NCBI RefSeq assembly: GCF_004342285.1
Contig: NZ_SMCV01000008.1
Coordinates: forward strand, 231,419-295,418
Length of the DNA stretch: 64,000 nucleotides
Source of the DNA: Klebsiella sp. BIGb0138
GTDB lineage: Bacteria; Pseudomonadota; Gammaproteobacteria; Enterobacterales; Enterobacteriaceae
Direction: 5' to 3'
Made by a program: the position numbers and the translations under genes. Of this stretch, positions 1 through 64,000 are shown in pieces. The notes beneath the pieces are model-generated. The model made no database searches, had not been told where the DNA came from, and saw only the letters and a program-made list of their open reading frames with translations. Positions within the stretch are counted from its first letter, which is position 1. The number at the start of each line of letters is the position of its first letter.

Positions 1-842
1 TGCAGGAACGTGAAGTCTATCGCGTCGCTGACCAGTGGGTCGGCTATGGCACCTGGGTCGCCAACAGCGAGTGCAGCCAGCTGGTGGGCATCGAGATTGC
101 AAAAAGCGACTGGACCCCGCTCAATGACTGGCAAATATTCCACGACTTCTTCCATAAAGGCCCCCACTGCCGCCTGCTCCGCGTCGATCTGCAAAGCGGT
201 GAAAGCCGCGTTATCCATGAAGAGAAGAACTGGCTGGGCCATCCCATCTATCGACCTTTCGACGACAATACCGTCGCCTTCTGCCATGAGGGGCCGCACG
301 ATCTGGTCGACGCCCGCATGTGGCTGGTCAATGAAGACGGCAGCAACGTGCGTAAAGTCAAAGCGCACGCCGAGGGTGAAAGCTGTACTCACGAGTTCTG
401 GGTTCCGGACGGCTCGGCGTTGATATATGTCTCTTATTTGAAGGGCCAGCAGGGGCGGACGATTTATCGCTTCAACCCGGATAGCGGCGTCAACACCGCG
501 CTGATGCAGATGCCCGCCTGTTCCCATCTGATGAGTAATTTCGACGGCACGCTGCTGGTTGGCGACGGTTCAGGGACGCCGGTCGACGTGAACGATACCA
601 GCGGTTACACCATTGATAACGACCCCTATCTGTATGTTTTCGACGTGGCGAAGCAGGCTTACTGCCGCGTAGCCCGCCATGATACCTCCTGGGCCACGGT
701 CGCCAACAGTCGCCAGGTGACCCATCCGCACCCGTCCTTTACGCCGGACGATGGCGCCATTCTGTTCAGCTCGGATAAAGACGGGAAGCCGGCTATCTAT
801 ATTGCGAAGCTGCCGGAGCAACCGGTGATGTTGCCGGCATAA
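1..842 (+). CDS. ogl: Oligogalacturonate lyase, 3' part (5' end outside window)
   Basis: Cytoplasmic polysaccharide lyase of family PL22 that splits unsaturated digalacturonate into 5-keto-4-deoxyuronate in pectin breakdown. The frame is open from base 3 with no start, so about 279 C-terminal residues are present; family members are about 390. The region looks like a beta-propeller. Near the C-terminus the run QVTHPHP carries the Gln/His/His set that, with the His of an upstream SHLMSN run, binds the metal in characterised PL22 enzymes; all four are present. A strong terminator follows 46 bp after the stop. The facing KdgM-type porin supports a pectin-oligomer role. Confidence 0.9.
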   Translation, partial: QEREVYRVADQWVGYGTWVANSECSQLVGIEIAKSDWTPLNDWQIFHDFFHKGPHCRLLRVDLQSGESRVIHEEKNWLGHPIYRPFDDNTVAFCHEGPHDLVDARMWLVNEDGSNVRKVKAHAEGESCTHEFWVPDGSALIYVSYLKGQQGRTIYRFNPDSGVNTALMQMPACSHLMSNFDGTLLVGDGSGTPVDVNDTSGYTIDNDPYLYVFDVAKQAYCRVARHDTSWATVANSRQVTHPHPSFTPDDGAILFSSDKDGKPAIYIAKLPEQPVMLPA

Positions 843-887
843 AGTGAGCTTCCCCCCTTTTGAGTGAGTGTTTCTGTCACTGGCCTT

Positions 888-913
888 GCCCTCCTTCACG
901 GAGGGCTTTTTTT
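888..913 (+). terminator. Rho-independent terminator after ogl
   Basis: Perfect 7-bp stem GCCCTCC/GGAGGGC with a 5-base loop followed by seven T. It ends transcription of the lyase gene. Confidence 0.85.
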
Positions 914-924
914 GCTTCATTACC

Positions 925-960
925 GCCTGCCGGCTCTGCTAACCGCCATCGCCGGCAGGC
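925..960. repeat. REP-like inverted repeat between convergent genes
   Basis: Perfect 10-bp inverted repeat GCCTGCCGGC/GCCGGCAGGC with a 16-base loop and no T tract. It resembles a REP-type palindrome rather than a terminator. Confidence 0.5.
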
Positions 961-997
961 AACAAAAACAACAAGCCCCGGCTAACGGCTCCGGGGC
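961..997 (-). terminator. Terminator of kdgM-like gene
   Basis: On the minus strand a GCCCCGG/CCGGGGC stem with a 9-base loop is followed by a T-rich run (TTGTTGTTTTTGTT), 21 bp past the porin stop. Confidence 0.7.
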
Positions 998-1018
998 AAT
1001 CAGCAAAATTGTCTGCGC

Positions 1019-1714
1019 TTAGAAAGAGTAGGCCACGCCGACGCGGAAGCGGGTCTGGCGATCGCTGCGATCGTTCACGCCAACGTTACCAATCTCACCA
1101 TAAGGCGACCAGTTTTTATCCAGCTTATAGGCCACTTTGACATTATATTCCTGGGAGTACGGCTTGTTGTCATTGCGAGCCACGCCTTCACTACTGCGGG
1201 CATAAACGTAGTTAAGCTCGGTACGCCAGTCGCCCAGAACAAAGCCGGCCCACGCATCGCCGCGGTTCACTTTATCGTCGTCTTTACCGGCGTTTGCCGG
1301 ATAGCGCGTGTATTCATAACGATAACGAGCGGCGAGATAGAAGCCGTTATCAAAACTGTATTGCACGTGCAGATTGGGCTTATAAATCGAACGACTGTCG
1401 TTACTTTCAATATTGAAACCAGGCGTGACAAAGAAGTTCTGCGCCGCTTTCCAGCGCCAGCTAATGGTCTCTTCATGACCGCTGCCGACGAAATCGGCAT
1501 AAGGCTGGTCAGTATTCTCGCCTCCCGACTTCCACTTCGCCTCAACGGAGAAACCTAAGCCGTTGGCAAAGCGGTGGGAGACAGAAACGCGGTCGGCGTT
1601 GGTCTTATCGCTTTTTCCACCATCAATGAATTCATGACGCAAATCGACGGTCACAGCGGAAGCAGAAAAGGTTGCGGCACAGAGAGCAGCAAGGACCAGA
1701 GATCTCGCAAACAT
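1019..1714 (-). CDS. kdgM: KdgM-family oligogalacturonate-specific outer membrane porin
   Basis: 231 aa. An N-terminal signal peptide ends near residue 20 (FSASA then VTVDLRHEF). The rest is alternating beta-strand sequence rich in Tyr/Arg/Lys, ending in an aromatic Phe as in outer membrane barrels. KdgM porins are monomeric 12-strand barrels that pass anionic pectin oligomers into the periplasm. The start has an AAAGGGG ribosome site at good spacing. It is convergent with the oligogalacturonate lyase gene, which fits a shared substrate. The related sialic-acid porin NanC is an alternative by family, but the neighbour favours KdgM. Confidence 0.85.
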   Translation of the reverse strand: MFARSLVLAALCAATFSASAVTVDLRHEFIDGGKSDKTNADRVSVSHRFANGLGFSVEAKWKSGGENTDQPYADFVGSGHEETISWRWKAAQNFFVTPGFNIESNDSRSIYKPNLHVQYSFDNGFYLAARYRYEYTRYPANAGKDDDKVNRGDAWAGFVLGDWRTELNYVYARSSEGVARNDNKPYSQEYNVKVAYKLDKNWSPYGEIGNVGVNDRSDRQTRFRVGVAYSF

Positions 1715-1830
1715 AGGGTACCCCTTTAAAAATTAAAATTATGTTTCTATTTTATGAAACTGCATTTTATTTTTTAAGCACCCTCGTTTTAGTGATCGAG
1801 ATCGTAATTATTTGTTTCAAAAAACATGGC
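1715..1830 (-). promoter_or_regulatory. kdgM promoter region with possible KdgR half-sites
   Basis: Very AT-rich leader. On the minus strand it contains AAATAGAAACATAATTTTA, and further out TTTTTTGAAACAAATAATT. Both partly resemble the GAAAC-centred box of the pectin repressor KdgR. The match is imperfect, so this is inference. Confidence 0.35.
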
Positions 1831-1915
1831 ACAGCAGGACGTGACCAGGCTCAACAAAAAAGGCCTTCGCGGCGCTGTTTTCGCGGAATTCGGTCACAGC
1901 CGGCAAGACAAACGG

Positions 1916-1941
1916 CAATAAAAAAGCCCCCGGACGGAGGC
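1916..1941 (-). terminator. Terminator of yqeF-like thiolase
   Basis: Minus-strand stem GCCTCCG/CGGGGGC (one G-T pair) with a 2-base loop, then TTTTTTATT. It lies just past the thiolase stop. Confidence 0.8.
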
Positions 1942-1968
1942 CTGGAAGAACAGAAGTGTAGACGAGGA

Positions 1969-3147
1969 TTATGCGCGTTCCACCGCCAGCGCAACGCCCT
2001 GGCCGCCGCCGATGCACAGCGTGGCCAGCCCTTTACGGGCATCACGTTTAATCATCTCATGGACCAGCGAGACCAGAATACGGCAGCCGGAAGCGCCGAT
2101 GGGGTGGCCCAGCGCAATCGCCCCGCCGTTGACATTGACCCGACGCTCATCCCATTCCAGTACTCTTCCCACTGAAATCGCCTGGGCGGCAAACGCCTCA
2201 TTGGCTTCGATCAGGTCGACTTCATCCAGCCGCCATCCCGCCCTCTCCAGACAGCGACGCGTGGCGTGTACCGGCGCGATGCCCATCAGCGCCGGGTCGA
2301 CGCCGACGCTGGCAAATGCGCGGATCCGCGCGAGGATCGGCAGACCGAGCTCCAGCGCTTTCGCTTCGCTCATCATCATCACCGCCGCCGCGCCGTCATT
2401 GATGCTTGAAGCATTGCCGGCGGTCACCGAACCCAGCCGATCGAAGGCCGGTTGTAAACTGGCCAGCCCTTCAGCGCTGGCATCCACCCGCGGCTGCTCA
2501 TCGGTATCAATCGTTCGCGGCGCGCCGTTCAGCTCGGTCGTCACCGGGACAATTTCATCGCGAAAGCGCCCTGAATCAATCGCCCGCCGGGCTTTATGCT
2601 GCGAACTGAGCGCCCATGCATCCTGGAGTTCGCGGCTGATGCCATACTCCCGCGCCAGGTTTTCCGCCGTAACGCCCATATGGTAATCGTTGAAGGCATC
2701 CCACAGACCATCATGAACCAGGCTATCAATCAGCTGGCTGTTGCCCAGCCGGGCGCCGGTGCGGCTATCGGTAAGGACGTGCGGCGCGCGGCTCATATTT
2801 TCCTGTCCGCCGGCAATCACCACATCGGCTTCACCACACTGGATCGCCTGCGTCGCCAGATGCAGCGCCTTCAACCCGGAGCCGCACACATCGTTAATCG
2901 TTATCGCGGAAACGGTATTCGGCAGCCCGCCGCGAATCGCGGATTGACGCGCAGGGTTTTGCCCGGTGCCCGCGGTTAATACCTGCCCGAGGATCACCTC
3001 ATCCACGCTTTGCGGGTCAATACCGGCACGTTCCACTAACGCCTTGACCACCAGACTTCCCAACTCCACCGCCGAGTGCCGCGACAACGTTCCCTGAAAG
3101 CAGCCTATGGGGGTACGCAACGCGCCAACGATCACGACATCTTTCAT
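1969..3147 (-). CDS. yqeF: Acetyl-CoA acetyltransferase (thiolase II), YqeF/AtoB-like
   Basis: 392 aa, standard thiolase length. It condenses or cleaves acetoacetyl-CoA/acetyl-CoA in the cytoplasm. The acyl-accepting Cys lies in NDVCGSGLKAL, the catalytic His in GHPIGASG and the second catalytic Cys in CIGGGQG near the C-terminus, so the enzyme looks active. Asn-Glu-Ala-Phe-Ala (NEAFA) is also intact. In E. coli yqeF sits beside yqeG. A YqeG-like transporter lies 1.7 kb away here, with a LysR/PACE pair between them, so YqeF is preferred over AtoB, and no ato genes are visible. Confidence 0.85.
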   Translation of the reverse strand: MKDVVIVGALRTPIGCFQGTLSRHSAVELGSLVVKALVERAGIDPQSVDEVILGQVLTAGTGQNPARQSAIRGGLPNTVSAITINDVCGSGLKALHLATQAIQCGEADVVIAGGQENMSRAPHVLTDSRTGARLGNSQLIDSLVHDGLWDAFNDYHMGVTAENLAREYGISRELQDAWALSSQHKARRAIDSGRFRDEIVPVTTELNGAPRTIDTDEQPRVDASAEGLASLQPAFDRLGSVTAGNASSINDGAAAVMMMSEAKALELGLPILARIRAFASVGVDPALMGIAPVHATRRCLERAGWRLDEVDLIEANEAFAAQAISVGRVLEWDERRVNVNGGAIALGHPIGASGCRILVSLVHEMIKRDARKGLATLCIGGGQGVALAVERA

Positions 3148-3264
3148 CCTCTACCTCTGCCCTGCCTCTGCGCAAAGAAACAGCAACATAGTAGAGAATT
3201 GTTATCAAAAAATTTCGCAATTGTTTAAAAAAAGTGAGGCAAATCACAAAGATTTGCGCCGCGC

Positions 3265-4134
3265 TCAGGGCTGATGGCGCTGCAAATGCTGGCGTAGCCA
3301 GCTCCCGGCTTTTCCCGGCGGCGCCTTCTTATTCCACAATAAATCGACAGAGATCGCCCGGGGCCAGCCGGGAATATTCAGCGCGACCAGCGCGCCGGAG
3401 CCGGCGAACTCGTCGACCAGCGCGCTCGGCAAAATGCACCACCCCAGCCCTTGCACCGCCATGCTGAGCAGCAGTAGGTAGTTGGGCGCCGACCAGACCT
3501 GCCCTGTGGCGGGTTCTGACGCGCTGGCGAGAAAGGTGCTCAGGCGTAATTCGCGCCAGCTGTGCAACTCATCCCAGGCCACCCGGCCCTGCGCCGCCAG
3601 CGGGTGCGCAGGCGCCACGTAGATAGCCATCGCGGTTTGCAGCGGCAGGCGCGTGCTGCCAATCTCCGTCGGATAGCTCTCTCTGGCCTCAATCAGCCCC
3701 ACCTGCGCGCGTTCCTTTTGTAGCAGATCGATAACATCTTCATCTTCACCGATCAGACACTCGAACTCCGTATGGGGAAAATGACGATCGAACTGCTGGA
3801 GAAGATCCTCCAGCACATCCGGATGCAGGGTATCGGACAGCACAAAGGTCAGGCGCGCCTCCGTGGCGTCGGAGAGCGAAACAGCCAGTTCATCCAGCCT
3901 GTCGCTGGCCGCCAGGATCGCTTTGACATAGCTCAGCACCTGCTCTCCCTGCGGCGTGAGGGTGGGATGGCGGGTGGCGCGATCGAACAGCGCGACGCCG
4001 AGATCCGCTTCAAGATTGGCGATGGCGGTACTGATGGTGGACTGGCTTTTGCGCAGCCGACGGGCGGCGGCAGAAAACGAACCGCAGGCAACGGCTTCAA
4101 CAAACGCGGTCAGGGCTTCGGGAGAATAGCGCAT
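3265..4134 (-). CDS. LysR-family transcriptional regulator
   Basis: 289 aa. The N-terminal winged helix-turn-helix spans about residues 3-60 (FSAAARRLRKSQSTIS as recognition region), followed by a periplasmic-binding-like effector domain. It is transcribed divergently from a PACE efflux gene 137 bp away. That arrangement is typical for LysR regulators of PACE pumps, so it probably controls the pump in response to its substrate. The inducer is unknown. A palindrome sits just upstream of its own start. Confidence 0.85.
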   Translation of the reverse strand: MRYSPEALTAFVEAVACGSFSAAARRLRKSQSTISTAIANLEADLGVALFDRATRHPTLTPQGEQVLSYVKAILAASDRLDELAVSLSDATEARLTFVLSDTLHPDVLEDLLQQFDRHFPHTEFECLIGEDEDVIDLLQKERAQVGLIEARESYPTEIGSTRLPLQTAMAIYVAPAHPLAAQGRVAWDELHSWRELRLSTFLASASEPATGQVWSAPNYLLLLSMAVQGLGWCILPSALVDEFAGSGALVALNIPGWPRAISVDLLWNKKAPPGKAGSWLRQHLQRHQP

Positions 4135-4151
4135 AAACTATCTACTTTATC

Positions 4152-4164
4152 GATGGAATCCATC
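4152..4164. promoter_or_regulatory. Palindrome GATGGAATCCATC, candidate LysR operator
   Basis: Perfect 5-bp arms with a 3-bp centre, 18 bp upstream of the lysR start in the lysR/PACE intergenic region. The position suits autoregulation. The binding role is inferred. Confidence 0.4.
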
Positions 4165-4271
4165 TTTTGTTTATCACATTTATCCATAAAATGCGGAGTA
4201 ATTTCCTGTAATCGCTTCCCCCGTGGCGCTCTGGCCGCGGGCAGAACACGGCTTTTCGGAGGTAGTAAGCC

Positions 4272-4733
4272 ATGCAACAGAACGCTTTACAGCGTAAAAC
4301 GCTGACAGAACGTGTCATCCATGCGGTCAGTTTCGAAGGACTCGCCACCTTGATTCTCGCGCCAGCCGCCGCCTGGTTAATGCAGCGCTCGGTGGTGGAA
4401 ATGGGTGGGTTGAGCATCCTGCTCGCCACCCTGGCGATGGTGTGGAACCTGATTTATAACGCGATTTTTGACCGCCTCTGGCCGGTATCGCGGGTGGTGC
4501 GTACTCTGAAAGTCCGCGCCCTGCACGCCATCGGATTTGAATCCGGATTTATCATTATCGGGGTCACCGCCGTGGCATTGATCCTCGGAGTCTCGCTGAT
4601 GCAGGCGTTTATGCTGGAAATCGGCTTCATGCTGTTTTTCCTGCCCTATACCATGCTGTTCAACTGGGTATGGGATACGCTGCGCGTGCGGGTACTGAAG
4701 TATCGTCAGCGGCGGATCCTCGCCCGCAGCTGA
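4272..4733 (+). CDS. PACE-family multidrug efflux transporter
   Basis: 153 aa, four predicted membrane helices in two tandem bacterial transmembrane pair domains. Each repeat carries the family signature: RVIHAVSFE (residues 14-22) and RALHAIGFE, each followed by an aromatic/Asn block (WNLIYNAIFD and FNWVWD). The Glu in the first motif corresponds to the proton-coupling acidic residue of AceI. Members export chlorhexidine, acriflavine or short-chain diamines. Start chosen at ATG with GGAGG 9 bp upstream. It is divergent from a LysR regulator that likely controls it. Confidence 0.9.
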   Translation: MQQNALQRKTLTERVIHAVSFEGLATLILAPAAAWLMQRSVVEMGGLSILLATLAMVWNLIYNAIFDRLWPVSRVVRTLKVRALHAIGFESGFIIIGVTAVALILGVSLMQAFMLEIGFMLFFLPYTMLFNWVWDTLRVRVLKYRQRRILARS

Positions 4734-4744
4734 CGGATTGCGCG

Positions 4745-4766
4745 GCGCCGGGACAACGCCCGGCGC
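4745..4766. terminator. Hairpin after PACE gene (no U tract)
   Basis: Perfect 8-bp stem GCGCCGGG/CCCGGCGC with a 6-base loop, 12 bp past the PACE stop. Without a T run it is a weak or factor-assisted terminator. Confidence 0.45.
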
Positions 4767-4869
4767 TCTCCCGTCGGATTTGTCAGCCTAAAGTATCGCA
4801 ACGGCTCATTGATTGTTGTGGTAAATTACACTCCTTTTTTTTTGGTTTTACGGTTGATAAATTCACACA

Positions 4870-6099
4870 ATGTCTAAAATTTGGTCTAAAGAAGAAACTC
4901 TTTGGAGTTTTGCCTTATATGGCACTGCCGTAGGCGCTGGCACCCTATTTTTACCGATCCAGCTGGGATCCGCCGGCGCCATTGTCCTGTTCATCACCGC
5001 CCTGGTCGCCTGGCCGTTAACCTACTGGCCGCATAAAGCGCTGAGTCAGTTTATCCTCTCGGCTAAAGCCGCTGCCGGTACGGGGATCACCGGCGCAGTC
5101 AACCACTACTACGGCAAGAAAGTCGGCAACCTGATCACCACGCTCTATTTCCTCGCCTTCCTGGTGGTGGTGCTGATTTACGCCGTGGCGATCACCAACT
5201 CGCTGGCCGAACAGCTGGCCCGGCATATGCCGATTACGCCAACCGCTCGCGCGCTGCTCAGCCTGGGCGTTGTGCTGGTACTGAATCTGATCTTTTTGAT
5301 GGGTCGCCGTATCACGATTAAAGTGATGGGTTTTCTGGTGTTCCCGCTGATTGCCTGTTTCCTGTTCCTGTCGATCTATTTGATTGGCGCCTGGCAACCG
5401 GAGCATCTCACCAGCCAGATGCAGCTGAACCCGTATACGTTCCACCAAATCTGGATCTCGATTCCCGTGATGGTTTTCGCTTTTAGCCATACGCCGATCA
5501 TTTCAACTTTTGCTATCGATCAGCAGGAGAAATACGGTGAGCAGGCCATGGGTAAATGCAAAAAAATCATGAAGGTGGCTTACACCATTATCTGCGCCAG
5601 CGTACTGTTTTTTGTCTTCAGCTGCCTGCTGGCGATTCCGGTTTCTTATATTGAAAACGCGCGTAATGAAGGGGTGACGATTCTCTCCGCGCTCTCAATG
5701 ATGCCTGGCTCCCCGGCATGGCTGGCGGTGACCGGGATCGTGGTGGCGGTCGTGGCGATGTCGAAGTCGTTTCTCGGCACCTATTTCGGGGTGATAGAGG
5801 GAGCCAGCGAGATCGTGAAAACCTCTCTGGGTCAGATCGGCATACGTAAAAGCCGCGCCTTTAATCGCGCGATGTCGATTCTGCTGGTTTCGACGCTGAC
5901 CTTCGTGGTCTGCTTCGTTAACCCTAACGCCATCTCAATGATCTACGCCATCAGCGGTCCGCTGATCGCCATGATTTTGTTCATCATGCCAACGCTGTCG
6001 ACGTACACCATTCCCACGCTGAAGCCATACCGCTCCGTGGGGAATTTCATCACTCTGGTCGTCGGTTTACTCTGCGTTTCGGTGATGTTCTTTAGCTAG
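4870..6099 (+). CDS. yqeG: YqeG-like amino-acid (serine/threonine family) inner membrane transporter
   Basis: 409 aa, the same length as E. coli YqeG, with 11 or so hydrophobic segments. The N-terminus (FALYGTAVGAGTLFLPIQLGSAG) is characteristic of the hydroxy/aromatic amino acid permease family that includes SdaC and YhaO. It is a probable proton- or sodium-coupled importer; the substrate cannot be read from the sequence. The flanking yqeF-like thiolase is the E. coli neighbour, which supports the YqeG identity. Confidence 0.8.
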   Translation: MSKIWSKEETLWSFALYGTAVGAGTLFLPIQLGSAGAIVLFITALVAWPLTYWPHKALSQFILSAKAAAGTGITGAVNHYYGKKVGNLITTLYFLAFLVVVLIYAVAITNSLAEQLARHMPITPTARALLSLGVVLVLNLIFLMGRRITIKVMGFLVFPLIACFLFLSIYLIGAWQPEHLTSQMQLNPYTFHQIWISIPVMVFAFSHTPIISTFAIDQQEKYGEQAMGKCKKIMKVAYTIICASVLFFVFSCLLAIPVSYIENARNEGVTILSALSMMPGSPAWLAVTGIVVAVVAMSKSFLGTYFGVIEGASEIVKTSLGQIGIRKSRAFNRAMSILLVSTLTFVVCFVNPNAISMIYAISGPLIAMILFIMPTLSTYTIPTLKPYRSVGNFITLVVGLLCVSVMFFS

Positions 6100-6109
6100 C
6101 CCCGCCCCT

Positions 6110-6135
6110 GCGGCGGCGGTTACCACCGTCGCCGC
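6110..6135. terminator. Hairpin after yqeG (no U tract)
   Basis: Stem GCGGCGGCGGT/ACCGTCGCCGC with one mismatch and a 4-base loop, 11 bp past the yqeG stop. There is no T run. Confidence 0.4.
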
Positions 6136-6215
6136 ACGTTCTGCCAATATTCCCGCCACTCGAAACGCGCTGACCGGTTTACACTTATGGTTTGCCCATG
6201 AGTCGCGGAGAGTCT

Positions 6216-7082
6216 ATGTCCAACGTACCATTATCCGGAAGCGCAACATTAGGCCATCGCCAGGTTTTTCGCCTGGGGTATGGAGCAATGCAGTTGGCAG
6301 GTCCAGGCGTATTCGGCCCGCCGGCCGATCCGGATAACGCCATTCGGGTACTGCAGGCGGCGGTGGAGGCGGGGGTCAACCATATTGATACCTCCGATTT
6401 TTACGGTCCGCATATTACCAACCAGCTGATTCGAAAAGCGCTGCATCCCTATGCAGACGATCTGTGCATCGTGACGAAAGTCAGCGCCCGCCGCGATGAA
6501 AAAGGCAACTGGCTGCCGGCGATGTCGCCCGAAGAGCTGACTCAGGCGGTGGAAGATAACCTGCGCAACCTGGGTCTTGATGTCCTGGAGGTGGTCAATC
6601 TGCGCAGCATGCTCGGCACCCATGGGCCGGTAGAGGGGTCGCTGGAAGCCCCGCTGACGACGCTGCTGGAGCTCAAGGAGCGCGGCCTGATCCGCCATAT
6701 TGGCCTCAGTAATGTCACCGCCAGACAGGTTGCGGATGCGCAAAAACTAACGCCCATTGTCTGCGTACAGAATCAATATAACGTCGCCAACCGCGAGGAC
6801 GATCGGCTGATCGACCAACTGGCGGCGCAGAATATCGCCTATGTCCCTTTCTTCCCGCTGGGGGGATTTACCCCGCTGCAGGCGCAGGAGCTTAACGATA
6901 TTGCCGCCGCGCTGGAGGCCACGCCGATGCAGATCGCGCTGGCCTGGCTGCTACAACGCTCGCCTAATATTCTGCTGATCCCCGGAACCTCCTCGCTCCA
7001 GCATCTGCAGGAAAACCTCGCCGCGGGCGCATTAACGCTCTCTCCCGAGGCCATTGCTACCCTGGATAAATTAACCGTCTGA
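6216..7082 (+). CDS. Aldo/keto reductase, YdbC/PdxI-like
   Basis: 288 aa from the ATG that follows GGAGAG; an upstream in-frame TTG is less likely. The (beta/alpha)8 fold is shown by GYGAMQLAGPGVFGPP, HIDTSDFYGP (catalytic Asp/Tyr) and IVTK (Lys). The position normally held by the catalytic His reads Asn (EVVNLRSM), as I recall for E. coli YdbC, the NADPH-dependent pyridoxal reductase PdxI. Cofactor loop LIPGTSS is present. It is likely a cytosolic pyridoxal or small aldehyde reductase. No operon partner is seen. Confidence 0.8.
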   Translation: MSNVPLSGSATLGHRQVFRLGYGAMQLAGPGVFGPPADPDNAIRVLQAAVEAGVNHIDTSDFYGPHITNQLIRKALHPYADDLCIVTKVSARRDEKGNWLPAMSPEELTQAVEDNLRNLGLDVLEVVNLRSMLGTHGPVEGSLEAPLTTLLELKERGLIRHIGLSNVTARQVADAQKLTPIVCVQNQYNVANREDDRLIDQLAAQNIAYVPFFPLGGFTPLQAQELNDIAAALEATPMQIALAWLLQRSPNILLIPGTSSLQHLQENLAAGALTLSPEAIATLDKLTV

Positions 7083-7492
7083 TACCCTCCCCCGGCGCCT
7101 GTGCAGATTTCGGCTACACGGGCGCCCAGCCCTTCGCCCTCCTATTATTTGGCTGGAATTAACCCAATACTGCTGGCACTATATATCCTACAAATGGGTG
7201 TTGATCTGCGCTATTCTGCTGCGAATAACCCTATATACAGCATTGAGTTATACTATTTTGACAGGTCTCCTTATTGGAGACCTCTGTCGTTTTTGCCCTT
7301 CCCAAAATTTTTCGCACTCTTGATTACAGGAAAAACAATATCTGATTCGACGTTTATACAAATCAATTTAGCGACAAAGATAGCTAATAACATCAAATGC
7401 TCATAAAAACATCTGGTTAATGCAATCAGAATGTTGTCATTGCTATAAGAAAAATTAACTACACACAATAAATAGATCAACAAGGAATTTAC
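7083..7492 (+). promoter_or_regulatory. mrkH upstream region with terminator hairpin
   Basis: 410-bp non-coding stretch that turns AT-rich toward mrkH. A terminator-like hairpin (AGGTCTCC/GGAGACCT, loop TTATT, then a T run) spans 7263-7294 and separates the reductase from mrkH. The remaining 200 bp should hold the mrkHI promoter. An open frame at 7101-7406 has no ribosome site or recognisable sequence and is not called. Confidence 0.5.
7263..7294 (+). terminator. Terminator-like hairpin upstream of mrkH
   Basis: Perfect 8-bp stem, 5-base loop, T run six bases after the stem. It probably stops read-through from the reductase gene. Confidence 0.55.
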
Positions 7493-8197
7493 ATGACAGA
7501 GGGAACAATAAAGACCAGTAAGTATGAGATCATTGCTATTTTCAGAGAGGAACTCAGGAAACAGTCAGAGATAGAAATTTTCTTTAATAACAAAAACATC
7601 ATTACTCAACTCACCAGGGTAGATTTTGCTGAGTTCCATCTCGTCACCCACAGCAAAATCCCTCCCGGGCATAAATTGAAATTCATTCTGCATAGTGACT
7701 CAGGAAAGATAGAGTTCTGCTCATCCCTGAAGAAGAATTACGGAACCGACCCGCACCAGGGTAATAAAGTCTCATTTGCGTTACCTGAATGTATCCAGGT
7801 GGTTCAACGACGTCGCGATCCCCGGTTTCGCTTACACCAGCGCGATGACTTTTTTTGTCACGGCCGGCATAAGAACGGTGAAAACTATGTTTTCGATATT
7901 AAAGACATTTCAGATGGCGGCTGCGCGCTGATAGCCAAAAATCCCAACCTGAAGTTTCTCACCCATAATGCGATTCTCAAAAACTCAATTCTTTCGCTGG
8001 CCGAGTATGGTGAAATCACCATCGACCTGGCGGTTAAGAATGTGGTCGAGATGACATTCGACGAAGACAGTGAAAACAGAGAAAGCTATCACCAGGTTTC
8101 CTGTCAGTTTAAATTTCGCCATCATGAAGATAAGACCAGAATAGAAAAAATGGTGCTCGATCTGATTCTGGAAGCGAAGCGGAAAAAGAGAGTCTGA
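7493..8197 (+). CDS. mrkH: MrkH, c-di-GMP-dependent PilZ activator of type 3 fimbriae
   Basis: 234 aa, the known MrkH length. It has an N-terminal YcgR-like domain (about 1-100) and a C-terminal PilZ domain. The c-di-GMP motif is intact: the RRRDPRFR run at 106-113, including the Arg at 113, and DISDGG at 138-143. When bound to c-di-GMP the family prototype activates mrkABCDF and its own operon. AAGGAA lies 6 bp before the ATG. mrkI follows after 5 bp, so the two are cotranscribed. The gene is more AT-rich than its flanks, as is usual for mrk regulators. Confidence 0.95.
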   Translation: MTEGTIKTSKYEIIAIFREELRKQSEIEIFFNNKNIITQLTRVDFAEFHLVTHSKIPPGHKLKFILHSDSGKIEFCSSLKKNYGTDPHQGNKVSFALPECIQVVQRRRDPRFRLHQRDDFFCHGRHKNGENYVFDIKDISDGGCALIAKNPNLKFLTHNAILKNSILSLAEYGEITIDLAVKNVVEMTFDEDSENRESYHQVSCQFKFRHHEDKTRIEKMVLDLILEAKRKKRV

Positions 8198-8202
8198 TCC
8201 CT

Positions 8203-8778
8203 TTGGACAGTATATTGCTGTATACCGATGACAATATCATCGGCCAATCAATACATCGCTACATGATTGATAACAATAAAAGTATTACCACTTTTCGTTA
8301 TCAGGATATCACCCAGGGGGCACTCGCCCCCCTGCTCGGGATCGTTATTTTTAATGTCATTCATCAGGAGATGACGGCTGCTGAAACGCTGTCGTTACTC
8401 AACAAAATGCGCAGCTGTCTGCTGCGCTGTACCCGGCTGGTTCTGATGGTCAAAAGCGACATCGCCAGCCTGTGCCAGGAGCTGATTGATATAGACAATA
8501 TATTGATTTTGACAGAAAAATCATCACTTAGTGATTTTTATCGCGTCGCCAGCACACCGGCCGACGAGCGCGGTTTGGCGGTACAGAAAAAACTCTCCGC
8601 CCGGGAACGCCAGGTTCTGCAACTGACGGTGGCTGGCCATAACAACAAAAGAATCGCCGCGCTGCTGGACATTGATCATAAAACGGTTCATAGCCATCGA
8701 ATCCATATCATGAAAAAGCTCGGTATCGACAATTCGAGGGCCATGCATAACAGCATCGTCAACCTCTATCAATGCTAA
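8203..8778 (+). CDS. mrkI: MrkI, LuxR-type regulator of type 3 fimbriae
   Basis: 191 aa from a TTG start 5 bp after the mrkH stop. No better ATG is close, and translational coupling to mrkH is likely. The N-terminal receiver-like half lacks a clear phosphorylation site. The C-terminal LuxR helix-turn-helix starts at LSARERQVLQL and includes NNKRIAALLDIDHKTVHSH (about 130-185). In K. pneumoniae MrkI assists MrkH in type 3 fimbrial expression. Confidence 0.9.
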   Translation: MDSILLYTDDNIIGQSIHRYMIDNNKSITTFRYQDITQGALAPLLGIVIFNVIHQEMTAAETLSLLNKMRSCLLRCTRLVLMVKSDIASLCQELIDIDNILILTEKSSLSDFYRVASTPADERGLAVQKKLSARERQVLQLTVAGHNNKRIAALLDIDHKTVHSHRIHIMKKLGIDNSRAMHNSIVNLYQC

Positions 8779-8930
8779 AACGTCGTGAGTATAAAAACGC
8801 AACAGACCGCCAATCAAAATCGGGGAATTAATTGAAAACTTACTTTTAATAAACATTCCCAACTGCAGAAAGGTCACTTATAATCATTTTACCCTGCATC
8901 GATAGTACGTAAAACTCCTGACACGAGAAA

Positions 8931-9647
8931 ATGGACGCTAATATATTTTCCGACTATAAGTTATCCCGTAGCGATATCTCTGTGCGTTACGTTTTCCAAA
9001 AAATGTTTTCGCCGCAAGGCACGCTGGTCGCCGTGGAGTGTTTGAGTCGCTTCGACTGTATTCCCGTGGCCCCGGAATTTTTCTTTCGCCATGCCAGTGC
9101 AGCACTACGTGAAAGTATATTCATGGAACAACTGGCGTTGATTGAAAAGCATAAAACGTGGTTTATTAATAACGGTATCTCTGCCACCATTAACGTTGAT
9201 GACCATATTCTCAGCATTCTACATCAGCCTCAAATAGAAAAGTACATTGCGCGTCTTGGCTGTGTGCATTTTGAGGTCACGGAAAATGCCAACAACCTGC
9301 TCAATAATGCACTCGCCAACTGGCATAACCCGCAAACCTCAACGTTATGGCTCGATGACTTCGGTTCAGGCTATGCCGGAATCAATGCTATCCGCGGATA
9401 TCATTTTGACTATGTTAAAATTGATAAAGATTTTTTCTGGCATTTAATGCAGAAAGAATCGGGGCGTCCATTAATGGATGCGCTGGTAACCTTCCTCGCT
9501 CGTAATAATCATCATGTCATTATTGAAGGCGTAGAAAGTGAAGCGCATAAAAACTGGCTGCAGGGAATGGAGTGGTTTGCCGTTCAGGGTCACTACTGGA
9601 AAGAGGTCAGCATTGAACAGCTGGTCCAGGAAAATATCACCGCATAA
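8931..9647 (+). CDS. mrkJ: MrkJ, c-di-GMP phosphodiesterase (EAL)
   Basis: 238 aa, a single EAL domain with no sensor domain. The signature reads ECL at 36-38 instead of EAL, keeping the metal-binding Glu. Also present are NVDD, FEVTEN, LDDFGSGYAG (loop 6), KIDKDFF and EGVES, so activity is expected. MrkJ hydrolyses c-di-GMP in the cytoplasm and damps MrkH-driven fimbriation. It lies 152 bp after mrkI and faces mrkF across a shared terminator. Confidence 0.95.
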   Translation: MDANIFSDYKLSRSDISVRYVFQKMFSPQGTLVAVECLSRFDCIPVAPEFFFRHASAALRESIFMEQLALIEKHKTWFINNGISATINVDDHILSILHQPQIEKYIARLGCVHFEVTENANNLLNNALANWHNPQTSTLWLDDFGSGYAGINAIRGYHFDYVKIDKDFFWHLMQKESGRPLMDALVTFLARNNHHVIIEGVESEAHKNWLQGMEWFAVQGHYWKEVSIEQLVQENITA

Positions 9648-9673
9648 AAATGCCGGAGCAATCCGGTATTTTT
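9646..9673. terminator. Bidirectional terminator between mrkJ and mrkF
   Basis: AAAAATGCCGGA/TCCGGTATTTTT with a 4-base loop and one G-T pair. A-run and T-run on the two sides make it work both ways. It starts inside the mrkJ stop codon. Confidence 0.85.
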
Positions 9674-9693
9674 ATGCTCTACAATACCGTCCG

Positions 9694-10344
9694 TTAGTTA
9701 TAGACTAATTCCCAGGTTGCCCAGCTGGTCAGCGGCCCGCTTGTCGCTTTTTCCGGCGTCGGGGTGACGTAACCGATATAATAGGTAAATACGCCGCCAT
9801 TGACCGCATTTTCCATAATCGACACCTGGTTTTGCTCCGGGTCGGCGGGGACAATTTTATTACGCTTATCCAACGTATTATTATCATTCGTCGACAATGC
9901 CAGGTAGATATTGCGCGCGCCGTCCGGCAGGGTGTTCGCCAGATAGCCCGCGTCTTCGTTGCCGACGTCATTGCGCGTAAATCCAGCAACCCAACGCACA
10001 TTTACCGAGCGAATGGCATTTTTATCCGCCGCGCCGCCATCATGACGTAACTGGCAATTCGATAACTCCAGCGTAAAAGGCTGCGGCTTCATAAAGGCGC
10101 CGGCCCCGCGATCGTGAACCTCAGCCAGACTCACAGGCGCCAGCCAGACATTGCCGCTCCCGGCATTATTGCCGCCGTTAAGCGCTACGCTACAGGAGAT
10201 ATCCGTCACCTTGCCAACAAACTCGACCCGCCCGTGTTCATCGTTGGTCATAAAACCATACGCCGATGAGGCGGCAAGCATCCCGCTTGCCACGGCCAGC
10301 GTGATGATCCGTTTGCCGTTGGTGCCACGTCCATATTCCTTCAT
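9694..10344 (-). CDS. mrkF: MrkF, minor type 3 fimbrial subunit
   Basis: 216 aa from the ATG preceded by GGAGG 6 bp upstream; an ATG five codons earlier overlaps the mrkD stop and has no site. Signal peptide, then a pilin domain with Cys in DISCSVAL and SNCQL forming the usual disulphide, and the C-terminal TWELVYN beta-strand used for donor-strand exchange. It resembles MrkA and is thought to anchor or stabilise the fibre on the surface. It is the last gene of mrkABCDF. Confidence 0.92.
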   Translation of the reverse strand: MKEYGRGTNGKRIITLAVASGMLAASSAYGFMTNDEHGRVEFVGKVTDISCSVALNGGNNAGSGNVWLAPVSLAEVHDRGAGAFMKPQPFTLELSNCQLRHDGGAADKNAIRSVNVRWVAGFTRNDVGNEDAGYLANTLPDGARNIYLALSTNDNNTLDKRNKIVPADPEQNQVSIMENAVNGGVFTYYIGYVTPTPEKATSGPLTSWATWELVYN

Positions 10345-10358
10345 GCCCGCCTCCCGCA

Positions 10359-11351
10359 TTAATCGTATGTCAGGTTAAAGATCATGTGCGATTCCACCTC
10401 GCCGGTACTGGTGGTCGGCAGATACTGGTAAAAACGCGCATGATAGGGTTGCGTAAAGTAGCGCGTCTCCTGAGAACGCAAGGTGCCGACACTGTACTTT
10501 TTGTTAAATTCCAGCGGCACGCCATCCTTCAGCACCTGAATCCCGACCCCTTTGGCGGCGGAGCTACCGGTTTTTTCATTGAGCAATGCCCCCTGCTTAA
10601 CCGTCGTGCTGGTTGCCAGGGTTCCGGAAAAAGAGGTCTGGATATTGGCATATCCCGACTCGCTCAACCCGCCGCTACACTGCAGCTCAATATTGAAATC
10701 GCGCCCGCCAGCGGTCGTTCCGACGCCTTGCAGATCGCTGCGTTTAATACTGCCGACATCAACATTCATATTCTTGCCGCTCAGCACCGTACAGGAAGGG
10801 GAGACGATGGTGATCGCATTCGCGCTCAGGTAGGTTTCCAGAATCGGGTTATTCCCCCTTTCCCAGTCATAGGAGGTATATTTTCCCGCTGCCAGGGTAC
10901 CGCTTCCGGTAACCGCCGCGGTTTTGATCAGCTCAAGGGTAAAGCGCGAGCCTTCCAGAGAGTAGTTGGTCCCTCTGCCGCCGTTCGATGTGAAGGTCCC
11001 GGGATAGATAATATTGACCGTGGCGCCGCCGCGGCTAAAACGCATGCCAATCCCCGGAACGTTCGTTGAATAGACCTTGTTTCCCAGATCCTGGACGCCG
11101 GCGGCAACAATATCGGCTTTAAAGGTGTTGGTGTTAGTGCAGTAATAGCTGACGCCGTTGCCTGCTGGCATGGTCCAGTCCTGGCTGGCGATAACCGCGC
11201 CTACCGGCAGATCCGGCGACACAACCACGCGCCCCATCGTCATATCCAGCTTAACCGTGCTGGCCGCTCTCCGCGTGCAGTCCGCCCAGGCCGTGGAGGT
11301 TCCCAGGGCCAGCAGGCCAACCGCCATCATCAGTCGTTTACTCAGCGACAT
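10359..11351 (-). CDS. mrkD: MrkD, tip adhesin of type 3 fimbriae
   Basis: 330 aa from MSLSKRLMM, an ATG overlapping the end of mrkC by 10 bp. The longer frame lies wholly inside mrkC. It has a signal peptide (to about residue 23), an N-terminal receptor-binding lectin-like domain (about 24-180) and a C-terminal pilin domain with Cys in SPSCTVL and LQCSGG, ending in FNLTYD. MrkD binds collagen and mediates biofilm attachment. It is exported by the MrkB/MrkC chaperone-usher pair. Confidence 0.95.
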   Translation of the reverse strand: MSLSKRLMMAVGLLALGTSTAWADCTRRAASTVKLDMTMGRVVVSPDLPVGAVIASQDWTMPAGNGVSYYCTNTNTFKADIVAAGVQDLGNKVYSTNVPGIGMRFSRGGATVNIIYPGTFTSNGGRGTNYSLEGSRFTLELIKTAAVTGSGTLAAGKYTSYDWERGNNPILETYLSANAITIVSPSCTVLSGKNMNVDVGSIKRSDLQGVGTTAGGRDFNIELQCSGGLSESGYANIQTSFSGTLATSTTVKQGALLNEKTGSSAAKGVGIQVLKDGVPLEFNKKYSVGTLRSQETRYFTQPYHARFYQYLPTTSTGEVESHMIFNLTYD

Positions 11352-13828
11352 ACCGTTTCCTTTGTTTTTACCTGACCCAGATCCACCGTACACTGTCCGC
11401 CGCTCCACTTAACGGTCGCGCGCTGAACGCTGGCGTCACTGATAAACATCATGCTGCCCTGGCCGACCACGCCAATATCTTTTCCTGACGGATCCAGGAT
11501 AGTGGCGGCGAACGGCAGCGGCTGGCTATTTGCCTGGCGCGCCTGAAGGGTGCGCGTGTTCTGCACCGTCGTGCCAAACGACACCTTCACCACGCTGCCT
11601 TCCCACGGCACGACCTGCGCCACGGTCCGTTCGAAGGCGATATCATCCTGGCTACCTTTCGGGTCGATCTCGACGGCGTTAATCCGGTAAGGACGCAGGT
11701 ACGGCAAAATCGCGTAGCCGTTGCTGTCGACACGGGTTCCCGGTGAGCCCGGCAGCATTGCGCCCGCGGCATCTTTGGCTTCGATAAGCGCCATGGTATT
11801 GCCGCTTTCCGGCGAGAACACGACGCCGTGGCGGTGGGCAATCAGCGTACCGCTGGCCCCCAGACCACTCTGGCGATAGCCTTCCCCCTGGCTATAGCTG
11901 CCGTTGAGCGTGGTCCATGGCGTACGATAGCTGCCGTTGAGCGCGACATCATGCTGGCCGCCGCTGGCGGTGGTGGTCGAAATGCCGTAGTTGAGGTTGT
12001 TTTCGCTATCCAGCGAGCCGTTGACCCCAATCTGCGAACTGCCAAAGTGCGAGTTGCTAAACGAGGTGTTTGAGGTCAGGTTGGCGGTGCGGTTCTCCCC
12101 GAACCACAGCGGATAGCTGAAGTTCAGCGAAACGCGGTCGTCACGGCGGTGGCCGGAGTTATCCGGCGTGTAGACGCGCTGCGCGCCCACGGACCACGAG
12201 AGACGACCGTACATGTTGTTATAGTTGAGCTGATACTGCTTCTCCGTACCAGAACGGTTCCAGTAATCCGCGACGCTGCCGCTAAGATAAAAGCCGCCCC
12301 AGCCGTCCGGCAGGTTCTGGTTGACGGTGAAGGTCATGCCGTTTTTCTGCCGCCACAGGGTGTAGTTGCTGTTGCGGTTTTTCTCCTGATCGACGGCGTA
12401 CAGCGCGTCGTTCAGGTTGTAATAGCCTTTGGTGGAGTAGCGGTACGCCGCCAGCACGATGCTGGTCTGGGTTTCGGTAAACATCCGGTTAAAGGTGGCG
12501 CGGTAGCTCTGCCCCTTCTCATCGAGGGTGTCGCTCTTCAGCCGCGACTGGGTGATATCCAGAGACAGCGCGCCAATACCGGTATTCATCCCGGTCCCCA
12601 GCAGAAACGCCTGGTAATCATCAAAGCCCGTCACCCCGGTATAGCCGGTAAACAGGTTATTGAGACCATGCTGCCAGGTGGCCTGATACAGCATCGGCTT
12701 ATGACGTAGCGAGCTGTCATCGACCTTACCGGCCGACAGGGCATAGCGGGTCATCCCCGGGCGCAGCAGCTGCGCGACCGAAGCATAAGGCACGCTGAAG
12801 ACCTGCACCGAACCATCGGCCTCTTTAACCGAAACTTCCAGATCGCTGCCGTAGCCGGACGGGTAAACATCCTGCAACGTAAACGGCCCCGGCGGAACCG
12901 AAGTCTGATAAATAATATTGTTTCCCTGACGCACCGTCACCAGGGCATTGCTCTGCGCCACGCCGCGAATTTCCGGAGCATAGGAACGCATCCCGTCCGG
13001 GAACATATTGTCGTCGGTCGCCAGGTTTATCCCCCGCAGGCCAATGGTGTCGAAGAATTCACCGTTGGTAAAAATCTGCCCACCGCTGACAATCGAGTTC
13101 ATTTGCGGGATCGGCCGCTGAAGGTAGGTCTGGTTGCTGTTCCAGTGCGCTTTCCCCTGCTGCTGCTGCCAGTTGAGGTTGCCGATATGCTTGAGCAGCC
13201 AGCCGTCCCACGACAGACCGGCATTCACCCCGAGATAGGCGCTGCTGTTATCCGAACCATTCGCGGCAGAGGTGTGGCTGGTCCAGGTGTTCGCCATCCA
13301 GCCCAGATTCAGCGCGGCGATGCCTTTATCCCAGAACTCCGGGCTGACAAAGTTTTTCAGGCGCTGATCTTCATAGATTTGCGGAACGGAGATTTCCAGC
13401 CGCAGGGAGGACTGAATCAGATTGTCTTTCACCGCGTCGTCATGATGCCACGCCTTCAGACGCCCGCAGTAGCCTTCCTGCTGGCTCAGCTGCGGGTTGA
13501 GCTTTTCCGCGGCAATACCATAGCGTTCGAGCATTTCACGGGTGTAGCAGATCCCCATGTTGCCATCTTTGTCACGGGTGACGTTCAGTTCATAGCGCCC
13601 TTTCCACTCGTTGTTGGTATACACATCGAGCGAATAGGTCCCTTCCGCGATCGCGCTGGCGGAGAAGCGAGACAGATCGACCTTTTCCCGGCTGCCAACG
13701 ATAAAACCATCGTTAAACTGGTATACCGTTCCCGGGCTTTCCTGTCCGCTGGAAAATGGCGGAAAGCAGAACAGCGCCAGCGCGATCGCTGTGCTTAATC
13801 TTCCCGGGCAGATGGACCTCTGCTTCAT
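11342..13828 (-). CDS. mrkC: MrkC, outer membrane usher of type 3 fimbriae
   Basis: 828 aa, normal usher length. Signal peptide to about 28, then the N-terminal chaperone-binding domain (FNDGFIVGSREKVDLSRF), a 24-strand beta-barrel with a plug (region around YPSGYGSDLEVSVKEADG) and two C-terminal domains. The final Cys pair (GGQCTVDLG..ETVCR) is typical. It accepts subunits from MrkB and threads the pilus across the outer membrane. It overlaps mrkD and lies 11 bp after mrkB. Confidence 0.95.
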   Translation of the reverse strand: MKQRSICPGRLSTAIALALFCFPPFSSGQESPGTVYQFNDGFIVGSREKVDLSRFSASAIAEGTYSLDVYTNNEWKGRYELNVTRDKDGNMGICYTREMLERYGIAAEKLNPQLSQQEGYCGRLKAWHHDDAVKDNLIQSSLRLEISVPQIYEDQRLKNFVSPEFWDKGIAALNLGWMANTWTSHTSAANGSDNSSAYLGVNAGLSWDGWLLKHIGNLNWQQQQGKAHWNSNQTYLQRPIPQMNSIVSGGQIFTNGEFFDTIGLRGINLATDDNMFPDGMRSYAPEIRGVAQSNALVTVRQGNNIIYQTSVPPGPFTLQDVYPSGYGSDLEVSVKEADGSVQVFSVPYASVAQLLRPGMTRYALSAGKVDDSSLRHKPMLYQATWQHGLNNLFTGYTGVTGFDDYQAFLLGTGMNTGIGALSLDITQSRLKSDTLDEKGQSYRATFNRMFTETQTSIVLAAYRYSTKGYYNLNDALYAVDQEKNRNSNYTLWRQKNGMTFTVNQNLPDGWGGFYLSGSVADYWNRSGTEKQYQLNYNNMYGRLSWSVGAQRVYTPDNSGHRRDDRVSLNFSYPLWFGENRTANLTSNTSFSNSHFGSSQIGVNGSLDSENNLNYGISTTTASGGQHDVALNGSYRTPWTTLNGSYSQGEGYRQSGLGASGTLIAHRHGVVFSPESGNTMALIEAKDAAGAMLPGSPGTRVDSNGYAILPYLRPYRINAVEIDPKGSQDDIAFERTVAQVVPWEGSVVKVSFGTTVQNTRTLQARQANSQPLPFAATILDPSGKDIGVVGQGSMMFISDASVQRATVKWSGGQCTVDLGQVKTKETVCR

Positions 13829-13839
13829 GATCGTTTCCC

Positions 13840-14541
13840 TTATTTAACGGCTACTTTCACTGCCACATCTGCGCCATAGTCATTGATATTGTTGATAGTC
13901 AGGGTCTCGCCCCGGTTCACTGCTGAAGAGAGGGCGACGGTCTGACTGGACTGCGGAGCAAGCATCACCGTTTTGCTGTTCAGGGCCTTACCGCCATCGC
14001 GGGAAATACGGCTGACGGTGAGATAAAATGGCGTGGGGTTGGTGACCGACAGGCTGCTGCCATTGGCGGCCAGCGCTAATTGTTCCGGCGCAGCGTCACG
14101 GTTGCCCAATCCGCTCGGGCGGTAGATAAACTTAAACCGCGAGCGAATCGCCAGCTGCAGGATGTTTTGACCTTCATTTTTCTGATTGGCGACCACCGGG
14201 GGGATTTCCAGAAGATTCAGCCACCACAGCGTCTCTTTATTTTGCGCCAGCCCGCCGGCGCTCCCCAGTTTAATACGTAAGGTCTGCCCGCTTTTCGCAT
14301 CAACCCGGGAAATCGGGGGAGTAATAATAAATGGGGTGGTAATGGTATCCGGCGTAGCGTCGGCATTACCATTATCCAGCCAGGCCTGCGCCAGCGCCGG
14401 ACGGTCGGCGGTATTAGAAAGCTGTACCGTTATTTCTTTTTCATTTCCTGGATAAATAAAGCGGGTGCCATTGACGATAATATTGTTGGCATGGGCCGCA
14501 AAACTAAAAATGAAACAGAAAAAAAGGACAATATGCTTCAT
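13840..14541 (-). CDS. mrkB: MrkB, periplasmic fimbrial chaperone
   Basis: 233 aa with a signal peptide ending near AAHANN and two immunoglobulin-like domains. The PapD-family signature is present: GTRFIYPGNEKEITVQLSN near the N-terminus with the conserved Arg, and LPxxKETLWWLNLLEIPP with the G1-strand FKFIYRP. It caps subunits in the periplasm and delivers them to MrkC. A terminator-like hairpin separates it from mrkA, which should lower its expression relative to the major pilin. Confidence 0.95.
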   Translation of the reverse strand: MKHIVLFFCFIFSFAAHANNIIVNGTRFIYPGNEKEITVQLSNTADRPALAQAWLDNGNADATPDTITTPFIITPPISRVDAKSGQTLRIKLGSAGGLAQNKETLWWLNLLEIPPVVANQKNEGQNILQLAIRSRFKFIYRPSGLGNRDAAPEQLALAANGSSLSVTNPTPFYLTVSRISRDGGKALNSKTVMLAPQSSQTVALSSAVNRGETLTINNINDYGADVAVKVAVK

Positions 14542-14551
14542 GCTGACCTCA

Positions 14552-14584
14552 AAAGAAAAAAATAAGCGGCAGCCGTTGCCGCTT
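14552..14584 (-). terminator. Attenuating terminator between mrkA and mrkB
   Basis: Minus-strand stem AAGCGGCA/TGCCGCTT (5-base loop) followed by ATTTTTTTC. A second hairpin AAACCGCC/GGCGGTTT lies at 14597-14621. Together they would let most transcripts stop after mrkA. Confidence 0.75.
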
Positions 14585-14637
14585 TATCATTGTTTTAAAC
14601 CGCCTGGGATAAAGGCGGTTTTATTTTCAGACGCGAA

Positions 14638-15603
<966 letters not shown>

Positions 15604-15648
15604 ATGGCAAAAAAGCTATTCCATGACGATAGCGAACAATCTGAATAA
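15604..15648 (+). CDS. Possible 14-codon small ORF with strong ribosome site
   Basis: An ATG preceded by GGAGGG at 7-bp spacing opens a 14-codon frame (MAKKLFHDDSEQSE, then TAA). It lies upstream of and antiparallel to mrkA. The ribosome site is close to ideal, but the length gives no statistical support and no homologue is known to me. It could be a leader peptide or chance. Confidence 0.25.
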   Translation: MAKKLFHDDSEQSE

Positions 15649-15701
15649 TACGGCGGCCCGGGTTACTGAAATAGCAAAGCGCAGCCCAATAAAACATTCT
15701 C

Positions 15702-15723
15702 CCGCAGGCACTGTCGCCTGCGG
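15702..15723 (-). terminator. Hairpin after arsR-like gene
   Basis: Perfect 8-bp stem CCGCAGGC/GCCTGCGG with a 6-base loop. On the minus strand a weak TTTTATT follows 7 bases later. It probably ends the ABM-ACT-ArsR operon. Confidence 0.5.
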
Positions 15724-15744
15724 CTCAGCCATTAAACGGCCACA

Positions 15745-16446
15745 TTAGAGCGTCAGCTGGAAATGCTCGCACAGCGCCAGCCTGCCTGTTCGGGTGATAT
15801 TCACCTCCCGAAACCCCGGGATCAGGGTGAACCAGCCTTTGTGCTGACCATGGCGCAGCAGTCCCGCCCCTACCGCCCCGCCGGAATGAAAACGCCGCTC
15901 GCTCCAGTCCAGGCAGGCGCAGCATACTCTGCGCCGGGTGCCGATCGGCACGGCGATCCCCAGGCGAGCAAAATGCGCCTCCCCCGCCGCCGTCAGCGCG
16001 TTGCCGTCCGGCGAGATCCACGCTTCACGCAATAAGAAATCATAGATACCCACCGCCACTTCGCCGGCGAGGTGGTCGTAACAGGTCCGTGCCGTTCGCA
16101 GATTGACCGGGGTCCGGGTGGTCAGCACAATGGCGCTTTTCCCGGCCATCGTCATCATATTTTCCAGCAAACCGGCGACGTCGGCTCCCGCCAGGCGGTA
16201 ATAACGATGCCGCCCCTGCGCCAGGCACACCAGCAGGCGGCTGCTGACCAGACGACTGAGATGGGCGCTGGCGGTCGAGGCGGAAACCTCCGCCGCTGTC
16301 GCCAGCTCCGTGGCGGTCCATGCCCGGCCGTCCATTAATGCACAGAGCATTTTCGCCCGCGAGGCGTCCGCCATGGCGGAAGCCACCGTCGTGATGGCGA
16401 CGGCCAACGACTCATCATTAACAATAACGTCAGCAGGTTTTAACAT
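15745..16446 (-). CDS. ArsR-type winged-helix transcriptional regulator
   Basis: 233 aa. The N-terminal helix-turn-helix of the ArsR type spans about residues 18-95 (SRAKMLCALMDG, TATELATAAEVSASTASAHLSRL, the QGRHRYYRLA wing). A long C-terminal half contains CCACLDW and is not recognised as a known sensor; its cysteines could bind metal or sense thiol stress. It is the last gene of a three-gene minus-strand operon, 6 bp after an ACT-domain gene, and probably controls that operon. Confidence 0.8.
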   Translation of the reverse strand: MLKPADVIVNDESLAVAITTVASAMADASRAKMLCALMDGRAWTATELATAAEVSASTASAHLSRLVSSRLLVCLAQGRHRYYRLAGADVAGLLENMMTMAGKSAIVLTTRTPVNLRTARTCYDHLAGEVAVGIYDFLLREAWISPDGNALTAAGEAHFARLGIAVPIGTRRRVCCACLDWSERRFHSGGAVGAGLLRHGQHKGWFTLIPGFREVNITRTGRLALCEHFQLTL

Positions 16447-16452
16447 AGCGCC

Positions 16453-16842
16453 TCACAAAGTGGTGGCCCAGCAACGCGTCGCGTCCTGCGCCAGCGGAAA
16501 ATTATCGGTCACCAGTATCAGACGATTGGCATGGTCGCTGTACTGGGTCAGGATATTGACCCCCTGCTCCGCCAGCGCATGGGCGATAGCGCCCAGTTCG
16601 CCGGGCTGCTCCTGTCTCAGCTTGCGGATAAGCGGCGGATAAACGCCCACCACCGGGATCCCCGCCAGCTCCAGCACCGTTCTGGCCCGCTCCCCTTCCG
16701 CGACCAGAAAATGGGCGTGGCATTGATTGCCAAGGGTGAAGACCCCGCCGCCCTCCAGCCCGACGCCGTTTTTCCCCAGCGTCTGCCCCAGCAACGCCAG
16801 CTGCCCGGGCCGATTCGGCAGGATCACATGAATATCATACAT
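16453..16842 (-). CDS. Tandem ACT-domain protein
   Basis: 129 aa made of two ACT-like halves: [28 protein letters not shown] (1-60) and a second starting near [35 protein letters not shown] (75-125). ACT domains bind amino acids and usually regulate enzymes; no catalytic domain is attached. It overlaps the end of the ABM gene by 8 bp and precedes an arsR gene by 6 bp, so the three are cotranslated. The ligand is unknown. Confidence 0.75.
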
Positions 16843-17161
16843 CGCCGCGTCCCTCCCGCTTTTCTACGCCATATGCGCGAATAACCTGCGCAATATGAAT
16901 CTGGTAAGCGGAAAAAATAGTCGCTCTTCCCTCCGCCTGCGCCGCCAGGTGGCAAAGATTCCTTTTCCATGCCAGCACCGCTTCTTCGTCCCGCCACCAG
17001 GAGAGTGAGAGGATTTTCCCCGGCGTCGTCAGGCTCTGAAAGCGTTCGATGCTGATAAAGCCGTCAATAGTCACGAGCAGCGGCTTAAGCTCCGCCGCAA
17101 GATTCAGATAACGTGCCTGCTTTGCCGGAGTCACCTCGGCTTCAAAGAGTACCGCAATCAT
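16835..17161 (-). CDS. Antibiotic biosynthesis monooxygenase (ABM) domain protein
   Basis: 108 aa from [10 protein letters not shown], with AAGGA 7 bp upstream; an earlier ATG lacks a site. A ferredoxin-like alpha/beta barrel is indicated by [54 protein letters not shown] and the closing [13 protein letters not shown]. Family members oxidise quinols or act as small heme or quinone-handling enzymes. It is the first gene of an operon with ACT and ArsR proteins; the substrate is not predictable. Confidence 0.8.
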
Positions 17162-17545
17162 CGTGTCGTCCTTTCTCATGCAATGGTGACGCCACGGTAT
17201 CGCGAAGTGTTAGCCCGATGCTTCGCCAGTAAACGAAGTATGCCTCCCCGCCATCAGCGGCAAAAAACCGCCAGGACATTCACCAAAACCATGCGTCACC
17301 ATGGCGCTTAAAAAAAATTAACAGCCGTGCCACATTTTTTTGCTCAACGAGACGGTGAAGAAACTCGACTAACAATATGTTTCTATTAAATAAATAATTT
17401 AAACCCCTACTCTGCCTTCATCTTGCTGCCATAAAAGTGTGATCTAAATCGCACTTTTTGCAACGCCCGTTATAGTTAGCAAGCTTATTATAAACCCATC
17501 GAAAGCACAGCGCTTTCCACCTAAAAAGTTAAAAGGAAAAACACC
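17162..17545 (+). promoter_or_regulatory. Intergenic region between ABM operon and ydgH-like gene
   Basis: 384 bp with no gene. It should contain divergent promoters. The clearest element is a CRP-like palindrome at 17435-17456, followed by TATAGT at 17471 as a possible -10 for the small secreted protein gene. Confidence 0.5.
17435..17456. promoter_or_regulatory. Candidate CRP site upstream of ydgH-like gene
   Basis: TGTGA-N6-TCGCA inside the wider palindrome AAAGTG...CACTTT, one base from the consensus half-site TCACA. Its centre lies about 40 bp before the start expected from a TATAGT -10, close to class II spacing. Confidence 0.5.
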
Positions 17546-17758
17546 ATGAAAAACGTAAAATTACTTGCCGCTGCCGGTATGCTGTCCCTGGTTTCTTTCG
17601 CCAGCTTCGCTCAACACCCGGTCAGCGTCACCGCTGATACCCTGGACAGCGCGGAAGCAAAAATCGCCACCATCGCTAAAGATCAGGGCGCGTCTTACCA
17701 CATTACCGAAGCCTATACCGGTAACCAGGTGCATATGACCGCCGAGCTGTCTAAATAA
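17546..17758 (+). CDS. YdgH/BhsA/McbA-like (DUF1471) small secreted protein
   Basis: 70 aa. A signal peptide (1-22, cut after SFA) is followed by a mature 48-residue DUF1471 domain: VSVTADTLDSAEAKIATIAKDQGASYHITEAYTGNQVHMTAELSK in three blocks. Relatives (BhsA, McbA, YhcN) are periplasmic stress or biofilm proteins. AAAAGGAAAA supplies the ribosome site. A candidate CRP site lies about 90 bp upstream, and a strong terminator lies 88 bp downstream. Confidence 0.88.
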   Translation: MKNVKLLAAAGMLSLVSFASFAQHPVSVTADTLDSAEAKIATIAKDQGASYHITEAYTGNQVHMTAELSK

Positions 17759-17845
17759 GAGAATGGTTGCAGAGGGAGCTGCCGGACAGGCCGCCTGACG
17801 GCGGCTCGTCTCGCTCCCACAGCTGATCAACACACAGCAATGTCG

Positions 17846-17867
17846 AGCCCCTTATGGGGCTTTTTTT
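17846..17867 (+). terminator. Terminator of ydgH-like gene, containing the pecM stop
   Basis: AGCCCC/GGGGCT stem with a 4-base loop and seven T. The TAA stop of the convergent pecM gene lies in the loop. Confidence 0.85.
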
Positions 17868-18724
17868 GTTAATGCGCGCTGAATCAACAGCACGCTTAGC
17901 AGGACCACCATCAACCCCACCAGCGCCAGTCCCTGAATCTTCTGCCCGAGAAAAATCCAGCCCAGCAGGACCGCGGTCACCGGGCTTAGCAGGCTCAATG
18001 CCGACACCGCCGCCGAGGGAAGGCGGCTAATCCCGCGAAACCACAGCCCGTACGCCAGCATAGCGCCGGCTACGCAGAGCCACAGATAGCCGGCGATCTG
18101 CGTCAACGTCAGCGATGGTAATGGCGGATCGACCCACCATGCCACCGGCGCCAGTACCACCCCGCCAATCAGTAATTGCCAGCCCGTCAGCGCCATCACC
18201 GGCAGCGCTATCGCCCAACGACGAGACAGCCAGGTTCCCAGCGCCATGCTGACCGCCCCCAAAAATGCCGCGCCAATCCCCAGCGCATCCAGCACCGTAT
18301 GCGGCGAAAGCAGCAGCAAAGCCATCCCCATGATGCCGCTGAGCGCCGGGAGCACCGCCGTCCACGGCGAACGCTGTCTGTCCACGCACCAGGCCAGCAG
18401 CATCACCAGCAGCGGCTGTATCGCCCCAATGACCGCCGCCAGGCCGCCGGGTAAACGATAGGCCGCAATAAACAGCAGCGCCTGAAAGGCGCCAATATTC
18501 AGCACCCCGGTGACCGCCAGCTTCCACCATTCATTGCGCAGCGGAAAGCGACGGCACCAGATTAACAGGGCGATCCCCGCCGGCAGCACCCGCAGCAGCG
18601 CCGCGATAAACGGCCGGTCGGGTGGCAAAAACTGCGAGGTTACCATGTAGGTGGTCCCCCAGATGGCCGGGGCCAACGCGGTCAACAGTAAATCGACACC
18701 GGGAGAGCGTGAGAGAAAGGCCAT
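17852..18724 (-). CDS. pecM: PecM-like EamA/DMT-family exporter
   Basis: 290 aa with ten hydrophobic helices in two EamA repeats (about 10-140 and 150-285). The start WGTTYMVTSQFLPPDRPFIAALLRVLPAG is typical of PecM-type drug/metabolite exporters. In Dickeya PecM exports the blue antioxidant indigoidine; the substrate in Klebsiella is not known to me. It is divergent from a PecS-type MarR regulator 81 bp away, with matching operators at both starts, so repression by PecS is likely. Confidence 0.85.
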   Translation of the reverse strand: MAFLSRSPGVDLLLTALAPAIWGTTYMVTSQFLPPDRPFIAALLRVLPAGIALLIWCRRFPLRNEWWKLAVTGVLNIGAFQALLFIAAYRLPGGLAAVIGAIQPLLVMLLAWCVDRQRSPWTAVLPALSGIMGMALLLLSPHTVLDALGIGAAFLGAVSMALGTWLSRRWAIALPVMALTGWQLLIGGVVLAPVAWWVDPPLPSLTLTQIAGYLWLCVAGAMLAYGLWFRGISRLPSAAVSALSLLSPVTAVLLGWIFLGQKIQGLALVGLMVVLLSVLLIQRALTKKAP

Positions 18725-18729
18725 GATTT

Positions 18730-18747
18730 TATCTTCATATCAAGGTA
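18730..18747. promoter_or_regulatory. PecS operator 1 (near pecM)
   Basis: TATCTTCATATCAAGGTA, matching the perfect palindrome at 18777 in 16 of 18 positions. It lies 5 bp upstream of the pecM start codon, so binding would block initiation. Confidence 0.65.
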
Positions 18748-18776
18748 ATTTAGTAACTCAAGTATGTATCGATAAA

Positions 18777-18794
18777 TATCTTGATATCAAGATA
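18777..18794. promoter_or_regulatory. PecS operator 2 (near pecS), perfect palindrome
   Basis: TATCTTGATATCAAGATA, a perfect 18-bp palindrome 11 bp before the pecS start. Its centre is 47 bp from that of operator 1. This is the layout expected for a MarR repressor controlling both divergent genes. Confidence 0.75.
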
Positions 18795-18805
18795 AGTGAG
18801 CACAA

Positions 18806-19312
18806 TTGGACAAATCACCTCAGGCCGATGCCGTAGATCGCATTCTGGAACAGTGGAAACGGGAACGTCCGGATCTGGATTGTAGCCCGATGGGCCCCCT
18901 GGGGCGTCTGAAGCGCTGCGCCATGCTGCTGGAGCCGCGTATCGAAGCGGCGTTTACGGCTCACGATCTGGTGCGCTGGGAATTTGACATGCTGGCCACC
19001 CTACGCCGCTCCGGATCACCGTTTATTCTCTCGCCGACCCGGCTTTTTTCCACGCTGATGATCACCTCAGGCACCATGACGCACCGCCTGAAAGCGCTGG
19101 AAAAACGTGGATTTATCACCCGGCTGCCCGATCCGGGCGATGCGCGCAGTCTGCTGGTCGCCCTGACGGCGGAAGGACGCGAGCGGATTGATAAGGCCGT
19201 GGAAACCCACGTAGAAAACGAACGCCAGCTGCTGGCGGGGCTATCAGCGGAACAGCGCCAGCAGCTGGATCGGGCGCTGGCGGTCTTTATGCGCCTGCTG
19301 GAAGCGGACTAG
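18806..19312 (+). CDS. pecS: PecS-type MarR-family regulator
   Basis: 168 aa from a TTG start. It has the extra N-terminal helix typical of urate-responsive MarR proteins (ILEQWKRERPDLD, with the conserved Trp), then the winged helix (LSPTRLFSTLMITSGTMTHRLKALEKRGFITRLPDPGDARSLLVALT). PecS/HucR/UrtR proteins release DNA on binding urate, linking the regulon to host xanthine-oxidase stress; this is family knowledge. It represses pecM and itself through two palindromes between the genes. Its stop overlaps the convergent nickel/cobalt gene by 4 bp. Confidence 0.88.
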   Translation: MDKSPQADAVDRILEQWKRERPDLDCSPMGPLGRLKRCAMLLEPRIEAAFTAHDLVRWEFDMLATLRRSGSPFILSPTRLFSTLMITSGTMTHRLKALEKRGFITRLPDPGDARSLLVALTAEGRERIDKAVETHVENERQLLAGLSAEQRQQLDRALAVFMRLLEAD

Positions 19313-20268
19313 CAGCCGGCGGCGATATAGTCGCCGTTGGCGCTCATCGGGATCACCGTCAGAAACAGCACGCAGGCAAATAAAATGAGGATCGCCCCGC
19401 CGGCAATTTTCACCGCCGGCACCAGCCATTTCAGGCGGCGGTCCCGAACGGCAAACAGGCTGACCGCACGCTCGCGGGCGTAGCGCACCGCCAGAGACAG
19501 AGCGAGAATCGATAACGCCGTTCCCAGCGACATGGTCATCACCGCGGCGATTCCCCAGCTGACAATCCCCAGCGCATTGGAAAACAGCAGGATCATCATC
19601 GCGCCGCTGCAGGGTCTGGCCCCTATCGCCAGCGCCACGCCGAGCCGGGTTTTCCAGTCAACGTGCGCCAGTTCGCGCCCGACGCCATGGTGCCCGCAGC
19701 CGCAGCGGTCAGGATGGTCATGGAGCGGAGCCAGCGAACCGCTGACCATTCTTCGCGGCCGCAGGCTTTTCAGCGTTTGATAAATCACATATGCGCCAAA
19801 GGCGCCTACCATCAGCGCGCTGATTTTCTCAACGTACCAACGGCTGGTGCTGAGATCGCCGGACGCCAGATTCAATCCGACCGCCAGAATAAAGACAAAC
19901 AGGATGGCGCTTACCCCCTGCAGCAGACTACCCACAAACGGCACCACTCGTGCCGCCAGCAGACTCTCCTGATGGGTGCTGAGATAGGTGGTAACGATGA
20001 ATTTTCCATGTCCTGGCCCAATGGCATGCAGTACGCCATACAGAAACGCTCCGCCCAGCAGCCAGATACCGCCGCTATATTGCTGGTTATTAAGCTGTAA
20101 AAGATACATCACCAGATAGCGGTGGAGCGTGATCTGAGTAGCCAGGCACCACTGAAGAAAAGTCCCCCAGTGCGCATGGAGCGCCAACCCGGCCCAGAGC
20201 AGCGCCAGCACAGGCAACCCCAGCGACAGCAGGCGCCGGTCACGAGTGAGAATGCGAGTTGTCATCAT
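19309..20268 (-). CDS. NicO-family nickel/cobalt transporter
   Basis: 319 aa with six or seven membrane helices. The motif HAIGPGHGK (about 80-90) and a second GARPCSGA motif are characteristic of the NicO/RcnA family. A cytoplasmic loop rich in His/Cys (PLHDHPDRCGCGHHGV) probably binds metal. Such proteins move Ni2+/Co2+ across the inner membrane, often outward. No DUF1007 partner gene is present upstream, where relatives often have one. Confidence 0.85.
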   Translation of the reverse strand: MMTTRILTRDRRLLSLGLPVLALLWAGLALHAHWGTFLQWCLATQITLHRYLVMYLLQLNNQQYSGGIWLLGGAFLYGVLHAIGPGHGKFIVTTYLSTHQESLLAARVVPFVGSLLQGVSAILFVFILAVGLNLASGDLSTSRWYVEKISALMVGAFGAYVIYQTLKSLRPRRMVSGSLAPLHDHPDRCGCGHHGVGRELAHVDWKTRLGVALAIGARPCSGAMMILLFSNALGIVSWGIAAVMTMSLGTALSILALSLAVRYARERAVSLFAVRDRRLKWLVPAVKIAGGAILILFACVLFLTVIPMSANGDYIAAGC

Positions 20269-20520
20269 TTTTTGCCATTATGTGAACCTGAATCGCCCCC
20301 GGCAGGGAGGGGATCTGCCCTGCCGGCACGCTGAAAAACGCAGATATTGCGGGTTATCATGCCCGCGAATACGCATACCATCTGCCCATTCTAGCGTGAG
20401 ACGCTTGTGGAATCTCATAACGCGGCTGAGCAGCCATGAACGCCGCCTCCATAAAGAAGCGTTTCCCTTCTTCCCGATGGTTAACGTTTATGCCAAGTAT
20501 ACTCAGCTGATGGAAATCGA

Positions 20521-20780
20521 ATGAAAAAAATCGATATCGATCTTTCGCGTTTCCGGGGGCTGATGCCGCAATTTACCGACCCTGCCGACAGCTGGCCATA
20601 CAAATGTCGGCATTGGGCAGTATCCATCTGCTGACCTGCACGCTGATCTATTTAGCGGTTGGCTACGGTTCAAAAAGGCTATTAGCGACCCGCCCGCAGG
20701 CGGCAAGAAGGGTCAGTATGGCGTCCGGGGCCATTATGGTGGCAATAGCGCTCCTGCTCTTCTACAGCCGGCAGGGATAA
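20521..20780 (+). pseudogene. Degraded 3' fragment of a LysE/RhtB-family amino-acid exporter
   Basis: The first frame reads FRGLMPQFTDPADS and then hits a stop. A shift of one base near 20593 restores LAIQMSALGSIHLLTCTLIYLAVGYG, then the helix ending LLFYSRQG and TAA at 20780. This matches the last two helices of LysE-type exporters (PQF..P motif followed by the dimer-side helices). The first 120 or so residues are missing. It is a remnant with both a 5' deletion and a frameshift. Confidence 0.7.
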
Positions 20781-21097
20781 TGCCGCCAGCGAATCCGCAC
20801 AAATATATCACCGCCTGCGTTAAACTATTTGAGCTCTGTATACAGAGGTCCGGCGCCGTAAAAAGCTATTTTTTCGGCGAGCGCTTAGGATCTATTCCAC
20901 GTGTAAAATGCAGGTTGTCAAAAATGCAGCAAAGCAAGCTCCTGACAACTCCAATAACCACTGATAAAAAACCATCAGGTACCATTAAAGCTATTTAAAA
21001 ATAATAAGATACATTCACCACCTGCAACAACATACTCCAAAAGACTCCAAAAAAAACTGTTTTCCCTCTCCCCTACGCCTTCATGAGCTCCTGAAAT
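20781..21097. other. Non-coding stretch with two inverted repeats
   Basis: No gene seen. It holds a perfect 14-bp palindrome CTCTGTATACAGAG at 20834-20847 and a hairpin CGCCG/CGGCG with an A/T-rich inner stem at 20854-20879. The rest is AT-rich. Confidence 0.5.
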
Positions 21098-21391
21098 TCA
21101 CTCACGGCTCTCTTCGTCAATTAAGCTATACAGGGTATCATTCATATCACCAGGCTTATTATTGCTATTCTCTGACATAATTTTGCAGTATGGTTTAATT
21201 GCCGTTGTAGTGATGCAGTGAATGCTATCCAGACTGTCATATCGTTCTTCGAGCTCTGCGAAGCATCTTGCGCAATATTCACCGGAAGCGGAAACCAGGA
21301 TTCTCCTGTGTGAGTAATGACGGTGAGTCTCCGGGTGTTTAATTATTACCATACTATCCACACACTCATGCAATCTGCGCTGAGGCAGCAA
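21098..21391 (-). CDS. Hypothetical protein
   Basis: Up to 97 aa; the more natural start is the ATG at residue 14 (MVIIKHPETHRHYS), giving 84 aa. No family recognised. It contains a Cys pair (YCARC) and further Cys residues, and a hydrophilic acidic tail. No clear ribosome site. It lies in an AT-rich tract between a decayed exporter and fimB, where foreign or decaying DNA is likely. Reality of the gene is uncertain. Confidence 0.35.
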   Translation of the reverse strand: MLPQRRLHECVDSMVIIKHPETHRHYSHRRILVSASGEYCARCFAELEERYDSLDSIHCITTTAIKPYCKIMSENSNNKPGDMNDTLYSLIDEESRE

Positions 21392-21857
21392 GGGAGAATC
21401 AAAATGTTACTGATCCATCTCCGGCAGCGAGGGAACCTCGTCATCGGGAGTTCTCCGTACCGCGCGACTTGCATAATGGTGTGTCTATCCGTCGGGTTAT
21501 CGCCAGACCGATAGCCTGTGCCTCTGTATTTCCGGAGCGCATAACCACGAGGAATGAAGGATGAGTAAGATGTGGCCCCCTCCAGAAAATGTAGCATTTA
21601 CTAACAAAAATCCATTTGACTCAGAATGTTACGTGAAGTGCCTCGCTCCCACCGGCGGAGGTACTTCATGATTCAACTCCATAGCGCCATTCTCACAACC
21701 CGGTTCGGCATGATATATGCTGGAGAACTTTATACGTTATAAAAAGCACCTGGTACTATGGCAAAAAATAAACGATTACAAATGCAATCGGACGATAACG
21801 CTGGCCTGACGAAGACTGACAGAATGTAATATATGCCTGCACAGAAAAGGGAATATA
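21392..21857. other. Region upstream of fimB
   Basis: 466 bp with no recognised gene. It contains a possible 36-codon frame at 21561-21671 and, overlapping its end, a hairpin TGAAGTGCCTC/GAGGTACTTCA at 21634-21668. The last 150 bp should include the fimB promoter. Confidence 0.4.
21561..21671 (+). CDS. Possible 36-aa small protein
   Basis: An ATG with GAGGA 7 bp upstream opens a 36-codon frame beginning MSKMWPPPENVAF and ending in TGA. It has no known relatives that I can name. A hairpin covers its last third. Called only because of the ribosome site. Confidence 0.25.
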   Translation: MSKMWPPPENVAFTNKNPFDSECYVKCLAPTGGGTS

Positions 21858-22463
21858 ATGAAGAATAACGCCGATATCAAAAAAAGGAACTTCCTCACTC
21901 AAAATGAGATTGAGTCACTTCTTAAAGCAGCCAACACAGGGACGCATGCCGCACGTAACTATTGCCTGACATTACTCTGTTTTATTCATGGATTTCGCGC
22001 CAGTGAAATTTGTCGCCTGCAAATTTCTGATATTGATTTACGCTCTAAGTGTATTTACATCCATCGGCTTAAAAAAGGATTCTCGACCACTCACCCGTTA
22101 CTCAATAAAGAGATTCAGGCGCTCAAAACCTGGTTAGATATCCGTGCGGCATATCCGCATGCTGACAGCGAATGGTTGTTTTTATCCCGCAAAGGCAATC
22201 CGCTTTCCCGTCAGCAGTTTTATCAAATTATTTCGTCCTCCGGCGGCAACGCCGGGCTAACGATTGAAATTCACCCGCATATGCTGCGCCATTCCTGCGG
22301 GTTCGCTCTGGCTAATATGGGGATCGACACCCGGCTTATCCAGGACTACCTCGGACACCGCAATATCCGCCATACCGTCTGGTATACCGCCAGCAACGCA
22401 GGCCGTTTTTACGGAATCTGGGACAACGCGAAAGAGAAACAGCGGAACCACATTTTGCAATAA
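21858..22463 (+). CDS. fimB: FimB, tyrosine recombinase of the fim switch
   Basis: 201 aa, equal to known FimB. Tyrosine recombinase with Arg in FRASE (about 47), HPHMLRH, GHRN and the nucleophile Tyr in HTVWYTASN. FimB inverts fimS in both directions and so can turn type 1 fimbriae on. It lies 1.2 kb upstream of fimS. The ATG is preceded by AAAAGGGAATATA. Confidence 0.93.
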   Translation: MKNNADIKKRNFLTQNEIESLLKAANTGTHAARNYCLTLLCFIHGFRASEICRLQISDIDLRSKCIYIHRLKKGFSTTHPLLNKEIQALKTWLDIRAAYPHADSEWLFLSRKGNPLSRQQFYQIISSSGGNAGLTIEIHPHMLRHSCGFALANMGIDTRLIQDYLGHRNIRHTVWYTASNAGRFYGIWDNAKEKQRNHILQ

Positions 22464-23001
22464 TGGCGTCTGGCAACGACAGGCTGCGACGTTTAACGCC
22501 ATGGATGGCGTTAAAGTGAACAGCGGCCGCTGAAAACATTAATAAATATTAACCATACGGTGATTATGATTATTGTTCCTGCAAGTTCTTAATTCATTCT
22601 CACTGCCGCTACCGCCGATATCCTTGTAAATAATCTGGGTTTCAATTCGCTATTTATTGTCAGGTAAAACCATTCAGCATTATATTTTTCGTCTAAAGTG
22701 GCGCCACCATTCACTTTTCCCCCTGCAATTTGATATACCTGGCAATAAGCACGAATGGCGCTATTGTGATATGACATAAAATCTATAAAAATAAGAATTA
22801 TCGTCTGGCGATATTTTAACTATGTGTAAATGTAATGTGACCATCTATTTTTACCGTGCCAACACCATGGCAACGTGAAGGATGAACGGTATATATACCT
22901 TCATATAATACGCCTTTAACATCGCGGATTATTTTTTAACCGTCCTGATAACGTCTTCAGGAGGGCACCTTCGTTCAACTTTATTTCAGGAGCAATGTAT
23001 T
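22464..23001. other. fimB-fimE intergenic region
   Basis: 538 bp of AT-rich DNA with no supported gene. A 62-codon minus-strand frame at 22589-22777 has no ribosome site. The spacing resembles the long fimB-fimE gap of E. coli. The 3' part should carry the fimE promoter; TTTCAGGAGCAA precedes the GTG start of fimE. Confidence 0.45.
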
Positions 23002-23598
23002 GTGAATCGACGTCGTTTTCTTACCGCCAAAGAAGTGCAGGCCATGATGCTGGCGGCACGACAGGGGCCGACCGGCGAACGGGACTACTGTCTGATCCTG
23101 CTGGCGTTTCGGCACGGGATGCGCATCAGCGAGCTGCTCGATCTGCACTACCGGGATCTTGACCTCAACGAGGGCCGAATCAACGTTCGACGCTTAAAGA
23201 ATGGCTTTTCCACCATCCACCCGCTGCGATTTGATGAGCTGGAAGCAATCGCCCGCTGGACTCAGGTCCGTGCCGGCTGGAAGGCCGCGCAACAAACCAA
23301 CGCCATTTTTATCTCACGCCGCGGAACCCAGCTTTCCCGCCAGCAGGCGTATCGCATTATTCGCAGCGCCGGCGAAGTCGCCGGAACCGCCACCCATACT
23401 CACCCCCATATGCTGCGCCACGCCTGCGGGTATGAACTCGCGGAAAGAGGTACAGATACACGTTTGATTCAGGATTACCTTGGTCATCGTAATATTCGGC
23501 ATACCGTGCGCTATACCGCCAGCAATGCCGCGCGTTTCGCCGGATTATGGGAAAGAAATAACCTGCTGGAAGAAAATTCGCACGGACAAAAGAAATGA
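23002..23598 (+). CDS. fimE: FimE, tyrosine recombinase biased to OFF
   Basis: 198 aa from GTG with AGGAG 11 bp upstream. Catalytic set intact: Arg in MRISELL, HPHMLRH, GHRN, Tyr in HTVRYTASN. In E. coli FimE mainly turns the switch from ON to OFF. Its 3' end lies 41 bp before the left inverted repeat of fimS. In the orientation present here the fimA promoter points back into fimE. Confidence 0.93.
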   Translation: MNRRRFLTAKEVQAMMLAARQGPTGERDYCLILLAFRHGMRISELLDLHYRDLDLNEGRINVRRLKNGFSTIHPLRFDELEAIARWTQVRAGWKAAQQTNAIFISRRGTQLSRQQAYRIIRSAGEVAGTATHTHPHMLRHACGYELAERGTDTRLIQDYLGHRNIRHTVRYTASNAARFAGLWERNNLLEENSHGQKK

Positions 23599-23639
23599 TA
23601 TATTTATTTGATAAACAAGGATAATTTTAGAAGTGAACA

Positions 23640-23966
23640 AGTCAATTGGGGCCAAACTGTTTATATCATAAAAATGTTTTGCAATCTTTTGCAACTGGCA
23701 AGTGCATATATTTCCACAAATTAAATTTATCTATCTGATTATTAACATATTTTACCTTTAAGAAACTTTACTTATCTTTCCATCCTTTCCGCTGACCTGC
23801 AATATCATCCGCGCTGACCTCGCCCGCTTCCCCCGACTCTCTCCAGCAACACGCCAGAATATAAACCCAAAAAATAAAATAAATCAGCTCAATAAACCAA
23901 AATATGATTGCACAAACAGGAAAATAAGAACTTTATCTCAATGAGTCAAAATGGCCCCAATTGACT
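23640..23966. promoter_or_regulatory. fimS: fimS invertible element, OFF orientation
   Basis: The left repeat AGTCAATTGGGGCCA (23640-23654) and its exact inverse TGGCCCCAATTGACT (23952-23966) contain the conserved 9-bp TTGGGGCCA/TGGCCCCAA recombination sites. The segment from outer edge to outer edge of the 9-mers is 315 bp, against about 314 bp in E. coli. The left end (TTGGGGCCAAACTG...ATATCATA) matches the E. coli K-12 phase-OFF arrangement as I remember it. Confidence 0.92.
23665..23694 (-). promoter_or_regulatory. fimA promoter, pointing away from fimA
   Basis: On the minus strand: -35 TTGCAA at 23689-23694, an 18-bp spacer and -10 TATGAT at 23665-23670. It reads toward fimE, so fimA is off in this assembly. 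Inversion would place it about 100-150 bp upstream of fimA. Confidence 0.7.
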
Positions 23967-24092
23967 CATCAGTTGGGCGAAAACTGCGCAGAGCCGGCAG
24001 TCGGACCATTCGGCTGAAATAGGGAATGCCTGGAAGGCACAACGACTGCCAATTTCGGTTCGTAATATCGACATTGTTTAAAGGAAAACAAC

Positions 24093-24641
24093 ATGAAAAT
24101 CAAAACACTGGCAATCGTTGTTCTGTCAGCCCTGTCCCTGAGTTCCGCAGCGGCCCTGGCTGATACCACCACGGTAAACGGCGGTACAGTGCACTTTAAA
24201 GGGGAAGTGGTCAACGCAGCCTGTGCAGTAGATGCCGGCTCTATCGATCAGACCGTTCAACTGGGCCAGGTGCGTTCAGCGAAACTCGCCACCGCAGGCA
24301 GCACCAGCTCTGCCGTTGGTTTCAACATCCAGCTGGATGATTGCGACACCACCGTGGCAACCAAAGCCTCTGTTGCCTTCTCCGGTACTGCGGTAGATAG
24401 CACCAACACCACCGTACTGGCGCTGCAAAACTCCGCAGCGGGCGGCGCGACGAACGTTGGCGTACAGATCCTCGACAAAACCGGTACCGCTCTGGGTCTG
24501 GACGGCGCGACGTTCAGCGCGGCAACCACGCTGAACGATGGCACTAACATCATTCCTTTCCAGGCGCGTTACTACGCGACCGGCGCGGCCACTGCTGGTA
24601 CCGCTAACGCCGACGCGACCTTCAAAGTTCAGTACGAATAA
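24093..24641 (+). CDS. fimA: FimA, major type 1 fimbrial subunit
   Basis: 182 aa, equal to E. coli FimA. Signal peptide ends at ALA. The pilin domain has the disulphide Cys pair (NAACAVDAG and DDCDTT) and C-terminal strand [17 protein letters not shown] precedes the ATG. It forms the helical rod of mannose-binding pili. Transcription depends on fimS orientation. Confidence 0.95.
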
Positions 24642-24713
24642 TTGACACATCAGGCAGGGATGCACTTCGGGCCAGGATGGCCCGTTATCCACTACGGAAC
24701 TGGGGTGATAACG

Positions 24714-25253
24714 ATGCAAGGAATGAAATCAGGTCTGTTGATATTTTTGCTACCGCCGCTCGCGCTTGCCGGAAACCAGTGGAATGTGACGCTACCCGGC
24801 GGAAACATGCGCTTTCAGGGCGTCATCATTGCCGAATCCTGCCGCGTTGAAGCAGGTGACCAGCAGTTGACGGTCAATATGGGGCAGATCAGCAGCAATC
24901 GTTTTCATGCAGCAGGGGAAGATACAGACCCTGTTCCTTTCGATATTCATCTCCAGGAGTGCAGCACCGCCGTCAGCCAACGCGTGGGCGTGGCGTTTCA
25001 CGGCGTGGCCGATGGCAAAAATCCGGACGTGCTTTCGGTTGGCGAAGGTCCTGGCATCGCGACCGGTATCGGCGTCGCGCTGTTTGATAAAGAAGATCGC
25101 CTGATTCCGCTTAATAGCCCACCGGGCGTCTGGTCGCGGCTGTATACGGGGCCGACCACGCTCCATTTTGTCGCCAAATATCGGGCGACCGGGCATCAGG
25201 TTACCGGCGGAGCCGCAAATGCTCAGGCCTGGTTTTCTCTGACCTATCAGTAA
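24714..25253 (+). CDS. fimI: FimI, type 1 fimbrial subunit-like protein
   Basis: 179 aa from the ATG in ATGCAAGGA, preceded by GGGGTG, the same length as E. coli FimI. The longer in-frame extension back to the fimA stop lacks a site. Signal peptide, then a pilin domain with Cys in AESCRVE and LQECSTA and a C-terminal AWFSLTYQ strand. FimI is proposed to terminate pilus assembly at the base. Confidence 0.9.
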
Positions 25254-25288
25254 TTAACCAGCGGACATACCGGATGCAGGAAACAACG

Positions 25289-26014
25289 GTGAGTATAAAA
25301 GGGGAAAACGTGAGAACAACACTGGGGATGACGCGCTGTTTACTGGCGGGATTATTGATGATAGTCACCACCGGTTTCACCGCCCGTGCCGAAGCCGGCG
25401 TGGCGCTCGGTGCGACCCGGGTTATTTATCCGGCCGGACAAAAGCAGGTCCAGCTGGCGGTAACCAACAATGATGACAATAGCACCTATCTGATTCAGTC
25501 ATGGGTGGAAAACGCCGACGGTCAGAAAGACGGACGCTTTGTCATTACCCCGCCGCTGTTCGCGATGCAGGGGAAAAAAGAGAATACCTTGCGCATTATC
25601 GATGCCACCAACAATCAGCTGCCGCAGGATCGGGAAAGCCTGTTCTGGATGAACGTAAAGGCCATCCCATCAATGGACAAATCAAAGCTCAGTGACAACA
25701 CCTTGCAGCTGGCGATTATCAGCCGCATCAAGCTCTACTATCGCCCGGCCAAACTCGCCCTGTCGCCGGATCAGGCGGCGGAAAAGCTGACGTTTCGCCG
25801 CAGCGCGGGCACCCTCACGCTGATAAATCCGACGCCCTACTATCTGACGGTCACCGAACTGAATGCCGGCACCCGGGTGCTGGAAAATGCGCTGGTCCCC
25901 CCCATGGGCGAAGCCTCGGTGAAATTACCGTCCGACGCCGGTCGTGATATCACCTGGCGGACGATTAACGACTATGGCGCACTGACCCCTCGGATGAAGA
26001 GCACACTGCAATAG
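25289..26014 (+). CDS. fimC: FimC, periplasmic chaperone of type 1 fimbriae
   Basis: 241 aa from GTG (MSIKGENVRTT), which aligns with the start of E. coli FimC (also 241 aa) and has AGGAA about 7 bp upstream; an ATG five codons earlier is less likely. PapD-type chaperone with GVALGATRVIYPAGQKQVQL, LPQDRESLFWMNVKAIPS and the G1-strand LQLAIISRIKLYYRP. It donates a strand to subunits and delivers them to FimD. Confidence 0.93.
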   Translation: MSIKGENVRTTLGMTRCLLAGLLMIVTTGFTARAEAGVALGATRVIYPAGQKQVQLAVTNNDDNSTYLIQSWVENADGQKDGRFVITPPLFAMQGKKENTLRIIDATNNQLPQDRESLFWMNVKAIPSMDKSKLSDNTLQLAIISRIKLYYRPAKLALSPDQAAEKLTFRRSAGTLTLINPTPYYLTVTELNAGTRVLENALVPPMGEASVKLPSDAGRDITWRTINDYGALTPRMKSTLQ

Positions 26015-26088
26015 TCACGGGGAAACCAGCGTTATCCCCTGAAAGATAAAAAGAACTGACAGCCGGGCGACTTCGGACCGGAGGGACT

Positions 26089-28725
26089 ATGTCACATCTG
26101 AAATATGGACTGGACCGCTTGGGCATCCGGCGTGCGCGGCGCGACGGCGCGGGATCGGCTGGCGTATTTGCCCCGCTTCCTTTTGCCCTTTTGCTTGCTT
26201 TGCAGGCCTTTTCCGCGCAGGCGGAACTCTATTTTAACCCGCGCTTTCTCGCCGACGATCCGGCCGCGGTAGCGGATCTGTCGGGGTTCGAAAAGGGGCA
26301 GGAGGTGCCGCCGGGCACCTATCGCGTGGATATCTATCTGAATAACGGCTTTATGACCACCCGCGATGTCACCTTTAAGGGCGCGGAGAATCATCATGGC
26401 CTGGCTCCCTGCCTGACCCGCGCGCAGCTTGTCAGCATGGGGGTCAATAGCGCTGCCGTAGCGGGAATGGATGCCCTGGCCGCCGATGCCTGCGTCCCGC
26501 TGACGGAGATGATCGAGGACGCCACCAGCCGTTTCGACGTGGGCCAGCAGCGCCTGTATCTCACCGTTCCCCAGGCTTTTATGGGCAATCGCGCGCGCGG
26601 GTATATTCCCCCGGAATTGTGGGATGACGGCATTACCGCCGGGCTGCTGAACTACAACTTCACCGGCAACAACGTGCATAACGACATTGGCGGCAGCAGC
26701 AGCTACGCCTGGCTAAATCTGCAAAGCGGCCTGAATATCGGCGCCTGGCGCCTGCGCGATAACACCACCTGGAGCTATAGCAGCGGCGGCAGTTCGTCGA
26801 GCAACGAGAATAAATGGCAGCATGTGAACAGCTGGCTGGAGCGGGACATCGTCCCTTTACGCTCACGCATGACGCTGGGCGACAGCTACACCAACGGCGA
26901 TGTCTTCGACGGCATTAACTTCCGTGGCGCCCAGCTGGCCTCCGATGACAATATGCTGCCGGACAGCCAGAAGGGCTTCGCCCCGGTGATCCACGGCATT
27001 GCCCGCGGTACGGCGCAGGTGTCGATTAAACAAAACGGCTATGAGATCTATCAGAGCACCGTTCCCCCGGGGGCGTTCACCATTGACGACCTGTATGCCG
27101 CAGGCAACGGCGGCGACCTGCAGGTGACGGTGAAAGAAGCCGATGGCACCCGCCAGGTCTTTACCGTGCCGTGGTCCACGGTGCCGGTGCTGCAGCGTGA
27201 AGGTCATACCCGCTATGCCCTGACGGCGGGCGAATACCGCAGCGGTAACGGCCAACAGGAAAAACCCAAATTCGTCCAGGGCACGCTGCTGCACGGGCTA
27301 CCGGAGGGCTGGACGCTATACGGCGGCACCCAGCTGGCAGACCGCTACCGGGCGTTTAACCTCGGGGTGGGTAAAAACATGGGGGAATTCGGCGCCGTGT
27401 CGCTGGACGTCACCCAGGCCAACGCCACGCTGCCAGACGACAGCGAGCACCAGGGACAATCGCTGCGTTTTCTCTACAACAAATCGCTCAATGAAGTGGG
27501 TACCAATATCCAGCTGGTCGGCTATCGCTACTCCACGCGCGGCTATTACAGCTTCGCCGATACCACCTACCGGCGGATGAGCGGCTATGACGTAGAGACT
27601 CAGGACGGCGTGATTCAGGTGAAGCCGAAGTTCACCGATTATTACAACCTCGCCTACAGCAAACGCGGCAAGGTACAGGTCAGCGTGACCCAGCAGCTCG
27701 GGCGGACCGCCACGCTCTACTTAAGCGGCAGCCACCAAAGCTACTGGGGTACCGACAAAGCCGATGAACAATTACAGGCCGGACTTAACGCCGCCGTTGA
27801 CGACATCAACTGGACGCTGAGCTATAGCGTGAACAAAAACGCCTGGCAGGACGGGCGCGATCAGATGCTGGCGGTCAACGTCAATATTCCGTTCAGCCAC
27901 TGGATGCGTTCCGATAGCAAATCGGTCTGGCGACATGCCAGCGCCAGCTACAGCATGTCGCACGATCTCGACGGCCGGATGAGTAACCTCGCCGGGCTGT
28001 ACGGCACGCTGTTGGAGGACAATAACCTGAGCTACAGCGTGCAGACCGGCTATGCCGGCGGCGGCAACGGCAGCAGCGGCGGCACCGGATACGCGGCGCT
28101 GAATTATCGCGGCGGTTACGGCAACGCCAACGTCGGCTACAGCCGCAGCGATGGCCTGAAGCAGCTGTACTACGGCGTCAGCGGCGGCGTGCTCGCCCAT
28201 AGTAACGGGGTCACCCTCAGCCAGCCGCTGAACGACACGGTGGTGCTGATCAAAGCCCCGGGGGCCGATAGCGTGAAGGTCGAAAACCAGACCGGGGTGC
28301 GTACCGACTGGCGCGGATATGCGGTACTGCCTTACGCCACCGAATATCGCGAAAACCGGGTGGCGCTGGACACCAATACCCTGGCGGACAACGTCGATCT
28401 TGATGAGGCGGTGGTCAGCGTGGTACCGACGCACGGCGCCATCGTGCGCGCTGATTTCAAAGCGCACGTGGGGATGAAACTGCTGATGACCCTGACCCGC
28501 AACGGCAAGCCGATCCCCTTCGGCGCCATAGTGACGTCAACGAGTAACCAGAACGGCAGCATTGTGGCGGATAACGGCCAGGTCTATCTCAGCGGGATGC
28601 CGCTGGCCGGCCGGGTGCAGGTGACGTGGGGAGAAGGGCCTGACGCCCGCTGCGTGGCCGACTATCGCCTGCCGCCAGAGAGCCAGCAGCAGGCGCTGAG
28701 CCAGCTGTCGGCCGTGTGTCGCTAA
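26089..28725 (+). CDS. fimD: FimD, outer membrane usher of type 1 fimbriae
   Basis: 878 aa, identical in length to E. coli FimD. Signal peptide ends near FSAQA. The N-terminal domain begins [23 protein letters not shown], then barrel and plug ([22 protein letters not shown]) and C-terminal domains with the final Cys pair (DARCVADY...AVCR). It catalyses ordered subunit assembly and secretion. GGAGG lies 5 bp before the ATG. Confidence 0.96.
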
Positions 28726-28738
28726 GGAAGGAATGATG

Positions 28739-29266
28739 ATGACAAAATCACTGTATCTGCTGGCGGCCGTGCTGTCGCTGGCCATCGCCAACGCGTGCGC
28801 GGCGGACAGCACCATCTCCATTAGCGGCTATGTCCGGGATAACGCCTGCGCGGTAGCGGGAGAGTCGAAAGATTTTACCGTCGATCTGATGGATAACGCC
28901 GCCAAACAGTTCAATACCATCGGCGCCACCACTCCCGTGGTGCCGTTTCGCATCGTCCTGTCGCCCTGCGGCACCTCGGTCACTGCGGTCAAAGTCGGTT
29001 TTACCGGCGTGGCGGATAGCAACAACGCCAGCCTGTTAAAGCTCGATAGCGGCGCCTCGGCGGCGGCGGGCATGGGGGTGCAAATTCTGGATAGTCAGCA
29101 GAGTATGCTGCCGCTGAACGCCGCCTCGCCAACCATCGCCTGGACCACCCTATCGCCCGGGCAAACCAATATCCTGAACTTTTATGCCCGTCTGATGGCT
29201 ACCCAGGTACCGGTCACCGCCGGGCACGTCAACGCGACAGCGACATTCACGCTGGAATTTCAATAA
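28739..29266 (+). CDS. fimF: FimF, minor tip subunit
   Basis: 175 aa from the third of three consecutive ATG codons, the one 7 bp after GGAAGG. Signal peptide then [17 protein letters not shown], the N-terminal donor strand and first Cys; second Cys in LSPCGTS; C-terminal strand ATFTLEFQ. It links FimG to the rod in the tip fibrillum. It is 13 bp after fimD. Confidence 0.92.
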
Positions 29267-29278
29267 CCGGAGGCTGAG

Positions 29279-29782
29279 ATGAAATGGACTCACCCAGGAT
29301 GGCTTCTGGCGGGCGTGCTGGCCCTGGCCTCCTTCCCGCAGCAGGCGGCCGATATCACCATCACCGTAAACGGCAAGGTGGTCGCCAAACCGTGCACGGT
29401 TTCCACCACCAATGCCACCGTCGATCTCGGCGATCTCTACACCTTCAGTCTGGTTTCGCCAGGTTCCGCCTCGGCCTGGCACAGCGTAGCGCTCGATCTG
29501 AGCAACTGCCCGATCGGCACCTCGCGAGTCACCGCCAGCTTTAGCGGCACCGCGGACGCCACCGGGTATTACAAAAACCAGGGGACCGCGGGCAATATTC
29601 AGCTGGAATTGCAGGATGACGGCGGCACCACGTTGAATAATGGGGCGAAGAAATCGGTGCAGGTGGATGATGCGACGCAGTCCGCCCATTTCCCGCTGCA
29701 GGTCAGAGCGCTGACGGTCAACGGCGGCGCCACCCAGGGGACCCTTCAGGCGGTGATTAACGTCACCTACACCTACGCCTGA
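29279..29782 (+). CDS. fimG: FimG, minor tip subunit
   Basis: 167 aa, the length of E. coli FimG. Signal peptide ends at QQA; the mature chain starts ADITITVNGKVVAKPCTVS, the donor strand that completes FimH. Second Cys in LSNCPIG, end NVTYTYA. GGAGG is 5 bp upstream of the ATG, and the gene is 12 bp after fimF. Confidence 0.94.
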   Translation: MKWTHPGWLLAGVLALASFPQQAADITITVNGKVVAKPCTVSTTNATVDLGDLYTFSLVSPGSASAWHSVALDLSNCPIGTSRVTASFSGTADATGYYKNQGTAGNIQLELQDDGGTTLNNGAKKSVQVDDATQSAHFPLQVRALTVNGGATQGTLQAVINVTYTYA

Positions 29783-29799
29783 AACAGGAGAGTAAGTTG

Positions 29800-30705
29800 A
29801 TGAAAAAAGTGATCACCCTGTTAACCACGCTGCTGCTGATGAGCTGGTCGCTCAATGCCTGGTCCTTCGCCTGTAAAACCGCCTCCGGAGCAACGATTCC
29901 CATCGGCGGCGGCAGCGCCAACGTCTACGTCAACCTGACGCCCGCGGTCAACGTCGGGCAGAATCTGGTGGTCGATCTATCGACGCAGATCTTCTGCCAT
30001 AACGATTACCCGGAGACCATTACCGACTACGTGACCCTACAGCGCGGATCGGCCTACGGCGGCGTGCTGTCGAACTTTTCCGGCACCGTAAAATACAACG
30101 GTTCCTCATATCCTTTTCCCACCACCACGGAAACCGCCCGCGTCATTTATGACTCGAAAACCGATAAGCCATGGCCGACCCTGCTCTACCTGACGCCGGT
30201 CAGCACCGCTGGCGGGGTGGCGATTTCCGCCGGATCATTAATCGCCGTGCTTATTCTCCGGCAGACCAACAACAAAGACGGCGACGACTTTCAGTTCGTG
30301 TGGAACATTTACGCGAATAATGATGTGGTGGTGCCGACCGGCGGCTGTGATGTTTCGGCCCGCGATGTCACGGTGACCTTACCGGATTACCCGGGTTCGA
30401 TGGCCGTGCCGGTCACGGTGCACTGCGCGCAAAATCAGAACCTTGGTTATTATCTCTCGGGCACCACCGCCGATACCGCCAACTCGGTTTTCAGCAATAC
30501 CGCGTCCTCCTCGCCGGCGCAGGGGATTGGCGTGCAGATGACGCGTAACGGCGGCATCGTGCCCGCCAACACCACGGTCTCTCTCGGCACGGTCGGCACC
30601 TCGCCGGTGAACCTCGGTTTAACCGCCACCTACGCGCGAACCAGCGGTCAGGTGACGGCGGGCAACGTGCAGTCCATTATTGGAGTGACGTTTGTCTATC
30701 AATAA
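29800..30705 (+). CDS. fimH: FimH, mannose-binding tip adhesin
   Basis: 301 aa from the ATG (a TTG one codon earlier is possible). A 22-residue signal gives a 279-residue mature protein starting FACKT. All mannose-pocket residues known from E. coli are present: Phe1, Asn46/Asp47 (CHNDYPE), Asp54, Gln133, Asn135, Asp140, Phe142 (RQTNNKDGDDF). Pilin domain from about 160 with end GVTFVYQ. Position 62 is Ser, as in E. coli. fimK starts inside its 3' end. Confidence 0.96.
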   Translation: MKKVITLLTTLLLMSWSLNAWSFACKTASGATIPIGGGSANVYVNLTPAVNVGQNLVVDLSTQIFCHNDYPETITDYVTLQRGSAYGGVLSNFSGTVKYNGSSYPFPTTTETARVIYDSKTDKPWPTLLYLTPVSTAGGVAISAGSLIAVLILRQTNNKDGDDFQFVWNIYANNDVVVPTGGCDVSARDVTVTLPDYPGSMAVPVTVHCAQNQNLGYYLSGTTADTANSVFSNTASSSPAQGIGVQMTRNGGIVPANTTVSLGTVGTSPVNLGLTATYARTSGQVTAGNVQSIIGVTFVYQ

Positions 30706-32179
30706 TGCCGGCCCGGCGCCGGACGCGACGCAGGAGGACTACATTCTCTCCCCCTGCGCGATGGCCGCCGAGGGGCTCTCCTCGCTGATGAGCGGCGGCC
30801 CATATCGCCCCGCGCGCTTATCCCTCCGCCCCGACGATCGGCGCGGGATTGCCGACACGGCCAGGGTCAGACGCATTGTGGTGTTCCTGCCGGACGATCC
30901 CTTCTGGCTGCTGTTCACCCTGCGACAGGCGGCAGGACTACTGCAGCAGAGCCCCGCTCCGCTACCGATGCTGATTCTCAGCCGCAGCCCGGCAAACTGG
31001 CTATGGCACACGCTGCTCTATCAGGTCACCCACCGCCGCCATCTCGGGGCGGTACGCGCGGTCGCCTCAGACCTGCCCTGCCGGCAGCTGGCAAGGCTGC
31101 TCAGGCACAATGCTTTGCCGGAGTATCCTCTACTGGAGCAACTGGCGTTTCAGGAGATGGCCGCCTGCGGCAAACCGGCGGCAGGCGTGAGTAAACCGGA
31201 GCTGGAGACCGCGCTGGGCTGGCTCGCCGGAGACAGCATCAATCACCAGGCGCAGCGGCGGGGGCTCAGCCACAAAACCCTCTATACCCAGAGAAGTTCA
31301 GGACTAAAAAAGATGCTGGAACATCATCCCCACCTGGCCGGCCGCTTTCCCGGCAGCCAGATAAAAGGGCCGAAGGCACGGATCTTCACCACGCTTTCGG
31401 CCTTTGAACGCGAGTTCGTCCATGCCATTCACTGCCGGCAAATCTTTCCGGTGTTCCAGCCGATTACCGACGGTCGTTTGATGTTGCAGGGTATCGAAGT
31501 ACTCTCCCGCTGGCGACGCAATGGTGAGGTACTGCGTCCCTGCGAGTTTCTGCCGCAGATCAAAGCGGAATACGCCTGGCTGTTGTTAACCGCGTTTGTC
31601 CTGCAGGAGGCGGTACAGCAGATTAACCAACACCCGGGCGACTACTATTTTGCCGTTAACGTCCCGCCGGAGATTGCCGGGAATGACAACATTATCCGCA
31701 TGATGGAGACGGCGCGGCAGCAGCTGCTGGAGCCTGCGTGGGCGGACAGACTGGTACTGGAATTTGCCGAAACTGTCGATCTTAACCGTCATGGCAAAAT
31801 CGGTGAAAATATCACGCAATTACAGCAGCAGGGCTTTCGTATTATGCTCGACGACTGCTTTTCACAAAGCAGCGTGATGTTTCCGGTCAGATCGGTGCGC
31901 TTTAATGAGTACAAACTGGACATGAGCATCGTCAACGATCTGCAGAGCGACCCGCAGGCGTTGGCGCTGATCAAAAGCCTGATCTATTACTGCCAGCTTT
32001 CCGGCAGCCGCTGTATTGCCGAGGGGGTTGACAGCCTGGAGAAATTTAACCGGCTGAAGACGCTGGGCATCGATCGTTTTCAGGGCTACCTGATCTCCCC
32101 GCCGGTCAGCGGCGACAATCTGACGGCTCTTATCCAGCGCTTTTCACCCGGCCGTTACCCCACCAGCATTGCCGGATAA
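30692..32179 (+). CDS. fimK: FimK, helix-turn-helix plus EAL phosphodiesterase
   Basis: 495 aa from a TTG overlapping fimH by 14 bp, with GGAG 6 bp upstream; an in-frame ATG 23 codons later is the alternative. A central helix-turn-helix (about 178-205, SINHQAQRRGLSHKTLYTQRSS) is followed by an EAL domain (about 245-490). The signature reads EVL, with NVPPE, EFAE, LDDCF, KLD, AEGVD and QGYLISPP, so the metal ligands are retained. Known in Klebsiella fim loci, FimK lowers type 1 piliation and affects c-di-GMP. It is absent from E. coli fim. Confidence 0.93.
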   Translation: MSINNAGPAPDATQEDYILSPCAMAAEGLSSLMSGGPYRPARLSLRPDDRRGIADTARVRRIVVFLPDDPFWLLFTLRQAAGLLQQSPAPLPMLILSRSPANWLWHTLLYQVTHRRHLGAVRAVASDLPCRQLARLLRHNALPEYPLLEQLAFQEMAACGKPAAGVSKPELETALGWLAGDSINHQAQRRGLSHKTLYTQRSSGLKKMLEHHPHLAGRFPGSQIKGPKARIFTTLSAFEREFVHAIHCRQIFPVFQPITDGRLMLQGIEVLSRWRRNGEVLRPCEFLPQIKAEYAWLLLTAFVLQEAVQQINQHPGDYYFAVNVPPEIAGNDNIIRMMETARQQLLEPAWADRLVLEFAETVDLNRHGKIGENITQLQQQGFRIMLDDCFSQSSVMFPVRSVRFNEYKLDMSIVNDLQSDPQALALIKSLIYYCQLSGSRCIAEGVDSLEKFNRLKTLGIDRFQGYLISPPVSGDNLTALIQRFSPGRYPTSIAG

Positions 32180-32227
32180 TCGCTGTTTACTGAATAAGTG
32201 ACCGCGCCATTCCCCAGCCGTAGGCCG

Positions 32228-32306
32228 GATGACGAAAGCGACAAAAGACATCGCACGCAGCGCCGTGCCCTGCGGCGACTGACGACGTATCGCGATGTTC
32301 GTCATC
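32228..32306. repeat. Long imperfect stem-loop downstream of fimK
   Basis: GATGACGAA (32228) pairs with TTCGTCATC (32298), and inside it ACATCGC (32248) pairs with GCGATGT (32292). An inner CGCAG/CTGCG may add a third stem. The left arm lies in GTAGGCCGGATGACG, which resembles a REP/BIME sequence. Confidence 0.5.
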
Positions 32307-32396
32307 TCAGCCTCTGGCAGAAACGAGCCGCATCAGGAGTAAAGGACGGCAATGAGCGAGGCGCGAGCGTGTTATTCTCATTACCCTGACTATTCT

Positions 32397-32548
32397 TTAG
32401 AGCCTATCCCTGTAGGCGTTATTATCGCAGGCAGTTTGACCACGGACAGCGCGGAGAAACCGAAGCGTACACGTAGTACGTGAGGGTTTCGAGCACTGCG
32501 CAGCGTCAAAATGGCAAGTAAAATAGCCCTAATGGGACAGGCTCTTAG
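32397..32548. repeat. MITE-like element with terminal inverted repeats
   Basis: About 152 bp bounded by TTAGAGCCTATCCC on the left and GGGACAGGCTCTTA on the right; the 22-bp ends match at 16 positions when inverted. The middle holds a hairpin GAAACC...GGGTTTC with CGTAC/GTACG. It encodes nothing. It resembles short intergenic repeats common in Klebsiella and Enterobacter. Its right end lies 5 bp from the GNAT stop. Confidence 0.65.
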
Positions 32549-32552
32549 TATT

Positions 32553-33029
32553 TCAGTCCGCGATAGCCTTGCGCATATTGATACCCGTGACCCCAAAACC
32601 GCTGGTCTCATAGATATGGCGGGCTCGGGTATTATCTCCTGCAACACGCAGTCTGATCTCATTGACCCCCTTCTCCCGCAGATACGCTTCAAAAGCACGC
32701 AGAGCCTGTTTGCCAAGCCCCTGTCCCTGGCAGGCGTTGAAAATATGAAAATCATAGATAAAAACGCTACGCCTGGCCGCATCTGGTTTATACCACAGAT
32801 AGCCTACATGCCTGTCAGACTCATCTAATTGCGCAACAAGAGACAGTAAAACTTGCCCATGCGTATTAACTCCCTCAGTAAGCGCTTCCGCTATTTCCTG
32901 CTTCGCTCTCGCGAGGGAATCACTGCGGGATAGTCCATAATTTGACGCGATCTCATCTGCGTAATCAGGAATAAAATATTCAAGATAAGCAGGGTACTCG
33001 TCTTCAGTCATTGAGTGAAACGAGATCAT
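32553..33029 (-). CDS. GNAT-family N-acetyltransferase
   Basis: 158 aa, single GNAT domain. Acetyl-CoA binding region VFIYDFHIFNACQGQGLGKQAL (Q/RxxGxG/A as QGQGLG) and the following LRVAGDNTRARHIYETSGF motif are clear. The substrate is unknown; general protein or small-amine acetyltransferase. A MITE-like repeat directly follows its stop. Confidence 0.8.
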   Translation of the reverse strand: MISFHSMTEDEYPAYLEYFIPDYADEIASNYGLSRSDSLARAKQEIAEALTEGVNTHGQVLLSLVAQLDESDRHVGYLWYKPDAARRSVFIYDFHIFNACQGQGLGKQALRAFEAYLREKGVNEIRLRVAGDNTRARHIYETSGFGVTGINMRKAIAD

Positions 33030-33385
33030 TTATTACTCCTTAGCGATAGTCCCTACGGATGAAAGGACAATATTAATAGCGCTAACGGCTACGCAACGCC
33101 ATTATTATTCCCTGGTGGTAGCAGGTTGATTGCAATTGATGGCCTTAAAGCGGTATCTCACCGTCCACTTCTGGCGGTGAGTTCAAGCGATAGACGCGAT
33201 ATCTCGGTTGAATTGCAACAATACGGTGGGGCTGAGCGTGACAGTTTATGCCGGTACGTCAGGCGCCCTAAGGCGTGGACTTATACCTCCCCGACATGTC
33301 ATGATGCGAATGGGTTAAATTTTTGTATATGTCGTCCACCGGCGGTGGCGAATACAAAATGGCATACTTATTCAGGCGATGAACG
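33030..33385. other. Non-coding stretch upstream of mscS-like gene
   Basis: 356 bp with no supported gene. A hairpin CTCACCG/CGGTGAG spans about 33158-33182. It is framed by imperfect inverted GCAATT-containing sequences (near 33130 and 33213), suggesting a decayed repeat. It should include the channel gene promoter. Confidence 0.4.
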
Positions 33386-34642
33386 ATGGCGTACTTGAAT
33401 TATTTATTAACATTTATTGAACAAAATCCTGCGCTGGCGGTGGGTTTTAATATCATTCTGCTGATCATTTCTGGCTTGTTTTCGCACCTTATGTGCAAAT
33501 TTTTGCTGATTAAAGTGGTACGCAGAGTCTTCTTCGCCAGCCATAAACACGACGTTCCTCTGGAGAAGGACCGGCGCATTGCCGAAAAGCTGTCAAATTT
33601 CATTCCGGTTATTATCGTCTATTACGTTTTGCAGTTTATGCCGAATATGCCGGCATCGCTGGTGACGGCGATTAATACCTTCTGTGGGATTTTGTTTTTT
33701 ATTTTTCTGTCTGTCTTTTTCAATGAGATGCTGGATATTGTCAACAGCTCTTATTTGCGCAAAACCAAGCGTAAAAATCACTCGATTAAAGGCTATATCC
33801 AGATAGGAAAAATATTAATTCACGTCATTGCGGCGATTATGATCCTCGCCGTCATGTCGAACAAATCGCCCGCCATCATTATTTCCAGCCTCGGCGCCGT
33901 GGCGGCGGTGCTCATGTTAGTGTTTCAGCATACCTTGCTGTCGCTCGTCGCCAACGTCCAGCTTTCGTCAAATGACGTTCTCCAGCTGGGGGACTGGATT
34001 GAAATGCCCGATAAAAACCTGAGCGGCGAGGTGACCGATATTGCGCTACACACGATTACTATCCGCAACTGGGATAATACGATCTCACGAATTCCGACTA
34101 AAAATTTCCTGACCGAAACCTATACCAACTGGCAGGCCATGTTTTCTTCCGGGGCGCGGCGAATTATGCGCAGTACCTATATCGATCAGCACTCGGTGAA
34201 CTTTCTCTCTCAGGAGACGCTGGCCCCGATGCTTGCGCTACGGGGGGTGAATGAGCCGCTGGCAAAGTTGCTCGATGGCCGTGATCCCACCGGGGTGGCG
34301 GACAGTTGGTTTATGGATAACGGGTTGACGAATTTAACGCTGTTTCGTCACTATCTGATGGCCTATCTCGCCGAACGAGCGGATATTATTAAAGATATGT
34401 ACATTGTGGTGAGGACGTTGAAGCCCTCGCCGTCCGGGATCCCGCTGGAAATTTATTGCTTTACCTCTTCTACGTTGTGGATGGAGTATGAGAATACTCA
34501 ATCAGCAATATTTGAATATATTACTGCGGTCGCCGGACAATTCTCCCTGCGCTTATATCAATATCCGGCGGGTCACGATTTCTGGCGCCTATCGCAGGAA
34601 AGCGGCATCCGGGATAGCGCGCGGCCTCCAGCGGATGGTTAA
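33386..34642 (+). CDS. YbdG-type small mechanosensitive channel (MscS family)
   Basis: 418 aa, near the length of E. coli YbdG. Five membrane helices precede the pore helix and beta domain: SLGAVAAVLMLVFQHTLLSLVANVQLSSNDVLQLGDWIEMP is the TM3/beta junction with the family GDWIEMP motif. A C-terminal cytoplasmic domain follows. It probably opens under hypo-osmotic stress. The organism likely has a separate ybdG; this would be a paralogue. Confidence 0.88.
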   Translation: MAYLNYLLTFIEQNPALAVGFNIILLIISGLFSHLMCKFLLIKVVRRVFFASHKHDVPLEKDRRIAEKLSNFIPVIIVYYVLQFMPNMPASLVTAINTFCGILFFIFLSVFFNEMLDIVNSSYLRKTKRKNHSIKGYIQIGKILIHVIAAIMILAVMSNKSPAIIISSLGAVAAVLMLVFQHTLLSLVANVQLSSNDVLQLGDWIEMPDKNLSGEVTDIALHTITIRNWDNTISRIPTKNFLTETYTNWQAMFSSGARRIMRSTYIDQHSVNFLSQETLAPMLALRGVNEPLAKLLDGRDPTGVADSWFMDNGLTNLTLFRHYLMAYLAERADIIKDMYIVVRTLKPSPSGIPLEIYCFTSSTLWMEYENTQSAIFEYITAVAGQFSLRLYQYPAGHDFWRLSQESGIRDSARPPADG

Positions 34643-34981
34643 GCTGTTCAAATACCGCTCCGGCGTGCGGCCTATCTTCCGCGCTTCGCCGAAGCGGGGC
34701 TGAGAGCGGCCCATGACGTTCCCCAGATGGTCACCGGTTTCAGCTCCGGCCCTCCGCTGACATCGCCCCCATTTATGGCCTGAACGATGACTAACGCACT
34801 TCTATAAAACTCTTTAAGATAAGGCACGATTTGCAAAGCGCACGCCTTGCCACTGCCTGAACAGACAAGATGCCGCACTTTGTCACCTGAAAAAAGATAA
34901 GGAGAGTCCGTTACGGACTTTTCACCAGGCCGGTGCCACGACGCCGGCCGGAATAATTTTGTTCAAGAATGGGATAAGACT
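34643..34981 (+). promoter_or_regulatory. Leader region of MFS gene with two consecutive hairpins
   Basis: 339 bp with no supported gene. Close to the MFS start it has AGTCCG/CGGACT (34905-34919, then TTTTC) and GGCCGG/CCGGCC (34928-34949). This suggests an attenuator or structured leader. No known riboswitch is recognised. Confidence 0.4.
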
Positions 34982-36220
34982 ATGGGTTCACAGGTATCCA
35001 CAGCAGAAGACTCACTGCTGCGGCACAGGTCGTTCGTCGCATTTTGGCTGGCGCGTACCTGTTCATCATTTGGTTTTCAGATGTTTTCAGTTGCCGTAAG
35101 CTGGCAAATTTATGCCATCACCCATAGCGCGATGGCGCTCGGGATGATCGGTCTGATGCAATTTTTACCTTCAGTATTGTTGGCCTTACCTGCCGGACAT
35201 CTGGCGGATCAGTTCGATCGCCGCAGGATTGTGCTGCTGGGTCAATTCATTGAATGGGTGGCGCTGCTCGGGCTGGTGGCGCTGACGCTGCTGCATTGGG
35301 CGGACAAGATTGAGATCTGGGGACTGGTCTTTTTGATTTCGGTGGCGAAGGCCCTCGAGTGGCCGGCGATCACCTCGATGCTGCCGGCGCTGGTACCGCC
35401 GCCGATCCTGGCACGCGCGATGGCGGCCAGCTCAGTCGGGGGGCAGGCGGCGGTAATTATCGGCCCGACGCTGGGTGGCCTGCTGTATGTGGCGGGTCCG
35501 GAAGTCGTGTATGGCGTTTCCGCGCTGTTCTATTTGTTCTCTCTTGTGCTGGTTAGCCGACTGCGCTACGAGCGGCCGACGCAAACCCGCCTGCCAATGA
35601 ATCTCACTAACCTGTTTGCCGGCGTGCGTTTTATCCGCGAGCGCAAAGATGTGCTGGGCGTGATTTCACTCGATCTGTTTGCCGTGCTGCTCGGCGGGGC
35701 GACGGCGCTGCTGCCGATCTTCGCCCAGGATATTTTGCATACTGGCCCCTGGGGTCTGGGGATGTTGCGCGGTGCGCCATCGGTTGGCGCCCTGCTGGTA
35801 GGCGTCTGGCTTAGCCGCCACAAGCTGGAGAAAAACGTTGGCTTGATCATGTTTGCCTCGGTCGCCGGCTTTGGCCTGGCGACACTGGTGTTTGCGCTTT
35901 CCACGCAGCTGTGGCTTTCCCTGCTGGCACTGGCCACGCTTGGCGGTTTCGACATGGTGAGCATGGTGATTCGCGGCGCGCTGGTGCAGCTGGATACGCC
36001 GGATGAGATGCGTGGTCGCGTGAATGCGGTGAACGCCATCTTCATTAATACCTCGAACCAGCTTGGGGAATTTGAATCCGGCCTGCTAGCCGCATGGATG
36101 GGCGCCGTTCCGGCTGCGGCCCTTGGGGGTATAGGCACGCTGGTGGTGGTTGCCATATGGATGACCATTTTCCCGCATCTGCGCAAAAGGCAGAAGCTGG
36201 AAAATGAAAGCGTAACCTGA
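34982..36220 (+). CDS. MFS exporter (MFS_3 / EntS-like family)
   Basis: 412 aa, 12 predicted helices. N-terminal HRSFVAFWLARTCSSFGFQMFSVAVSWQIYAIT and the loop GHLADQFDRRRIVL are typical of the MFS_3 group that includes enterobactin exporter EntS. No siderophore genes are nearby, so the substrate is open. The leader has two hairpins; a terminator follows 52 bp after the stop. Confidence 0.82.
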   Translation: MGSQVSTAEDSLLRHRSFVAFWLARTCSSFGFQMFSVAVSWQIYAITHSAMALGMIGLMQFLPSVLLALPAGHLADQFDRRRIVLLGQFIEWVALLGLVALTLLHWADKIEIWGLVFLISVAKALEWPAITSMLPALVPPPILARAMAASSVGGQAAVIIGPTLGGLLYVAGPEVVYGVSALFYLFSLVLVSRLRYERPTQTRLPMNLTNLFAGVRFIRERKDVLGVISLDLFAVLLGGATALLPIFAQDILHTGPWGLGMLRGAPSVGALLVGVWLSRHKLEKNVGLIMFASVAGFGLATLVFALSTQLWLSLLALATLGGFDMVSMVIRGALVQLDTPDEMRGRVNAVNAIFINTSNQLGEFESGLLAAWMGAVPAAALGGIGTLVVVAIWMTIFPHLRKRQKLENESVT

Positions 36221-36272
36221 TTTATCTTCAGGAGGCAGACGCTCCTCCTTCATCACAGCAGCCTGAAATTTA

Positions 36273-36300
36273 GCACCGGTTTTCACCGGTGCCTTTATTT
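36273..36300. terminator. Terminator between MFS gene and yjdJ
   Basis: Perfect 8-bp stem GCACCGGT/ACCGGTGC, loop TTTC, then CTTTATTT. It also has a short T run on the minus side, so it may serve both convergent genes. Confidence 0.75.
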
Positions 36301-36572
36301 CAGGCGCGGATATCATCATACGCGCGGGTATTATCAAACTCATGTTTGGCAAACGGGCATAGCGGGATGATCTTACGTTGCTCGCCCCGCATTTTTTCCA
36401 CCACCTTCGCCACCAGTTTTTTACCTACCCCCTGCCCTTTCAAACTGGGGTCGACATCGGTGTGTTCAATAATACTGAGATGCTCGCCGGTGGGAACAAA
36501 CACAATTTCAGCGACCTGATTCCCTTCGGCATCATTGACGTAAAATTTATTGTAGCCTTCCAGTATTTCCAT
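36300..36572 (-). CDS. yjdJ: YjdJ, small GNAT-like acetyltransferase
   Basis: 90 aa, the length of E. coli YjdJ. Core GNAT fragment with [26 protein letters not shown] (acetyl-CoA loop GQGVGK) and [13 protein letters not shown]. It lies 11 bp after yjdI, as in E. coli, so the two are an operon. Function unknown; a minimal acyl-CoA-binding acetyltransferase. Confidence 0.9.
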
Positions 36573-36583
36573 TATCTCCTCGC

Positions 36584-36814
36584 TTATTTTTGGCGATACT
36601 TCAGGGCGCCGCTCGGGCAGGTATCGACGACGCGAACCACCGTGGCGACATCCGTTTCATCCGGGACGATCCACGGCTTACGCTTCAGATTGAAGAGCTT
36701 TGCGCTACCGCGCACGCAGTTACCCGAGTGCTGACAGATGGTCGTATTGAAGTAGACATCTATCTTCTCTCCGCTATAGGCACGGTAGCCCGCTTCCAGC
36801 AGTTCCTTATCCAT
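36584..36814 (-). CDS. yjdI: YjdI, Fer4-type iron-sulfur protein
   Basis: 76 aa from [10 protein letters not shown], matching E. coli YjdI in length; an ATG 11 codons earlier is possible but unlike the family. Cys residues in [13 protein letters not shown] and DTCPSGAL fit a single 4Fe-4S or divergent ferredoxin domain. Its partner is YjdJ. Cellular role unknown. Confidence 0.9.
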
Positions 36815-37085
36815 GACATTGCCTCCGTTATTTTTATTATTCAGCAACTAAGCATAGTCCTCGCCACAGATGCTGACCACAGGCGTCAACAGAAACCGCT
36901 CGCTGATATATGCCAGGCGCTCCATTGTTAATGCGAAATAAACGCATTGCTATTCATCTTTTTAGCCAAACCTTCCCGCAACGAACGGCAGAAATAGAAG
37001 AAGTTAGTCTGTCCGCTGGCTTTTATTTATGGATAAGGGCGATTAAACTCACTCCACAATGGTATGAGCGCTCAGGAAAGATCCC

Positions 37086-37358
37086 TTGAATCGTCTGGTG
37101 AAGCTGGCACGCCCGGCACTATTTTTAATTTTATTCTCCCTCTCTGGTTGTACATTATCGCCAGCGATTCCGGTATTAGGCGCCGTATTTCCTGGCTGGT
37201 TTTTCTGTTTATTGGGCGGTGTGCTTTTACTTATCCCCTGCCATATCCTGATCGTCCGTAAAGGCTGGCAAGCGCGGTTTTCGCCGCTGGTATTCAGCTA
37301 CCTGGCTCTGATGTTCCTGTTCGCCACGATCCTGTGGTTCCTTTTCTTTGCTAACTAA
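37086..37358 (+). CDS. ytcA: YtcA-family lipoprotein of the mdt operon
   Basis: 90 aa from TTG with AGGAAAG 6 bp upstream. A lipobox LSGC gives acylation at Cys 22; SPAIPVLGAVFPGWFFCLLGG and a second hydrophobic segment follow. E. coli ytcA is likewise the first gene of ytcA-mdtNOP. mdtN starts 6 bp after its stop. Role in the pump unknown. Confidence 0.85.
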   Translation: MNRLVKLARPALFLILFSLSGCTLSPAIPVLGAVFPGWFFCLLGGVLLLIPCHILIVRKGWQARFSPLVFSYLALMFLFATILWFLFFAN

Positions 37359-37364
37359 GCCGCT

Positions 37365-38393
37365 ATGACAAACTCCAGCCCAAGCGTATTCCGCAAAAAG
37401 TGGCCTCTGCTGGCCCTCGTCCTCGCCGCCATCGTGGCGCTCATTCTGGTTATCTGGCAGCTCCAGACGTCGCCGGAAACCAATGACGCTTATGTCTATA
37501 CTGACACCATCGATGTGGTGCCTGAAGTGAGCGGTCGGATCGTCGAGCTGCCGATCCGCGACAACCAGCGGGTGAAAAAAGGCGAGCTGCTGTTTCGTAT
37601 CGATCCACGTCCCTATCAGGCGATGCTCGATGACGCCAGGGCGAGACTCACCACCCTGGATGCGCAAATCATGCTGACCCAACGTACGATTAAGGCTCAG
37701 GAGTACAACGCACAGTCGGTGGCCGCCGCCGTGGAGCGCGCCAAAGCGCTGGTTAAACAAACCACCTCGTCGCGCACGCGGCTGGAACCGCTGGTGCCGC
37801 AGGGTTTTGCTTCGCAGGAAGATCTCGATCAGGCCAGGACGGCGGAAAAAGCCGCCCGCGCTGAACTGGCGGCGACGCTATTACAGGCGAAGCAGGCTTC
37901 CGCCGCCGTCACCGGCGTCGATGCGATGGTCGCACAGCGGGCGGGGATTCTGGCGCAGATTGCGCTGGCCGAACTGCACCTTGAATTTACCGAAGTCCGC
38001 GCCCCGTTCAACGGCGTGGTGGTGGCGCTGAAAACCACCGTCGGCCAGTACGCCTCGGCGTTGAAACCGGTCTTTACCCTCATGGATGACGATCGCTGGT
38101 ACGTGATCGCCAACTTCCGCGAAACCGATCTTAAAAACGTCCGTCCCGGCGTACCGGCGCGGGTCACCATCATGACCAACCATGACAAATCCTTCGCCGG
38201 GGTGGTCGACTCCGTCGGTTCCGGGGTACTGCCCGAAGGCGGGAGCGTGATTGAAGGTCTGCCGATTATTCAGAAGAGTATTAACTGGGTCCACGTTTCA
38301 CAGCGCTTCCCGGTGAAAATCGCGGTGCAAGACCCCGACCCGGAACTGTTCCGCATGGGCGCCTCGGCCAGCGCCGTGCTTCAGCCTCAATAA
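37365..38393 (+). CDS. mdtN: MdtN, periplasmic membrane fusion protein
   Basis: 342 aa. One N-terminal membrane anchor (about 13-34), then the HlyD/EmrA lipoyl half-motif (VVPEVSGRIVELPIRDNQRVKKGELLFRIDPRPYQ), an alpha-helical hairpin rich in Ala/Gln (90-190) and second lipoyl half with beta-barrel (FTEVRAPFNGVVVALKTTVGQYASA). It bridges MdtO and MdtP. E. coli MdtNOP is linked to puromycin, acriflavine and sulfa-drug tolerance. Confidence 0.9.
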   Translation: MTNSSPSVFRKKWPLLALVLAAIVALILVIWQLQTSPETNDAYVYTDTIDVVPEVSGRIVELPIRDNQRVKKGELLFRIDPRPYQAMLDDARARLTTLDAQIMLTQRTIKAQEYNAQSVAAAVERAKALVKQTTSSRTRLEPLVPQGFASQEDLDQARTAEKAARAELAATLLQAKQASAAVTGVDAMVAQRAGILAQIALAELHLEFTEVRAPFNGVVVALKTTVGQYASALKPVFTLMDDDRWYVIANFRETDLKNVRPGVPARVTIMTNHDKSFAGVVDSVGSGVLPEGGSVIEGLPIIQKSINWVHVSQRFPVKIAVQDPDPELFRMGASASAVLQPQ

Positions 38394-38402
38394 GGAAGCG
38401 GT

Positions 38403-40343
38403 ATGCACAACTTGTGGTCGTTTCTGCACCGGGAACTCCGCGATGTGCCGGGGCGGGCGAACTATACCCTGCGTCTGACCCTCAGCTGCTCGGTATTGAT
38501 TACCCTGTTTATGACCCTGCAGATCCCTTTTTTAGCCGTGGCGCTGATCGTGGTGTTTTACGTCAGCCAGCCCAATGTGCTGATGATCAAACTGGTGAGC
38601 GTGGTGTTTTTTCTCACCGTCAGCATCGCGCTGGGCTGCGTGCTGCTGATCATCAAATGGACCTATGACTATCCGCTAATCCGCCTCGTCGCCTCGGTGC
38701 TGCTGTTTTTCGGCGCCATCTACCTGATGCGGGTGCTGGGCAAGCTGGGGATGGCCTTCTTCGTGGTGGCGCTGGTGGTGATCTACGCCCAGACCTTCCC
38801 GTCGATGACCAGCCAGAGTGAGATTCTGGTGCGCCTGCTGCTGTGGCTGTGGGTGGTCATCAACCTCGCCATCGTGGTCACCCTGCTGGTTAACGCCTGC
38901 TTTCAACAGGCGTTTCCCGGCTATCAGTTCAAAGCGCGAATCATCGTACTGCTGCGCCAGGTGGCGCAGCTGGTTGTACAGAGCGGTACGCTGCAAAACC
39001 AGCCGACCTTTAAAGCGATCGCCGAACAATCGACCCAGCTGCAGTCCCTGTTTAAGCTGGCTACCCGTTCCAGCCCTGAGATTGCCGCCGACCCGCAGGC
39101 GTGGCAGTCGCTGATGGCGGCCGCGCTGCATTGCTACCATCTGTCCGCGCTGCTCCAGCCGGGGGATGACCACCCCGCCGAGCGCCAGCGGCTTTCCGCT
39201 ACGCTCTCATCGTTGGCAGAACATTTGCACGGCGGCGCGCTAAGCGCCGACCAGCCTGACGCGATCGCGCGGGATACGGCAAACAGCGTCATTTTGCAGG
39301 AAATGGCCGCCACGCTGCGCAAACTGGCGCGCGGCGAAGCGGTCGCGCTGCCGGCCGGGGAAGAGGAAAAAGCACCTCTGCTGCTGCCCGACGCCTGGAC
39401 CAATCCGGCCTATCTGCACTTCGCCTTAAAGACGCTGCTGGCGACGCTGCTGTGCTACGTTTTTTATACCGCCGCCGACTGGCAGGGCATCCACACGATT
39501 ATGCTCAGCTGCGTGATTGTCGCCCAGCCGGGACTGGGCGCGACCTTGCAAAAAACCTGGCTACGGATTGGCGGCGCCCTGCTGGCGACGCTGCTGGCGC
39601 TGCTGATGATCGTGTATGTGCAGCCGCATACTGAATCTATCGTCGGGCTACTGGCCATGACCCTGCCGGTGATGGCGCTGTCGGCCTGGATCGCGGCCGG
39701 CTCGGAACGCATCGCCTACGCCGGGATTCAGATCGGCTTTACCTTTTCGCTGGCGTTCCTCAGCTGGTTTGGCCCGCTGACCAATCTCACCGAACTGCGC
39801 GATCGGGTGATCGGCATTTTGCTCGGCGTGCTGGTCTCCTCGCTTGTGCATCTCTACCTGTGGCCGGATAGCGAAGCCCTGCAGCTTAAATCCCGGCTGG
39901 CGCGGCTCTACCGGCAGATAGCGGATGCCCTGCGCGCCGGCGATGATGAGGTCGAACTGGTGCCGCTCTTTCACTCCCTGAACGGCGCCGAAACGTTGAT
40001 GCACCGGGTCGCGGCGGAACCGCTCAATGCCTGGGCCCACCCATATCCGCAGGCAAAAACGTGGCCGGTGAAGGCGACCTACGGCCAGGCTCAGGAGATC
40101 GTGCGCTTTAGCGAAGGCTACCGGCTGTATGCCGCGCCGGGAGATGATTTTCTCCAGCGCTGCGCCGCGCAGCTCCAGACCTATGCCGATGATATTGAGC
40201 AGCAGGCGGCCCCGGCGCGCCCCGGCGCGCTACATCCGGATCCCCATAATCCTTTTGGCGCGCCGCTGACCACCTTGCTGACGACACTCCCGCGGTGGTC
40301 GTCCACACCTTCAGCGATCCCGCGACAGGCAGATAAGTCATGA
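38403..40343 (+). CDS. mdtO: MdtO, FUSC/AaeB-type inner membrane transporter
   Basis: 646 aa. Two hydrophobic blocks (about 20-170 and 335-490) surround a cytoplasmic domain, as in the fusaric-acid resistance/AaeB family. WQGIHTIMLSCVIVAQPGLGATLQK is the family motif in the second block. It is the inner membrane component working with MdtN and MdtP. It starts 9 bp after mdtN and overlaps mdtP by 4 bp (ATGA). Confidence 0.9.
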   Translation: MHNLWSFLHRELRDVPGRANYTLRLTLSCSVLITLFMTLQIPFLAVALIVVFYVSQPNVLMIKLVSVVFFLTVSIALGCVLLIIKWTYDYPLIRLVASVLLFFGAIYLMRVLGKLGMAFFVVALVVIYAQTFPSMTSQSEILVRLLLWLWVVINLAIVVTLLVNACFQQAFPGYQFKARIIVLLRQVAQLVVQSGTLQNQPTFKAIAEQSTQLQSLFKLATRSSPEIAADPQAWQSLMAAALHCYHLSALLQPGDDHPAERQRLSATLSSLAEHLHGGALSADQPDAIARDTANSVILQEMAATLRKLARGEAVALPAGEEEKAPLLLPDAWTNPAYLHFALKTLLATLLCYVFYTAADWQGIHTIMLSCVIVAQPGLGATLQKTWLRIGGALLATLLALLMIVYVQPHTESIVGLLAMTLPVMALSAWIAAGSERIAYAGIQIGFTFSLAFLSWFGPLTNLTELRDRVIGILLGVLVSSLVHLYLWPDSEALQLKSRLARLYRQIADALRAGDDEVELVPLFHSLNGAETLMHRVAAEPLNAWAHPYPQAKTWPVKATYGQAQEIVRFSEGYRLYAAPGDDFLQRCAAQLQTYADDIEQQAAPARPGALHPDPHNPFGAPLTTLLTTLPRWSSTPSAIPRQADKS

Positions 40344-41812
40344 AAAAAATGGACACCGTGGCGCGCTTCCTGCGCTATTCCCCCCTCGCCTTCGCCCTGA
40401 CGCTGGTCACCGGGTGCGCGTTAATTCAGGACGACCCCGGCCAGGTGAAAATAGTGAACCCACAGCAGGCCGAACTCGCGCAGGTGATTCACCTGGCCAA
40501 CAGCGGCTGGCCGACGGCCAGGTGGTGGGAAGGCTATCACGACGCCCAGCTCAACATGCTGGTTAACCGCGCGCTGCAAAACTCTCCGACGATGCAGGCC
40601 GCCCGGCTGCGAATTGCGCAATCTCAGTCCACCGTTGAGCTGGCGCAGTCGGCGCTGGGCGTGCAGGCCACCGCCGTGGCGGCGCAGAACCGGCTGCGGG
40701 TGACCAACAAGCAGTTCACCTGGCCCTACTCCTATTCGTTGCCGGTCGATAAAAACGGCCCCTGGTACACGCTGAATACCGTCGGCGTCGGCGCGACGCT
40801 GAATATCGATTTATGGGGCGCCGATCGCGCCCACGTTGCCGCCGCCATTGGCGAGAAAAACGCCCGCCAGGCTGAGACCGCCGGTATTGAGCTGGATCTC
40901 GCCAGCAGCGTGGCGCAGCTATACTTTGCGATGCAGGCCACCTTCCAGAAGATTGAGCTGCTCAACCAGCTGGAGGAGATTGCCCGCCTCTCGGTGCAGG
41001 CGCATGAACATCGCACTCGGCGCGGGGTTGAGGATAGCGTCGATATCGCCAATGCCCAGGCCGAACTGCTGGCGGCGCAGCAGCAGGTGATTACGGCCAA
41101 AGGCACGCTGACGCAGTACCGGGAGACGCTGCGGGCGCTGATCGGCGCCGACGCGCAGAGCATGCCGGCGATCCATCCCGTGCCGCTGCCGACCTTGCAG
41201 GAGACGCTGCCCGACTCGCTCTCCTTTGAGCTGCTGGCCCGCCGTCCGGACCTCCAGGCGCTGCGCGGCTACGTCACCGCCTCATTAAACCAGGTGGACG
41301 CGGCGAAAGCGGCATTTTACCCGCACTTCGATATCAAGGCCTTCTGGGGATACAACGCGCTCAGCGTCGGCGATCTGTTTAAATCATCATTCCAGCAGAT
41401 CAATCTGCTGCCGGGCCTGTATCTGCCGATCTTCGACGGCGGGCGTCTGAATGCCAATCTGAAATCGGTGCGAACCGCCAGCAATATTCTGATCAAGCAG
41501 TACAATCAGGCGGTGCTGGACGCCGTGCGCGATGTGGCGATCGGCTCCAGTCAGTTGAACGATCTTAACCAGCAGGTAGCGCTGCAAAAGCTGAAAGTGA
41601 CGGCGGCGATGGCGACCACTCACAGCGCCAGCGCCCACTATCGGCGGGGGCTGGTCAGCTACTATGCGGCCCAGGAAGCGCGGCGTCCGGCTATCGCCCA
41701 GCAGCTGTTGCTGCTGGATATTCAGGCGCAGCAGCTCAGTAGCGACATTACGCTGATCAAGGCGTTAGGCGGGGATTATCGCGGCCCGGCGCTGGAGAAG
41801 CTGGCACGATAA
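40340..41812 (+). CDS. mdtP: MdtP, TolC-like outer membrane lipoprotein
   Basis: 490 aa. Lipobox LVTGC (acyl Cys 26), then two OEP repeats with long helices; LSFELLARRPDLQALRGYV and KAAFYPHFDIKAFWGYN are family motifs. It forms the outer membrane duct for MdtNO. The ATG overlaps the mdtO stop, so translation is coupled. A 12-bp stem-loop follows the stop. Confidence 0.9.
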   Translation: MKKMDTVARFLRYSPLAFALTLVTGCALIQDDPGQVKIVNPQQAELAQVIHLANSGWPTARWWEGYHDAQLNMLVNRALQNSPTMQAARLRIAQSQSTVELAQSALGVQATAVAAQNRLRVTNKQFTWPYSYSLPVDKNGPWYTLNTVGVGATLNIDLWGADRAHVAAAIGEKNARQAETAGIELDLASSVAQLYFAMQATFQKIELLNQLEEIARLSVQAHEHRTRRGVEDSVDIANAQAELLAAQQQVITAKGTLTQYRETLRALIGADAQSMPAIHPVPLPTLQETLPDSLSFELLARRPDLQALRGYVTASLNQVDAAKAAFYPHFDIKAFWGYNALSVGDLFKSSFQQINLLPGLYLPIFDGGRLNANLKSVRTASNILIKQYNQAVLDAVRDVAIGSSQLNDLNQQVALQKLKVTAAMATTHSASAHYRRGLVSYYAAQEARRPAIAQQLLLLDIQAQQLSSDITLIKALGGDYRGPALEKLAR

Positions 41813-41816
41813 GCCT

Positions 41817-41848
41817 GTCGACGGGGCGGCAAAAAGCGCCCCGTCGAC
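41817..41848. terminator. Hairpin between mdtP and MalT-like gene
   Basis: Perfect 12-bp stem GTCGACGGGGCG/CGCCCCGTCGAC with an 8-base loop, between convergent genes. It has no T tract after the stem in either direction, so it may rely on stem strength. Confidence 0.55.
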
Positions 41849-41871
41849 GCTCGCCCGCCGGGAGCAGGGCG

Positions 41872-44604
41872 TTAGTTTAATACCTGCCATTCCCGCGCCT
41901 GATTTAGCGCCTGAATGCGCCCCTTCACCTGCAGCTTCTCATACAGCTGCTTGAGATGCCATTTCACGGTTTCCGCTGAAATCCCTAAGGCCCGCGCCAT
42001 CTCTTTATTCGAGTAGCCCTCGGCAATCAGGAGCAGGGTTTGCCGTTCCCGCTCGGTTAAGCGGAGATTCGCCGGAGCCAGGCGAGGGGCTGCCGGCAGG
42101 ATCCCGGCGGCGCTAAATCTGGCGATGAGCTGCGCCAGATCGTCGCTGAATGCCTCGTCCTGTCCGCCGCGCTGCTGCAAAACCGCCAGCAGCAAGGCCA
42201 GATCCCTCCCGCCATCCAGCAGGCTACGTAAAAGCTTCTGGCGAAACGCGCGGCGTAGCACGGGAATGCACAGCGCGAGCGCCTGCTCCTGCTCCCCCGC
42301 CCGCCACAGGGCGACGGTCTGAATGAGCCGCAGACGCACGGCGAACAGCCACTCCCCGCCGCGTTCCTGCTCATCGGCCAGTGAATCCAGCTGCCGCGCG
42401 GCCGCCAGAGGTTCTCCCGTCGCCAGCCACAGGCGGCTCTGACTCAACATAATACAGGCGGCAACCCCGTCATTTCTCCCCGCCGCCGCAGGCGCCAGCC
42501 GCTGTAGCCGCTGGAGCAGGCCTTCGGCAGCGGCGCGATCGCCAGCCTCAAGCGCGTGGGTAATACGTTCTGCCAACAGCGGCGCCTGCGCCCGGAGCCA
42601 CCCGCGCTGAACCGCCAGACCTTCGGCATGCAGCAGTAATGAGGCCATCTCGTCTGGCTGACCGTTGAGCCGCGCCTGCCTCGCCAGCACGATATAACAA
42701 CGGCTAAAGCCCTCCGGTGGGCAAAAGTCATCGATCATCGCCAGGCGTAGCGTCAGCAGGCCATGAATGCGCTGCACCTCGCCTTGCTCCCAGGCAATTT
42801 CCGCGAGGATCGGCGCCAGCGTTGCGCCGCTACTGGAATACGGGCCGGTATGCTGTTCGGCGTGACGGAACGCGCGCATGGCCTGTCGCTCCGCCTCGGC
42901 CAGGTTGCCCTGGCGCAGATACCCCTGGGCCATCACGAAAGCCCGATACACGGCCACGAACAGGTTGCGGTTTGCCGTCCGCACGCCGGCGACCCGCTGC
43001 TGCACATCCAGCGCCTGCTGTGGCCGGGCGTGCGCCAGATGGCAATAGCTGAGAATATTGCACACCAGGCCGTCGACCCAAACATCACCGCAGGGAACCT
43101 CATGCAATAAGGGTTCGACGATCGCAATACTCTGCGCAATATTGTCGGCAAAAGCTTCGCAAATAGCCCGAACCACGCGTAACTTCACCCATGAACTGTG
43201 GGCTAGTTCGCTACGGCTGGCCGCCGCCAGCGATTCGATAGTGTCCAGCAGCTGGCGAGCCTCCTGAAAGCGAAAGCGGTGCGCTAACGCCCACGCGAGG
43301 TGGGTTTGCAGCTCAATTCTTGAGGGATCCAGATTCGCCGGCAGATAGCGGATCCAGCGCACCATCGTGTCGATATCCCCCTCCTCCGCCAGCGACTGCG
43401 CCCCCGCTTCCGCATGCCCGGCTCCCGCCTTTCCGGCGTCCAGCGCATGACGTATCGCCTCCGCCCACAGCTGCTGGCCGGCAAACCAGCTGCTGGCATG
43501 TTCATGCAGGACGCGGATATCAACCTCCGTGCTCTGCCGCAGGCGTTCCAGCAGCGCTTCGCGCATCAGCGGATGGTAGCGAAACCACACCCCCCTCTCG
43601 TCCAGAGCGGAAACAAACAGATTGCGTTGCGCTATCCACGCCAGCATCGCTTCGCCGTTGTTTTTCCCGGTGACGGCATCGCACAGCGCCGGGTGCAGGC
43701 GGTTAAGCATCGAGGTGTGCAGGAGAAAAGCGAAAACCTCCGTCGGCAGGGGCGCGAAGATAACTTCGTCCAGATAGCGGGAGATAGCGCGGGAAGCGGT
43801 GTTTAGCTTACCGTCGGGATGATAAGCATGGGCGTTGCCGCAGGATAGCGCGGTCATTTTCATCCCCGCGATCCAGCCTTCCGTCAGGGCTATCAGCCGG
43901 GGAATATCCTGCGGGTCGAGCGTCGGCGATCGCGCGTTCGCAAAGTAGGTGCTGGCTTCGGTAAGGTCAAAACGCAGTTCATTATCATAGATCTCCACCA
44001 GCCGATCCTCGATTTGCAGACGGCTCAGCGCCAGCGGCGGCGGACGGCGACTGGCGATAATCAGATGCAAGGCCGGCGGCGCGTGCTGTAAAAGCCAGTT
44101 CAGGCCATCATGCACATCGGGGTGGGTAATATTCTGGTAGTCATCCAGAATCAGATACAGCGGGGCCGGGCAGCGATGCAGCTGGTTAATCAGCTCCGCC
44201 AGAAACAGCCGGAAATCTCCCTCTGGATTCCCCGCCGACGGCGGGTTGCCCTCCTGCCAGAGTGGACGCAGCGCCTCCTGCAGATAGCGCATAAACAGCC
44301 AGGGCGTACCGTCGTCTTCGTCGATGCTCAGCCACGCCAGCGTATCGCCCTGCTGCTGGCGGTGGCGATACCACTGAGCCAGCAGCGTGGTTTTGCCAAA
44401 TCCGGCAGGGGCGCACACCAACGTCAACGCGCTGGTGGCAGCGGCATCCAGGCGTTGTAACAGGCGCTCGCGCCGCTGCAGCGCGCCCGGCGAACGCGGG
44501 GGCGTAAAGCGGGTGGCGATCAGCGGTAAGCCGCGCGTCAGGCGGAACGGTTCCTGGTGAACAAACGCGGTGAGTGACTCATCCGTCAAGGGCAAAAATT
44601 CCAT
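41872..44604 (-). CDS. MalT-like (LAL) transcriptional regulator, AcoK-like
   Basis: 910 aa. Walker A APAGFGKTT at 65-73, a Walker B-like LYLILDDYQ near 150, the long tetratricopeptide-like sensor region (400-820) and a C-terminal LuxR helix-turn-helix (LTERERQTLLLIAEGYSNKEMARALGISAETVKWHL, 845-900). ATP-dependent activators of this type bind an inducer. It is divergent from an acetoin/diacetyl reductase, which recalls AcoK, the MalT-like activator of acetoin catabolism in Klebsiella. Whether this is AcoK itself is uncertain because no acoABCD genes are present. Confidence 0.75.
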   Translation of the reverse strand: MEFLPLTDESLTAFVHQEPFRLTRGLPLIATRFTPPRSPGALQRRERLLQRLDAAATSALTLVCAPAGFGKTTLLAQWYRHRQQQGDTLAWLSIDEDDGTPWLFMRYLQEALRPLWQEGNPPSAGNPEGDFRLFLAELINQLHRCPAPLYLILDDYQNITHPDVHDGLNWLLQHAPPALHLIIASRRPPPLALSRLQIEDRLVEIYDNELRFDLTEASTYFANARSPTLDPQDIPRLIALTEGWIAGMKMTALSCGNAHAYHPDGKLNTASRAISRYLDEVIFAPLPTEVFAFLLHTSMLNRLHPALCDAVTGKNNGEAMLAWIAQRNLFVSALDERGVWFRYHPLMREALLERLRQSTEVDIRVLHEHASSWFAGQQLWAEAIRHALDAGKAGAGHAEAGAQSLAEEGDIDTMVRWIRYLPANLDPSRIELQTHLAWALAHRFRFQEARQLLDTIESLAAASRSELAHSSWVKLRVVRAICEAFADNIAQSIAIVEPLLHEVPCGDVWVDGLVCNILSYCHLAHARPQQALDVQQRVAGVRTANRNLFVAVYRAFVMAQGYLRQGNLAEAERQAMRAFRHAEQHTGPYSSSGATLAPILAEIAWEQGEVQRIHGLLTLRLAMIDDFCPPEGFSRCYIVLARQARLNGQPDEMASLLLHAEGLAVQRGWLRAQAPLLAERITHALEAGDRAAAEGLLQRLQRLAPAAAGRNDGVAACIMLSQSRLWLATGEPLAAARQLDSLADEQERGGEWLFAVRLRLIQTVALWRAGEQEQALALCIPVLRRAFRQKLLRSLLDGGRDLALLLAVLQQRGGQDEAFSDDLAQLIARFSAAGILPAAPRLAPANLRLTERERQTLLLIAEGYSNKEMARALGISAETVKWHLKQLYEKLQVKGRIQALNQAREWQVLN

Positions 44605-44802
44605 AGCGCCATTACCTCTTCATCCCATGCGTTCCCCATTATCCCCCCCCAACCGGGGGGTAGGCCACGGTTATCCATACCTATAGAGTAGTTTTATCCA
44701 CGGTAACCGATGGGCGCTACGCCAGACGTGCGGCTTCACGCGGCCAGCCTTTGCCCATCAGGCATCCCACATTTCTTAATCAGTACAAGGTGAGTACAGA
44801 AC
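44605..44802. promoter_or_regulatory. Divergent regulatory region of LAL regulator and SDR gene
   Basis: It contains a C6/G6 stem (44645-44660) and two similar copies, CCACGGTTATCC near 44675 and CCACGGTAACC near 44709. The minus strand also has GGGATGAAG near the regulator start, a rough match to a MalT box (GGGGATGAGG). Operator function is inferred. Confidence 0.35.
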
Positions 44803-45582
44803 ATGGCTATCGAAAATAAAGTTGCTTTAGTGACCGGGGCCGGCCAGGGCATTGGCCGCGGTATTGCTTTACGTCTGGCTAGCGATGGCGCGTCGCTGAT
44901 GCTCGTCGACGTCAATCCTGAGGGGATTGCCGCGGTTGCCGCGGAAGTCGAGGCCCTGGGCCGCAAAGCCGCCACCTTCGTCGCCAATATCGCCGATCGT
45001 GAACAGGTATTTGCCGCCGTCGATCGGGCGGAAGCGGAGCTCGGCGGCTTTGATATTATCGTCAACAATGCGGGGATTGCTCAGGTGCAGGCCCTCGCCG
45101 ACGTCACGCCTGAAGAGGTTGACCGCATCATGCGCATCAACGTCCAGGGGACCCTGTGGGGGATTCAGGCCGCAGCGAAAAAATTCATCGATCGTCAGCA
45201 GAACGGCAAAATTATCAACGCCTGCTCCATTGCCGGGCACGACGGTTTCGCCCTGCTGGGGATCTATTCCGCGACCAAATTCGCCGTTCGCGCCCTGACC
45301 CAAGCGGCGGCGAAAGAGTACGCCAGCCGCGGGATCACCGTGAACGCCTACTGCCCGGGAATTGTCGGGACCGGTATGTGGACCGAGATCGACAAACGCT
45401 TTGCCGAAATTACCGGCGCGCCGGTCGGTGAAACCTATAAAAAATACGTTGAAGGCATTGCCCTGGGCCGCGCTGAAACGCCGGATGACGTCGCAAGCCT
45501 GGTCTCTTATCTGGCCGGCCCGGACTCCAATTATATCACCGGCCAGTCAATCCTGATTGATGGCGGTATCGTTTACCGTTAA
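44803..45582 (+). CDS. (S)-acetoin-forming diacetyl reductase / acetoin reductase (SDR)
   Basis: 259 aa classical short-chain dehydrogenase. Cofactor motif TGAGQGIG at 11-18, NNAG at 88-91, catalytic Ser142, Tyr155 and Lys159 (YSATK), and the C-terminal [15 protein letters not shown]. Closely resembles BudC-type 2,3-butanediol dehydrogenases and related diacetyl reductases (NADH). It probably reduces diacetyl and acetoin. A MalT-like activator is transcribed divergently 198 bp upstream and likely controls it. A distinct budC is expected elsewhere. Confidence 0.85.
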
Positions 45583-45589
45583 TCCCCGA

Positions 45590-45617
45590 ACCGGGCTGTT
45601 GTCTGCGCCAGCCCGGT
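45590..45617 (+). terminator. Hairpin after acetoin reductase gene
   Basis: Perfect 9-bp stem ACCGGGCTG/CAGCCCGGT with a 10-base loop, 8 bp past the stop. A TTTTT run occurs 14 bases later, too far for a standard terminator. Confidence 0.45.
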
Positions 45618-45731
45618 CAGCCGCTCTCCCGTTTTTGTCCCCTCGCGTAGCTCTTAGCATTCATTAGCGTACCCGCCCTCTGCCAGCGCAGTAGCAAAAG
45701 CGCTGGACTTAATTTTATACCGATCATAAAC

Positions 45732-45746
45732 TTTTACCAGGTAAAA
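45732..45746. promoter_or_regulatory. Palindromic operator TTTTACCAGGTAAAA upstream of tetR
   Basis: Perfect palindrome with 7-bp arms and a central A, 42 bp before the TetR start. Typical size and place for autorepression by a TetR regulator. Confidence 0.6.
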
Positions 45747-45787
45747 TAAAATCATCAGCAGAGGCCTGCTGAGGGAGCGCATCATCA

Positions 45788-46429
45788 ATGAATACCCGGC
45801 AAAAAGCGGAAGGATTACGTGAGCAAAAAAAGCGTCTCACGCGCCAGCAGCTTTCCAATACCGCCACCGAACTGTTTATTAAGCAGGGCTTTGATAACGT
45901 CACCGTGAGCGATATTGCCGCAGCGGCGAAGGTGTCGAAAATGACCGTGTTTAACTACTTCCCGCGCAAGGAAGAGCTCTACTTCGATCGCATCGACGAA
46001 ATCCACCAGCTCCTGCAGGAGGCTCTGGAACGTCACCGTGCGCTGTCACCGGTCGCGGCGCTCAGAGCCCTGACCCGGGAACTGATCGAGCAGGAACATC
46101 CGCTTATCAGGATCGATCGGCGGGTTGCCGACTTCTGGCAAGGCGTGGCCACAAGCCCGGCGCTACGGGTGTATGCCCTGGAACAGTTTGCCGAACTGAC
46201 GCGGGCGCTCAGCAATATGCTCGCTGCGCGTCTCTCTGCGCCTGAGCACGATCCCGTTGCCGGCCTGGTTGCCAGCATCATTCTGAATAGCTGGCGTATC
46301 GCTTTTACCGAAGCGCTGCGTCAGCCCGAACATCTTGCCGCCACCGCCGTGCGGGAGCGCTTTCTGACACTGCTTGATAGCGGGTTTCGCGCCGCTGAAG
46401 CGGCGGCGCAGGATACGCCCTATGCCTGA
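45788..46429 (+). CDS. TetR-family regulator of adjacent MFS pump
   Basis: 213 aa. N-terminal helix-turn-helix about 18-62 (ATELFIKQGFDNVTVSDIAAAAKVSKMTVFNYFPRKEELYF), then an all-helical ligand domain. It is followed after 26 bp by a TetA-like transporter on the same strand and preceded by a perfect palindrome. Probably a ligand-relieved repressor of its own operon. The drug or metabolite sensed is unknown. Confidence 0.85.
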   Translation: MNTRQKAEGLREQKKRLTRQQLSNTATELFIKQGFDNVTVSDIAAAAKVSKMTVFNYFPRKEELYFDRIDEIHQLLQEALERHRALSPVAALRALTRELIEQEHPLIRIDRRVADFWQGVATSPALRVYALEQFAELTRALSNMLAARLSAPEHDPVAGLVASIILNSWRIAFTEALRQPEHLAATAVRERFLTLLDSGFRAAEAAAQDTPYA

Positions 46430-46455
46430 GCCACGCGGCCGGAACTGACCTCATC

Positions 46456-47631
46456 ATGAACAGAACCCTTAGCGTTATTTTTATGACCATCTGGCTCGAT
46501 GCGATTGGCATCGGGCTGATTTTTCCGATTCTGCCGCAGCTTCTCAAAGAGGTGATGCAGACCGCGGATATCGCCCACTACATTGGCATCCTGGCGGCGC
46601 TGTATGCCCTGATGCAGTTTATCTTCGCTCCGCTGGCTGGCGCGCTAAGCGATAATTTTGGTCGACGGCCGGTGCTGCTGATCTCCCTGGCCGGTGCGGT
46701 GGTTAACTACCTGATCATGGCCTTTGCCAGCCATCTGTGGCTGCTGTTGCTCGGGCGGGCCATCGCCGGGCTGACCAGCGCGAATATCGCGGTGGCGATG
46801 GCATGGCTGACGGACATTACGCCCGCCGGGAAACGCGCCAGCCGTTTCGGGCTGTTTAACGCCACCTTCGGCGCGGGCTTTATTATCGGCCCGCTGCTCG
46901 GCGGACTGCTGGGGGATTACGGCGTCCGGCTACCCTTTATCGTCGCCGCGGGACTGAACAGCGCGAATGTACTGCTGGCCCTCTTCGCCCTGAAAGAGTC
47001 GCGCCGGCCGGCCAGGCAGAAAATGGCGTTCGCCGGGCTTAATCCCCTGCGCCCCATGCGCTGGCTATTCTCCGTCAAAGGGCTGCTGACTATCGCGCTG
47101 GTGTTCTTTTTCCTCAGCGCCAGCGGCGAGGTCTATGGCACCTGCTGGGCGCTGTGGGGTCAGGATATGTTTCACTGGAACGGCCTATGGATTGGCCTGT
47201 CGCTCGCCGCCTTCGGGGTGTGTCAAACTCTGGCGCAGGCATTTTTACCCGGCCCGGCCACCCGTCTGCTGGGAGAGCGCGGGGCGATCCTCGGCGGGAT
47301 AGCCTGCTCCAGCACGGCATTAATTGTCCTGTCGCTGGCCCAGCAGAGCTGGATAGTCTTCGCGGTAATGCCGCTGATTGCCCTCGGCGGCATCGGTACG
47401 CCGGCCCTGCAGGCGCTGGCCACCCGCCAGGTGCAGGCCGACAAGCAGGGGCAGCTTCAGGGGGTGCTGGCGTCAACCGTCAGCCTGGCATCGATTGTCG
47501 CCCCGCTGGTGTTCTCAAGCTTATATTTCGGCTTGCGTAGCGAATGGCCCGGGGCTATCTGGCTGTCGGTTGTAGTTCTCTACATCTTCGCGGTGCCGTT
47601 GATCTATCGCTGCACCCGCGCGCCGTCCTGA
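46456..47631 (+). CDS. TetA-like MFS drug:H+ antiporter (DHA1)
   Basis: 391 aa, 12 predicted helices. DHA1 signatures: WLDAIGIGLIFPILPQLL at the start and the loop GALSDNFGRRPVLL (motif A) between helices 2 and 3, plus GFIIGPLLGG (motif C). Similar in plan to class tetA proteins, but identity with a true tetracycline pump cannot be claimed. It is cotranscribed with the upstream tetR-type gene. Confidence 0.82.
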   Translation: MNRTLSVIFMTIWLDAIGIGLIFPILPQLLKEVMQTADIAHYIGILAALYALMQFIFAPLAGALSDNFGRRPVLLISLAGAVVNYLIMAFASHLWLLLLGRAIAGLTSANIAVAMAWLTDITPAGKRASRFGLFNATFGAGFIIGPLLGGLLGDYGVRLPFIVAAGLNSANVLLALFALKESRRPARQKMAFAGLNPLRPMRWLFSVKGLLTIALVFFFLSASGEVYGTCWALWGQDMFHWNGLWIGLSLAAFGVCQTLAQAFLPGPATRLLGERGAILGGIACSSTALIVLSLAQQSWIVFAVMPLIALGGIGTPALQALATRQVQADKQGQLQGVLASTVSLASIVAPLVFSSLYFGLRSEWPGAIWLSVVVLYIFAVPLIYRCTRAPS

Positions 47632-47642
47632 TGGGCCAGACG

Positions 47643-47671
47643 AAAAAAAAGCTGGCGCATTACGCGCCAGC
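47643..47671 (-). terminator. Terminator of POT transporter gene
   Basis: Minus-strand perfect stem GCTGGCGC/GCGCCAGC with a 5-base loop followed by eight T. It lies 27 bp after the POT stop. Confidence 0.88.
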
Positions 47672-47697
47672 CTGCGGGAAGCCAGTAGCCATTGCCG

Positions 47698-49251
47698 TCA
47701 GGCGTTGGTCACCGGTTTTTGTGCGGTTTTGTTCTGGGCATTTTCCAGCATCCGACGCACCGGCACGATCAGAACGCAGAGTACGGCAGCGCAGATCAGC
47801 AGCGCAATCGAACAACGCGCGAACAGGTCCGGCAGCATATCCAGCCGATCGGCTTTCACCTGACCGCCAATCAGGCCTGCCGCCAGGTTCCCCAGCGCGC
47901 TGGCGCAGAACCATAGCCCCATCATCTGGCCGCGCATCCTCTCCGGCGCCAGCAGGGTCATGGTCGCCAGACCAATCGGGCTCAGGCACAGCTCGCCCAG
48001 CGTCAGCATCAGAATACTGCCCACCAGCCAGAACGGGGATACGCCGGCCCCACCGTTGCTCAGCACGTTTTGTGCCGCCAGCATCATCAGGCCAAAGCCG
48101 GCCGCGGCGCAGAGAATGCCGATGACAAACTTGCTGATGCTGCTCGGGCGCACGCTTTTGCGCGCCAGCGCTGGCCATGCCCAGCTGAATACCGGCGCCA
48201 GCAGAATGATAAACAGGGCGTTAATCGACTGGAACCACACCGCCGGGATCTCGAAGTCGCCGATCGTGCGGTTGGTGTAGTCATTGGCGAACAGGTTGAA
48301 CGAGGTCGGTTTCTGTTCAAATGCCGACCAGAAGAAGGCGGCAGAGACCAGCAGAATAAAGCACACCAGCAGGCGCGCGCGCTCTTTGCGGCTTAATCCG
48401 GCAAACATAAACAGATAGATAAAGTACAGCACCACCGAGGCGGCAATCACGTACACCAGCATGCTGGCAACCGCCACCGGGTTAATCACTATCACGCCCT
48501 GCGCAATCAGGGTGATGATAACCGCCGCGCCGACGGCCAGCGCCAGCAGCCAGGCGCCCACGCCGTTCTTCTTCGCCACCGGGCTGTTCCAGGTCGAGTC
48601 GAGGCCCACTTCGCTGTCGTAGCGTTTCATTGCCGGAACGGCAAAGACCCGGAAGATCACCAGCGCCACCAGCATCCCGATACCACCGATACCGAAGCCC
48701 CAGTGCCAGCCGTGCGATTTGATCAACCAGCCGGAAATCAGCGGTGCGATGAACGACCCCATGTTGATGCCCATGTAGAACAGGGAGAACCCGCCGTCAC
48801 GACGCGCATCGCCTTTCTTGTACAGCGTCCCCACCATGACCGAGATACAGGTCTTGAACAGACCGGAACCGAGCACGATAAACATCAGGCCGATGAAGAA
48901 CAGGCTGTCGCCCATCAGCGCGGACAAGGCGATCGACAGGTGGCCGAGCGCAATCAGAATCGACCCGTACCACACCGCTTTTTGCTGACCCAGCCAGTTA
49001 TCCGCCAGCCAGCCGCCGGGCAGCGCCGCCAGATACATACTGCCGGCGAAGATACCGACGATCGCCGAGGCGTTTTCACGCGCCAGCCCCATCCCGCCGT
49101 CATAAACGGTGGCCGCCATAAACAGGATCAGTAAGGGACGAATGCCGTAAAATGAGAATCGCTCCCACATTTCGGTAAAGAATAGCGAACCTAGCGGATA
49201 AGGGTGACCAAAGAAGGTCCGGCTTTCATTTTTATTAACAGAGGAATGCAT
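47698..49251 (-). CDS. POT/PTR-family di- and tripeptide:H+ symporter
   Basis: 517 aa, about 14 helices. Family motif EMWERFSFYGIRPLLILFM (ExxERFxYYG region) in helix 1, GGWLADNWLG, and FSLFYMGINMGSFIAPLISGWL. It imports small peptides using the proton gradient. Its length and start differ from the four E. coli Dtp proteins, so no Dtp name is given. A candidate CRP site lies about 210 bp upstream. Confidence 0.85.
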   Translation of the reverse strand: MHSSVNKNESRTFFGHPYPLGSLFFTEMWERFSFYGIRPLLILFMAATVYDGGMGLARENASAIVGIFAGSMYLAALPGGWLADNWLGQQKAVWYGSILIALGHLSIALSALMGDSLFFIGLMFIVLGSGLFKTCISVMVGTLYKKGDARRDGGFSLFYMGINMGSFIAPLISGWLIKSHGWHWGFGIGGIGMLVALVIFRVFAVPAMKRYDSEVGLDSTWNSPVAKKNGVGAWLLALAVGAAVIITLIAQGVIVINPVAVASMLVYVIAASVVLYFIYLFMFAGLSRKERARLLVCFILLVSAAFFWSAFEQKPTSFNLFANDYTNRTIGDFEIPAVWFQSINALFIILLAPVFSWAWPALARKSVRPSSISKFVIGILCAAAGFGLMMLAAQNVLSNGGAGVSPFWLVGSILMLTLGELCLSPIGLATMTLLAPERMRGQMMGLWFCASALGNLAAGLIGGQVKADRLDMLPDLFARCSIALLICAAVLCVLIVPVRRMLENAQNKTAQKPVTNA

Positions 49252-49816
49252 AACTTCTCCAAATAAGGTGCGCCGCAGCGCTGATAAACCGCGGAAAGCG
49301 TGTTGACCATTTATTCACCTGGTCAATCATTTACATTAGGCATGATGTTTTTTAACTATTTGATAACCAGATAATGGTTTTGTCTAGCCCCTACACCCCA
49401 TCTTTTAGATGAAAAGTCGACAAACGTCTACTTTTATAGATTTTAAGTTGGCTAACGACAAAATGTGATTGACATCTCAAATCATAACAAACAACCAACT
49501 TATACCTTTATAAACAATGTGTTGTGAAATTGAATATGGAAACTCATCGCCGGAGGGCGCTGGCGATATAACACGATAAAAAGCAGGGTAAATACGAGGT
49601 TGGCGCTATCTATGGCAACAAGCTGCGATAAATGGCGCTATTGTGGTTTTTGTAAAATGGCGGCTCGGCGGCGAGGATGAGAAAGTGCGTCGAAGGACGC
49701 TAAAGACGGCTAACCCGCCGGGGATTATTGCGCGATATATGTGTACCAACGGTCTGTTTTTTTTGCCATTTCGTCCATCGGGTCGACCCAGAGCGCATTC
49801 CCCCCCGGCGAGAGAA
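49252..49816. promoter_or_regulatory. Upstream region of POT gene with CRP-like site
   Basis: 565 bp, AT-rich at 49320-49550, no gene seen. It includes an inverted repeat TTGACC/GGTCAA at 49303-49326 and the CRP-like sequence at 49461-49482. The right part (49550-49816) lies beyond the VOC gene's 3' end and has nothing recognisable. Confidence 0.5.
49461..49482. promoter_or_regulatory. Candidate CRP site upstream of POT transporter
   Basis: AAATGTGATTGACATCTCAAAT: half-sites TGTGA and TCTCA around a 6-bp spacer, one mismatch to TCACA, with A/T flanks as in strong sites. Confidence 0.4.
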
Positions 49817-50218
49817 CTATGACCTGGCGTAGACTGGCCAGCTCCGGTTGTGGAGCACCACCCGGTAGCCATCATGATCGACGAATGTCCGCCCGTTAAC
49901 GTCCCAGTAGGGATTAAACGCCCTGACCGTGCAAAAACCAGCCTGCGCCATCCTGCCGCAGGCGCGCTGCCAGTCGGCGCGGTCCGGGTAATACAGAACC
50001 AGTAAATCTTCCTCGGTCTGCGCGGGTTGGACCGGATGAACATGGCAGTGGGTAAACTCAATATGCCAGGGCAAATCCGCGCCGCCCAGCATAATCCCGC
50101 TGAAGCCGGCATGATCGACGAAGTCCGCGATTCGCATCAGCCCCAGCCCCTGAGTGTAGAGGGCGCAGGTACGTTCAAGGTGGGTGACGGGTCGGGCAAT
50201 TCGCATATGGCTAAACAT
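49817..50218 (-). CDS. VOC-family (glyoxalase/dioxygenase fold) protein
   Basis: 133 aa from MFSHMRIARPVTHLERTC, with GGAG 9 bp upstream; the open frame extends 22 codons further without support. One VOC module pair: IARPVTHLERTCALYTQGLGLMRIADF, IEFTHCHVHPVQP, FVDHDGYRVVLHN. Possible metal ligands are His in IEFTHCH and the late Asp/His of the last strand. Substrate unknown; glyoxalase- or bleomycin-resistance-like fold. Confidence 0.75.
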   Translation of the reverse strand: MFSHMRIARPVTHLERTCALYTQGLGLMRIADFVDHAGFSGIMLGGADLPWHIEFTHCHVHPVQPAQTEEDLLVLYYPDRADWQRACGRMAQAGFCTVRAFNPYWDVNGRTFVDHDGYRVVLHNRSWPVYARS

Positions 50219-50484
50219 GGCAACCGGCTCCTCCGGGTCTGGCGCGCGCTCCGCGATGGAGGGCATCCCCCTTAATCTATCCACGTTTCAGGTGGCCATT
50301 TGTCGAGAAGAGCCCTTGCTCTCCGGGCAGCCAGGGGCGAAGGAACTGGCGATAGCGTCTGAACGTTGCGTGGCTGATCCAAATGAATCCCCGGAGATGG
50401 GTTAATAAAAGCGAGCGCACGCGACACGACATTCGCCCGGCGAAGTCATATACTGGACTTCGACAACCCCGCCCCGGAGGCCCG

Positions 50485-51057
50485 ATGCTCAGCTCTTTTT
50501 CCTGGATTAACCCACCCGCTCAATGGCAGCGCGATAACGATAAGCTCAGCGTCATCACCGATGAGCAAACCGATTTCTGGCGAAAAACCTGGTACGGGTT
50601 TGAACGTTTTTCCGGCCATATCTTCGCCACTGACGTCGCCGGGGATTTTACTTTCCAGGTGAAGGTACGCGCGGATTTCAGCATGCTGTATGACCAGGCC
50701 GGCATCATGCTGATGTCCGATGAGCGGCACTGGCTGAAAGCGGGGATTGAATTCAACGACGGCGCGCCGGCCATCGGTAGCGTGCTGACGCTGGAGCATT
50801 CGGACTGGGCAACCGGTCTGTTCTCCGGTAATCCGCGAGAGTTCTGGCTGCGGCTGACCCGTAAAGACGACGCGCTGAGATTACAGTATTCGGCGGAAGG
50901 CCATCACTGGCCGCTGCTGCGGCTATGCCATTTCCCGCGCGGTGCGGCGAAAGTGGGCGTGATGTGCTGTACGCCCGAACGTCGCGGGCTAGCGGTGGAG
51001 TTTCTGGATATGGCGCTCTCCCCGCCGCTGGATAAGCCGCTGCACGATCTGAGCTGA
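50485..51057 (+). CDS. DUF1349 domain protein
   Basis: 190 aa from MLSSFSWINPP, with GGAGG 5 bp upstream. A concanavalin-like beta-sandwich of the DUF1349 family is suggested by TDFWRKTWYGFERFSGHIFATDVAGDFTFQVKVRADFSMLYDQAGIML and LKAGIEFNDG. No signal peptide, so cytosolic. Function unknown; relatives have been compared with carbohydrate-binding folds. Transcribed divergently from the VOC gene. Confidence 0.8.
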   Translation: MLSSFSWINPPAQWQRDNDKLSVITDEQTDFWRKTWYGFERFSGHIFATDVAGDFTFQVKVRADFSMLYDQAGIMLMSDERHWLKAGIEFNDGAPAIGSVLTLEHSDWATGLFSGNPREFWLRLTRKDDALRLQYSAEGHHWPLLRLCHFPRGAAKVGVMCCTPERRGLAVEFLDMALSPPLDKPLHDLS

Positions 51058-51127
51058 CTCCCGACGTCCTGAGTCACAGCCTTTTCATCCGCTTGCTGCC
51101 CGCCCGCAGAGCCAGAGCAATCTCCCG

Positions 51128-52021
51128 TCAACCGGGGCCGTCGCTGGCGGCGGCAAGCAGCGGGACAATCAGATCGCTCATCGGCGTAGGAATGCCATAA
51201 TGACCGCCAAATCTTTGCACCACCCCATTACGAATATCCCATTCCAGCGGGCGCCCGGCCTCGCGGTCGGCAAGAATAGAGGTGCTCAGGTCCGCCGGCG
51301 CGCGATGGAAACCGGCGATAATCTCCTGCGGGACGTCATCCCCCAGTTTCGCGCCATCGGCCCGCGCAACCGCGAGGCACTCCTGCAGGTAAGCGAAAGC
51401 CAGATCGGTGATATCGCGGCGGGAGAACATCCCCGCGCGACGCCCTGTCAGCACCATTAAACCGGCGACCGCGTTCTGCAATAATTTACGCCACGCCACG
51501 GTATGAAAATCGGCGCAGACCTCAACCTCGCAACGCGTCCCCTGCAAAACCTTCAGTACCCGCTCCGCGGCCGGCGTATCCGGCAATGTCAGGCGCGGCT
51601 TAGCCCGCAGCCAGACCGAAGCATCGGCTTCGCGCTGCGCCGGAAACCACACCACCGAGGGCAGCACCGTCGCGCCAGCGACGTAGTTCGCGAACTGCGC
51701 CTGCTGCTCGATCCCGTTTTGCAAGGCGCAAACCACCGTGTTCTGCTGACATAACGCCGCCAGCCACGCGGCCGTCGCGGGCAGCTGTGTGGTCTTCACC
51801 GCAACGAAAACCAGGTCAAAAGGCTGCTTAATTGCCGCCGGATCGGTTAATACCGGCCCTGGTACGATGATTTGCTGGCCGTCGAAACGTAATACCAGCT
51901 GCGGATGCGCGGTGCGGCCGCACACCACCGGCGTACGCCCGGCTTCATGCAGCGCGGCGGCTATCGTGGTTCCGATGGCGCCTGGGCCAATCAGCGCGAC
52001 GCTGGGATTTTTTGCCATCAT
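51128..52021 (-). CDS. Ketopantoate reductase-like (ApbA/PanE family) oxidoreductase
   Basis: 297 aa from the ATG 6 bp after GGAG; the upstream in-frame extension looks like leader. N-terminal Rossmann fold SVALIGPGAIGTTIAAALHEAG (GxGxxG), C-terminal all-helical domain with WRKLLQNAVAGLMVLTGR containing the family Lys/Asn. Usually NADPH-dependent reduction of 2-dehydropantoate or a similar 2-keto acid. The housekeeping panE should be elsewhere, so this is likely a paralogue with another substrate. Confidence 0.8.
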   Translation of the reverse strand: MMAKNPSVALIGPGAIGTTIAAALHEAGRTPVVCGRTAHPQLVLRFDGQQIIVPGPVLTDPAAIKQPFDLVFVAVKTTQLPATAAWLAALCQQNTVVCALQNGIEQQAQFANYVAGATVLPSVVWFPAQREADASVWLRAKPRLTLPDTPAAERVLKVLQGTRCEVEVCADFHTVAWRKLLQNAVAGLMVLTGRRAGMFSRRDITDLAFAYLQECLAVARADGAKLGDDVPQEIIAGFHRAPADLSTSILADREAGRPLEWDIRNGVVQRFGGHYGIPTPMSDLIVPLLAAASDGPG

Positions 52022-52173
52022 GCACATCTCCTGATTATCCGTGGCCGCCTGAGCGGCTTGGGGTGAACACTCGTCGCACCGCCGACCGTCGCCGGCAATG
52101 CGATTGTTTATTGGCATACGGATACGTAGCTGAGCTATAACTTCTGACGTCCCTACCCGCAGCGGAGAACAAC

Positions 52174-52704
52174 ATGTATATCACATCGCAACGTCTGACC
52201 ATGCGGCCTGTTTCTGAATTCGACGTTGCCGACCTGTTCAGAATTTATGGCGATCCGGCCACCAATACCTTTAACCCTGCCGGTCCCTACCCCGATATCG
52301 CCCATGCACAAACGGTGCTTTGCCGTTGGATAGCGCACCGCAAAGCGCAGGCCTTCGGCAACTGGGCCATTTCACTGAATGAAGCGCCGGAGAGGGTGAT
52401 CGGGTTTGGCGGCCTGAGCGTGAGTACTTACGCCGGGATAACGCTCAATAACCTTGGCTACCGTTTTGCGACCGAGGCCTGGGGAAAAGGGCTGGCAACC
52501 GAGTTCTCTCGATTTGCCGTTGGCTATGGCTTTGCGGAATTATCCCTCAATACCATCTCAGCCGTCGTCAGAGGCAATCACCTGGCCTCGCAAAAAGTGC
52601 TGTCAAAAGCCGGGTTGAAATATGTCAGAGAAATTAATGATGTCGCCAATGCGCCACCCAGCCTGCTGTTCAGCCTCAGCCGTCATGAGTGGTCAGGTCG
52701 GTGA
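52174..52704 (+). CDS. RimJ/RimL-type GNAT acetyltransferase
   Basis: 176 aa. Starts ITSQRLTMRPVSEFDVADLFRIYGDPATNTFNPAGP, the acetyltransf_3 opening, then YRFATEAWGKGLATEFSRFAVGYGF (acetyl-CoA loop) and HLASQKVLSKAGLKYVREI. AGCGGAGAAC precedes the ATG. Acceptor unknown. Confidence 0.82.
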   Translation: MYITSQRLTMRPVSEFDVADLFRIYGDPATNTFNPAGPYPDIAHAQTVLCRWIAHRKAQAFGNWAISLNEAPERVIGFGGLSVSTYAGITLNNLGYRFATEAWGKGLATEFSRFAVGYGFAELSLNTISAVVRGNHLASQKVLSKAGLKYVREINDVANAPPSLLFSLSRHEWSGR

Positions 52705-53369
52705 GGTTCCCGGGAATGGCAGCAGCCACATACCGTATTGCAACAGAGCACGTTTTTGAGCGCCGACCAAACATCCCGGTAGCCTGCCCGGGTGTTCAGA
52801 TACTCGCCTTGCGCTCCCGCTCATCGTGCGACAGATAAAAAGAACTTTCTCAGCAAAAACGAGACTCGATTCAATATCTATAATAACGCTGGTAAATCAA
52901 ATGACATTGCACCAGAAATCAATATTCCTGCCCATATAAGGTGCAAAAAGACAATTATCCTGGATGGGTTTAACGGTTTATTCCATGGCATCTTTTTTGC
53001 TTAAGTCCATTTCCCCGGATAGAGAGATGATGAATATGGCGTCTGGATTATGCAATTACAATATGAGCCATGATGCCCGCCCCTTCGTACAGATAGGCTC
53101 ATGGATAAGTCATACAGATGGCTATTTGCTTCAAAATTTTGCAGAGAGAATAGCCACTATCGCGATTAATCCTGTTTCCCATCAGGATCCAGATAAATCC
53201 TGTAAAGAGGCCCGCGCTGCCGAATATACCGGCGTGAATATCGCTGGACGCAAGCGGTTCCCGATTTATTTGTCCCTTCCTGTGTCCGCCCTAAAGTATT
53301 CAGGCGGCGATGATCAGACCGCTCTTTCACTTTATTCCCGATAAGCATATCCCTGTTAAGGAGGGCATC
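52705..53369. other. AT-rich stretch upstream of MFS gene
   Basis: 665 bp of lower GC than its surroundings. The only sizeable frame (52985-53344) is listed as a doubtful gene. Otherwise nothing recognisable; AAGGAGG at 53356-53363 is the MFS ribosome site. Confidence 0.4.
52985..53344 (+). CDS. Doubtful hypothetical protein
   Basis: 119-codon frame (MASFLLKSISPDREMMNMASGLCNYN) ending 25 bp before the MFS start. No recognised domain, no convincing ribosome site, mixed codon use. It may be a leader region or decayed gene. Kept at low confidence because it fills a large gap on the coding strand of the next gene. Confidence 0.22.
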   Translation: MASFLLKSISPDREMMNMASGLCNYNMSHDARPFVQIGSWISHTDGYLLQNFAERIATIAINPVSHQDPDKSCKEARAAEYTGVNIAGRKRFPIYLSLPVSALKYSGGDDQTALSLYSR

Positions 53370-54596
53370 ATGCGATATATTCCAGGGAGGATACCGGTTA
53401 TCCTTGCGATCGGTAATCTCTTCTTTACCTGCGCCGTATCCGTAGACCTGACGATTGCCACCCTGGTGGGCTATCAGCTGGCACCTTCTTGCGAGCTGGC
53501 CACGATCCCGTTTGCCCTCATTACTGTCGCCGGCGCGTTCTCGAGTATGTTTGCCGCCGGTATGATTGGTCGGGGAAACGAAAAAGCGGCGTTTATACTG
53601 GGGTCAGTATGCGGTACAGCCGGTGGCTTACTGTCATTTCTTGCCGTACTGAAGGCCAGTTTTCTACTGTTCTGCACTGGCTGCTTCCTTGTCGGCATCT
53701 ATCAAGCCTTCAGCCAGTATTATCGTCTGGTGGCTGCCGACCATTCCCCTGCCGAGGCAAAAGGTCAGGCGATTTCTCTGGTGATGGTTGGCGGAGTTGT
53801 CGCGGCGATCCTCGGGCCGCTTCTGACGATTATGGCCCGGGATATTCCCGGACTTCCTCGCTTTGCGGGTGTTTACCTCGTGGTGGCAGGGCTGGGGATT
53901 ATCTCCGCCCTAAACCTGGCGATATTCCTGCGCGGCGCTCAAAAGCATCCCCCGATTCCCGCTGCCGGCACCATCCCGATATCCTCCCCCACCAGCCGGG
54001 AGTTAATGCGCCGCCCGGATTATCGTACCGCCTGGCTTCACCTGGTGGCCGGGTCCCTGGTGATGCTTTTTCTGATGACGGCGGCGCCGCTTTCAGTTAC
54101 GCATCACCACACCATGAATGACGGTGCGCTGGTCATTCAGTTACATCTCCTGGGTATGTATGTCCCTTCGCTGTTTACCGGCATACTGATCAGGAAAGCA
54201 GGCCTGCCATCTCTGCTGTTCGCGGGCATCGCGCTCAACATAGCCGCTATCGCGATAAACCTGACCGGCGAATCCATGCTGGCATACAGTTCAAGCCTGC
54301 TTCTGGTCGGGGTCGGCTGGAATTTTATGTTTGTTGGCGGTTCAACGCTGCTCAGTCTCTCTTATCGTGATAATGAGCGAAAAAAAGCGCAGGGTCTGGC
54401 CGAAACCAGCCGCTTTGTTTTCTCCGCGATAGCCACATCAGGCGCGGGCGTAGGGCTGGCATTTCTGGGCTGGCAGCGACTGGGTCTGATGATGTTACCC
54501 GTTTTACTGATATGCCTGATTTCCACCTGGCAATACAAACGTTCTCTCAGAAAGTCCCCCATCAGCGCTTCCCATTCTGTTGAAGAAGGCTCTTAG
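53370..54596 (+). CDS. MFS transporter
   Basis: 408 aa from MRYIPGRIPVIL, with AAGGAGG 6 bp upstream; an earlier in-frame start lies inside the preceding frame. Twelve helices. Motif-A-like loop is weak (GMIGRGNEKAAF), so subgroup is unclear; ADHSPAEAKGQAISLVMVGGVVAAILGPLL is a clear motif C region (GPLL). Substrate unknown. No regulator is directly attached; the hxlR gene 147 bp downstream has its own operator. Confidence 0.78.
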   Translation: MRYIPGRIPVILAIGNLFFTCAVSVDLTIATLVGYQLAPSCELATIPFALITVAGAFSSMFAAGMIGRGNEKAAFILGSVCGTAGGLLSFLAVLKASFLLFCTGCFLVGIYQAFSQYYRLVAADHSPAEAKGQAISLVMVGGVVAAILGPLLTIMARDIPGLPRFAGVYLVVAGLGIISALNLAIFLRGAQKHPPIPAAGTIPISSPTSRELMRRPDYRTAWLHLVAGSLVMLFLMTAAPLSVTHHHTMNDGALVIQLHLLGMYVPSLFTGILIRKAGLPSLLFAGIALNIAAIAINLTGESMLAYSSSLLLVGVGWNFMFVGGSTLLSLSYRDNERKKAQGLAETSRFVFSAIATSGAGVGLAFLGWQRLGLMMLPVLLICLISTWQYKRSLRKSPISASHSVEEGS

Positions 54597-54673
54597 CCCG
54601 ACAATGGATAATGGCGTCGTTCGGGCCAATCGGCGCCTTCGCCGCCGTCGGGCCGCCGGTAGATCGTCCGCCA

Positions 54674-54698
54674 AGTAACTTGCATTTTGATAGTTACT
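54674..54698. promoter_or_regulatory. Candidate HxlR operator
   Basis: AGTAACT/AGTTACT, perfect 7-bp arms with an 11-bp centre, 46 bp before the hxlR start. Separated TTAC/GTAA-type arms are common for HxlR/MarR-like repressors. It should govern the hxlR-emrA-emrB-fabF unit. Confidence 0.55.
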
Positions 54699-54743
54699 AT
54701 GTCAATTTGCTCCAGAAAGCCACCTATCCATCCAGGCCAGCCC

Positions 54744-55301
54744 ATGAAAAATGAACCGCTTTGCAACGCTCCCTGCCCCATCGCCCGTAGCCTCGGGCGC
54801 ATCGGTGACAGCTGGAGCATGATGATCCTGCGCGACGCCTTCGCCGGCTTTACCCGCTTTGACGAGTTCCAGAAAAGCAGCAACGTCGCGCCCAATATTC
54901 TTTCGCGCCGTCTGAAGGCGCTGGTAGACGACGGCCTGCTGGAGAAGGTTTGCTACAGCAGCGCACCGCCGCGCTACGAATACCACCTCACGCAAAGCGG
55001 CCGCGATTTTCGCATGGTGCTGCTGGCGCTGGCGGAATGGGGTAACCGCCACTTCTCACCCGAAGGCCGTCAGATGCAGCTGGTGGAAAGTGAAACCCAG
55101 CGGCGCGTGGAGCCGATCATGGTCGATAAAGCAACCGGGGAAGAGATTGTCCCGGGTAAATACGCGATGGTGCCGGGCCCCGCGGCCTCACCGATGATGA
55201 AGTACCGTCACCAATATCTGCTGCGCAAGCGTGAGGGCGATAGCGGGCAAAAATTCCAACCCGAACTCTACAGAGATGCCAACAATGAATCCGGCCAGTA
55301 A
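54744..55301 (+). CDS. HxlR-family transcriptional regulator
   Basis: 185 aa from MKNEPLCNAPCPIARSLGRIGDSWSMMILRDAF, the standard HxlR opening with Cys residues that in some relatives sense thiol-reactive compounds (Cys 7 and Cys 11). The winged helix spans about 12-105 (SNVAPNILSRRLKALVDDGLLEK). A C-terminal tail of about 65 residues is longer than in minimal HxlR proteins. It overlaps emrA by 14 bp. Likely a repressor of the four-gene operon. Confidence 0.85.
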   Translation: MKNEPLCNAPCPIARSLGRIGDSWSMMILRDAFAGFTRFDEFQKSSNVAPNILSRRLKALVDDGLLEKVCYSSAPPRYEYHLTQSGRDFRMVLLALAEWGNRHFSPEGRQMQLVESETQRRVEPIMVDKATGEEIVPGKYAMVPGPAASPMMKYRHQYLLRKREGDSGQKFQPELYRDANNESGQ

Positions 55302-56328
55302 GAAAAGAGCCCTCGTTCTGGCGGCACTCGCCGTCGCCGCGTTGGCGGCGGCGAGCTACGGCGCTTACTGGTGGCATACCGGGCGCTTTATCCAGACGAC
55401 TGACGATGCCTATGTTGGCGGCGACATTAGCGCCATCTCCAGCAAAATCTCCGGCTATATTCAGCAGCTGGCGGTGCAGGACAATATGGCGGTAAAAAAA
55501 GGCGACCTGCTGATTCGCATTGATGACCGCGATTACCGCGCCGCGCTGGCAAAAGCCGCCGGAGAAGTGGCGGCGCAGCAGGCCGCGCTGGCCGATATCG
55601 TTGCCACCCGGCAGCTACAGCAGGCGACGATTGCCGGCTCTGCGGCCTCGCTACAGGCCGCGACGGCGGCGGCCGAAAAATCGGCTAACGACAACCGACG
55701 TTATAACGCCCTGGCAGCATCCAGCGCGATTTCCGCGCAAATCCGTGATAACGCCTCCGCCGATTATCGCCGGGCGCGCGCCGAGCAGGAGAAAGCCAAA
55801 GCGGAGAAAACCGCGGCCGAACGCCAGCTGGCGGTGCTGGATGCCCGCCAGCAACAAACGCTGGCCGCCCTGGCGCAGGCTCAGGCTAGCCTCGAGATGG
55901 CCACGCTGAACCTCAGCTATACCGAAATTCGCGCGCCGTTCGATGGCGTGATTGGCAACCGTCGCGCGTGGTCCGGTTCGTTCGTCAGCAGCGGCACGCA
56001 GCTGCTTTCCCTGGTTCCCGCGCACGGCCTGTGGATTGACGCCAACTTCAAGGAAAACCAGCTGGCGCATATGCGTGCCGGCCAGCCGGTGACCATCGTG
56101 GCCGACGTGCTGCCGAACCGCACCTTTAAAGGCTATGTCGCCAGCCTGGCGCCGGCGACCGGCTCGCGCTTCAGCATTCTTCCTGCGGAGAACGCGACGG
56201 GGAATTTCACGAAAATCGTTCAGCGCGTGCCGGTCCGCATTGCGCTGGAAGGAGAAGGCGCAAAACTTGACGTACTGCGCCCTGGGCTATCGGTGATCGT
56301 CACCGTGAACGAAAAGAGTCGCCGATGA
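55288..56328 (+). CDS. EmrA-like periplasmic adaptor (HlyD family)
   Basis: 346 aa from MNPASKKRALVL, within the hxlR 3' end. One membrane anchor (8-27), lipoyl halves (TTDDAYVGGDISAISSKISGYIQQLAVQDNMAVKKGDLLIRID and YTEIRAPFDGVIGNR) around a long Ala/Gln-rich helical hairpin, then beta-barrel. Joins the EmrB-like pump to an outer membrane channel, probably TolC because none is encoded here. Overlaps emrB by 4 bp. Confidence 0.87.
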   Translation, partial: NPASKKRALVLAALAVAALAAASYGAYWWHTGRFIQTTDDAYVGGDISAISSKISGYIQQLAVQDNMAVKKGDLLIRIDDRDYRAALAKAAGEVAAQQAALADIVATRQLQQATIAGSAASLQAATAAAEKSANDNRRYNALAASSAISAQIRDNASADYRRARAEQEKAKAEKTAAERQLAVLDARQQQTLAALAQAQASLEMATLNLSYTEIRAPFDGVIGNRRAWSGSFVSSGTQLLSLVPAHGLWIDANFKENQLAHMRAGQPVTIVADVLPNRTFKGYVASLAPATGSRFSILPAENATGNFTKIVQRVPVRIALEGEGAKLDVLRPGLSVIVTVNEKSRR

Positions 56329-57887
56329 GCAGCGCTCAGGCGCTGCCCGCCCCGCAGGGTCTGTCGATGCCGATGGCGAAGAAGATCTTCGCCTTCGCCA
56401 GCATGTGCGTGGGAATGTTTATCGCGCTGATCGATATCCAGATCGTGTCCGCCTCGCTGCGGGATATCGGCGGCGGCCTCTCGGCGGGCGACGATGAAAC
56501 CGTGTGGGTACAAACCAGCTACCTGATCGCCGAGATCATTATTATCCCGCTTTCCGGCTGGCTGGCGCGGGTCATGTCGACGCGCTGGCTGTTTGCCGCT
56601 TCCGCGGCGGGCTTCACGCTGATGAGTCTGCTATGCGGCTGGGCATGGAACATCCAGAGTATGATCGCCTTCCGCGCCCTGCAGGGACTGGCGGGCGGAT
56701 CGATGATCCCGTTGGTTTTCACCACCGCCTTCGCCTTTTTCCAGGGCAAACAGCGGGTCATCGCCGCCGCGACGATCGGCGGCCTGGCTTCTCTGGCCCC
56801 CACGCTTGGCCCGACGGTGGGCGGCTGGATCACCGAAAACTTCAACTGGCACTGGCTGTTCTTTATCAACGTCGTTCCGGGGATTTACATCGCGGTTGCC
56901 GTACCGCTGCTGGTAAAAGTGGATACCGCCGACCCCTCGCTGCTGCGCGGCGCGGATTATCTCAGTATCCTGCTGCTGGCGGCGTCTCTCGGTTGCCTGG
57001 AATATACCCTCGAAGAGGGCCCGCGCTGGGGCTGGTTTGACGACACCACCCTGGCGACCACCGGCTGGATCGCCCTGCTGTGCGGCGTGGCGTTTATTAT
57101 TCGCACCCTGCGCCATCCGCAGCCGGTCATGGATCTTCGCGCCCTGCGGGACCGAACCTTCAGCCTCGGCTGCTATTTCTCGTTTATGGCCGGGGTCGGC
57201 ATCTTCGCCACCATCTATTTAACCCCGCTGTACCTCGGTAGCGTGCGCGGTTTCAGCGCCCTGGAGATCGGCCTCGCGGTATTTTCCACCGGTCTGTTCC
57301 AGGTGATGTCGATCCCGTTTTATTCCTGGCTCGCCAACCGCGTCGACCTGCGCTGGCTGCTGATGGCCGGGCTGATCGGCTTTGCGGTTTCGATGTACAG
57401 CTTTGTCCCGATAACCCACGACTGGGGGGCCGACCAGCTGCTGCTGCCACAGGCTTTTCGCGGACTGGCGCAGCAGTTTGCCGTCGCGCCTACCGTAACC
57501 CTGACGCTGGGCAGCCTGCCGCCCGCCCGGCTTAAGCTGGCCTCCGGGCTGTTTAATTTAATGCGCAACCTCGGCGGCGCCATCGGCATCGCCCTGTGCG
57601 GAACCGTGCTTAACGACAGAACCAATTTGCATTACAGCCGTCTGGCGGATCATCTGAATAACGCCAACCTGGCAATGAGCGATTTTGTCCAGCGCAGCGC
57701 GGCAAACCTTGTCGCTCAGGGGATCTCCCCGGATGCCGCTCATACGGCGGCGCTGAAGAATCTTTCTGCTCTGACGCTGCGGGAGGCGCGAACGCAGGCA
57801 TTTTCCGATGCTTTCTATCTCATCATGATCGGTTTTTTGATCGCCGCGCTGCTGGTTCCCTTGATGAACAAGCCGCAGGCACACTGA
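56325..57887 (+). CDS. EmrB-like DHA2-family MFS drug pump
   Basis: 520 aa with 14 predicted helices. MFIALIDIQIVSASLRDIGGGLSAGDDETVWVQTSYLIAEIIIIPLSGWLARVMSTRW is the DHA2 opening with motif A-like loop; LAPTLGPTVGGWI is motif C. Proton-driven exporter of hydrophobic drugs or lipids with the EmrA-like adaptor. Cotranslated with emrA (ATGA overlap) and followed after 19 bp by fabF. Confidence 0.88.
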   Translation: MSSAQALPAPQGLSMPMAKKIFAFASMCVGMFIALIDIQIVSASLRDIGGGLSAGDDETVWVQTSYLIAEIIIIPLSGWLARVMSTRWLFAASAAGFTLMSLLCGWAWNIQSMIAFRALQGLAGGSMIPLVFTTAFAFFQGKQRVIAAATIGGLASLAPTLGPTVGGWITENFNWHWLFFINVVPGIYIAVAVPLLVKVDTADPSLLRGADYLSILLLAASLGCLEYTLEEGPRWGWFDDTTLATTGWIALLCGVAFIIRTLRHPQPVMDLRALRDRTFSLGCYFSFMAGVGIFATIYLTPLYLGSVRGFSALEIGLAVFSTGLFQVMSIPFYSWLANRVDLRWLLMAGLIGFAVSMYSFVPITHDWGADQLLLPQAFRGLAQQFAVAPTVTLTLGSLPPARLKLASGLFNLMRNLGGAIGIALCGTVLNDRTNLHYSRLADHLNNANLAMSDFVQRSAANLVAQGISPDAAHTAALKNLSALTLREARTQAFSDAFYLIMIGFLIAALLVPLMNKPQAH

Positions 57888-57906
57888 TATTACAGGAGGG
57901 TTAATT

Positions 57907-59181
57907 ATGGGCGTTTCAGCTAAACGTATTGTCGTGACCGGAATGGGGATCGTCAGCCCTCTGGGCTGCGGCGTACAGCACGTATGGCAGTCGCTGCTGG
58001 CAGGGAAGTCAGGTATTTCAAAGCTTAACGAGCAGATGGTCGAGGATATTCCCTGCAAAGTGGCCGGGCAGGTTCCGTCCGTCGAACAAGATCCGCTGCA
58101 TGGCTTCGATCCGCTGGCGGCCATCCCGGCGAAGGAACGCAAAAAAATGGATCGTTTTATCGAGTTTGCGCTGGTTGCCGCGCGTGAGGCGCTGACGCAG
58201 GCCGGGTGGTCGCCTGTATCGGCGGCAGCACAAGATCGCACCGCAACGGTGATCGCCACCGGGATCGGCGGGTTCAGCGAGATCGCCCACGCGGTACATA
58301 CCACGGACGAACGCGGGCCGCGCCGCCTGTCTCCGTTTACCATCCCCTCTTTTCTTGCCAACCTGGCCGCCGGACATGTGTCTATCGCCCACGGTTTCCG
58401 TGGCCCCATCGGCGCGCCGGTCACCGCCTGTGCGGCAGGCGCGCAGGCCATTGGCGATGCCGCACGAATGATCCGCAGCGGCGAGGCGGATATCGCCCTC
58501 TGCGGCGGCGCAGAAGCGGCGATCCATCGCGTTAGCCTTGCCGGGTTTGCCGCAGCAAGGGCGCTCTCCAGCGCCTCCAATGACCGGCCGGAAGCGGCTT
58601 CCCGCCCCTTTGACCGCGACCGCGACGGCTTTGTGATGGGAGAAGGCGCCGGGCTTATCGTGATTGAGTCGCTGGAACACGCGCTGGCGCGCGGCGCCAC
58701 GCCGCTGGCAGAGCTGGTTGGCTACGGCACCAGCGCAGATGCTTATCACCTGACCGCTGGCCCGGAAGACGGCAACGGCGCGCGTCGGGCCATGGAAATA
58801 GCCATTCGTCAGGCGGGGGTCGCAGCGGAAGAGATAGACCATATCAATGCTCACGCCACCTCGACTCAGGTGGGAGACAAAGGTGAACTGGCGGCGATAA
58901 AAAGCCTGTTCGGCACGCATCCCGTCGCCATTACGTCCACGAAATCAGCAACCGGCCATCTGTTGGGCGCGGCCGGCGGGATTGAGGCTATCTTCACCAT
59001 TCAGGCGCTGCGTGACCAGCTGGTGCCGCCGACGCTGAACCTGCATCATCCCGATGAGGATGCAGCAGGTCTGAACCTGGTGGCGCTGGAGGCTCGTCCA
59101 CAAAAGATGCGTTATGCGCTGTCGAACGGTTTTGGCTTTGGCGGCGTCAACGCCAGCCTGCTGCTGAAGCGCTGGGAATAA
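57907..59181 (+). CDS. Beta-ketoacyl-ACP synthase II (FabF-like), efflux-operon paralogue
   Basis: 424 aa. The catalytic triad of a KAS I/II is intact: Cys175 in TACAAG, His316 in NAHATST and His351 in KSATGHLLGA, plus the GFGGVNASLLL end. It would condense malonyl-ACP with acyl-ACP in the cytoplasm. It differs from the housekeeping fabF by context: no acpP or fabG nearby, and an AGGAGG site 19 bp after emrB. A role in a modified lipid or in bypassing a KAS inhibitor is inferred. Confidence 0.88.
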   Translation: MGVSAKRIVVTGMGIVSPLGCGVQHVWQSLLAGKSGISKLNEQMVEDIPCKVAGQVPSVEQDPLHGFDPLAAIPAKERKKMDRFIEFALVAAREALTQAGWSPVSAAAQDRTATVIATGIGGFSEIAHAVHTTDERGPRRLSPFTIPSFLANLAAGHVSIAHGFRGPIGAPVTACAAGAQAIGDAARMIRSGEADIALCGGAEAAIHRVSLAGFAAARALSSASNDRPEAASRPFDRDRDGFVMGEGAGLIVIESLEHALARGATPLAELVGYGTSADAYHLTAGPEDGNGARRAMEIAIRQAGVAAEEIDHINAHATSTQVGDKGELAAIKSLFGTHPVAITSTKSATGHLLGAAGGIEAIFTIQALRDQLVPPTLNLHHPDEDAAGLNLVALEARPQKMRYALSNGFGFGGVNASLLLKRWE

Positions 59182-59218
59182 TCGTTCAGTTCCCCTCAGG
59201 CAAAGGCCGGCGGGGGAC

Positions 59219-59233
59219 TTTCACCAGGTGAAA
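59219..59233. promoter_or_regulatory. Palindrome TTTCACCAGGTGAAA
   Basis: Perfect 7-bp arms with a central A in the fabF-ClC intergenic region. It resembles the palindrome upstream of the tetR gene at 45732 (TTTTACCAGGTAAAA) at 13 of 15 positions. Unknown regulator. Confidence 0.45.
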
Positions 59234-59307
59234 ACGCGTATTGATACTCACGGTTTAATTCAGTTTCTTTATGATTAAGTTTTCCTCCGCGTTAAGGTTC
59301 AACCACC

Positions 59308-60576
59308 ATGACCCAACCATCAGAGCCGACAGGTGCCAGATATTATTTAATCCGCCTGCTTGCTGTCGCGCTAACGGGGATCCTCGCCGGTATCGCCGGC
59401 ATGGCGCTGGCGCTGATTTTACATGGGGTCCAGCATCTGGCCTTCGGCTACAGCCTTGACCAGCTTGTCAGCAGCGAAACCTTTCTCGAGGGCGTTACCG
59501 GCTCGCAGCATCTGCGCCGACTGACGGCGATCATCGGCGGCGGGGCCGTCGCCGGTTTTGGCTGGTGGCTGCTGGCACGCTATGGCAGGAAGCGCGTCGC
59601 CATTGCCGCCGCCGTGGCGAACCCTTGCGCGCCGATGCCGGCGGGCACCACGACGATCCATGCCCTGCTGCAGATTATTACCGTCGCCCTCGGTTCCCCG
59701 CTGGGGCGTGAAGTCGCGCCACGCGAGATGGGTTCGCTGGCGGCGGGGATGGTGGCGCGCAAATGTGGTCTTGCTGAAAACGAAGCCCGGATTCTGATTG
59801 CCTGCGGCGCGGGAGCGGGCCTGGCAGCCGTGTATAACGTTCCGCTGGCGGGGGCGATATTTACGCTGGAAGTCCTGCTGCTGTCGTTCAGCTGGGAGAA
59901 AGCGCTGGCGGCGATAATAACCTCGGCGATAGCGGCGTGGGTCGCCACGCTGGGGCTGGGGGATGAATCTCAGTACCACTTCAGCTCAGCAGCGCTACCG
60001 CACTCCTTTATCGGCTGGGCGATAGTTGCCAGCCCGCTGCTGGGCGCCGCCGCCTGGCTGTTTCGCAAAGCCACGACCGGCGTACGCACCCGGGTCAAAA
60101 CCAACTGGCAGATGCCGGTATTTTGCCTGCTGGCATTCTCGGCACTTGCCGTGCTGAGCCTGTGGTTCCCACAATTACCGGGGAATGGTAAAGGGCCCAT
60201 GCAGCTGGCGATAAGCAGCGGCCTTGGTTTTGACGCTGCGGCACTCCTGCTGGCACTGAAGCTGGCGGTTATTCTTGCCGTACTGCGCGGCGGTGCCGAA
60301 GGCGGGCTGCTGACGCCGGGGTTAACGGTTGGCGCCCTGCTGAGCCTGCTGCTGGCCACCGGCTGGCAATATCTGTTCCCCGGCGGCGACGTGGGCAGCT
60401 TCGCCCTCGTCGGCGGGGCGGCGTTCCTTGCCGCCTCCATGCAGATGCCGATGACCGCCGTCGCGCTGGTGATGGAGTTCACCCATATGGATCACCGCTA
60501 TTTAGCCCCCGCGCTGCTGTGCGCCGCCGGGGCATTCATCACCTGCCGGGTACTGGATAAGAAATATGCATTCTGA
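59308..60576 (+). CDS. ClC-family chloride channel/transporter
   Basis: 422 aa with about ten helices. The selectivity-filter motifs are recognisable: GSPLGREVAPREMG (GREGP-like, keeping the gating Glu), GAGAGLAAVYNVPLAGAIFTLEVL and GAEGGLLTPGLTVGALLS. It probably exchanges chloride or fluoride for protons. The V in place of G in GREGP is a divergent feature. CCACC with weak ribosome site precedes the ATG. Confidence 0.82.
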   Translation: MTQPSEPTGARYYLIRLLAVALTGILAGIAGMALALILHGVQHLAFGYSLDQLVSSETFLEGVTGSQHLRRLTAIIGGGAVAGFGWWLLARYGRKRVAIAAAVANPCAPMPAGTTTIHALLQIITVALGSPLGREVAPREMGSLAAGMVARKCGLAENEARILIACGAGAGLAAVYNVPLAGAIFTLEVLLLSFSWEKALAAIITSAIAAWVATLGLGDESQYHFSSAALPHSFIGWAIVASPLLGAAAWLFRKATTGVRTRVKTNWQMPVFCLLAFSALAVLSLWFPQLPGNGKGPMQLAISSGLGFDAAALLLALKLAVILAVLRGGAEGGLLTPGLTVGALLSLLLATGWQYLFPGGDVGSFALVGGAAFLAASMQMPMTAVALVMEFTHMDHRYLAPALLCAAGAFITCRVLDKKYAF

Positions 60577-60805
60577 ACTCCGCGGGTCGCCCTCATCACC
60601 TGACCGGCCGATGCGTAAACGGTTCTTTGCCGTCGTCGCAGGCCCGGTCAGAGACGTTTTAACGTTTAGTGTGAATCTCAGCGCGGAGAACACAGTCTGT
60701 TTGCGGAAGCTATTTGTAAATAATATCGTGGGTGCCAACACGGCCGATCGTTCATCTGCCCTGCTACCGATTTAAGCCTACATCACTCAGTTGAGGAGCC
60801 TGGTC

Positions 60806-61756
60806 ATGCCTGATGATCGTCCAAACTCACAGAACATACGGTTGCGACAGGAAACGGCCTCGCTACGCGATGAGATTAGGGCCAAAATCAGAGCCTATAC
60901 CGGACAGCGTGAAAAGGTTCTCTGCCCCTTTCCCGGCGTCAGCGTTGCCGAATTACATCACCCGATGCCTCCCTATGCCTATCTCTACCAGCCCAGCGTG
61001 TCGCTGATTATTCAGGGAGAGAAGCGCGTCAGGCTGGGCGAAAGAACCTATGTTTATAATGAATCCCACTTTCTTCTGACTGCCGTCAATTTGCCAACCG
61101 TCGCTGAAGTCATGCAGGCCAGCGCTGAGCAACCGTTCATCTCGCTGCTGTTACAGCTGGACTTATCCCTCGCCCGGGAAGTGATGATCGATATGAAACA
61201 ATACGGGAATGATGCGGAATACGCTGATGAGGGGATGTCGCTGGGCCCGGCCGACGGCCCGCTGCTTGATGCGCTGCTGCGCTATCTGAGCGTGAACGAA
61301 CAGCCACAGGATAAAGGCTACATGGGTAACCTCATTCAGCGCGAAATACTGTATCGTATTTTAACCAGTCCGGCGGGCAGGACCTTACGGGAAACCGTGC
61401 TGACGGGCTCGAGTGGGCAACGGATATCCGTGGCCATCGACTGGCTACGCGATAACTATGCGCAGCCGTTAAAGGTCGAAGCGCTGGCGCGGATTGCCGG
61501 CATGGGCGTCTCCACGCTGCACCACCATTTTCGCCGCCTGACCAATATGAGCCCGTTGCAGTACCAGAAGCAGTTACGCCTCCTTGAAGCCAGACGATTG
61601 TTATTGTCGCAAGATGCGGATGCCTCGACGGCGGCGATCAGCGTGGGGTATGAAAGCGTCAGCCAGTTCCACCGTGAGTACAAGCGTCAGTTTGGCATCA
61701 CGCCGATTGGCGATAAAGCCTTGTCGCTGGCGGCTGGCACGGCGCGCCCCGACTGA
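60806..61756 (+). CDS. AraC-family transcriptional regulator
   Basis: 316 aa from the ATG with GAGGAG 7 bp upstream. N-terminal AraC_N cupin-like domain (about 30-190, PGVSVAELHHPMPPYAYLYQPSVSLIIQGEKRVRLG) and a C-terminal pair of helix-turn-helix motifs (210-305, LARIAGMGVSTLHHHFRRLTNMSPLQYQKQLRL). It resembles YqhC, which activates the aldehyde reductase yqhD. Here it faces a zinc alcohol dehydrogenase gene tail to tail, which it may control. Confidence 0.85.
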   Translation: MPDDRPNSQNIRLRQETASLRDEIRAKIRAYTGQREKVLCPFPGVSVAELHHPMPPYAYLYQPSVSLIIQGEKRVRLGERTYVYNESHFLLTAVNLPTVAEVMQASAEQPFISLLLQLDLSLAREVMIDMKQYGNDAEYADEGMSLGPADGPLLDALLRYLSVNEQPQDKGYMGNLIQREILYRILTSPAGRTLRETVLTGSSGQRISVAIDWLRDNYAQPLKVEALARIAGMGVSTLHHHFRRLTNMSPLQYQKQLRLLEARRLLLSQDADASTAAISVGYESVSQFHREYKRQFGITPIGDKALSLAAGTARPD

Positions 61757-61804
61757 AGGTCCACGTAACGGCTGACATCGATGCGCCGATGTCAGCCACC
61801 ATCA

Positions 61805-62860
61805 TCAGGCGGACAGCGAGGCCATATCAATCACGAAACGGTACTTCACCTCTCCCCGCTCCATGCGTTCAAACGCCTGGTTAATCTGCTGTATGGGGAT
61901 GATCTCGCACTCCGGGTAAACCCCTTTCTGCGCGCAGAAATTCAGCATTTCCTGGGTTTGCGCAATGCCGCCGGAAGGTGAACCGGTAATGCGGCGGCGC
62001 CCCAGAATTAGCGGTAAGGTGCTGAAACCCTCCATATCGCCCAGATTGCCGACAATCACCAGCGCCCCTTCGATATCCAGCAATTGCACATACGGAGAAA
62101 CATCATGGCGGGTGGGAATCGTGTCAATAATCACATCGAAAGAGGAGCCTGCCCGCTGCATATCCTCTGCTGACGTCGAGAGTAAAACATGCTTCGCTCC
62201 TAGCTCATGCGCCTCCTGAGCTTTTGCCGCACTCCGGGTGATCACGGTGACCGTGGCGCCCAGCGCCTGCGCCAGACGTACGGCAAGATGCCCCAGGCCA
62301 CCGATGCCGATGACACCAACGCGTGAACCCGGGCCCACATTCCAGGTTCGTAGTGGGGAGTAAACGGTAATGCCGGCGCACAGAAGCGGCGCGGCGCGGG
62401 AAGGATCGAGCGCTTCCGGTAGCGTTAAGACAAACTCTTCCCGTACCACGATATGTTTCGCATAGCCGCCATAGGTGATCTCCCCCGAAATACGATCGCG
62501 GCCATTGTAGGTTACCGTCGGAAATTCGCGGCACATCTGTTCTTCGTGGCGACGGCACTGATCGCACTCCTGGCAGCTGTCGACTATCGTCCCGACGGCC
62601 ACCATCTGCCCAACCTGATAGCGACTCACCTCGCTACCAACGTCAGTCACCCGGCCAATAATTTCGTGCCCGGGAACGCAGGGGTAAACGGTCGGCCCCC
62701 ACTCTTTCCAGTCGTCCCGGGTTTGATGCAGATCGCTGTGACACACCCCGGACCACAGGATCTCAATCGCCACATCATTCCTGCGCAAGGCGCGTCGTTC
62801 AAAGCTAAAGGGAACCAGCGGAGTGGCGGCGTTAAGTGCGGCATAACCCATCGTTTTCAT
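61805..62860 (-). CDS. NAD(P)-dependent zinc alcohol dehydrogenase, YahK/CAD-like
   Basis: 351 aa, medium-chain dehydrogenase. Catalytic zinc ligands Cys40, His65 and Glu66 (GHEIIG), structural zinc Cys96, Cys99, Cys102, Cys110, and Rossmann motif GIGGLGHLAVRLAQALGA. It probably reduces a broad range of aldehydes with NADPH. Ends near PSGGIAQTQEMLNFCAQKG, as in YahK. Convergent with an AraC regulator 48 bp away. Confidence 0.87.
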   Translation of the reverse strand: MKTMGYAALNAATPLVPFSFERRALRRNDVAIEILWSGVCHSDLHQTRDDWKEWGPTVYPCVPGHEIIGRVTDVGSEVSRYQVGQMVAVGTIVDSCQECDQCRRHEEQMCREFPTVTYNGRDRISGEITYGGYAKHIVVREEFVLTLPEALDPSRAAPLLCAGITVYSPLRTWNVGPGSRVGVIGIGGLGHLAVRLAQALGATVTVITRSAAKAQEAHELGAKHVLLSTSAEDMQRAGSSFDVIIDTIPTRHDVSPYVQLLDIEGALVIVGNLGDMEGFSTLPLILGRRRITGSPSGGIAQTQEMLNFCAQKGVYPECEIIPIQQINQAFERMERGEVKYRFVIDMASLSA

Positions 62861-63244
62861 AGCTGCTCCAGTTGTGCATTAATCTTCCTGAACTGTAGCG
62901 GCCAGATGGATAACCAGGTGAGCCCGATCCTGCCTGATTACTGCCTATTACTCTTGAGCAATGGATATTGACAAGCGGGAAAATATCGCCGGGTAGCAAC
63001 CTGTATATCGACCGGCATGGTCTCTGGAATGACGATCAAAATTATCACACGGAATCTATCGCTGCCCTTCCGTTCAGGAGGATCTGATCTCCTCCCAGTA
63101 AACAGAGCCAGTCACAAACGAGGGGTTGTTTAGCAGCTTTAGCAAGTGTGACAGACGATAGGCATTAAGAGGAGTACGTGCGCATGAAACTCTTGCTTGA
63201 TCACGTACGTGCATTGAAATGAATATAAGGGGGCAGTTTGCCCC
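62861..63244. other. Intergenic stretch with small ORF and terminator-like hairpin
   Basis: 384 bp without a recognised gene. It has a palindromic GGAGGATC...GATCTCCTCC near 63077, a 12-codon frame (63184-63222) after GAGGAG with inverted repeats GTACGTG/CACGTAC overlapping it, and the hairpin at 63229-63245. Confidence 0.4.
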
Positions 63245-63252
63245 CTATTCTT
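63229..63252. terminator. Terminator-like hairpin at the 3' end of the lipoprotein gene
   Basis: Perfect 7-bp stem GGGGGCA/TGCCCCC with a 3-base loop followed by TATTCTTT on the plus strand. On the minus strand it follows the lipoprotein stop. Confidence 0.5.
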
Positions 63253-63601
63253 TAGGATAAGAAAGTTCAGCAGTGACTAAATGCGACTCTGATTTATCAG
63301 ATTGGACGTCATACGCGAAGTTATACCGCTCTCCAGATGTAAACTTAAATCCGAACACAGGAAGACACTCACCTTTAGGAACATAAACAGGCTTGTCATC
63401 AAAAACCTTGTGAAGAGAGTCGCTTTTATCGCTGTTGATTTGAATAGCGGTGATCCGTTCCTGCGGCTCCAGTGGTGAAACCACACAAACTTGATTATCT
63501 TTGATAAATGCCGTTGTAGATTCACGATCTACCATTCGATCACCAGGACCAGGGCATCCTGTTAAGAGAAATACAACACCCAGCAACATTTTGTTCTTCA
63601 T
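63245..63601 (-). CDS. Putative T6SS immunity periplasmic lipoprotein
   Basis: 118 aa from MKNKMLLGVVFLL. Lipobox LLTGC gives acylation at Cys 16, then PGPGDRMVDRESTTAFIKDNQVCVVSPLEPQERITAIQI. Matches the style of a family annotated as T6SS immunity periplasmic lipoprotein. It starts 2 bp after the stop of the HExxH effector remnant, as in effector-immunity pairs. Would neutralise a periplasm-acting effector. Confidence 0.7.
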   Translation of the reverse strand: MKNKMLLGVVFLLTGCPGPGDRMVDRESTTAFIKDNQVCVVSPLEPQERITAIQINSDKSDSLHKVFDDKPVYVPKGECLPVFGFKFTSGERYNFAYDVQSDKSESHLVTAELSYPKE

Positions 63602-63603
63602 GT

Positions 63604-63911
63604 TTAACGCACCTTCCCTGTTACGATTTTCTGGTAAAGCGCAGGGACATCCTGCAACAAATCTATGCCCCTGTACATCCCCATGCGCCCAGGTCTCTGG
63701 TAGTAAGACCACTTACTGATCCCATAAACCAGCAGTAACCAGTAATCAGCTATAATAGAGGCTTGCTGTTCAAGAGAGTAATCAGTGAGCTTTTCTTTAT
63801 CCAGCCTGTAGGTATATTCAGCAGCCCAGCTAAAAGCGCCCCGCATTCTCACCCATTGCCCGTGCTGATGTTGCCACACATGCCCCAGTTCATGGATGAA
63901 AACGTTGGATT
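63604..63911 (-). pseudogene. 3' remnant of a zinc-metallopeptidase-like T6SS effector, cut by an IS
   Basis: About 102 C-terminal codons: SNVFIHELGHVWQHQHGQWVRMRGAFSW, with HELGH as the HExxH zinc motif, then YRLDKEKLTDYSLEQQASIIADYWLLL. The pattern fits the FIHEMxHVWQ family found beside VgrG genes. The reading frame enters IS sequence at about 63912 and meets a stop at 63949 when read back, so the start and N-terminus are gone. The lipoprotein downstream is probably its immunity protein. Confidence 0.7.
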
Positions 63912-64000
63912 TGACCCTATATATCCAGACGTTTTTGCTCTCTTACGGTTGCGATAACTTCCTGCGTATATATTCCCGTGGTGAGCGATATCCCAGTGCA
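63912..64000 (-). mobile_element. IS3-family insertion sequence, 3' end (runs past window)
   Basis: Minus-strand frame entering from the window edge ends ALGYRSPREYIRRKLSQP then TAA at 63943-63945, the usual end of an IS3-family OrfB integrase (ALGYRSP). The right end TGACCCTATATATCCAGAC begins at 63912, resembling IS2-group termini. The element inserted into the effector gene. The left end and target duplication lie outside the window. Confidence 0.7.

What the first reader, a model, noticed from the sequence alone, without database searches (positions are those of the whole stretch)
54674..59181. hxlR-emrA-emrB-fabF: a drug pump operon that carries its own fatty-acid synthase condensing enzyme
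Four genes are packed on one strand (14-bp overlap, 4-bp overlap, 19-bp gap) behind a perfect 7+7 inverted repeat. A complete FabF-type enzyme with Cys175/His316/His351 ends the unit, far from any fab cluster. Established knowledge: EmrAB exports thiolactomycin in E. coli, and spare KAS enzymes confer self-resistance in producers of KAS inhibitors. Inference: the operon is an inducible two-part defence, efflux plus an insensitive target, against a natural KAS inhibitor. Alternatively FabF makes an acyl chain exported by EmrAB.
Basis: partly seen in the sequence, partly recalled or inferred. Interest (0 to 1): 0.75.

Follow-up and report, generated by a model that had tools for sequence, protein, structure and literature searches.

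The report
Drug-pump operon with spare fatty-acid enzyme
In this Klebsiella-like bacterium a regulator gene, a two-part drug pump and an extra, diverged copy of a fatty-acid-building enzyme form one packed unit whose enzyme recurs across many bacteria with other regulators and other pumps, and it likely works as an emergency kit that would pump out an unknown inhibitor while the spare enzyme keeps fatty acids being made.

Summary
The four genes, their spacing and the 7+7 repeat are real. The FabF is not a housekeeping copy: it belongs to a separate, well-supported clade that coexists with a housekeeping-type FabF in 14 of 14 genomes chosen. In 93 of 106 clade loci a local regulator (HxlR, TetR or MarR) sits beside it, against 1 of 43 control FabF loci. 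A pump was recognised in the unit in 35 of 106: EmrAB-type in 12, RND-type in 23. Regulator and pump type changed several times on the tree while the FabF stayed. The inverted repeat is an operator-like site (AGTNACT-N11-AGTNACT) shared from Enterobacterales to Rhizobiales. The closest known case is the Pseudomonas putida fabF2 operon (TetR, efflux genes, fabF2), where repression, co-transcription and replacement of FabB (FabF only weakly) were shown in print. The HxlR/EmrAB form was not found described in the papers searched. Best reading: an inducible bypass of blocked fatty-acid elongation plus export, probably answering a thiol-reactive compound. Not shown: the inducer, the pump substrate, or inhibitor insensitivity. 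A clade member was crystallised with platencin, which argues against general insensitivity. Membrane-lipid adjustment is the main rival.

The parts
54674..54698 (.). Predicted HxlR operator AGTAACT-N11-AGTTACT (7+7 inverted repeat), likely autoregulatory
   Evidence: perfect repeat; only match in window, 0 in 100 shuffles; 31 of 48 HxlR loci have a site matching at least 11 of 12 fixed bases; 0.07% of single-base shuffles do
54744..55301 (+). HxlR-family regulator, 185 aa, with Cys7 and the conserved Cys11 in the CPxA motif
   Evidence: PF01638, 74.5 bits, cut-off 20.8; Cys11 position kept in 32 of 33 aligned HxlR proteins; relative of 4gcv, 151 bits
55285..56328 (+). EmrA-type periplasmic adaptor, 347 aa
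   Evidence: HlyD families; TIGR00998 272 bits, below its cut-off of 390.8
56325..57887 (+). EmrB-type DHA2 MFS permease, 520 aa
   Evidence: TIGR00711 399.3 bits, cut-off 230.2; best-scoring paralogue in the own genome 30% identical
57907..59181 (+). Diverged FabF (fabF2-type clade), 424 aa, Cys175/His316/His351, with signature changes L111F, F133T, P272G, S397G, T403V in E. coli FabF numbering
57893..57898 (+). Ribosome-binding site AGGAGG before fabF
   Evidence: Read
54672..59292 (.). Block conserved as a unit in seven relatives of the genus: begins at the operator (54672-54674), ends 40-209 bp after fabF; the fetched upstream flanks do not match, downstream ones match again in two
   Evidence: L115, L201-L204, L206 over the whole block; L205 without emrAB; L202 and L203 match again downstream

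Best explanation
The locus is one packed unit of an HxlR regulator, an EmrAB-type pump and a diverged FabF, and it is predicted to work as an inducible bypass of blocked fatty-acid synthesis: the regulator would let go of its operator when an inhibitor of the elongating enzymes FabB/FabF (likely thiol-reactive) arrives, the pump would export it, and the extra FabF would take over chain elongation. Shown here: the gene unit, the conserved operator-like site, the separate FabF clade with intact catalytic residues, its coexistence with a housekeeping-type FabF, its frequent pairing with a local regulator, and changes of regulator and pump type around it. Shown in print for the P. putida relative: local repressor, co-transcription, replacement of FabB by derepressed FabF2, and (when highly expressed) of E. 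coli FabB and FabF. Inferred: repression by this HxlR, thiol sensing through Cys11, export of the same compound by EmrAB, and relief of inhibition by the extra enzyme (through a reshaped pocket, through dosage, or both).
For: Separate clade, support 1.0, 38 of 85 rows, again 100* with 104 of 114 rows. Regulator beside the FabF in 93 of 106 clade loci (43 HxlR, 51 TetR, 2 of these both, 1 MarR) and 1 of 43 controls; 8 of the 13 misses have a regulator beyond the rule. HxlR genes are rare: 3 in the own genome, 1 in the Yersinia genome G201, and that one lies beside this fabF. Pumps in 35 of 106. On a FastTree tree the pump label changes at least 11 times and the regulator label 5 to 10 times, depending on whether mixed and hand-set labels are counted; the window's EmrAB group lies in a starred group with RND-linked rows. 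Operator-like site shared by gamma- and alphaproteobacteria. Housekeeping-type FabF also present in 14 of 14 genomes. All 7 EmrB relatives of 86% or more in 198 genomes lie in front of a clade fabF. emrAB is missing in L205 and L119 while hxlR-fabF stays. An ACP-like small gene within 3 kb in 1 of 105 clade loci (and that one doubtful) against 37 of 43 controls, so these are not fab clusters. PMC8319022: repressor, co-transcription, replacement. PMC3447867: PA1374, the P. aeruginosa HxlR homologue, induced by the bromofuranone BF8 (an electrophile, recalled). Signature changes lie in regions that touch cerulenin and the thiolactomycin tail. E. coli emrAB is tied to thiolactomycin resistance (title of Furukawa 1993 in a reference list).
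Against: No inhibitor, inducer or transport has been tested for this form in anything I saw. A clade member, 62% identical, was crystallised with platencin (4f32), so the clade is not closed to every KAS inhibitor. In P. putida, FabF2 could not elongate C16:1 to C18:1 and had weak FabF activity, so takeover would be partial; loss of fabF2 raised resistance to ampicillin, erythromycin and carbenicillin; no KAS inhibitor is mentioned as tested in what I read; deleting the exporter genes did not alter the fabB phenotype. The BF8 text names PA1374 but not PA1373 (fabF2). F133T resembles the Val of FabB, so the pocket change may serve substrate choice. In 71 of 106 clade loci no pump was recognised in the unit. 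The pump is only distantly related to E. coli EmrB (234.5 bits against a cut-off of 925).
Confidence: 0.5

Rival explanations
1. Membrane-lipid adjustment: the extra FabF is a FabB/FabF hybrid switched on to restore unsaturated fatty acids under envelope or solvent stress, and the pump removes the stressor or fatty acids.
For: P. putida FabF2 replaces FabB and restores unsaturated fatty acids when its repressor is lost; the authors suggest compensation of defects in unsaturated fatty acid synthesis (PMC8319022). F133T resembles FabB Val at that site. One TetR of an RND-fabF unit weakly resembles a fatty-acid FadR regulator (34.8 bits, far below its cut-off of 200).
Against: No desaturase, fabA or fabB among the 20 neighbour proteins scanned with Pfam; other neighbours were not scanned that way. 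Pairing with multidrug-type pumps of different families and with a Cys-bearing HxlR that best matches redox regulators, below their cut-offs, fits a chemical threat better. The own genome has a FabF and FabB-like synthases already.
Confidence: 0.28
2. Making and exporting an acyl product: FabF builds a special chain that EmrAB secretes.
For: FabF follows a pump in one unit; in 18 of 106 clade loci an SDR reductase directly precedes fabF.
Against: An ACP-like small gene within 3 kb was seen in 1 of 105 clade loci and not in the window, against 37 of 43 controls; hxlR-fabF and TetR-fabF pairs without recognised pump or SDR are common (47 of 106); P. putida FabF2 works in normal fatty-acid synthesis.
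Confidence: 0.07
3. Ordinary multidrug-pump operon in which fabF is a hitch-hiker without shared function.
For: Gene order varies; emrAB is absent in two relatives; P. putida authors call the efflux pump unrelated.
Against: It is the FabF with its regulator, not the pump, that is constant; regulator pairing in 93 of 106 and repeated changes of pump type around it (at least 11 on the tree) are not expected of a passenger.
Confidence: 0.13

Closest known systems
Pseudomonas putida F1 fabF2 operon, Pput_2425-2422 (PMC8319022; abstract, passages and section 9 seen)
   Same: Local repressor first, two efflux genes, fabF2 last, co-transcribed; FabF2 about as far from E. coli FabF (45.7% in the paper) as six RND-linked Pseudomonas clade members are from Klebsiella FabF (46.6-48.5%)
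   Different: Regulator is TetR (the paper says all such clusters have TetR) and here HxlR; pump here is EmrAB-type. The F1 protein itself was not compared here; kinship is inferred from gene order and distance
Pseudomonas aeruginosa PA1374-PA1373 (HxlR regulator and fabF2)
   Same: HxlR of the same subfamily; the HxlR beside a Pseudomonas protegens clade fabF (L014) is nearly the same as 4gcv, which I recall to be PA1374; PA1373 is named fabF2 in PMC4597187 (table passages)
   Different: No pump recognised in the ten Pseudomonas loci with hxlR and fabF divergent; PA1373 sequence not compared here
KAS genes in thiotetronate antibiotic clusters (tlmF, tueF; PMC5518548, passages)
   Same: Extra FabB/FabF copy proposed as self-resistance
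   Different: There inside or near a biosynthetic cluster of the producer; here with a regulator and a pump; no such cluster was looked for in the window
E. coli EmrAB
   Same: Adaptor plus DHA2 permease, family-level match
   Different: Below the cut-offs of the EmrA and EmrB models; MarR-type regulator in E. coli (recalled), HxlR here

Membership tests
FabF / beta-ketoacyl-ACP synthase II | Equivalog model TIGR03150 over its cut-off and the catalytic Cys-His-His-Lys set | tested here: met
   558.2 bits, cut-off 493.75; Cys163, His303, His340, Lys335 kept in 104 of 104 clade rows
fabF2-type clade as defined here | Monophyletic group apart from housekeeping FabF, with signature residues | tested here: met
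   Support 1.0 / 100*; F111 104/104, T133, G272, G397, V403 103/104 each, against 0 of 44 controls for each
P. putida fabF2-type operon | TetR repressor heading the unit | tested here: not met
   Regulator here is HxlR
P. putida fabF2-type operon | Efflux genes between regulator and fabF2, same strand | tested here: met
P. putida fabF2-type operon | Sequence kinship with the F1 FabF2 protein itself | not tested
   F1 sequence not fetched; only distance to FabF and gene order compared
P. putida fabF2-type operon | Repression and co-transcription | not testable with these tools
   Only gene overlap, spacing and a conserved operator-like site
HxlR regulators | PF01638 over cut-off | tested here: met
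   74.5 bits, cut-off 20.8
Thiol-sensing HxlR (YodB/HypR kind) | Conserved N-terminal Cys | tested here: met
   Cys11 position kept in 32 of 33
Thiol-sensing HxlR (YodB/HypR kind) | Response to thiol-reactive compounds | not testable with these tools
   Indirect only: PA1374 induced by BF8 (PMC3447867)
EmrAB pump | EmrB subfamily TIGR00711 | tested here: met
   399.3 bits, cut-off 230.2
EmrAB pump | EmrA subfamily TIGR00998 and EmrB NF000391 over cut-off | tested here: not met
   272 against 390.8 and 234.5 against 925
KAS-inhibitor self-resistance enzyme | Reduced inhibition of the enzyme | not testable with these tools
   Residue changes only; platencin complex of a clade member speaks against one compound class

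The most novel reading that the evidence does not exclude
A portable 'spare target' resistance cassette: one FabF lineage has spread over Enterobacterales, Pseudomonas, comamonads and Alphaproteobacteria as a switchable replacement for FabB and FabF, re-plugged again and again into different regulators (HxlR, TetR, MarR) and pumps (EmrAB, RND), and in some Rhizobiaceae even joined by a spare FtsZ. Its breadth would reveal natural, probably electrophilic, inhibitors of bacterial fatty-acid elongation common in soil and on plants.
Probability: 0.38. Interest if true: 0.82.

Novelty: new variant of a known kind. Interest (0 to 1): 0.6.

Why it matters
If true, a pre-existing, partly plasmid-borne way round inhibitors of FabB/FabF, a target class pursued for new antibiotics, is already widespread, and its best-studied member was filed as a cryptic lipid gene. 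The clade's residue signature and its operator give a simple way to find such units and to ask which compounds switch them on, which would point to unknown natural fatty-acid-synthesis inhibitors.

Tried and rejected
Tried: papers on an hxlR-fabF-efflux link (listings and, for some, passages); only the P. putida fabF2 paper matched. PMC10855805 (Klebsiella pump KpsrMFS; passages and two sections) cites PA1374 but its gene table is another locus. PMC10315480 (S. meliloti; passages) names a fabF2 listed with acpXL and other lipid A genes, which I take to be a different gene. PMC6907878 used the PA1374 promoter only as a negative control (passages). One search for Phe133/Leu111 gave nothing of use. 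Viral contigs: 67 FabF relatives, none above 57% identity, so no sign of phage carriage. E. coli genomes: no match to 53000-60800 at near identity.

Considered and rejected: that the FabF is a recent copy of the host's own (48-50% identity); that the unit is a biosynthetic cluster (no ACP-like small gene within 3 kb of the unit); that EmrB-FabF is a general fusion protein (one open frame in L010; no second EmrB-FabF fusion among the 120 listed of 881 hits). The platensimycin/platencin-insensitive reading was dropped. The Fisher value ignores relatedness and is not used as proof; after clustering at 85% identity 37 of 45 representatives have a regulator by the automatic rule. A first count of 11 regulator changes included L065, two mixed labels and hand-set labels; without L065 it is 10, without mixed labels 8, without hand-set ones 5. 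Limits: the TetR, MarR and RND models used for neighbours were built from neighbours of this clade, so the control rate may be low by construction; the controls are mostly alphaproteobacterial FabF genes in their fab operon; 34 of 111 inner branches of the tree are open. L065 is a control-side FabF with an adjacent HxlR and operator site, an exception kept in the counts.
Full report
Observation. The unit is as described: hxlR 54744-55301, emrA 55285-56328, emrB 56325-57887 and fabF 57907-59181, overlapping or 19 bp apart, behind AGTAACT-N11-AGTTACT at 54674-54698. The spaced pattern occurs once in 64 kb and in none of 100 shuffles. Family matches are HxlR, HlyD-type adaptor, DHA2 MFS and ketoacyl synthase. 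The host genome has a housekeeping-type FabF on another contig, 48% identical.

The FabF is a lineage of its own. A tree of 85 rows puts 38, window included, in one clade with support 1.0; a larger FastTree tree (114 rows) repeats this with 104 rows at 100*. By record titles it spans Enterobacterales, Pseudomonas, comamonads, Rhizobiales, Acetobacteraceae and others. In 14 of 14 clade-bearing genomes chosen a housekeeping-type FabF (45-55% identical) is present too. Distribution is patchy, own genome included in each count: 26 of 198 genomes of the host's family at E up to 1e-120, two of them with stops inside; 8 of 20 of its genus. In one Pseudomonas genus sample it is 65 of 119. It also lies on plasmids: 120 of 72,556 plasmid records match at E up to 1e-100, 50 of them Pantoea; 15 of the 120 are under 60% identity and one is of chromosome size. 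Four of the records were opened (one without annotation).

Neighbours. Contexts used: the loci, all 25 further loci, 34 of the 65 Pseudomonas loci and 6 more from the genus, and 4 plasmid stretches. They hold 108 clade fabF genes (two in L205) with the window. The window and L010, both hxlR-emrA-emrB-fabF, were left out of the automatic count. Of the other 106, 93 have a regulator by rule: 43 HxlR, 51 TetR, 2 of them both, 1 MarR. Of 13 misses, 8 have a regulator beyond the rule (L023, L036, L037, L038, L043, L139, L141, L142) and 5 have none recognised (L029, L035, L187, L208, L210). Among 43 control FabF loci 1 has one (L065). A pump is in the unit in 35 of 106, 12 EmrAB and 23 RND, and in none of 43 controls. 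An SDR reductase directly precedes fabF in 18 of 106. A small ACP-like frame lies within 3 kb in 1 of 105 clade loci, and that frame is doubtful; in the controls it is 37 of 43; around the window unit there is none. HxlR genes are few: 3, 4, 15, 1 and 15 in five genomes, and the single one in the Yersinia genome G201 lies at the fabF. The neighbour models were trained on such neighbours, so the control rate may be somewhat low; only 20 neighbour proteins were scanned with Pfam.

Exchange of parts. On the tree the pump label changes at least 11 times. The regulator label changes 10 times without L065, 8 without the two mixed labels, and 5 if hand-set labels are dropped too. A pump beyond 2.5 kb or a contig end counts as none, so the pump figure is rough. 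The window's EmrAB group (13 rows) sits inside a starred group of 31 rows whose other members carry mostly TetR plus RND. In L205, of the same genus, hxlR and fabF remain but emrA and emrB are gone, and a second, RND-linked clade fabF faces it; L119 also lacks emrAB. In six other relatives of the genus (L115, L201-L204, L206) the conserved DNA starts at 54672-54674, the operator, and ends at 59221-59390; the fetched upstream flanks do not match the window, and L202 and L203 match again downstream. All 7 EmrB relatives of 86% or more found in 198 genomes lie before a clade fabF; two at 71% and 62% do not. So the FabF with its regulator looks like the core, the pump like an exchangeable partner.

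Operator. In 48 HxlR loci (window and L065 included, many of them close relatives) the best AGTNACT-N11-AGTNACT site upstream matches all 12 fixed bases in 23 and at least 11 in 31; in single-base shuffles 0.07% reach 11. The site is found from Klebsiella relatives to Rhizobium (L027), Bradyrhizobium (L028) and Gluconacetobacter (L026). The HxlR Cys in the CPxA motif is kept in 32 of 33 aligned proteins. Binding was not tested.

Active site. In 104 clade rows the catalytic Cys163, His303, His340 and Lys335 (E. coli FabF numbering) are invariant and Phe400 is kept in 103. Signature residues, in 0 of 44 controls: F111 (104/104), T133, G272, G397 and V403 (103 each). The literature places these regions: loop 2 pivots on a Pro-Pro motif, Pro272-Pro273, and caps the GFGG gate (PMC7138838, passages); the thiolactomycin side chain is wedged between peptide bonds 271-272 and 391-392 of FabB (PMC2680598, one passage); I108F in the acyl pocket gives cerulenin resistance in B. 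subtilis (PMC3996569, passages). That L111 and F133 line the acyl tail is recalled, not found in a call. Threonines 270, 305 and 307, recalled as platensimycin contacts, are unchanged. The nearest solved structures, 4ddo and 4f32 from Burkholderia vietnamiensis, carry the signature, and 4f32 is a platencin complex (model pLDDT 87.6). Insensitivity to platencin is therefore unlikely; effects on cerulenin or thiolactomycin are open.

Literature. In P. putida F1 the TetR gene Pput_2425, two efflux genes and fabF2 form an operon; loss of the repressor derepresses it, fabF2 is co-transcribed, derepressed FabF2 replaces FabB, and highly expressed fabF2 restores E. coli fabB and fabF functions, though FabF activity is weak and C16:1 is not elongated (PMC8319022; abstract, passages, section 9). 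The authors call the pump unrelated, state that all such clusters have a TetR, and propose compensation of unsaturated fatty acid synthesis. Loss of fabF2 raised resistance to three antibiotics that are not KAS inhibitors. In P. aeruginosa persister cells, PA1374 was among genes induced more than twofold by bromofuranone BF8 (PMC3447867, section read); PA1373 is not named there. PA1373 (fabF2) rose 10.9-fold in airway mucus and its transposon mutant had a growth index of 1.48 against 2.46 (PMC4597187, table passages). That 4gcv is PA1374 is recalled; one search shows 4gcv nearly identical to the HxlR beside a Pseudomonas clade fabF, and one search shows the title of a PA1374 structure paper. 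EmrAB and thiolactomycin resistance in E. coli: title only. I found no description of an HxlR-EmrAB-FabF unit in searches.

Judgement. A regulated spare FabB/FabF enzyme with a changeable pump fits an inducible bypass of inhibited fatty-acid elongation best, with likely thiol sensing by HxlR. The inducer, the pump substrate and the enzyme's inhibitor profile are unknown. Membrane-lipid adjustment remains a serious rival because the P. putida enzyme restores unsaturated fatty acids. The form is a new variant of the fabF2 operon kind.

Noticed in passing
L030:8304-9353, L031, L034, L024 (after fabF): In four Rhizobiaceae loci an extra FtsZ follows the clade fabF directly (in two pieces in L024), beside a TetR gene and RND or MATE pump genes; three of these genomes were checked and also have other FtsZ copies. 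A second spare target in one unit, unexplained.
   Followed up: partly
L010:5441-8272: In Pantoea rodasii emrB and fabF share one open frame of 943 aa without a stop between them, with an internal Shine-Dalgarno and ATG near 7007; no second such fusion was among the 120 listed hits.
   Followed up: partly
L205: One genome of the host's genus holds two clade fabF units facing each other: hxlR-fabF (emrAB gone) and an RND-fabF unit.
   Followed up: partly
L138, L139, L142, L206: Broken fabF copies of this clade in units whose other genes are recognisable, so the gene is sometimes lost.
   Followed up: no
L065: Stenotrophomonas FabF outside the clade with an adjacent HxlR and a full operator site, perhaps an independent pairing.
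   Followed up: no
L140 (Pantoea vagans C9-1 plasmid pPag1): TetR-fabF on a 168 kb plasmid; 50 of 120 matching plasmid records are Pantoea, of which only this one was opened.
   Followed up: partly
L141 (Pseudomonas oryzihabitans plasmid): TetR, RND pump, oxidoreductase, a DHA2 MFS permease and fabF in one strand run, two pump types with one fabF.
   Followed up: no
window 59308-60576: Chloride-channel gene (Voltage_CLC) 126 bp after fabF; outside the conserved block in most relatives, with a short match left in L202.
   Followed up: partly
G000:C4:352265-355102: Two further ketoacyl synthases close together in the host genome, each 33% identical to the window FabF, possibly a polyketide-type pair.
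   Followed up: no
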